The notes under the pieces were generated by a model. The model was not told the origin of the DNA and searched no databases. It worked only from the letters and a program-made list of their open reading frames with translations. Below, piece after piece: positions 1 through 22,536 of a stretch of 22,536 nt of DNA. The stretch comes from a virus, in the IMG/VR virus record IMGVR_UViG_3300042868_007750, positions 1-22,536 of that record, one strand, 5' to 3'. A program made the position numbers and the translations under genes. Within the stretch, counting starts at the first letter, position 1; the number at the start of each line of letters is the position of its first letter.

Positions 1-18
1 ATTAAAGGAGATGCATTA

Positions 19-696
19 ATGAAATCATTGTTAAGAGAAATGGATGAAAAATTCCAAGTTCATGAAGAAACATGTGACTGCGGACAGCCTGATTGCCAGA
101 TTTGTAATCCGGAAGACCTTGACGAACAAAACGTAACGGGAGCTATAGCTGGATATAATACTCCAGCAGCATTTGCTAAACCAGGTAAATGGAAAAGCAA
201 AAACATTAAATATGAATCTGCAGAACCTGTGTCAAAGAAATATAAACCCGGACATTATCAAACAGTAGAATTTGATGAAGAAGTTCAAAATGATAAATTT
301 CCATTCGCTATCGATGAAAAAATTTGGTGGAATAAAGAAGTAGAATATCCATCTAAAGATTTAAGTAAATCACCTGGAACTGCAAATAAAAAAGATCGCG
401 ATCAGAAAAAAATTACTGCTGAAGATATTCTTGAAAAAAAGTATTTAGAACTTATTGAAGGATATCGTGATTATAAAAAAGGTGATATTAAACCATCACA
501 TAAAGTAAAAGATTCAATTCGAGAAATTGCTAAGAAGCTTCATGAAATTGAAACTATTATAGGACACACAACACGATTAAAAACTGAAGCTGGAGTTGCT
601 GCAACAGAATATGGTCCAGCAGCATCAAAGGCATTAACAAAAATATCGGAACGATTAATTAAAATATCAGAACGAGTAAGATCATTAGGAGAATAA
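19..696 (+). CDS. Unknown protein with N-terminal Cys cluster, 225 aa
   Basis: I do not recognise this protein. A strong SD (AAAGGAG, positions 4-10) sits 8 nt before the ATG, which supports the start. The N-terminus carries four cysteines spaced CxC-x4-C-x2-C (C19, C21, C26, C29), which could bind a metal ion. The middle (about residues 40-130) is polar and rich in Lys, Pro and aromatics. The C-terminal 90 residues are predicted by eye to be helical with heptad-like Leu/Ile spacing. It lies 4 nt upstream of the prohead protease gene and shares its strand, so a head-assembly or head-completion role is a guess from position only. In T4 the portal gene (20) precedes gene 21, but this protein is far too short to be a portal and shows no portal features. 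Confidence 0.85.
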   Translation: MKSLLREMDEKFQVHEETCDCGQPDCQICNPEDLDEQNVTGAIAGYNTPAAFAKPGKWKSKNIKYESAEPVSKKYKPGHYQTVEFDEEVQNDKFPFAIDEKIWWNKEVEYPSKDLSKSPGTANKKDRDQKKITAEDILEKKYLELIEGYRDYKKGDIKPSHKVKDSIREIAKKLHEIETIIGHTTRLKTEAGVAATEYGPAASKALTKISERLIKISERVRSLGE

Positions 697-700
697 AAAC

Positions 701-1330
701 ATGACAAAACAACGTTTAGTAGAATATATGCCGTTTATTCCAATTGGTTCATTAAATGAATCTAGTGGTGCTGCATATGGAATACCTGGTGGATTTGTTG
801 TGCAAGGTGTATTACAAAGAGCTGGAGCTAAAAATCAAAACGGCCGTATCTATCCTAGAAATATACTAGAAAGAGAATGTCGTAGATATGAACAAGAATA
901 CATATCGCAACATAGAGCGTTAGGAGAATTAGACCACCCAGAATCATCTGTAGTAAACTTAAACAATGTATCTCATAATATTTTGAAAATATGGTGGGAT
1001 GGCGATGATTTAAAAGGAGCTGTTCAGATTTTAGAAACTCCGTCGGGAAAAATCCTTAAGGAATTATTTAAAGCTGGAATTACATTAGGAATTTCATCTC
1101 GTGGATTAGGATCTGTTAAAGAGTTACGTAGCGAAGGAACGGTTGAGGTACAAGAAGACTTTGAATTAATATGTTGGGACTTCGTATCTAATCCATCAAC
1201 GCATGGGGCTTTTATGCGCCCTACGCACATGCACGAATCAGTTGGTAAAATGAATACCACGAATAAATATAATAAAGTTAACAGCATCATTACATCAATT
1301 TTATGTGAAGATGGAAAATGTAGGATATAA
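701..1330 (+). CDS. Prohead core protease, T4 gp21-like
   Basis: This is a serine protease of the herpesvirus-assemblin-like fold used by T4-type phages to cleave scaffold and capsid precursor proteins inside the prohead. The expected catalytic residues are visible: His79 in GELDHPES, Ser132/Ser133 in GISSRGLGSV, and Asp160 in WDFVSNPS. The N-terminal GRIYPRNIL segment is typical of the family. The length of 209 aa matches T4 gp21. An SD (AGGAG, 687-691) lies 9 nt before the ATG. The protein continues about 35 residues past the conserved core and ends in a Cys-containing tail (LCEDGKCRI). The scaffold and major capsid genes follow within 2.4 kb, as in T4. A cleavage consensus resembling (L/V)xE|A occurs in both of those proteins. 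Confidence 0.93.
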   Translation: MTKQRLVEYMPFIPIGSLNESSGAAYGIPGGFVVQGVLQRAGAKNQNGRIYPRNILERECRRYEQEYISQHRALGELDHPESSVVNLNNVSHNILKIWWDGDDLKGAVQILETPSGKILKELFKAGITLGISSRGLGSVKELRSEGTVEVQEDFELICWDFVSNPSTHGAFMRPTHMHESVGKMNTTNKYNKVNSIITSILCEDGKCRI

Positions 1331-1331
1331 T

Positions 1332-1709
1332 ATGAAAACACCAAATTTAAAATTTATATTGGAAACAATCTTAGAAGATAAGCCACAACCAATGTCAAAA
1401 GAGGAAAGAAATGCATTCCTACAAGAATTAAAAAACTTCTCAGCTCTAGGCGAATCTGTATATGGTAAAGCAAATTTAGAAGAATTAGTAGAACGAGTAA
1501 AAAGCATTGTTGAACGCGGAGAAAAAATCATGACCGAAAGTGGAGATTGGTTAACAGACGTCGCACACAAAAAAGCATTTAAACGTCTTCACGAAGATTA
1601 TGCAATGTTTGAAGAAACATGTCGCGAAATGAAACAATTGCAAGAACGATTAAGTATGGCATATGAAAATATCGGTACTGGATTGAGTCGTTACTATGAT
1701 GTCAATTAA
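1332..1709 (+). CDS. Unknown helical protein, 125 aa
   Basis: I do not recognise this protein. The reading frame is open from an ATG at 1305, inside the protease gene, but the ATG at 1332 is preferred. It begins one nucleotide after the protease stop codon and has a TAGGAT SD-like element (1321-1326) at suitable spacing. The product is highly charged and looks almost entirely alpha-helical (residues 20-115), with heptad-like hydrophobic spacing suggesting a coiled coil. Its position between the protease and the capsid genes suggests a head-related role, but nothing in the sequence proves this. Confidence 0.8.
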   Translation: MKTPNLKFILETILEDKPQPMSKEERNAFLQELKNFSALGESVYGKANLEELVERVKSIVERGEKIMTESGDWLTDVAHKKAFKRLHEDYAMFEETCREMKQLQERLSMAYENIGTGLSRYYDVN

Positions 1710-1729
1710 TTTGGACGTTTGCAAAATTT

Positions 1730-1737
1730 TATTTATA
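1730..1737 (+). promoter_or_regulatory. TATTTATA motif, putative late promoter element
   Basis: The sequence reads TATTTATATTAAAGG, so the box runs straight into the SD of the gene at 1751. The same box and downstream A-rich context recur before 5450, 6439, 20280 and 20886. The promoter role is inferred from recurrence and position. Confidence 0.5.
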
Positions 1738-1750
1738 TTAAAGGTATAAA

Positions 1751-2191
1751 ATGAATAAACTAAAAAAATTATATAAAGAGTTTTTTGGATTAACTGAACA
1801 AACAGAAACGGGAAGTATATCAGTTAAAGATCCTAAGAAGGCTGAAGAATTAGCTAAAAAAGGAATCAATGTAAAGTTAGTTGATGAAGCTCGTTTAGAT
1901 AATCACATTACTGAATACCGCGGAGGAGTTGAAATGGTAATGAATGATCCTGCTATGGCAAAACAAACATTAATGGATATTATACAATGGGCTGAGAAAA
2001 AAGGCTTTACTGTTGTAACTAAAAAATTATCTAGAACAGGGAAAAGCGCTTATGTGTATTTTCGTTTAGGAGAGAACCCAGGAAAAGAAGCACAACGTAT
2101 TCAAGGGTATGTGTCACAAAGTCCGGGAGTAAAACATTTTCGGTTCAATGTAAGAGGTGAACAAGCTAAACCACAACAACCACAGTTATAA
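1751..2191 (+). CDS. Unknown protein, 146 aa
   Basis: I do not recognise this protein. An AAAGG SD-like element (1740-1744) precedes the ATG. The first 15 residues are basic and amphipathic (MNKLKKLYKEFFGL). A compact alpha/beta domain seems to follow at residues 20-135, with alternating beta-like segments (FTVVTKKL, SAYVYFRLG) and helices. The C-terminus is a Gln/Pro tail (QPQQPQL). There are no membrane segments or cysteines. It sits between a helical unknown protein and the bS21 gene and starts a short transcription unit with its own TATTTATA motif. Confidence 0.82.
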   Translation: MNKLKKLYKEFFGLTEQTETGSISVKDPKKAEELAKKGINVKLVDEARLDNHITEYRGGVEMVMNDPAMAKQTLMDIIQWAEKKGFTVVTKKLSRTGKSAYVYFRLGENPGKEAQRIQGYVSQSPGVKHFRFNVRGEQAKPQQPQL

Positions 2192-2209
2192 AAAATCAAA
2201 TAAAGTTAT

Positions 2210-2455
2210 ATGAGTAAAAAAGCAAAACAACATCAACAAATTGTACCAGGTAATTCACTAGCAGTTCAAGTAGTAGGAACGCAGCGAGAAGATTTAGCAC
2301 ACGCTTTAAAAGCATGGAAACGCAAAGTTAAATCTGCAGGAATCCTTGAAGAAACTAAAGAACGCAAAGAATTTATTAAGCCTGGCGTTAGAAAAAGAAA
2401 ACAATTACAACACGCACAATTCATGCAAATGGTAAGAGATTTGCATTCAAAATAA
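2210..2455 (+). CDS. rpsU-like: Phage-encoded small ribosomal subunit protein bS21
   Basis: The 81-aa product is a basic, helical bS21 homologue. bS21 binds the 30S platform near the 3' end of 16S rRNA, beside the anti-SD. Residues 28-81 follow the family: LAHALKAWKRKVKSAGIL (helix 1), an ERKEFIKP turn, then a basic second helix. The C-terminal segment FIKPGVRKRKQLQHAQF matches the Bacteroidota pattern FxKPSVxxRxxxxKAxY as I recall it. Proteobacterial bS21 instead has YEKPTTERKR followed by an Arg/Lys-rich tail. The residue aligned with the anti-SD-contacting Tyr of Flavobacterium bS21 is Phe71. Residues 1-27 form an extra polar extension. No clear SD precedes the ATG. A terminator follows 42 nt after the stop. 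Phage bS21 genes are known from other large phages, but their function is still unsettled. Confidence 0.85.
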   Translation: MSKKAKQHQQIVPGNSLAVQVVGTQREDLAHALKAWKRKVKSAGILEETKERKEFIKPGVRKRKQLQHAQFMQMVRDLHSK

Positions 2456-2496
2456 GATCTTATACACGACTACGACGTTAGAAATAAGACCGAATT

Positions 2497-2528
2497 AAAG
2501 CCCCTTCTTAAAAAGTTGGGGCTTTTTT
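2497..2528 (+). terminator. Intrinsic terminator after bS21
   Basis: AAAGCCCC (2497-2504) pairs with GGGGCTTT (2518-2525), giving an 8-bp stem. The 13-nt loop can itself form CTT/AAG. A T6 tract spans 2523-2528. It separates the protease/bS21 genes from the scaffold/capsid unit. Confidence 0.85.
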
Positions 2529-2550
2529 ACTGGTTTTTTATTTTTGCTTA

Positions 2551-2558
2551 TATTTATT
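2551..2558 (+). promoter_or_regulatory. TATTTATT motif, putative late promoter of scaffold-capsid unit
   Basis: This one-base variant of the recurrent TATTTATA box lies 22 nt after the terminator and 109 nt before the scaffold ATG. It resembles the variant before the sheath gene (17680-17687). If it is the promoter, the transcript has a leader of about 100 nt. Confidence 0.45.
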
Positions 2559-2565
2559 TTAGAAT

Positions 2566-2636
2566 ACGCTATTCAGTCTTTATATAGCGTCAACAAAAAC
2601 AAAAAAAATATTCTATTAAGATTTCAAATAATCTTA
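2566..2636 (+). promoter_or_regulatory. Two hairpins in the scaffold-capsid leader
   Basis: Within the 212-nt gene-free stretch 2456-2667, two short perfect inverted repeats follow the promoter-like box. ACGCTAT (2566-2572) pairs with ATAGCGT (2584-2590). TAAGATT (2617-2623) pairs with AATCTTA (2630-2636). Neither is followed by a T tract, so they are not terminators. A leader RNA structure affecting stability or translation is an inference. Confidence 0.45.
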
Positions 2637-2667
2637 TTTCCAAAAAACAAAATTTAGGAGTAAACAA

Positions 2668-3672
2668 ATGGCAAAATCAGATTTGCTAAAAGAAGCAATC
2701 GCAGATGCTCGTGCTGTAAAAGAAACTGCATTAGCAAACGCAAAAATCGCGCTTCAAGAAGCTTTTGCACCTCGTATCCAACGTATGATTTCAGATCAAA
2801 TCGAGAATGAACTTGATAGTGAAGAAGAAGTACCAGCAGAACCAGCAATGGACATGGACATGGATATGGGAGCTGAAGAAGACGATGAATCAGGTGTCAA
2901 TTGGGTAGACAACGATATTTCATTTGAAGTAGGTGGTCAATCATATGATGCTGAAGTAGGTAATCCAATGGGTGATGAATTAGAAGGCGATGAATTAGCA
3001 GGCGAAGAGATGCCAGCAAATGATATGCCAGCAAATGATATGCCAGAAGAGAATCCTGAGGATGAATACAATGAAGGATATGACGAGATGGATGAAGATT
3101 TAAATCTTGAAGCAATTATTCGTGAATTAGAAGGTGACTTAACTGAAGCAGACGAAATGGATGTTGAAGAAGAAATGCCAGAAGACGAAGAAGAGTTAGA
3201 AGAAGATTTTAATATCGACGAAATCATTGAATCAATCTTGCGTGAAGAAGAAGATGTAGATGTTGATGTTCCGTCAACAGACACTGCAGACGAAGAATTA
3301 ACAGAAACTAAAGCTGAATTAGAAGAAGCGTATAATACGGTTCGTCAATTGAAAACTATTATTAGTGAAGTTAATTTATTAAATGCAAAACTTCTTTACA
3401 CAAACAAATTGTTCCGCAATTTTGAATTGTCAGAAGGTCAAAAAATGAAAGTAATTGAAAACTTTGATCGCGCTGGTAATACAAGAGAAGTAAAATTAGT
3501 ATTTAGTACGTTAGCTGAATCATTCAAACGTCCAACTGCTAAAAAACGTGTAGTTAAAGAATCGTATGCATCTAAACCAACTGCAACAACGGCTCCTAAA
3601 AAAGAATCTACCGTAATTACAGAAGGCTTTGAATTAGCTAATCGTTGGAAAAAATTAGCAGGATTGCTATAA
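2668..3672 (+). CDS. Prohead scaffold (core) protein, T4 gp22-like
   Basis: This 334-aa, very acidic protein has the composition and location of the T4 core scaffold, which fills the prohead and is degraded by the gp21 protease. The N-terminus (residues 1-50) is helical with Leu/Ala heptads. The middle (about 50-210) is an Asp/Glu-dominated low-complexity region with short tandem repeats (DMDMDMD, PANDMPANDMP). The C-terminal third is helical and basic and ends RWKKLAGLL, similar to the Leu-Ala-Gly ending common in T4-type scaffolds. AGGAG (2656-2660) lies 7 nt before the ATG. The capsid gene follows after 24 nt with no terminator, so the two are probably co-transcribed. LLKE|A near residue 9 and LQE|A near residue 30 resemble protease cleavage sites. 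Confidence 0.88.
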   Translation: MAKSDLLKEAIADARAVKETALANAKIALQEAFAPRIQRMISDQIENELDSEEEVPAEPAMDMDMDMGAEEDDESGVNWVDNDISFEVGGQSYDAEVGNPMGDELEGDELAGEEMPANDMPANDMPEENPEDEYNEGYDEMDEDLNLEAIIRELEGDLTEADEMDVEEEMPEDEEELEEDFNIDEIIESILREEEDVDVDVPSTDTADEELTETKAELEEAYNTVRQLKTIISEVNLLNAKLLYTNKLFRNFELSEGQKMKVIENFDRAGNTREVKLVFSTLAESFKRPTAKKRVVKESYASKPTATTAPKKESTVITEGFELANRWKKLAGLL

Positions 3673-3696
3673 CATTTAAAAACAAGGAAAAAAGAA

Positions 3697-5361
3697 ATGT
3701 CAATTTCAAATTTATTACAAACAAATGACTTCGTTCAAAGAAATAACGCTAAATTAGCAGTTACTAAATGGGAGAAGACAGGATTGCTAGAAGGTCTTAG
3801 AACTGAGACTGAAAAAGCAGGTATGGCGCAATTGCTTGAAAATCAAGCACGTCAATTAGTAAAAGAAGCGTCTGCAACAGGAACTTCAGCTGGATCTGAA
3901 GAATGGGCTGGTGTTGCTTTACCATTAGTACGTCGTATTTTCGCTGAATTTGCAGCAAAAGAATTCGTATCAGTACAACCAATGAACTTGCCATCAGGTC
4001 TAGTATTTTACTTAGATTTTAAATATGGTACAGCTCAACCAGGATTTGACGCTGACAACAACAACCGTACGGGTGATCCATTTGGTTCTCCTAACGCTGA
4101 TGACTCTATGTTTGGTGTTACAACTACATCAAATGATCCATCGGGAGGTCTTTATGGTGCAGGTCGTTTTGGTTACTCAATCAACGAAACATCATCAATT
4201 GTAACTGCATTAACTGGATCTACTCCAACAGCAGCGCAAGTTAATGGTGACTCTGCATATTCTGGATCAGCTAGCTATAAAATGGTAACCGTTAATGTTC
4301 CTACTAACGCAGATCTTTATGCAGTTCGTTCATTTACATTCTTATCAGGATCTGTAGAAATTGTACCGGTACAAGCATTTTCAACAATTAATAGCAATTA
4401 CACTGCATCATTCGTTGTAACTAATGCACAATTAACTGCAGTAAGTGCTTCAATCTCAGCAGGTACATTGAAATTAAATTATTCGAAACAACCGGTTGAT
4501 ACAACTCGTGGTGATTTTGAAGACACAAATCCTTTCAAAGGAACGTCATACGGAACTTCAGGAATCAATGAGGGAACTGATATTAATATTCCAGAAATCA
4601 ACTTGGAAATGCAATCAGAGCCAATCGTTGCTAAAACACGTAAGTTGAAAGCTGTTTGGACTCCTGAGTTTGCTCAAGATTTAAATGCTTATCACTCAAT
4701 TGACGCTGAAGCTGAATTAACTTCTATGTTGTCTGAATACGTTTCTATGGAAATCGATTTAGAGATTTTAGATATGTTAATCTCTGCAGCACCAACAACT
4801 GAGTATTGGTCAGCACGTAACAATACAATTTGGAACGGTACGGCATTTGAACAAGTAGCAGCTGGAGCAGTTTCTGCAACAGGTTTAGGTGATGGTTTCT
4901 ATAACACTCAAGGTGGATGGTTCCAAACATTAGGTACTAAACTTCAAAAAGTATCTAACAAAATTCACCAAAAAACATTAAGAGGTGGTGCTAACTTCTT
5001 AGTAACAAGTCCATCAGTTGCAACTGTGTTAGAATCTATCCCAGGATTTGCTGCTGATACAGATGGTACTAAAATGGAATTTGCAGCTGGAGTTCAAAAA
5101 ATTGGTGCGATTAATAATCGTTACACAGTTTATAAAAACCCATATATGCAAGAGAATGTTATCTTAATGGGATTCAGAGGAGCACAGTTCTTAGAAACAG
5201 GAGCAGTATTTAGCCCTTATATTCCGTTGATCATGACACCATTAGTATATGATCCAGTTAACTTCACACCACGTAAAGGGGTTATGACTCGTTACGCGAA
5301 AAAAGTAGTTCGTTCAGAATTCTACGGTAAAGTTTACGTACACGGATTAAACACTCTATAA
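3697..5361 (+). CDS. Major capsid protein, T4 gp23-like
   Basis: This is the main shell protein, 554 aa against about 520 aa in T4. Family landmarks include VSVQPMNLPSG (from about residue 97), where T4 has CGVQPMNSPTG. The HK97-fold spine segment has AKTRKLKAVWTPEFAQDLNA followed by DAEAEL (about 312-345), very close to T4's AKSRQLKAAYSIELAQDLRA and DADAEL. The C-terminus includes KGVMTRYAKKVV and FYGKVYVHGL. Residues about 110-290 are the most divergent part, rich in Ser/Thr/Asn, and probably form the insertion domain. LVKE57|A58 is a plausible gp21 cleavage site removing an N-terminal delta region, as T4 gp23 is cut near residue 65. An AAGGA SD precedes the ATG and a strong terminator follows the gene. 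Confidence 0.96.
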   Translation: MSISNLLQTNDFVQRNNAKLAVTKWEKTGLLEGLRTETEKAGMAQLLENQARQLVKEASATGTSAGSEEWAGVALPLVRRIFAEFAAKEFVSVQPMNLPSGLVFYLDFKYGTAQPGFDADNNNRTGDPFGSPNADDSMFGVTTTSNDPSGGLYGAGRFGYSINETSSIVTALTGSTPTAAQVNGDSAYSGSASYKMVTVNVPTNADLYAVRSFTFLSGSVEIVPVQAFSTINSNYTASFVVTNAQLTAVSASISAGTLKLNYSKQPVDTTRGDFEDTNPFKGTSYGTSGINEGTDINIPEINLEMQSEPIVAKTRKLKAVWTPEFAQDLNAYHSIDAEAELTSMLSEYVSMEIDLEILDMLISAAPTTEYWSARNNTIWNGTAFEQVAAGAVSATGLGDGFYNTQGGWFQTLGTKLQKVSNKIHQKTLRGGANFLVTSPSVATVLESIPGFAADTDGTKMEFAAGVQKIGAINNRYTVYKNPYMQENVILMGFRGAQFLETGAVFSPYIPLIMTPLVYDPVNFTPRKGVMTRYAKKVVRSEFYGKVYVHGLNTL

Positions 5362-5387
5362 TATTAAAGTAATTTAGTATTACACTC

Positions 5388-5418
5388 AAAGGGATAGCAG
5401 AAATGTTATCCCTTTCTT
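5388..5418 (+). terminator. Intrinsic terminator after major capsid gene
   Basis: AAAGGGATAGC (5388-5398) pairs with GTTATCCCTTT (5405-5415), giving 11 bp with one G-T pair and a 6-nt loop. It is followed by TTTCTT (5413-5418). A TATTTATA box starts 11 nt later. Confidence 0.88.
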
Positions 5419-5428
5419 ACTGTTCGAA

Positions 5429-5436
5429 TATTTATA
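5429..5436 (+). promoter_or_regulatory. TATTTATA motif, putative late promoter element
   Basis: The context is AATATTTATATTAAAAG, placed between the capsid terminator and the ATG at 5450. The end of the box is only 13 nt from the start codon, so any transcript would have a very short leader. The promoter role is inferred. Confidence 0.58.
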
Positions 5437-5449
5437 TTAAAAGAAATAT

Positions 5450-5725
5450 ATGGCAGTACCGCATAACAAATATTCAATGCAAGCAAATATCCGTTACGAT
5501 GGGAGACTTGTAGATGTTTTAGATCGTATCCGTGCAATTAGTTTAGTACTAATGGTACATATTGAACGAGATTTAGGAGCCGACAAAGAATTAATTACAA
5601 TCAAGGTTATGACACCACATCCGCCGAGACATACCTTTTTAGAACTTCGCAAAGCGTGTTTAGGGAAAATTGAGACTTTAAAAGACATGACACTTTTAGA
5701 ATCTACACTTACAAAATTATTTTAA
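5450..5725 (+). CDS. Unknown small protein, 91 aa
   Basis: I do not recognise this protein. It starts 13 nt after a promoter-like box, with only a weak SD (AAAAG). The product appears to be a small alpha/beta protein: a helical segment (LVDVLDRIRAISLVLMVHIE), a beta-like segment ITIKVMTP, and a C-terminal helix. There are no obvious catalytic motifs and one cysteine. It is followed at 21 nt by the PhoH-type gene with no terminator, so the two are probably co-transcribed. Confidence 0.8.
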   Translation: MAVPHNKYSMQANIRYDGRLVDVLDRIRAISLVLMVHIERDLGADKELITIKVMTPHPPRHTFLELRKACLGKIETLKDMTLLESTLTKLF

Positions 5726-5746
5726 TTTAACAAACAAAAGGTTATT

Positions 5747-6406
5747 ATGGCAACACCGAACAAGGAGAAAACTCCACCAAAGAATGACATTAAATTTTCA
5801 ATTACATTGTCGGAAGAACAAAAAGAAGCAAAAGCAAAAATTATTGAAACACCTTTCAATTTTATATTAGGTAAAGCTGGTTCGGGTAAAACATTGTTAG
5901 CAGTTCAGATTGCGTTAGATATGTTTTTTAAACGTCGAGTTAATAAAATTATCATAACACGTCCAACTGTGTCAAACGAGGATAATGGATTCTTGCCAGG
6001 GTCACTTACAGAAAAAATGGAACCATGGTTAGTACCAATTCGTAGCAATATGCGCAAGGTTTATAATAAACCAGAACTTTTAGAAAAAATGGAAAAGGAA
6101 GAAAATATTGAATTAGTTTCATTAGCACACTTCCGAGGAAGAACATTTGACAATGCAGTTTGTATTGTAGATGAATTTCAAAACTTAACAAAAGAACAAT
6201 TAAAAATGGTTTTATCTCGTTTAGGGAAAGACAGCATTATGATTTTATGTGGTGACAAATATCAAGTGGATTTAAAATTTAAAAATGATTCTGCAACACA
6301 TGAAGTTCCTAAACTGCGAGACTCAAAATGGGTAAATGAAATCATTTTAATAGATAATCACCGACATGAAGCTTTAGATGATATTTTGAATCGTCTAAAT
6401 GATTAA
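5747..6406 (+). CDS. phoH-like: PhoH-like P-loop ATPase
   Basis: This 219-aa protein has the PhoH domain, an ATP-binding fold related to superfamily 1 helicase cores. Walker A is GKAGSGKT (residues 42-49) and Walker B is CIVDEFQN (139-146). Between them lies the PhoH signature TRPTVSNEDNGFLPGSLTEK (71-90). A late ILCGD segment (167-170) with a following KYQ resembles the sensor motif. The protein is about the length of the domain alone, with no extra RNA-binding domain. phoH-like genes are common in marine and T4-like phages. Their role is unsettled: phosphate-starvation response or RNA metabolism have been proposed. An AAAAGG SD-like element precedes the ATG. Its place between capsid and neck genes implies late expression. 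Confidence 0.92.
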   Translation: MATPNKEKTPPKNDIKFSITLSEEQKEAKAKIIETPFNFILGKAGSGKTLLAVQIALDMFFKRRVNKIIITRPTVSNEDNGFLPGSLTEKMEPWLVPIRSNMRKVYNKPELLEKMEKEENIELVSLAHFRGRTFDNAVCIVDEFQNLTKEQLKMVLSRLGKDSIMILCGDKYQVDLKFKNDSATHEVPKLRDSKWVNEIILIDNHRHEALDDILNRLND

Positions 6407-6412
6407 TAACGG

Positions 6413-6420
6413 TATTTATA
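6413..6420 (+). promoter_or_regulatory. TATTTATA motif, putative late promoter element
   Basis: The sequence is GGTATTTATATATAAAAGGA, running into the SD (AAAGGA, 6425-6430) of the neck gene at 6439. There is no terminator between the PhoH gene and this box. Confidence 0.52.
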
Positions 6421-6438
6421 TATAAAAGGAATACTTAA

Positions 6439-7677
6439 ATGGATTACAGTCAAAATAAGCCAATATGGCCAGGAAGTTCATCGTTTACAACAGGATCTAC
6501 GCCTTTTGGATTTTTTGATAATGATCCAATGTTTCAACAACATGCTGATAGCTTCGCAAAATATGCTGCACAACACGTTGGATACCCTATTACTGATGTT
6601 GAACTTAAAGATATAAACTTCTATACAGCATTTGAAGCTGCTGTGATGGAATATTCAAATCAAATTAATCAAGTTAACATTGTTAACAATTTGATGAATA
6701 CATTAGGAATTCAAACAGGGTCAGGATTTATGTCAGGCTCTAGTTTCACAGGACATAATGTAGGAAATTCATTTGGATATATTTCTAAACTTTCAAAAGC
6801 ATATGGTACAGAAGCTGACTCGGGCGGTACTGTTAAATGGAAAAAAGTTAAGATAGATATGATACCTGGCCAGCAGACATATAGTTTGCGTGCTGCGGTA
6901 TCTGCATCATTAGCTGTTAATAATATAGCTTTAACAAATACAAGTTCAATTGAAGTAAAACGTGTACTTCATAATCCACCGCCGGCAATTGCTAGATATT
7001 TTGATCCATTTGTTGGAACAGGATTAGGCTCGCAACAATTACTTGATTCATTTAACTTCGGAGGATTTTCGCCTTCTATTAGTTTTATGATGATGCCAAT
7101 ACACGCAGATTTAATGCGTTTGCAAGCTATTGAGTTTAATGATCAAATACGTAAGTCACATTACACATTTGAGATACATGGCGATGATATCAAGTTTTGG
7201 CCGGTACCGTCATCAGGAGCAGGTGCTACAGCATCTAATATATTCTACGGTCAAGTTTGGGTCGAATATATATTCGAAGAAGACAAAAACAATGATGCAC
7301 TTTTATTCGGCAATACAGCTCTTATAAACGGTGCGGTAAGTGACGCATCTAATATACCATATACATATCAAACATACAGTAGCATTAATGATATGGGGCG
7401 TGCGTGGATTATTAAATACGGATCGGCATTAGCAAAAGAAATGTTAGGATTTGTTCGTGGAAAATATAGTACAATTCCAATCCCGAACTCAGAAGTAACA
7501 CTTAATGGAGCAGAATTAGTATCACAAGGTCAATCTGAAAAAGATGCACTAATTACACAATTGCGAGAATTTTTAGATAAATTAACTAAAGAACAAATGT
7601 TAACAAGACAAAATGCAGAAGCGACTCAAATGAATGAGATTCTTGCAAAAGTTCCATTAAAAATTTATGTTGGATAA
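6439..7677 (+). CDS. Virion structural protein, probably neck protein (gp13-like by position)
   Basis: This 412-aa protein is directly followed by gp14-like and gp15-like genes, so by T4 gene order it should be the gp13-type neck protein that joins the portal to the tail. I cannot confirm this from residues alone. The N-terminus contains YPITDVELKDINFYTAF, followed by a helical segment. A central region (about 110-290) is rich in Gly/Ser/Phe and beta-prone segments, including an IHGDDIKFWPVPSSG stretch like those in phage connector or structural proteins. The C-terminal part (340-412) is a long helix rich in Lys, Glu and Gln ending in KVPLKIYVG. An AAAGGA SD lies 8 nt before the ATG. The next gene starts 12 nt after the stop. 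Confidence 0.75.
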   Translation: MDYSQNKPIWPGSSSFTTGSTPFGFFDNDPMFQQHADSFAKYAAQHVGYPITDVELKDINFYTAFEAAVMEYSNQINQVNIVNNLMNTLGIQTGSGFMSGSSFTGHNVGNSFGYISKLSKAYGTEADSGGTVKWKKVKIDMIPGQQTYSLRAAVSASLAVNNIALTNTSSIEVKRVLHNPPPAIARYFDPFVGTGLGSQQLLDSFNFGGFSPSISFMMMPIHADLMRLQAIEFNDQIRKSHYTFEIHGDDIKFWPVPSSGAGATASNIFYGQVWVEYIFEEDKNNDALLFGNTALINGAVSDASNIPYTYQTYSSINDMGRAWIIKYGSALAKEMLGFVRGKYSTIPIPNSEVTLNGAELVSQGQSEKDALITQLREFLDKLTKEQMLTRQNAEATQMNEILAKVPLKIYVG

Positions 7678-7689
7678 AGGAGATAAGAT

Positions 7690-8211
7690 ATGGCACTATT
7701 TGGAGGAATTAGAGATGCGCGCTTTTTAGCAGCAATTAATTCAGAACTATTAAATGCAATCGTTGATACTGAGATTGAATTCTTCAAACTAATAGTTGAA
7801 GCTAGCGATTCGAACATGTATGGCGAATCAGAATCAAAAGCATTTTACAATTCATTATTACTTCCATGTTTAATTACAAAAGAAGGTAAAACATCATCTA
7901 TGGATGATTATGGACACACATATACTCGTACAGCACAATTTGCATTATCTCGAGATTTATTGGAAAATGCTGGGTTCTTCCCTGAAGTAGGAGACATTGT
8001 ATTTTGGGACAATGAATATTATGAACTTGATAATGTTGACGCAAATCAGTATTTTCTAGGCAAAAACCCAGAAACATGGCCAAACGGATCTCAACATGGT
8101 TATAGCGTGTCTGTATTATGTGATGCACACGCAACAAGACAAACTCCACAAGGAATTAAAGATATTCGAAGAGGTGGTAATAATAACGCACCAGCATATA
8201 AAGGACAATAA
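7690..8211 (+). CDS. Neck protein, T4 gp14-like
   Basis: In T4, gp14 joins gp13 on the filled head before tail attachment. The 173-aa product resembles the central part of T4 gp14 (256 aa). A segment on a glycine-aspartate turn reads EVGDIVFWDNEYYELDNVD, corresponding to the T4 stretch EGDLIYFPMDNSLFEINWV. It is preceded by an ENAGFFPE loop and followed by NQYFLGKNPETW. It is shorter than T4 gp14 and lacks that protein's C-terminal region. A strong SD (AAAGGAG, 7676-7682) overlaps the stop codon of the preceding gene. The stop codon overlaps the next ATG by one base (TAATG), indicating translational coupling. Confidence 0.8.
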   Translation: MALFGGIRDARFLAAINSELLNAIVDTEIEFFKLIVEASDSNMYGESESKAFYNSLLLPCLITKEGKTSSMDDYGHTYTRTAQFALSRDLLENAGFFPEVGDIVFWDNEYYELDNVDANQYFLGKNPETWPNGSQHGYSVSVLCDAHATRQTPQGIKDIRRGGNNNAPAYKGQ

Positions 8212-9383
8212 TGCCTAGATTGAATAGGGAAAATATCGACAGAAAAACTAATAAGCCTAATCCAACAAGTACGGATAGCTTATGTGATGATGATGTTATT
8301 CGTACTCCAAAACGTACTTCATACGATATTGATTATGCAATTAAATGGTTTGTTGATAATGAAATACGGCCACAAGTTCAATCAAATAAAACAACTATAA
8401 CAATACCAACAATTTGGGCTAATGGTGAAAAATGGGATAACGTACGACGATTAGGATATTTACGTGATGAAAAAGGAATGCTTCAATCTCCACTAATTAT
8501 GTTGAAGCGAAACAGTATCACGGAAAGAGACTCAGTTAAAACATTAGATGTTAATAGACCACAGTCAGAAAATGTTCGTATCTATAAATCTAAATACAAT
8601 GAACGAAATAGATACGAAGATACATTCTTCCCGATGCCTACTAATACTCCAGCATCATCAGAAAAAATTTACATAGCAGATATTCCTAAGTATGTAACTA
8701 TCGAATATGATATGATGATATGGTGTGATTTTACTACGCAGTTAAACTCAGTAATTGATCAAATTATGCCATATGGTCGATTTGCTTGGGGCAATGAAAC
8801 AAATAAATTTACTACTACAATTGGTTCAATTAATTTCGAAACAATGAATACTACGGGGGAAGATCGAATAGTACGAGCTACTATTCCATTAACGGTCCTA
8901 GGAACTTTATTATCAGAACAAGAAGTTCGTCGATCTACTTTAAGAAAAATGTACTCAGTTAAACAATTAACATTTGATCAGTCTGTCGATGTTGATGTTG
9001 ATTTATTTAGTACAACTGTTGTTCCTCAACAACTTTTAAGATTAGCTAGTACAGGTGCATCAATATCAGTCTCTGGCGCAACAACAGCCGCCGTTACACC
9101 TGCAGTTATGAATTATTTAACGACATTAACAGACCAACAAGCTACATATTCAAATGCAACAACAGTAACGGTTAATGCTTACGCAGCAATTAATCCCGTA
9201 ACATTCTTAGTTGCAACAAAAAATGAATTTGATGTGTACATTAATGGTCAATACATTGATAAACAATTATATACTTGGACACCCAACGACGTTGCTACGC
9301 AAACAATCGTATTTGATACTGCCATGTTAGGTTACCCTATAGAATCCACCGATACGGTAATTATAAATGGAAGGTGGTCATAA
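8211..9383 (+). CDS. Tail completion / sheath stabilisation protein, T4 gp15-like, with C-terminal extension
   Basis: T4 gp15 forms the ring capping the tail tube and sheath where it meets the neck. The best match is residues 161-197: YVTIEYDMMIWCDF, then VIDQIMPYGRFAWG, mirroring PIKMIYELSIFTRY and IVEQILPYFQPHFN in T4 gp15. Upstream, TTITIPTIWANGEKW (61-75) corresponds to the T4 segment RVPITYASKEHF. The match ends near residue 235. At 390 aa it is about 120 residues longer than T4 gp15. The extra C-terminal part (270-390) is Thr/Val-rich, looks beta-structured and ends FDVYINGQYIDKQ...VIINGRW, a pattern seen in small beta-sandwich domains of fibres. An AAAGGA SD lies 5 nt before the ATG. 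The gene overlaps the fibre gene ATG by one base. Confidence 0.8.
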   Translation: MPRLNRENIDRKTNKPNPTSTDSLCDDDVIRTPKRTSYDIDYAIKWFVDNEIRPQVQSNKTTITIPTIWANGEKWDNVRRLGYLRDEKGMLQSPLIMLKRNSITERDSVKTLDVNRPQSENVRIYKSKYNERNRYEDTFFPMPTNTPASSEKIYIADIPKYVTIEYDMMIWCDFTTQLNSVIDQIMPYGRFAWGNETNKFTTTIGSINFETMNTTGEDRIVRATIPLTVLGTLLSEQEVRRSTLRKMYSVKQLTFDQSVDVDVDLFSTTVVPQQLLRLASTGASISVSGATTAAVTPAVMNYLTTLTDQQATYSNATTVTVNAYAAINPVTFLVATKNEFDVYINGQYIDKQLYTWTPNDVATQTIVFDTAMLGYPIESTDTVIINGRWS

Positions 9384-12300
9384 TGGGAAGACAGTTTAAA
9401 CCTGGACAATTACAAACAGGTTCTTTATATAATATTTCATCAAGCTATGCCGTAACTGCATCATATGCAGCGAATGCAGGAGGGTCTAGTATCAATACTG
9501 GCTCGTTTGTTACAACGGCATCATTTAATGCATTCACTGCATCTTATGGAACCGGATCATTTACTGGATCATTTACCGGATTGTTAACGGGCACGGCAAG
9601 TTGGGCTAATAATAGTGTAACAGCTTCATATGTGCAAACAGCACAAACTGCTAGTTATGTATTGAATGCGGTATCAGCATCATATGTTAACTCACTACAT
9701 CAGCAAATTATATTATCTGGTAGTTTAAAGCTAGACCCAACACAAGATCCAGACCCATCAGGTTCAGATTTAGATTCAACAGTTTTATTTCAAAGTAGTT
9801 CTAATACAGCATTAGGGTATGATTTATATGTTCGTCAAAATGGAAATCTTGTAAAGTGGAAATGGATTGAAGGTAGTTTAGAAACTGGATTATTATACGG
9901 CGGTGCCGTTACATATAGCGGAAGCAACGTTTTTGTTTCTCCTGGTAGTGGTATTATAGCCGAACATAATGCAACAACTGGATCTGAAGTTTCGCCTATG
10001 ATAGAGTATGTCACGTGGAACGCAATCACACAGAGTATTGCAAATATTGCAACTCAGCAAGTAACCTATTTATATATTGATAATACTGGAACTTTACAGC
10101 AACAGTCAACTAGATTTACATCACAACAGTACCACACCTATATACCATTAGGAGCAGTAGGTCATTTCGACTACACACAAGTATCTGCATTTGGTGGAGG
10201 AGTACAAACAGCATACGATCAAATATCACAAATATCAAATTTCGTAGATGCATTTGGGCCACTAAAGATGTCAGGATATGGGTTGACGGGTCAAGCCGGT
10301 AGTTTAAGATTATCTGTCGGAGCTGGTACTTCTTTTATACATGGTGGATTTTATCAAAATGATCCTGAGTTCCCATCCCAAATAACAACACCATCACAAG
10401 CAACTGCCAGCTTAGCTCGTGTTCAAAGATCCGGATCTGCTATTGAGTTTGATACTAATGCAGGAAACTTTTATACAGTTGTTAATCCTACACAATATGA
10501 TAGAGATGGAGATGGCACATTAGCTAGTGTGGGTAGTGGTAACTGGACAATTCAACGTGTATTTATAGATCCAAAAACCGGAGTACTATACGTCTATTAC
10601 GGTCAAGCACGATATACATCTTTATTAAATGCACTTCAATATCTACCAACAGATCCATTTACTGAAGGCGATACTTTTGATTTTACAACATTCGTAGGAT
10701 TTCTAGTATTAAAAGGAAATGCATCCAATATAGCTGACACCGCAAATAACTCTATAATAAACGGAGGTTTATTTAGAGGTAGTGGACAAGGCAGTGGCGG
10801 TGGAATAGCATTAAGCAATTTAGATGATTTAACAGATGTTTCAATTGTTAGTCCTACAAATGGCCAAGCATTAATATACGATTCAGGCATTTGGCAAAAT
10901 GGAGTACCAACAAGTTCTTCATATGCATTAACAGCATCATATCTAGATAATTACATCCCACCATTCCCATTTACTGGTAGCGCTAGAATTACCGGTAGTT
11001 TAAGTGTAACGGGAAGTGCTTCGATACTTGCTTTTACCGGTAGTTCTGCTAATATATTTACTATACGGAACTCAGCAAATACAGATAATTTACTTCAGAT
11101 TAAAGGTAATAAAGAATTTACATTAGCAAGTGCATTAGTAGGAGATGGTTTTTCAACATATTTAAGTAGCCAAACCGGAGTTACTCAAATAACAGCTGCA
11201 GGTAATTCATTAGCTTTATATGCTGCTTATAACATAAATTATAATGCTGTTAATCAACACAACATTATGATTAATGGTGTTGTAAGAGCATTTATGAATA
11301 GTAGTGGTTATTTAGGTATAGGACAATTAACTCCAACAGCTCGTTTAGATGTTTTAGCACAAGGAGCATTATCCACAGACATAGCATTTAGAGTTAGAAA
11401 TAGCGCAGATACCGTTAACCTTGCTTCAATACAAGGAGATGGAGTTTTAAATTTAGCATATTTAGCAGATACCTCAAGAATAGCAATAAATTCAACAACC
11501 TCAGGACAAGCTGCTATAGCTATAGGATCTGGAAATTCTGGTTTAAGAACAGTAAGTGTAGGATATAACAACGATGCTAGTGGACAAGATGGAGTAGTAA
11601 TTGGACAAGGAAATACAGCAGCTTCAGCTGGCAGCTGTGGTATAATAGTAGGATATAACAACAATCATACTAATGGAATTGTAGTTGGAAAAAGTAATTC
11701 AGGAAGCAATTCATTAATATTTGGGAATTCAAATTCAATTGGAGGTTCTGGTGCTACAAACAATAATGTAATAGCTATTGGTAATGGTATGACAGAAACT
11801 AGTGGTAATGCTAAATTACCACATACATTTATGTTTGGAAGTTATGCTACTACTGGAAATAAAGCAGGTTTATCGTTTCGTTCAAATAATATAAATCATT
11901 TATTACTTGGTTATGACATAATGGATTCGTCCTACTCAAATACTAGTGGTTCTAACTGGATGGGATTTAAATCAGGATCTCTCCCTGTTCAATCACCAAA
12001 TACATTTAAAATATGGGCATCTGGATCAGTTGGAAATGTAAAACCATATTTTATTACAGAAAATGGAACTACAATTTGGCTCGGAGATGAATCCCGTTTA
12101 TTTAACGTTACCGCATCATCAATCACTTCATCATTTACAGGATCACTTTTAGGAACAGCAAGTTATGCAACTCAAGCACTAAGCGCTTCATTTGCTCCTA
12201 GTTCACCGGCATTTCCATTTACAGGTTCTGCTTTAATAACTGGTAGTTTAGGAGTAACTGGTAGTGCTTCAATACTAGCTTATACAGCTAGTGCAGCTAC

Positions 12301-13729
12301 TATATTTAACGTAAGAAATAGTGCAAATAGTGCAAATTTACTTCAAATAAATGGTGATAGTACAGCAGCATTTGGTAGTACTATTTATTCAAATGCTGGT
12401 TTAACATTGACTGGTACAAAACAATACAATGCATACTTTGAAGGTGGAACAACCGGAATATATGTAGCAAATAATTTAAGCGCAAATACAAGCAAAGGTA
12501 TTGAAGTCCTTTCTAGAATTAATAATTTAGCAGGTGCTGGCGTTTCTTCTACGGGTGTTACAACAACTGCAGATGGAGGAAGTACAACTAGTGCACATTA
12601 CGGAATCAGATCAAATGCATATGGTTCTGGGACTAATTATGGTGGGTATTTTGATGTTGTTAATGGTGTTAGTAACTATGCAATAGTTACACAACGAGGA
12701 TTTTCTGGATTTGGTCAAACTGCACCTGCAGCAATGGTTGATATTAAAGCAGCAGGTGCTTTATCAACAGATGTAGCATTTAGAGTTAGAAATAGTGCTA
12801 ATAGTGCTAATATTTTAACTGTATTAGGAACTCAAGATGTTTTTATTGGCTCAACAACAACTCCAGCTGGAGTAGGCCATTTATTTAACATTAGAAATGG
12901 GGGTAGTACAAGTATCCCATTTGCTTATTTTGATAATGCTTCATTCAATTTAGATATAGATAGATTTTGTAATATTAAATTTGGTTTTGGATTAATTGGT
13001 GTAACTAGTGCAACCCACACTTTATTATTAGGTACAGGATCTGTCCCAACCGGAAGAAATTCTGGACAAACAATGGCCGCATGGACAGCTATTTCACAAG
13101 GTACGAATGATAGTGGATTTGTTCAAACCGGTGGTGATACATCTAGCAACAATGCTGTTTACTATAACTATATTGGTAAAAACTGGACTCTAGGAGGAAT
13201 AACTCAAGGAAACGGAAAAAACGTTTTAGCTCTAATCACAGGATCTGCCCCAACTAATAACATATCAAGTTCCTTTCAATTATATGCATCAACTGGATCA
13301 TTAACTAATAATACAAGGCCACACATCCGTACAGGAAACGGTACTGTAGTTTGGCTTGGAGATGAATCACGTTTATTCAATGTAACTGCTAGCAACATGA
13401 TGATAGGAGCTACTTCATCACTAGCATTATTTACAAGTGTTAACTCAACAGTCAATGTTGGTACAACAACTATATATGCTTTCCCGACTGCCTCATATGA
13501 TGGCGTATTTATTGATTACACAGCACGTAGTGGTTCGAATGCTAGGGCGGGGCAATTAATGGGTATCTGGTCCGGAAGTGCAGTAAACTACACGGAAACT
13601 ACCACTACAGACTTCGGCTCAACTTCAGCAATTACATTCGGAATGAGTGTATCTGCAAGCTCAATGATTGTATCAGCATCTGCAACAACCGCAGCATGGT
13701 CCGTAAAAACAATCATCAGAAGTATGTAA
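9383..13729 (+). CDS. Long tail fibre / adhesin-like protein, 1448 aa
   Basis: The ATG at 9383 is chosen over the in-frame GTG at 9374 because GGAAGGTGG (9369-9377) is an SD at the right spacing and the ATG overlaps the upstream stop. Residues 1-110 are SxSYxxTASY and TGSFTGSF repeats typical of phage fibre shafts. A DRDGDG calcium-loop-like motif lies at 373-378 and a LDDLTDV...ALIYDSGIWQNG segment, common in phage fibres, at about 480-510. Residues 528-912 and 944-1337 are a duplicated block sharing three conserved modules. Residues about 696-803 are Gly/Asn-rich with AIAIG-type strands, like a beta-roll head. The last 90 residues form a beta-rich terminal domain. No catalytic chaperone motif (GxxS/peptidase S74) is seen. 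Host-receptor binding is the expected role. Confidence 0.88.
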   Translation: MGRQFKPGQLQTGSLYNISSSYAVTASYAANAGGSSINTGSFVTTASFNAFTASYGTGSFTGSFTGLLTGTASWANNSVTASYVQTAQTASYVLNAVSASYVNSLHQQIILSGSLKLDPTQDPDPSGSDLDSTVLFQSSSNTALGYDLYVRQNGNLVKWKWIEGSLETGLLYGGAVTYSGSNVFVSPGSGIIAEHNATTGSEVSPMIEYVTWNAITQSIANIATQQVTYLYIDNTGTLQQQSTRFTSQQYHTYIPLGAVGHFDYTQVSAFGGGVQTAYDQISQISNFVDAFGPLKMSGYGLTGQAGSLRLSVGAGTSFIHGGFYQNDPEFPSQITTPSQATASLARVQRSGSAIEFDTNAGNFYTVVNPTQYDRDGDGTLASVGSGNWTIQRVFIDPKTGVLYVYYGQARYTSLLNALQYLPTDPFTEGDTFDFTTFVGFLVLKGNASNIADTANNSIINGGLFRGSGQGSGGGIALSNLDDLTDVSIVSPTNGQALIYDSGIWQNGVPTSSSYALTASYLDNYIPPFPFTGSARITGSLSVTGSASILAFTGSSANIFTIRNSANTDNLLQIKGNKEFTLASALVGDGFSTYLSSQTGVTQITAAGNSLALYAAYNINYNAVNQHNIMINGVVRAFMNSSGYLGIGQLTPTARLDVLAQGALSTDIAFRVRNSADTVNLASIQGDGVLNLAYLADTSRIAINSTTSGQAAIAIGSGNSGLRTVSVGYNNDASGQDGVVIGQGNTAASAGSCGIIVGYNNNHTNGIVVGKSNSGSNSLIFGNSNSIGGSGATNNNVIAIGNGMTETSGNAKLPHTFMFGSYATTGNKAGLSFRSNNINHLLLGYDIMDSSYSNTSGSNWMGFKSGSLPVQSPNTFKIWASGSVGNVKPYFITENGTTIWLGDESRLFNVTASSITSSFTGSLLGTASYATQALSASFAPSSPAFPFTGSALITGSLGVTGSASILAYTASAATIFNVRNSANSANLLQINGDSTAAFGSTIYSNAGLTLTGTKQYNAYFEGGTTGIYVANNLSANTSKGIEVLSRINNLAGAGVSSTGVTTTADGGSTTSAHYGIRSNAYGSGTNYGGYFDVVNGVSNYAIVTQRGFSGFGQTAPAAMVDIKAAGALSTDVAFRVRNSANSANILTVLGTQDVFIGSTTTPAGVGHLFNIRNGGSTSIPFAYFDNASFNLDIDRFCNIKFGFGLIGVTSATHTLLLGTGSVPTGRNSGQTMAAWTAISQGTNDSGFVQTGGDTSSNNAVYYNYIGKNWTLGGITQGNGKNVLALITGSAPTNNISSSFQLYASTGSLTNNTRPHIRTGNGTVVWLGDESRLFNVTASNMMIGATSSLALFTSVNSTVNVGTTTIYAFPTASYDGVFIDYTARSGSNARAGQLMGIWSGSAVNYTETTTTDFGSTSAITFGMSVSASSMIVSASATTAAWSVKTIIRSM
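10964..13393 (+). repeat. Duplicated module block inside the fibre gene
   Basis: Two blocks (10964-12118 and 12212-13393) carry the same three modules in the same order. Module A is FPFTGSAxITGSLxVTGSAS plus an IFxxRNSAN core (10964 and 12212). Module B is a DxxAxGALSTDxAFRVRNSA core (from 11321 and 12713). Module C ends in VWLGDESRLFNVTAS or IWLGDESRLFNVTAS (12005-12118 and 13274-13393). Only the modules are conserved; the spacers differ. This is protein-level duplication with substantial divergence. Confidence 0.75.
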
Positions 13730-13734
13730 TTACA

Positions 13735-13742
13735 TATTTATA
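13735..13742 (+). promoter_or_regulatory. TATTTATA motif, putative late promoter element
   Basis: It lies 6 nt after the fibre stop codon and 35 nt before the ATG of the repeat protein. The box overlaps a 14-bp perfect palindrome (TATGTAATTACATA, 13723-13736). There is no terminator before it. Confidence 0.45.
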
Positions 13743-13777
13743 ATAAACCAAATCTTGGATAGGGAAAAGATTTAATT

Positions 13778-15505
13778 ATGCCAAACGAATTTATAATCAA
13801 GAACGGCTTTCGTTCACAAGGTAATAGTGAAATTACTGGATCTTTAGGAGTAACAGGTTCAATCAATGGCCTAATTTTAGGTTTAGGGAGTAGCAGCATT
13901 GCAACAAATATTGCTATAGGTGCAAGCACCTTAGGCTTTAATACAACAGGAAACAACAATGTTGCTTTAGGTTCAAGTGCCTTATACGATAATACAACAG
14001 GAACAAACAATATTGCTCTAGGTCAAAATGCTTTAAGAAATAATACTGAAGGTAATTTTAATACAGCTTTAGGTGTAAATTCTTTACGTAATAATACAAC
14101 AGGAAATAGTAATGTTGCTTTAGGCCCAAATTCTCTACAATCAAATACTACAGGAAATTACAATATTGCTTTTGGACTTGAAGCACTAGGTAATAAAGAT
14201 AACCCCAACACAGGAAATAACAATATAGCTTTAGGTCAACGAGCTTTATATTCTAATACAACTGGAAATAGAAATTTAGCTTTAGGATATAATTCATTAC
14301 AGTACAATACAACTGGAAATTACAACACTGCTTTAGGAACAACAGCTTTACGATACAATTATAGTGGAACTAATAATACTGCTTTAGGATTTAGATCATC
14401 ATTATCAAATACAACAGGTACAGGAAATATTTCTTTAGGAGCTAATTCATCACTAGCAAATACAGTTGGATATGATAATATTGCGTTAGGAGCATCTTCA
14501 TTAAGAGCTAACACGTTAGGAGCTAATAATATTGCTTTAGGATATAGTACATTAAGAAATAATACTGAAGGTGATTTAAATATTGCTTTAGGATTAAATG
14601 CTTTATATTCAAATACAACAGGAAATCGTAATATTGCTCAAGGTTATAAAGCATTATATTCAAATACTGAAGGAACCAATAATATTGCTTTAGGTTCTCG
14701 TGCATTATATTCAAATACAACAGGAATATATAACATTGCTATAGGTCATGAGGCTTTATTATATAACACGTATGGAAATAACAACATAGCTCAAGGTTAT
14801 AGAGCTCTATTTAGCAATACAATCGGAGCTTACAATATTGCTGTAGGTACAAGTGCATTATATTATAATACAACAGGAATATATAACATTGCTTTAGGTG
14901 GTTTTGCTTTATCTTCCAATACAACAGGAGTTCGAAACATTGCGGTGGGCCAAAATTCTTTATCTTCCAATACAACCGGACAATATAATATTGCTTTAGG
15001 TTATAATGCTTTAAATAAAAACACAACCGGGTATCAAAATATTGCTTTAGGTGGTGGTGCTTTATCTTCCAATACAACCGGACAATCTAATGTTGCTTTA
15101 GGTGGGGGTGCTTTATATTACAATACAACCGGATTTAGTAATACTGTTTTAGGTGAAAATGCATTACGTTATAATACAACCGGGTATCGCAATGTTGGTC
15201 TGGGTCTAAACACATTATCATATAACACAACTGGGTATCATAACGTTGCTTTAGGCTTTAGCACTTTACAATTTAATACAACTGGAAATCATAATACTGG
15301 AATAGGATATAGTGCCCAATCAGGTAACTATTCAGGCTCAATTATGCTTGGAGCACTTGCTACTGCAACAAATAATGGACAACTTGCTTTAGGTTCCTCA
15401 ACATACCCATTAGGGCCCGTAACAACAGAAGCATTAGTTTCAAATAAAACACTACAAATAAATCTAAACGGTAATTTATACAAAGTATTAATGTATCAAG
15501 CTTAA
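13778..15505 (+). CDS. Repeat adhesin / fibre protein with 27 beta-roll-like 17-residue repeats, 575 aa
   Basis: An AGGGA element (from 13761) precedes the ATG. Residues 1-34 carry the ITGSLGVTGS module also found in the upstream fibre, so the two proteins probably belong to the same organelle. Residues 55-516 are 27 consecutive copies of NTTGxxNIALGxxALxx: 25 are exactly 17 residues, one is 21 (copy 5) and one is 16 (copy 6). A degenerate copy (TNIAIGASTLGF) precedes them. The pattern of a short strand, a turn and an Asn/Gly-rich loop resembles the left-handed beta-roll heads of trimeric autotransporters such as YadA. The last 59 residues are non-repetitive and end LQINLNGNLYKVLMYQA, a likely beta-capping or attachment segment. 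No signal peptide is visible. A receptor-binding or virion-decoration role is inferred. Confidence 0.87.
   Translation: MPNEFIIKNGFRSQGNSEITGSLGVTGSINGLILGLGSSSIATNIAIGASTLGFNTTGNNNVALGSSALYDNTTGTNNIALGQNALRNNTEGNFNTALGVNSLRNNTTGNSNVALGPNSLQSNTTGNYNIAFGLEALGNKDNPNTGNNNIALGQRALYSNTTGNRNLALGYNSLQYNTTGNYNTALGTTALRYNYSGTNNTALGFRSSLSNTTGTGNISLGANSSLANTVGYDNIALGASSLRANTLGANNIALGYSTLRNNTEGDLNIALGLNALYSNTTGNRNIAQGYKALYSNTEGTNNIALGSRALYSNTTGIYNIAIGHEALLYNTYGNNNIAQGYRALFSNTIGAYNIAVGTSALYYNTTGIYNIALGGFALSSNTTGVRNIAVGQNSLSSNTTGQYNIALGYNALNKNTTGYQNIALGGGALSSNTTGQSNVALGGGALYYNTTGFSNTVLGENALRYNTTGYRNVGLGLNTLSYNTTGYHNVALGFSTLQFNTTGNHNTGIGYSAQSGNYSGSIMLGALATATNNGQLALGSSTYPLGPVTTEALVSNKTLQINLNGNLYKVLMYQA
13940..15325 (+). 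repeat. 27-copy tandem repeat, about 51 bp per unit
   Basis: The repeat encodes residues 55-516 of the protein above. DNA copies have diverged at synonymous and variable positions, but the AAT-ACA-ACA-GGA core is kept in most copies. The period is 51 bp, apart from one longer copy (63 bp) and one shorter copy (48 bp). All units are in frame. Confidence 0.93.
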
Positions 15506-15529
15506 TTTTAAACATAAATAAAAATAAAC

Positions 15530-21893: not shown

Positions 21894-22536
21894 ATGGCAA
21901 AAACTGCAGCAGATATAGCAAGTGATTTAGCAGCTAGTATTGGAAACTTAAATACAATATATACTGATTTTGGTACTGAAGCACTAAAAGCAGGCGGATT
22001 TGATTATTTAGGACAAAAAGCTCGAGGAGCATATGATGAAATCAATATTCTAGAAAAGTTAAATCTTAAATTACAATCCGGGTTTCAGGTAAGCACAAAA
22101 CGTGCAGCTGAATTAGGATATGCATTAGACGGAGTTGGAAAGTCTCTTAAGGTTAATTCCGATAAATTGAAAACATATGTTGTTGAACTAAATAAATTAA
22201 TACCAGGACAAGCTAGATTTTATAGACAAAGTAGTGATTTTTCTACACAGATATTAAAAGAATCAGACTTAATACGAAATAAACTTAACTTATCAGCTGA
22301 AGCACTTCAGGGTGTGTTAAAATATCAATCAGCAATAGCTCCAGGTAAAACATCTGCAGATCTTGCTGAGTCTTTTAAAGCATCGAGTAAAGAATTAGAA
22401 GATTTCGCTTCTGAATTATCAAAAACATACGATGGCGCATTTGCTGATATTTATGATGGAATTGGGAATCTTCCAACTTCAGTTGCAATGCAATTCGGGA
22501 AGAGTCCTGTACAATTAGCTAAAGCTGTTATTGAAG
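21894..22536 (+). CDS. Probable tape measure protein, 5' part (cut by window edge)
   Basis: The frame is open from ATG 21894 to the right edge, giving 214 codons with no stop. The translation begins MAKTAADIASDLAASIGNLN and is almost entirely helical, with Ala/Leu/Ser/Lys-rich repeats (ALDGVGKSLKVNSDKLKTYV, SFKASSKELEDFASELSKT), as expected for the N-terminal part of a tape measure protein. Following directly after the tail tube and the hub/chaperone pair, this is where the tape measure gene (T4 gp29 equivalent) is expected. No SD is obvious; the upstream sequence is GATATAAAA. The rest of the protein, including any transmembrane or lytic domain, is outside the window, so the assignment relies mainly on gene order. 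Confidence 0.7.
   Translation, partial: MAKTAADIASDLAASIGNLNTIYTDFGTEALKAGGFDYLGQKARGAYDEINILEKLNLKLQSGFQVSTKRAAELGYALDGVGKSLKVNSDKLKTYVVELNKLIPGQARFYRQSSDFSTQILKESDLIRNKLNLSAEALQGVLKYQSAIAPGKTSADLAESFKASSKELEDFASELSKTYDGAFADIYDGIGNLPTSVAMQFGKSPVQLAKAVIE

Follow-up and report, generated by a model that had tools for sequence, protein, structure and literature searches.

The ribosomal protein bS21 of Flavobacterium johnsoniae has a documented influence on which mRNAs are translated. Alteration or loss of the protein, whether by the substitution Y54A, by truncation or by depletion, raises the translation of mRNAs with a strong SD motif (McNutt 2023, PMC9976891); the loss-of-function change reported is Y54A, not Y54F, and bS21 proteins of phages are discussed in the same study. 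Phage-encoded versions are known from several settings. Chen 2022 (PMC9723584) found bS21 in phages of freshwater Bacteroidetes, where the gene adjoins structural genes; position 54 is mostly Tyr, with a few His and one Phe, all called aromatic, and aromatic residues at this position are argued to preserve stacking on A1534. A survey of viral ribosomal proteins by Mizuno 2019 (PMC6375957) covers the bS21 of Pelagiphage HTVC008M and the incorporation of phage bS21 into Escherichia coli ribosomes. Huge phages encode rpS21 with basic or aromatic N-terminal extensions, for which a take-over of ribosomes has been predicted (Al-Shayeb 2020, PMC7162821). Redirection of ribosomes by phage bS21 is a standing proposal that has lacked a defined target, and the SD pattern described below supplies one.

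The locus under study lies in IMG/VR virus record IMGVR_UViG_3300042868_007750, positions 1 to 22,536; this whole stretch of 22,536 nucleotides is referred to as the window. Judged by its gene matches, the window reads as a stretch of late genes from a T4-like phage, with genes for prohead protease, capsid, PhoH, neck, sheath and tube. The hallmarks of T4-like myoviruses, namely a gp21 protease, a gp23 capsid, a contractile sheath with its tube and the late gene order, are all present. On the plus strand, between the prohead (head maturation) protease (701..1330; phrog_207, 2.9e-54) and the T4-like major capsid protein (3697..5361, by sequence match), an rpsU-like ORF at 2210..2455 encodes a product of 81 aa whose C-terminal end is FIKPGVRKRKQLQHAQFMQMVRDLHSK. 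Its proposed identity as bS21 is upheld by a Pfam profile search, in which PF01165 (Ribosomal_S21) scores 42.9 bits against a cut-off of 27 and covers residues 21–69, and by a sequence search of solved chains, in which the top match is F. johnsoniae bS21 (7jil, E 1.4e-7), followed by 9i5v (1.2e-6), both scoring well ahead of bS21 from Firmicutes and proteobacteria. The PHROGs match is the phage bS21 family. The gene is kept at the same position in ~80 related viral loci, which rules out a chance ORF. The AlphaFold model (pLDDT 84, pTM 0.47) comprises helices at residues 26–43, 45–52 and 58–80, and a Foldseek search with this small free helical chain returned no significant match. Just 3' of bS21 a terminator-like hairpin with a T run, AAAGCCCC...GGGGCTTTTTT (2497..2528, plus strand), was recognized by eye; its loop is too long for the hairpin scanner, hence its absence from the scanner listing. 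No tRNAs or Rfam families were found within the window, and no genes for the partners bS18 and bS6 in nine long records of related phages.

Three further genes of the window deserve a mention. A sulfotransferase family protein (16106-16924; PF13469 1.2e-15, PF00685) is encoded in the late region without an SD motif and has no orthologue at the same place among the lineage loci searched. A fibre-like protein of 1448 aa (9383-13729) shares, over residues 166–418, ~30% identity with tailspike and hypothetical proteins of Streptomyces phages. The third, a 575-aa protein built of repeated NNTTGxxNIALG-like units (13778-15505), has no Pfam match and is probably a fibre or adhesin.

The C-terminal segment of bS21, FIKPGVRKRKQLQHAQF (2372..2422, plus strand), is Bacteroidota-like on comparison with the bS21 types of hosts. 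The C-terminal half shares a mean identity of 42–52% (best 56–68%) with Bacteroidota bS21 that has Tyr at position 54, as in F. johnsoniae, against 25–32% with the Arg54 type of Bacteroidota and 22–32% with three non-Bacteroidota references. It also carries the pattern [FY]xKPSVxxRxxxxxAx[YF], which is like that of Tyr54-type hosts. The Bacteroidota-type tail noted in the sequence-only reading is thus borne out; the bS21 phylogeny, weak at 56 columns, was used for group membership only. At its other end the protein begins with a basic extension of 15 residues, MSKKAKQHQQIVPGN (2210..2254, plus strand), which according to the alignments is conserved in the lineage and missing from host bS21. 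The median extension is 15 aa in the window lineage versus 0 in the short bS21 proteins that other phages encode on the strand opposite their structural genes. Six Bacteroidota genomes contain two or three bS21 genes, the extra ones being possible paralogues or prophage copies.

SD motifs were scored as GGAG, GAGG, AGGA or AAGG located at −18 to −4, and ORFs were called independently of them, taking as start the first ATG that did not lie far within the gene before it. By this measure 65% of the genes in the window are SD-led, versus 15% when shuffled; the figure is 45–70% in bS21-bearing relatives and 5% in Flavobacterium phage immuto, which is devoid of bS21. On the plus strand of the window, AAAGGAG precedes the ORF 19-696 (4..10), the ORF 7690-8211 (7676..7682) and the tail sheath gene 17711-20197 (17697..17703); AGGAG precedes the prohead protease gene (687..691) and the gp22-like gene 2668-3672 (2656..2660, with an SD in 30/30 orthologous leaders); and AAGGA precedes the major capsid gene (3684..3688, 34/34). 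The bS21 leader (2190..2209, plus strand) holds no SD motif. Across the lineage, an SD is present in 253 of 306 distinct leaders of orthologues of the window genes other than bS21, versus 0 of 36 for bS21 (Fisher p=1.6e-24).

Flavobacteria are arranged the other way round. In Flavobacteriaceae loci only 17 of 398 genes other than rpsU (4%) have an SD, in agreement with the earlier suggestion that phage late genes are SD-led and Flavobacteria-type genes mostly are not. The strong-SD rpsU leader, a trait of autoregulation, occurs in 80/80 Flavobacteria loci and in none of the 36 distinct bS21 leaders of the lineage. At other Tyr54 Bacteroidota loci 12 of 113 genes have an SD, and sampled genes are SD-led in 4–11% of cases for the Tyr54 type versus 23% for the Arg54 type. 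With its SD-led late genes and SD-less bS21 gene, the lineage is a mirror image of the Flavobacteria arrangement.

Capsid-based sampling yielded 132 usable phages, in which bS21 was sought by Pfam search as well and a phage was counted as SD-using when at least 30% of its genes were SD-led. SD use characterizes 74 of the 78 phages with a same-strand bS21, versus 3 of 50 without bS21 and 0 of 4 with a short bS21 on the opposite strand. The leader of the capsid gene alone divides the sample similarly (70/78 with same-strand bS21 versus 6/54 others). The Fisher p values for this co-occurrence, 1e-20 to 1e-26, disregard the relatedness of the phages. The capsid tree joins the 32 rows of the window clade, which have bS21 and nearly all have SD, to the immuto clade as their sister; its 37 rows have no bS21 and are nearly all without SD. 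About three independent contrasts are well supported, of which on average 2.5 agree and 0.1 disagree; because they are so few, a sign test is not significant. In long records, SDs precede 28–40% of all genes and 55–78% of structural homologues in bS21 phages, and 6–9% and 11–15%, respectively, in phages without bS21. Within the bS21 phages the structural genes exceed the other genes, of which 22–36% are SD-led. Since ordinary SD-using T4-like phages share such a late bias (19/33 in the early region of T4, 30/36 in the late region of Aeromonas phage 25), the bias alone is no proof of a switch. None of the papers found, in a search of incomplete coverage, describes phage bS21 and SD use as coupled.

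Some phages depart from this coupling. A small clade of six loci has an SD at the capsid gene but no detectable bS21, and two loci, together with the opposite-strand group, bear bS21 and are SD-poor. Of eight phages with bS21 but no capsid SD, five have coding-like upstream stretches, so that errors of start choice are likely in these. An apparent SD-rich group without bS21 was dismissed, as the Pfam search finds the gene in 4/4 members. Another upstream element, TATTTATA, is strongly enriched before genes, in intergenic regions (for example, 20 occurrences versus 2.6 expected), in the records behind five sampled loci and in those of immuto. It is likely a variant of the T4-type late promoter, common to phages with and without bS21.

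The host phylum, read from sequence, is the main uncertainty. A Bacteroidota host is quite probable for the window lineage, because the C-terminal half of bS21 is Tyr54-like and the capsid phylogeny places the window near Flavobacterium phages. The bacterial promoter motif TAnnTTTG shows no enrichment in bS21 phages or in immuto; as it is unenriched even in the latter, it was dropped as an uninformative marker of Bacteroidota hosts. In its sheath and neck proteins, the window is nearer to Microcystis phage Mel-JY01 than to immuto. Mel-JY01-type phages pair bS21 with SDs, and their host probably uses SDs. Position 54 of their bS21 is occupied by Arg or Lys, and the bS21 gene itself is SD-led in 12 of 13 cases.

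In the favoured reading, for which the chances appear about even, phage bS21 with its conserved basic extension at the N-terminus would enable ribosomes to use the SDs of late mRNAs. The likeliest hosts would be Bacteroidota with a Tyr54-type bS21, hosts in which bS21, bS18 and bS6 conceal the anti-SD of 16S rRNA and translation begins without SDs. Its SD-less leader would make the phage bS21 mRNA translatable by host ribosomes in their normal state. The product might then swap in for host bS21, docking through its host-like C-terminal helix. Position 54 of the phage protein stays aromatic, as Phe or Tyr, but its core helix differs and it has the basic extension of 15 residues; this altered N-terminal half and extension may leave the anti-SD free or aid SD pairing. 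Ribosomes rendered SD-competent would favour the SD-led late mRNAs for capsid, scaffold, neck and sheath. The most far-reaching version, with a probability of roughly 0.4, is that the phage protein turns Bacteroidota ribosomes from SD-blind to SD-reading, and that the lineage exploits this virus-installed change of initiation mode by having SDs on its late genes and none on the bS21 gene.

A somewhat doubtful alternative attributes the whole pattern to the host: phages of SD-using hosts would keep SDs, simply the norm there, along with a bS21 that serves another use, and moves into SD-less Flavobacteria would entail the loss of both. Such an account accommodates the Mel-JY01-type phages, which combine bS21 with SDs, place an SD before bS21 itself and include, in Mel-JY01, the named phage closest to the window in sheath and neck proteins; the joint loss of bS21 and SDs along the capsid tree also fits host shifts. 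It is less easily reconciled with a C-terminal half of the Tyr54 Bacteroidota type, whose hosts have so few SD-led genes, or with Flavobacterium phages as the sister of the window clade, and an SD-using host does not explain why the bS21 leader is SD-less in 36/36 cases despite SD-led neighbours. That leader would make sense if phage bS21 were a plain spare part, restoring or maintaining the 30S subunit late in infection when host bS21 is limiting and leaving the choice of mRNA unchanged, as it would evade the autoregulation of host bS21. Moreover, F. johnsoniae cannot do without bS21, the protein is readily exchanged (PMC9976891, PMC6375957), and phages with a short opposite-strand bS21 do have the protein without SD-led genes. 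A spare part is nonetheless distinctly unlikely, since neither the association of same-strand bS21 with SDs across the clade nor the conserved N-terminal extension is explained by it.

The sequence-only reading had located the switch in a single residue, with Phe71 replacing Tyr54 and thereby weakening the grip on the anti-SD. The correspondence itself is confirmed: codon 71 (TTC, 2420..2422, plus strand) stands opposite the Tyr of 'QKAAYIQ' in the 7jil alignment, and multiple alignments concur. A host rpsU with the same Phe was looked for, and 150 distinct Bacteroidota host bS21 proteins contain Tyr in 102, Arg in 47, His in 1 and Phe in none. This absence, together with the increase in SD-led translation in F. 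johnsoniae Y54A (PMC9976891), favours a causal Phe71. Within the window lineage, however, 30 distinct proteins have Phe at position 54 and 18 have Tyr, the site has changed between the two at least five times on the capsid tree, and SD use is equal, at 245/486 genes (50%) in Phe phages versus 183/371 (49%) in Tyr phages (Mann-Whitney p=0.71). Phe71 also retains the aromatic ring, and Chen 2022 reports one Phe54 and predicts that stacking is retained (PMC9723584). Phe is phage-typical, yet untied to SD use; as the determinant of the latter it was ruled out, and a causal role in releasing the anti-SD is very improbable. Of the earlier interpretation, the bS21 gene, its Bacteroidota-like tail and the SD-led late genes stand, Phe71 as the cause does not, and any switch must reside elsewhere in bS21.

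Conversion of host ribosomes by phage bS21, if true, would mean that one small viral protein alters the initiation mode of the host ribosome. The SD pattern makes a prediction for each case: the SD-led late genes would gain, the bS21 gene, being SD-less, would be independent of the switch, and phages such as immuto would be without it.

Set against the described systems, the window gene largely joins a group already published, as bS21 of Bacteroidetes phages and, once, Phe54 have been reported. The resemblance to the phages of Chen 2022 (PMC9723584) extends to a T4-like myovirus setting in which bS21 adjoins the genes for prohead protease, capsid and terminase, to a Bacteroidetes-like C-terminus with an aromatic residue at 54 and a divergent N-terminal helix, and to the suggestion that, late in infection, phage bS21 steers the choice of mRNA towards phage transcripts. 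Their bS21, however, is on the strand opposite the structural genes, whereas in the window and its clade within the 132-phage set bS21 and the structural genes share a strand, and the window differs further in that its bS21 is extended by 15 aa at the N-terminus and its late genes are SD-led. Opposite-strand loci with a short bS21 resembling theirs have no SD-led genes in the present sample, and no analysis of phage SDs was found in the accessible part of that paper. Pelagiphage HTVC008M likewise encodes bS21, and phage bS21 can enter 70S ribosomes, but its protein is of the alphaproteobacterial type, unlike that of the window, and the portion of the source accessible yielded no SD analysis (PMC6375957). 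The N-terminal extension recalls the huge-phage rpS21 of Al-Shayeb 2020 (PMC7162821), a paper that, as far as its accessible part goes, ties missing SDs to rpS1 and yielded no coupling of bS21 with SDs. Finally, the bS21 of F. johnsoniae (PMC9976891; 7jil) belongs to the same family and has the same C-terminal docking segment, with Tyr54 as the aligned residue. In F. johnsoniae a strong SD precedes rpsU and most genes have none, whereas in the window bS21 has none and most core late genes have one.
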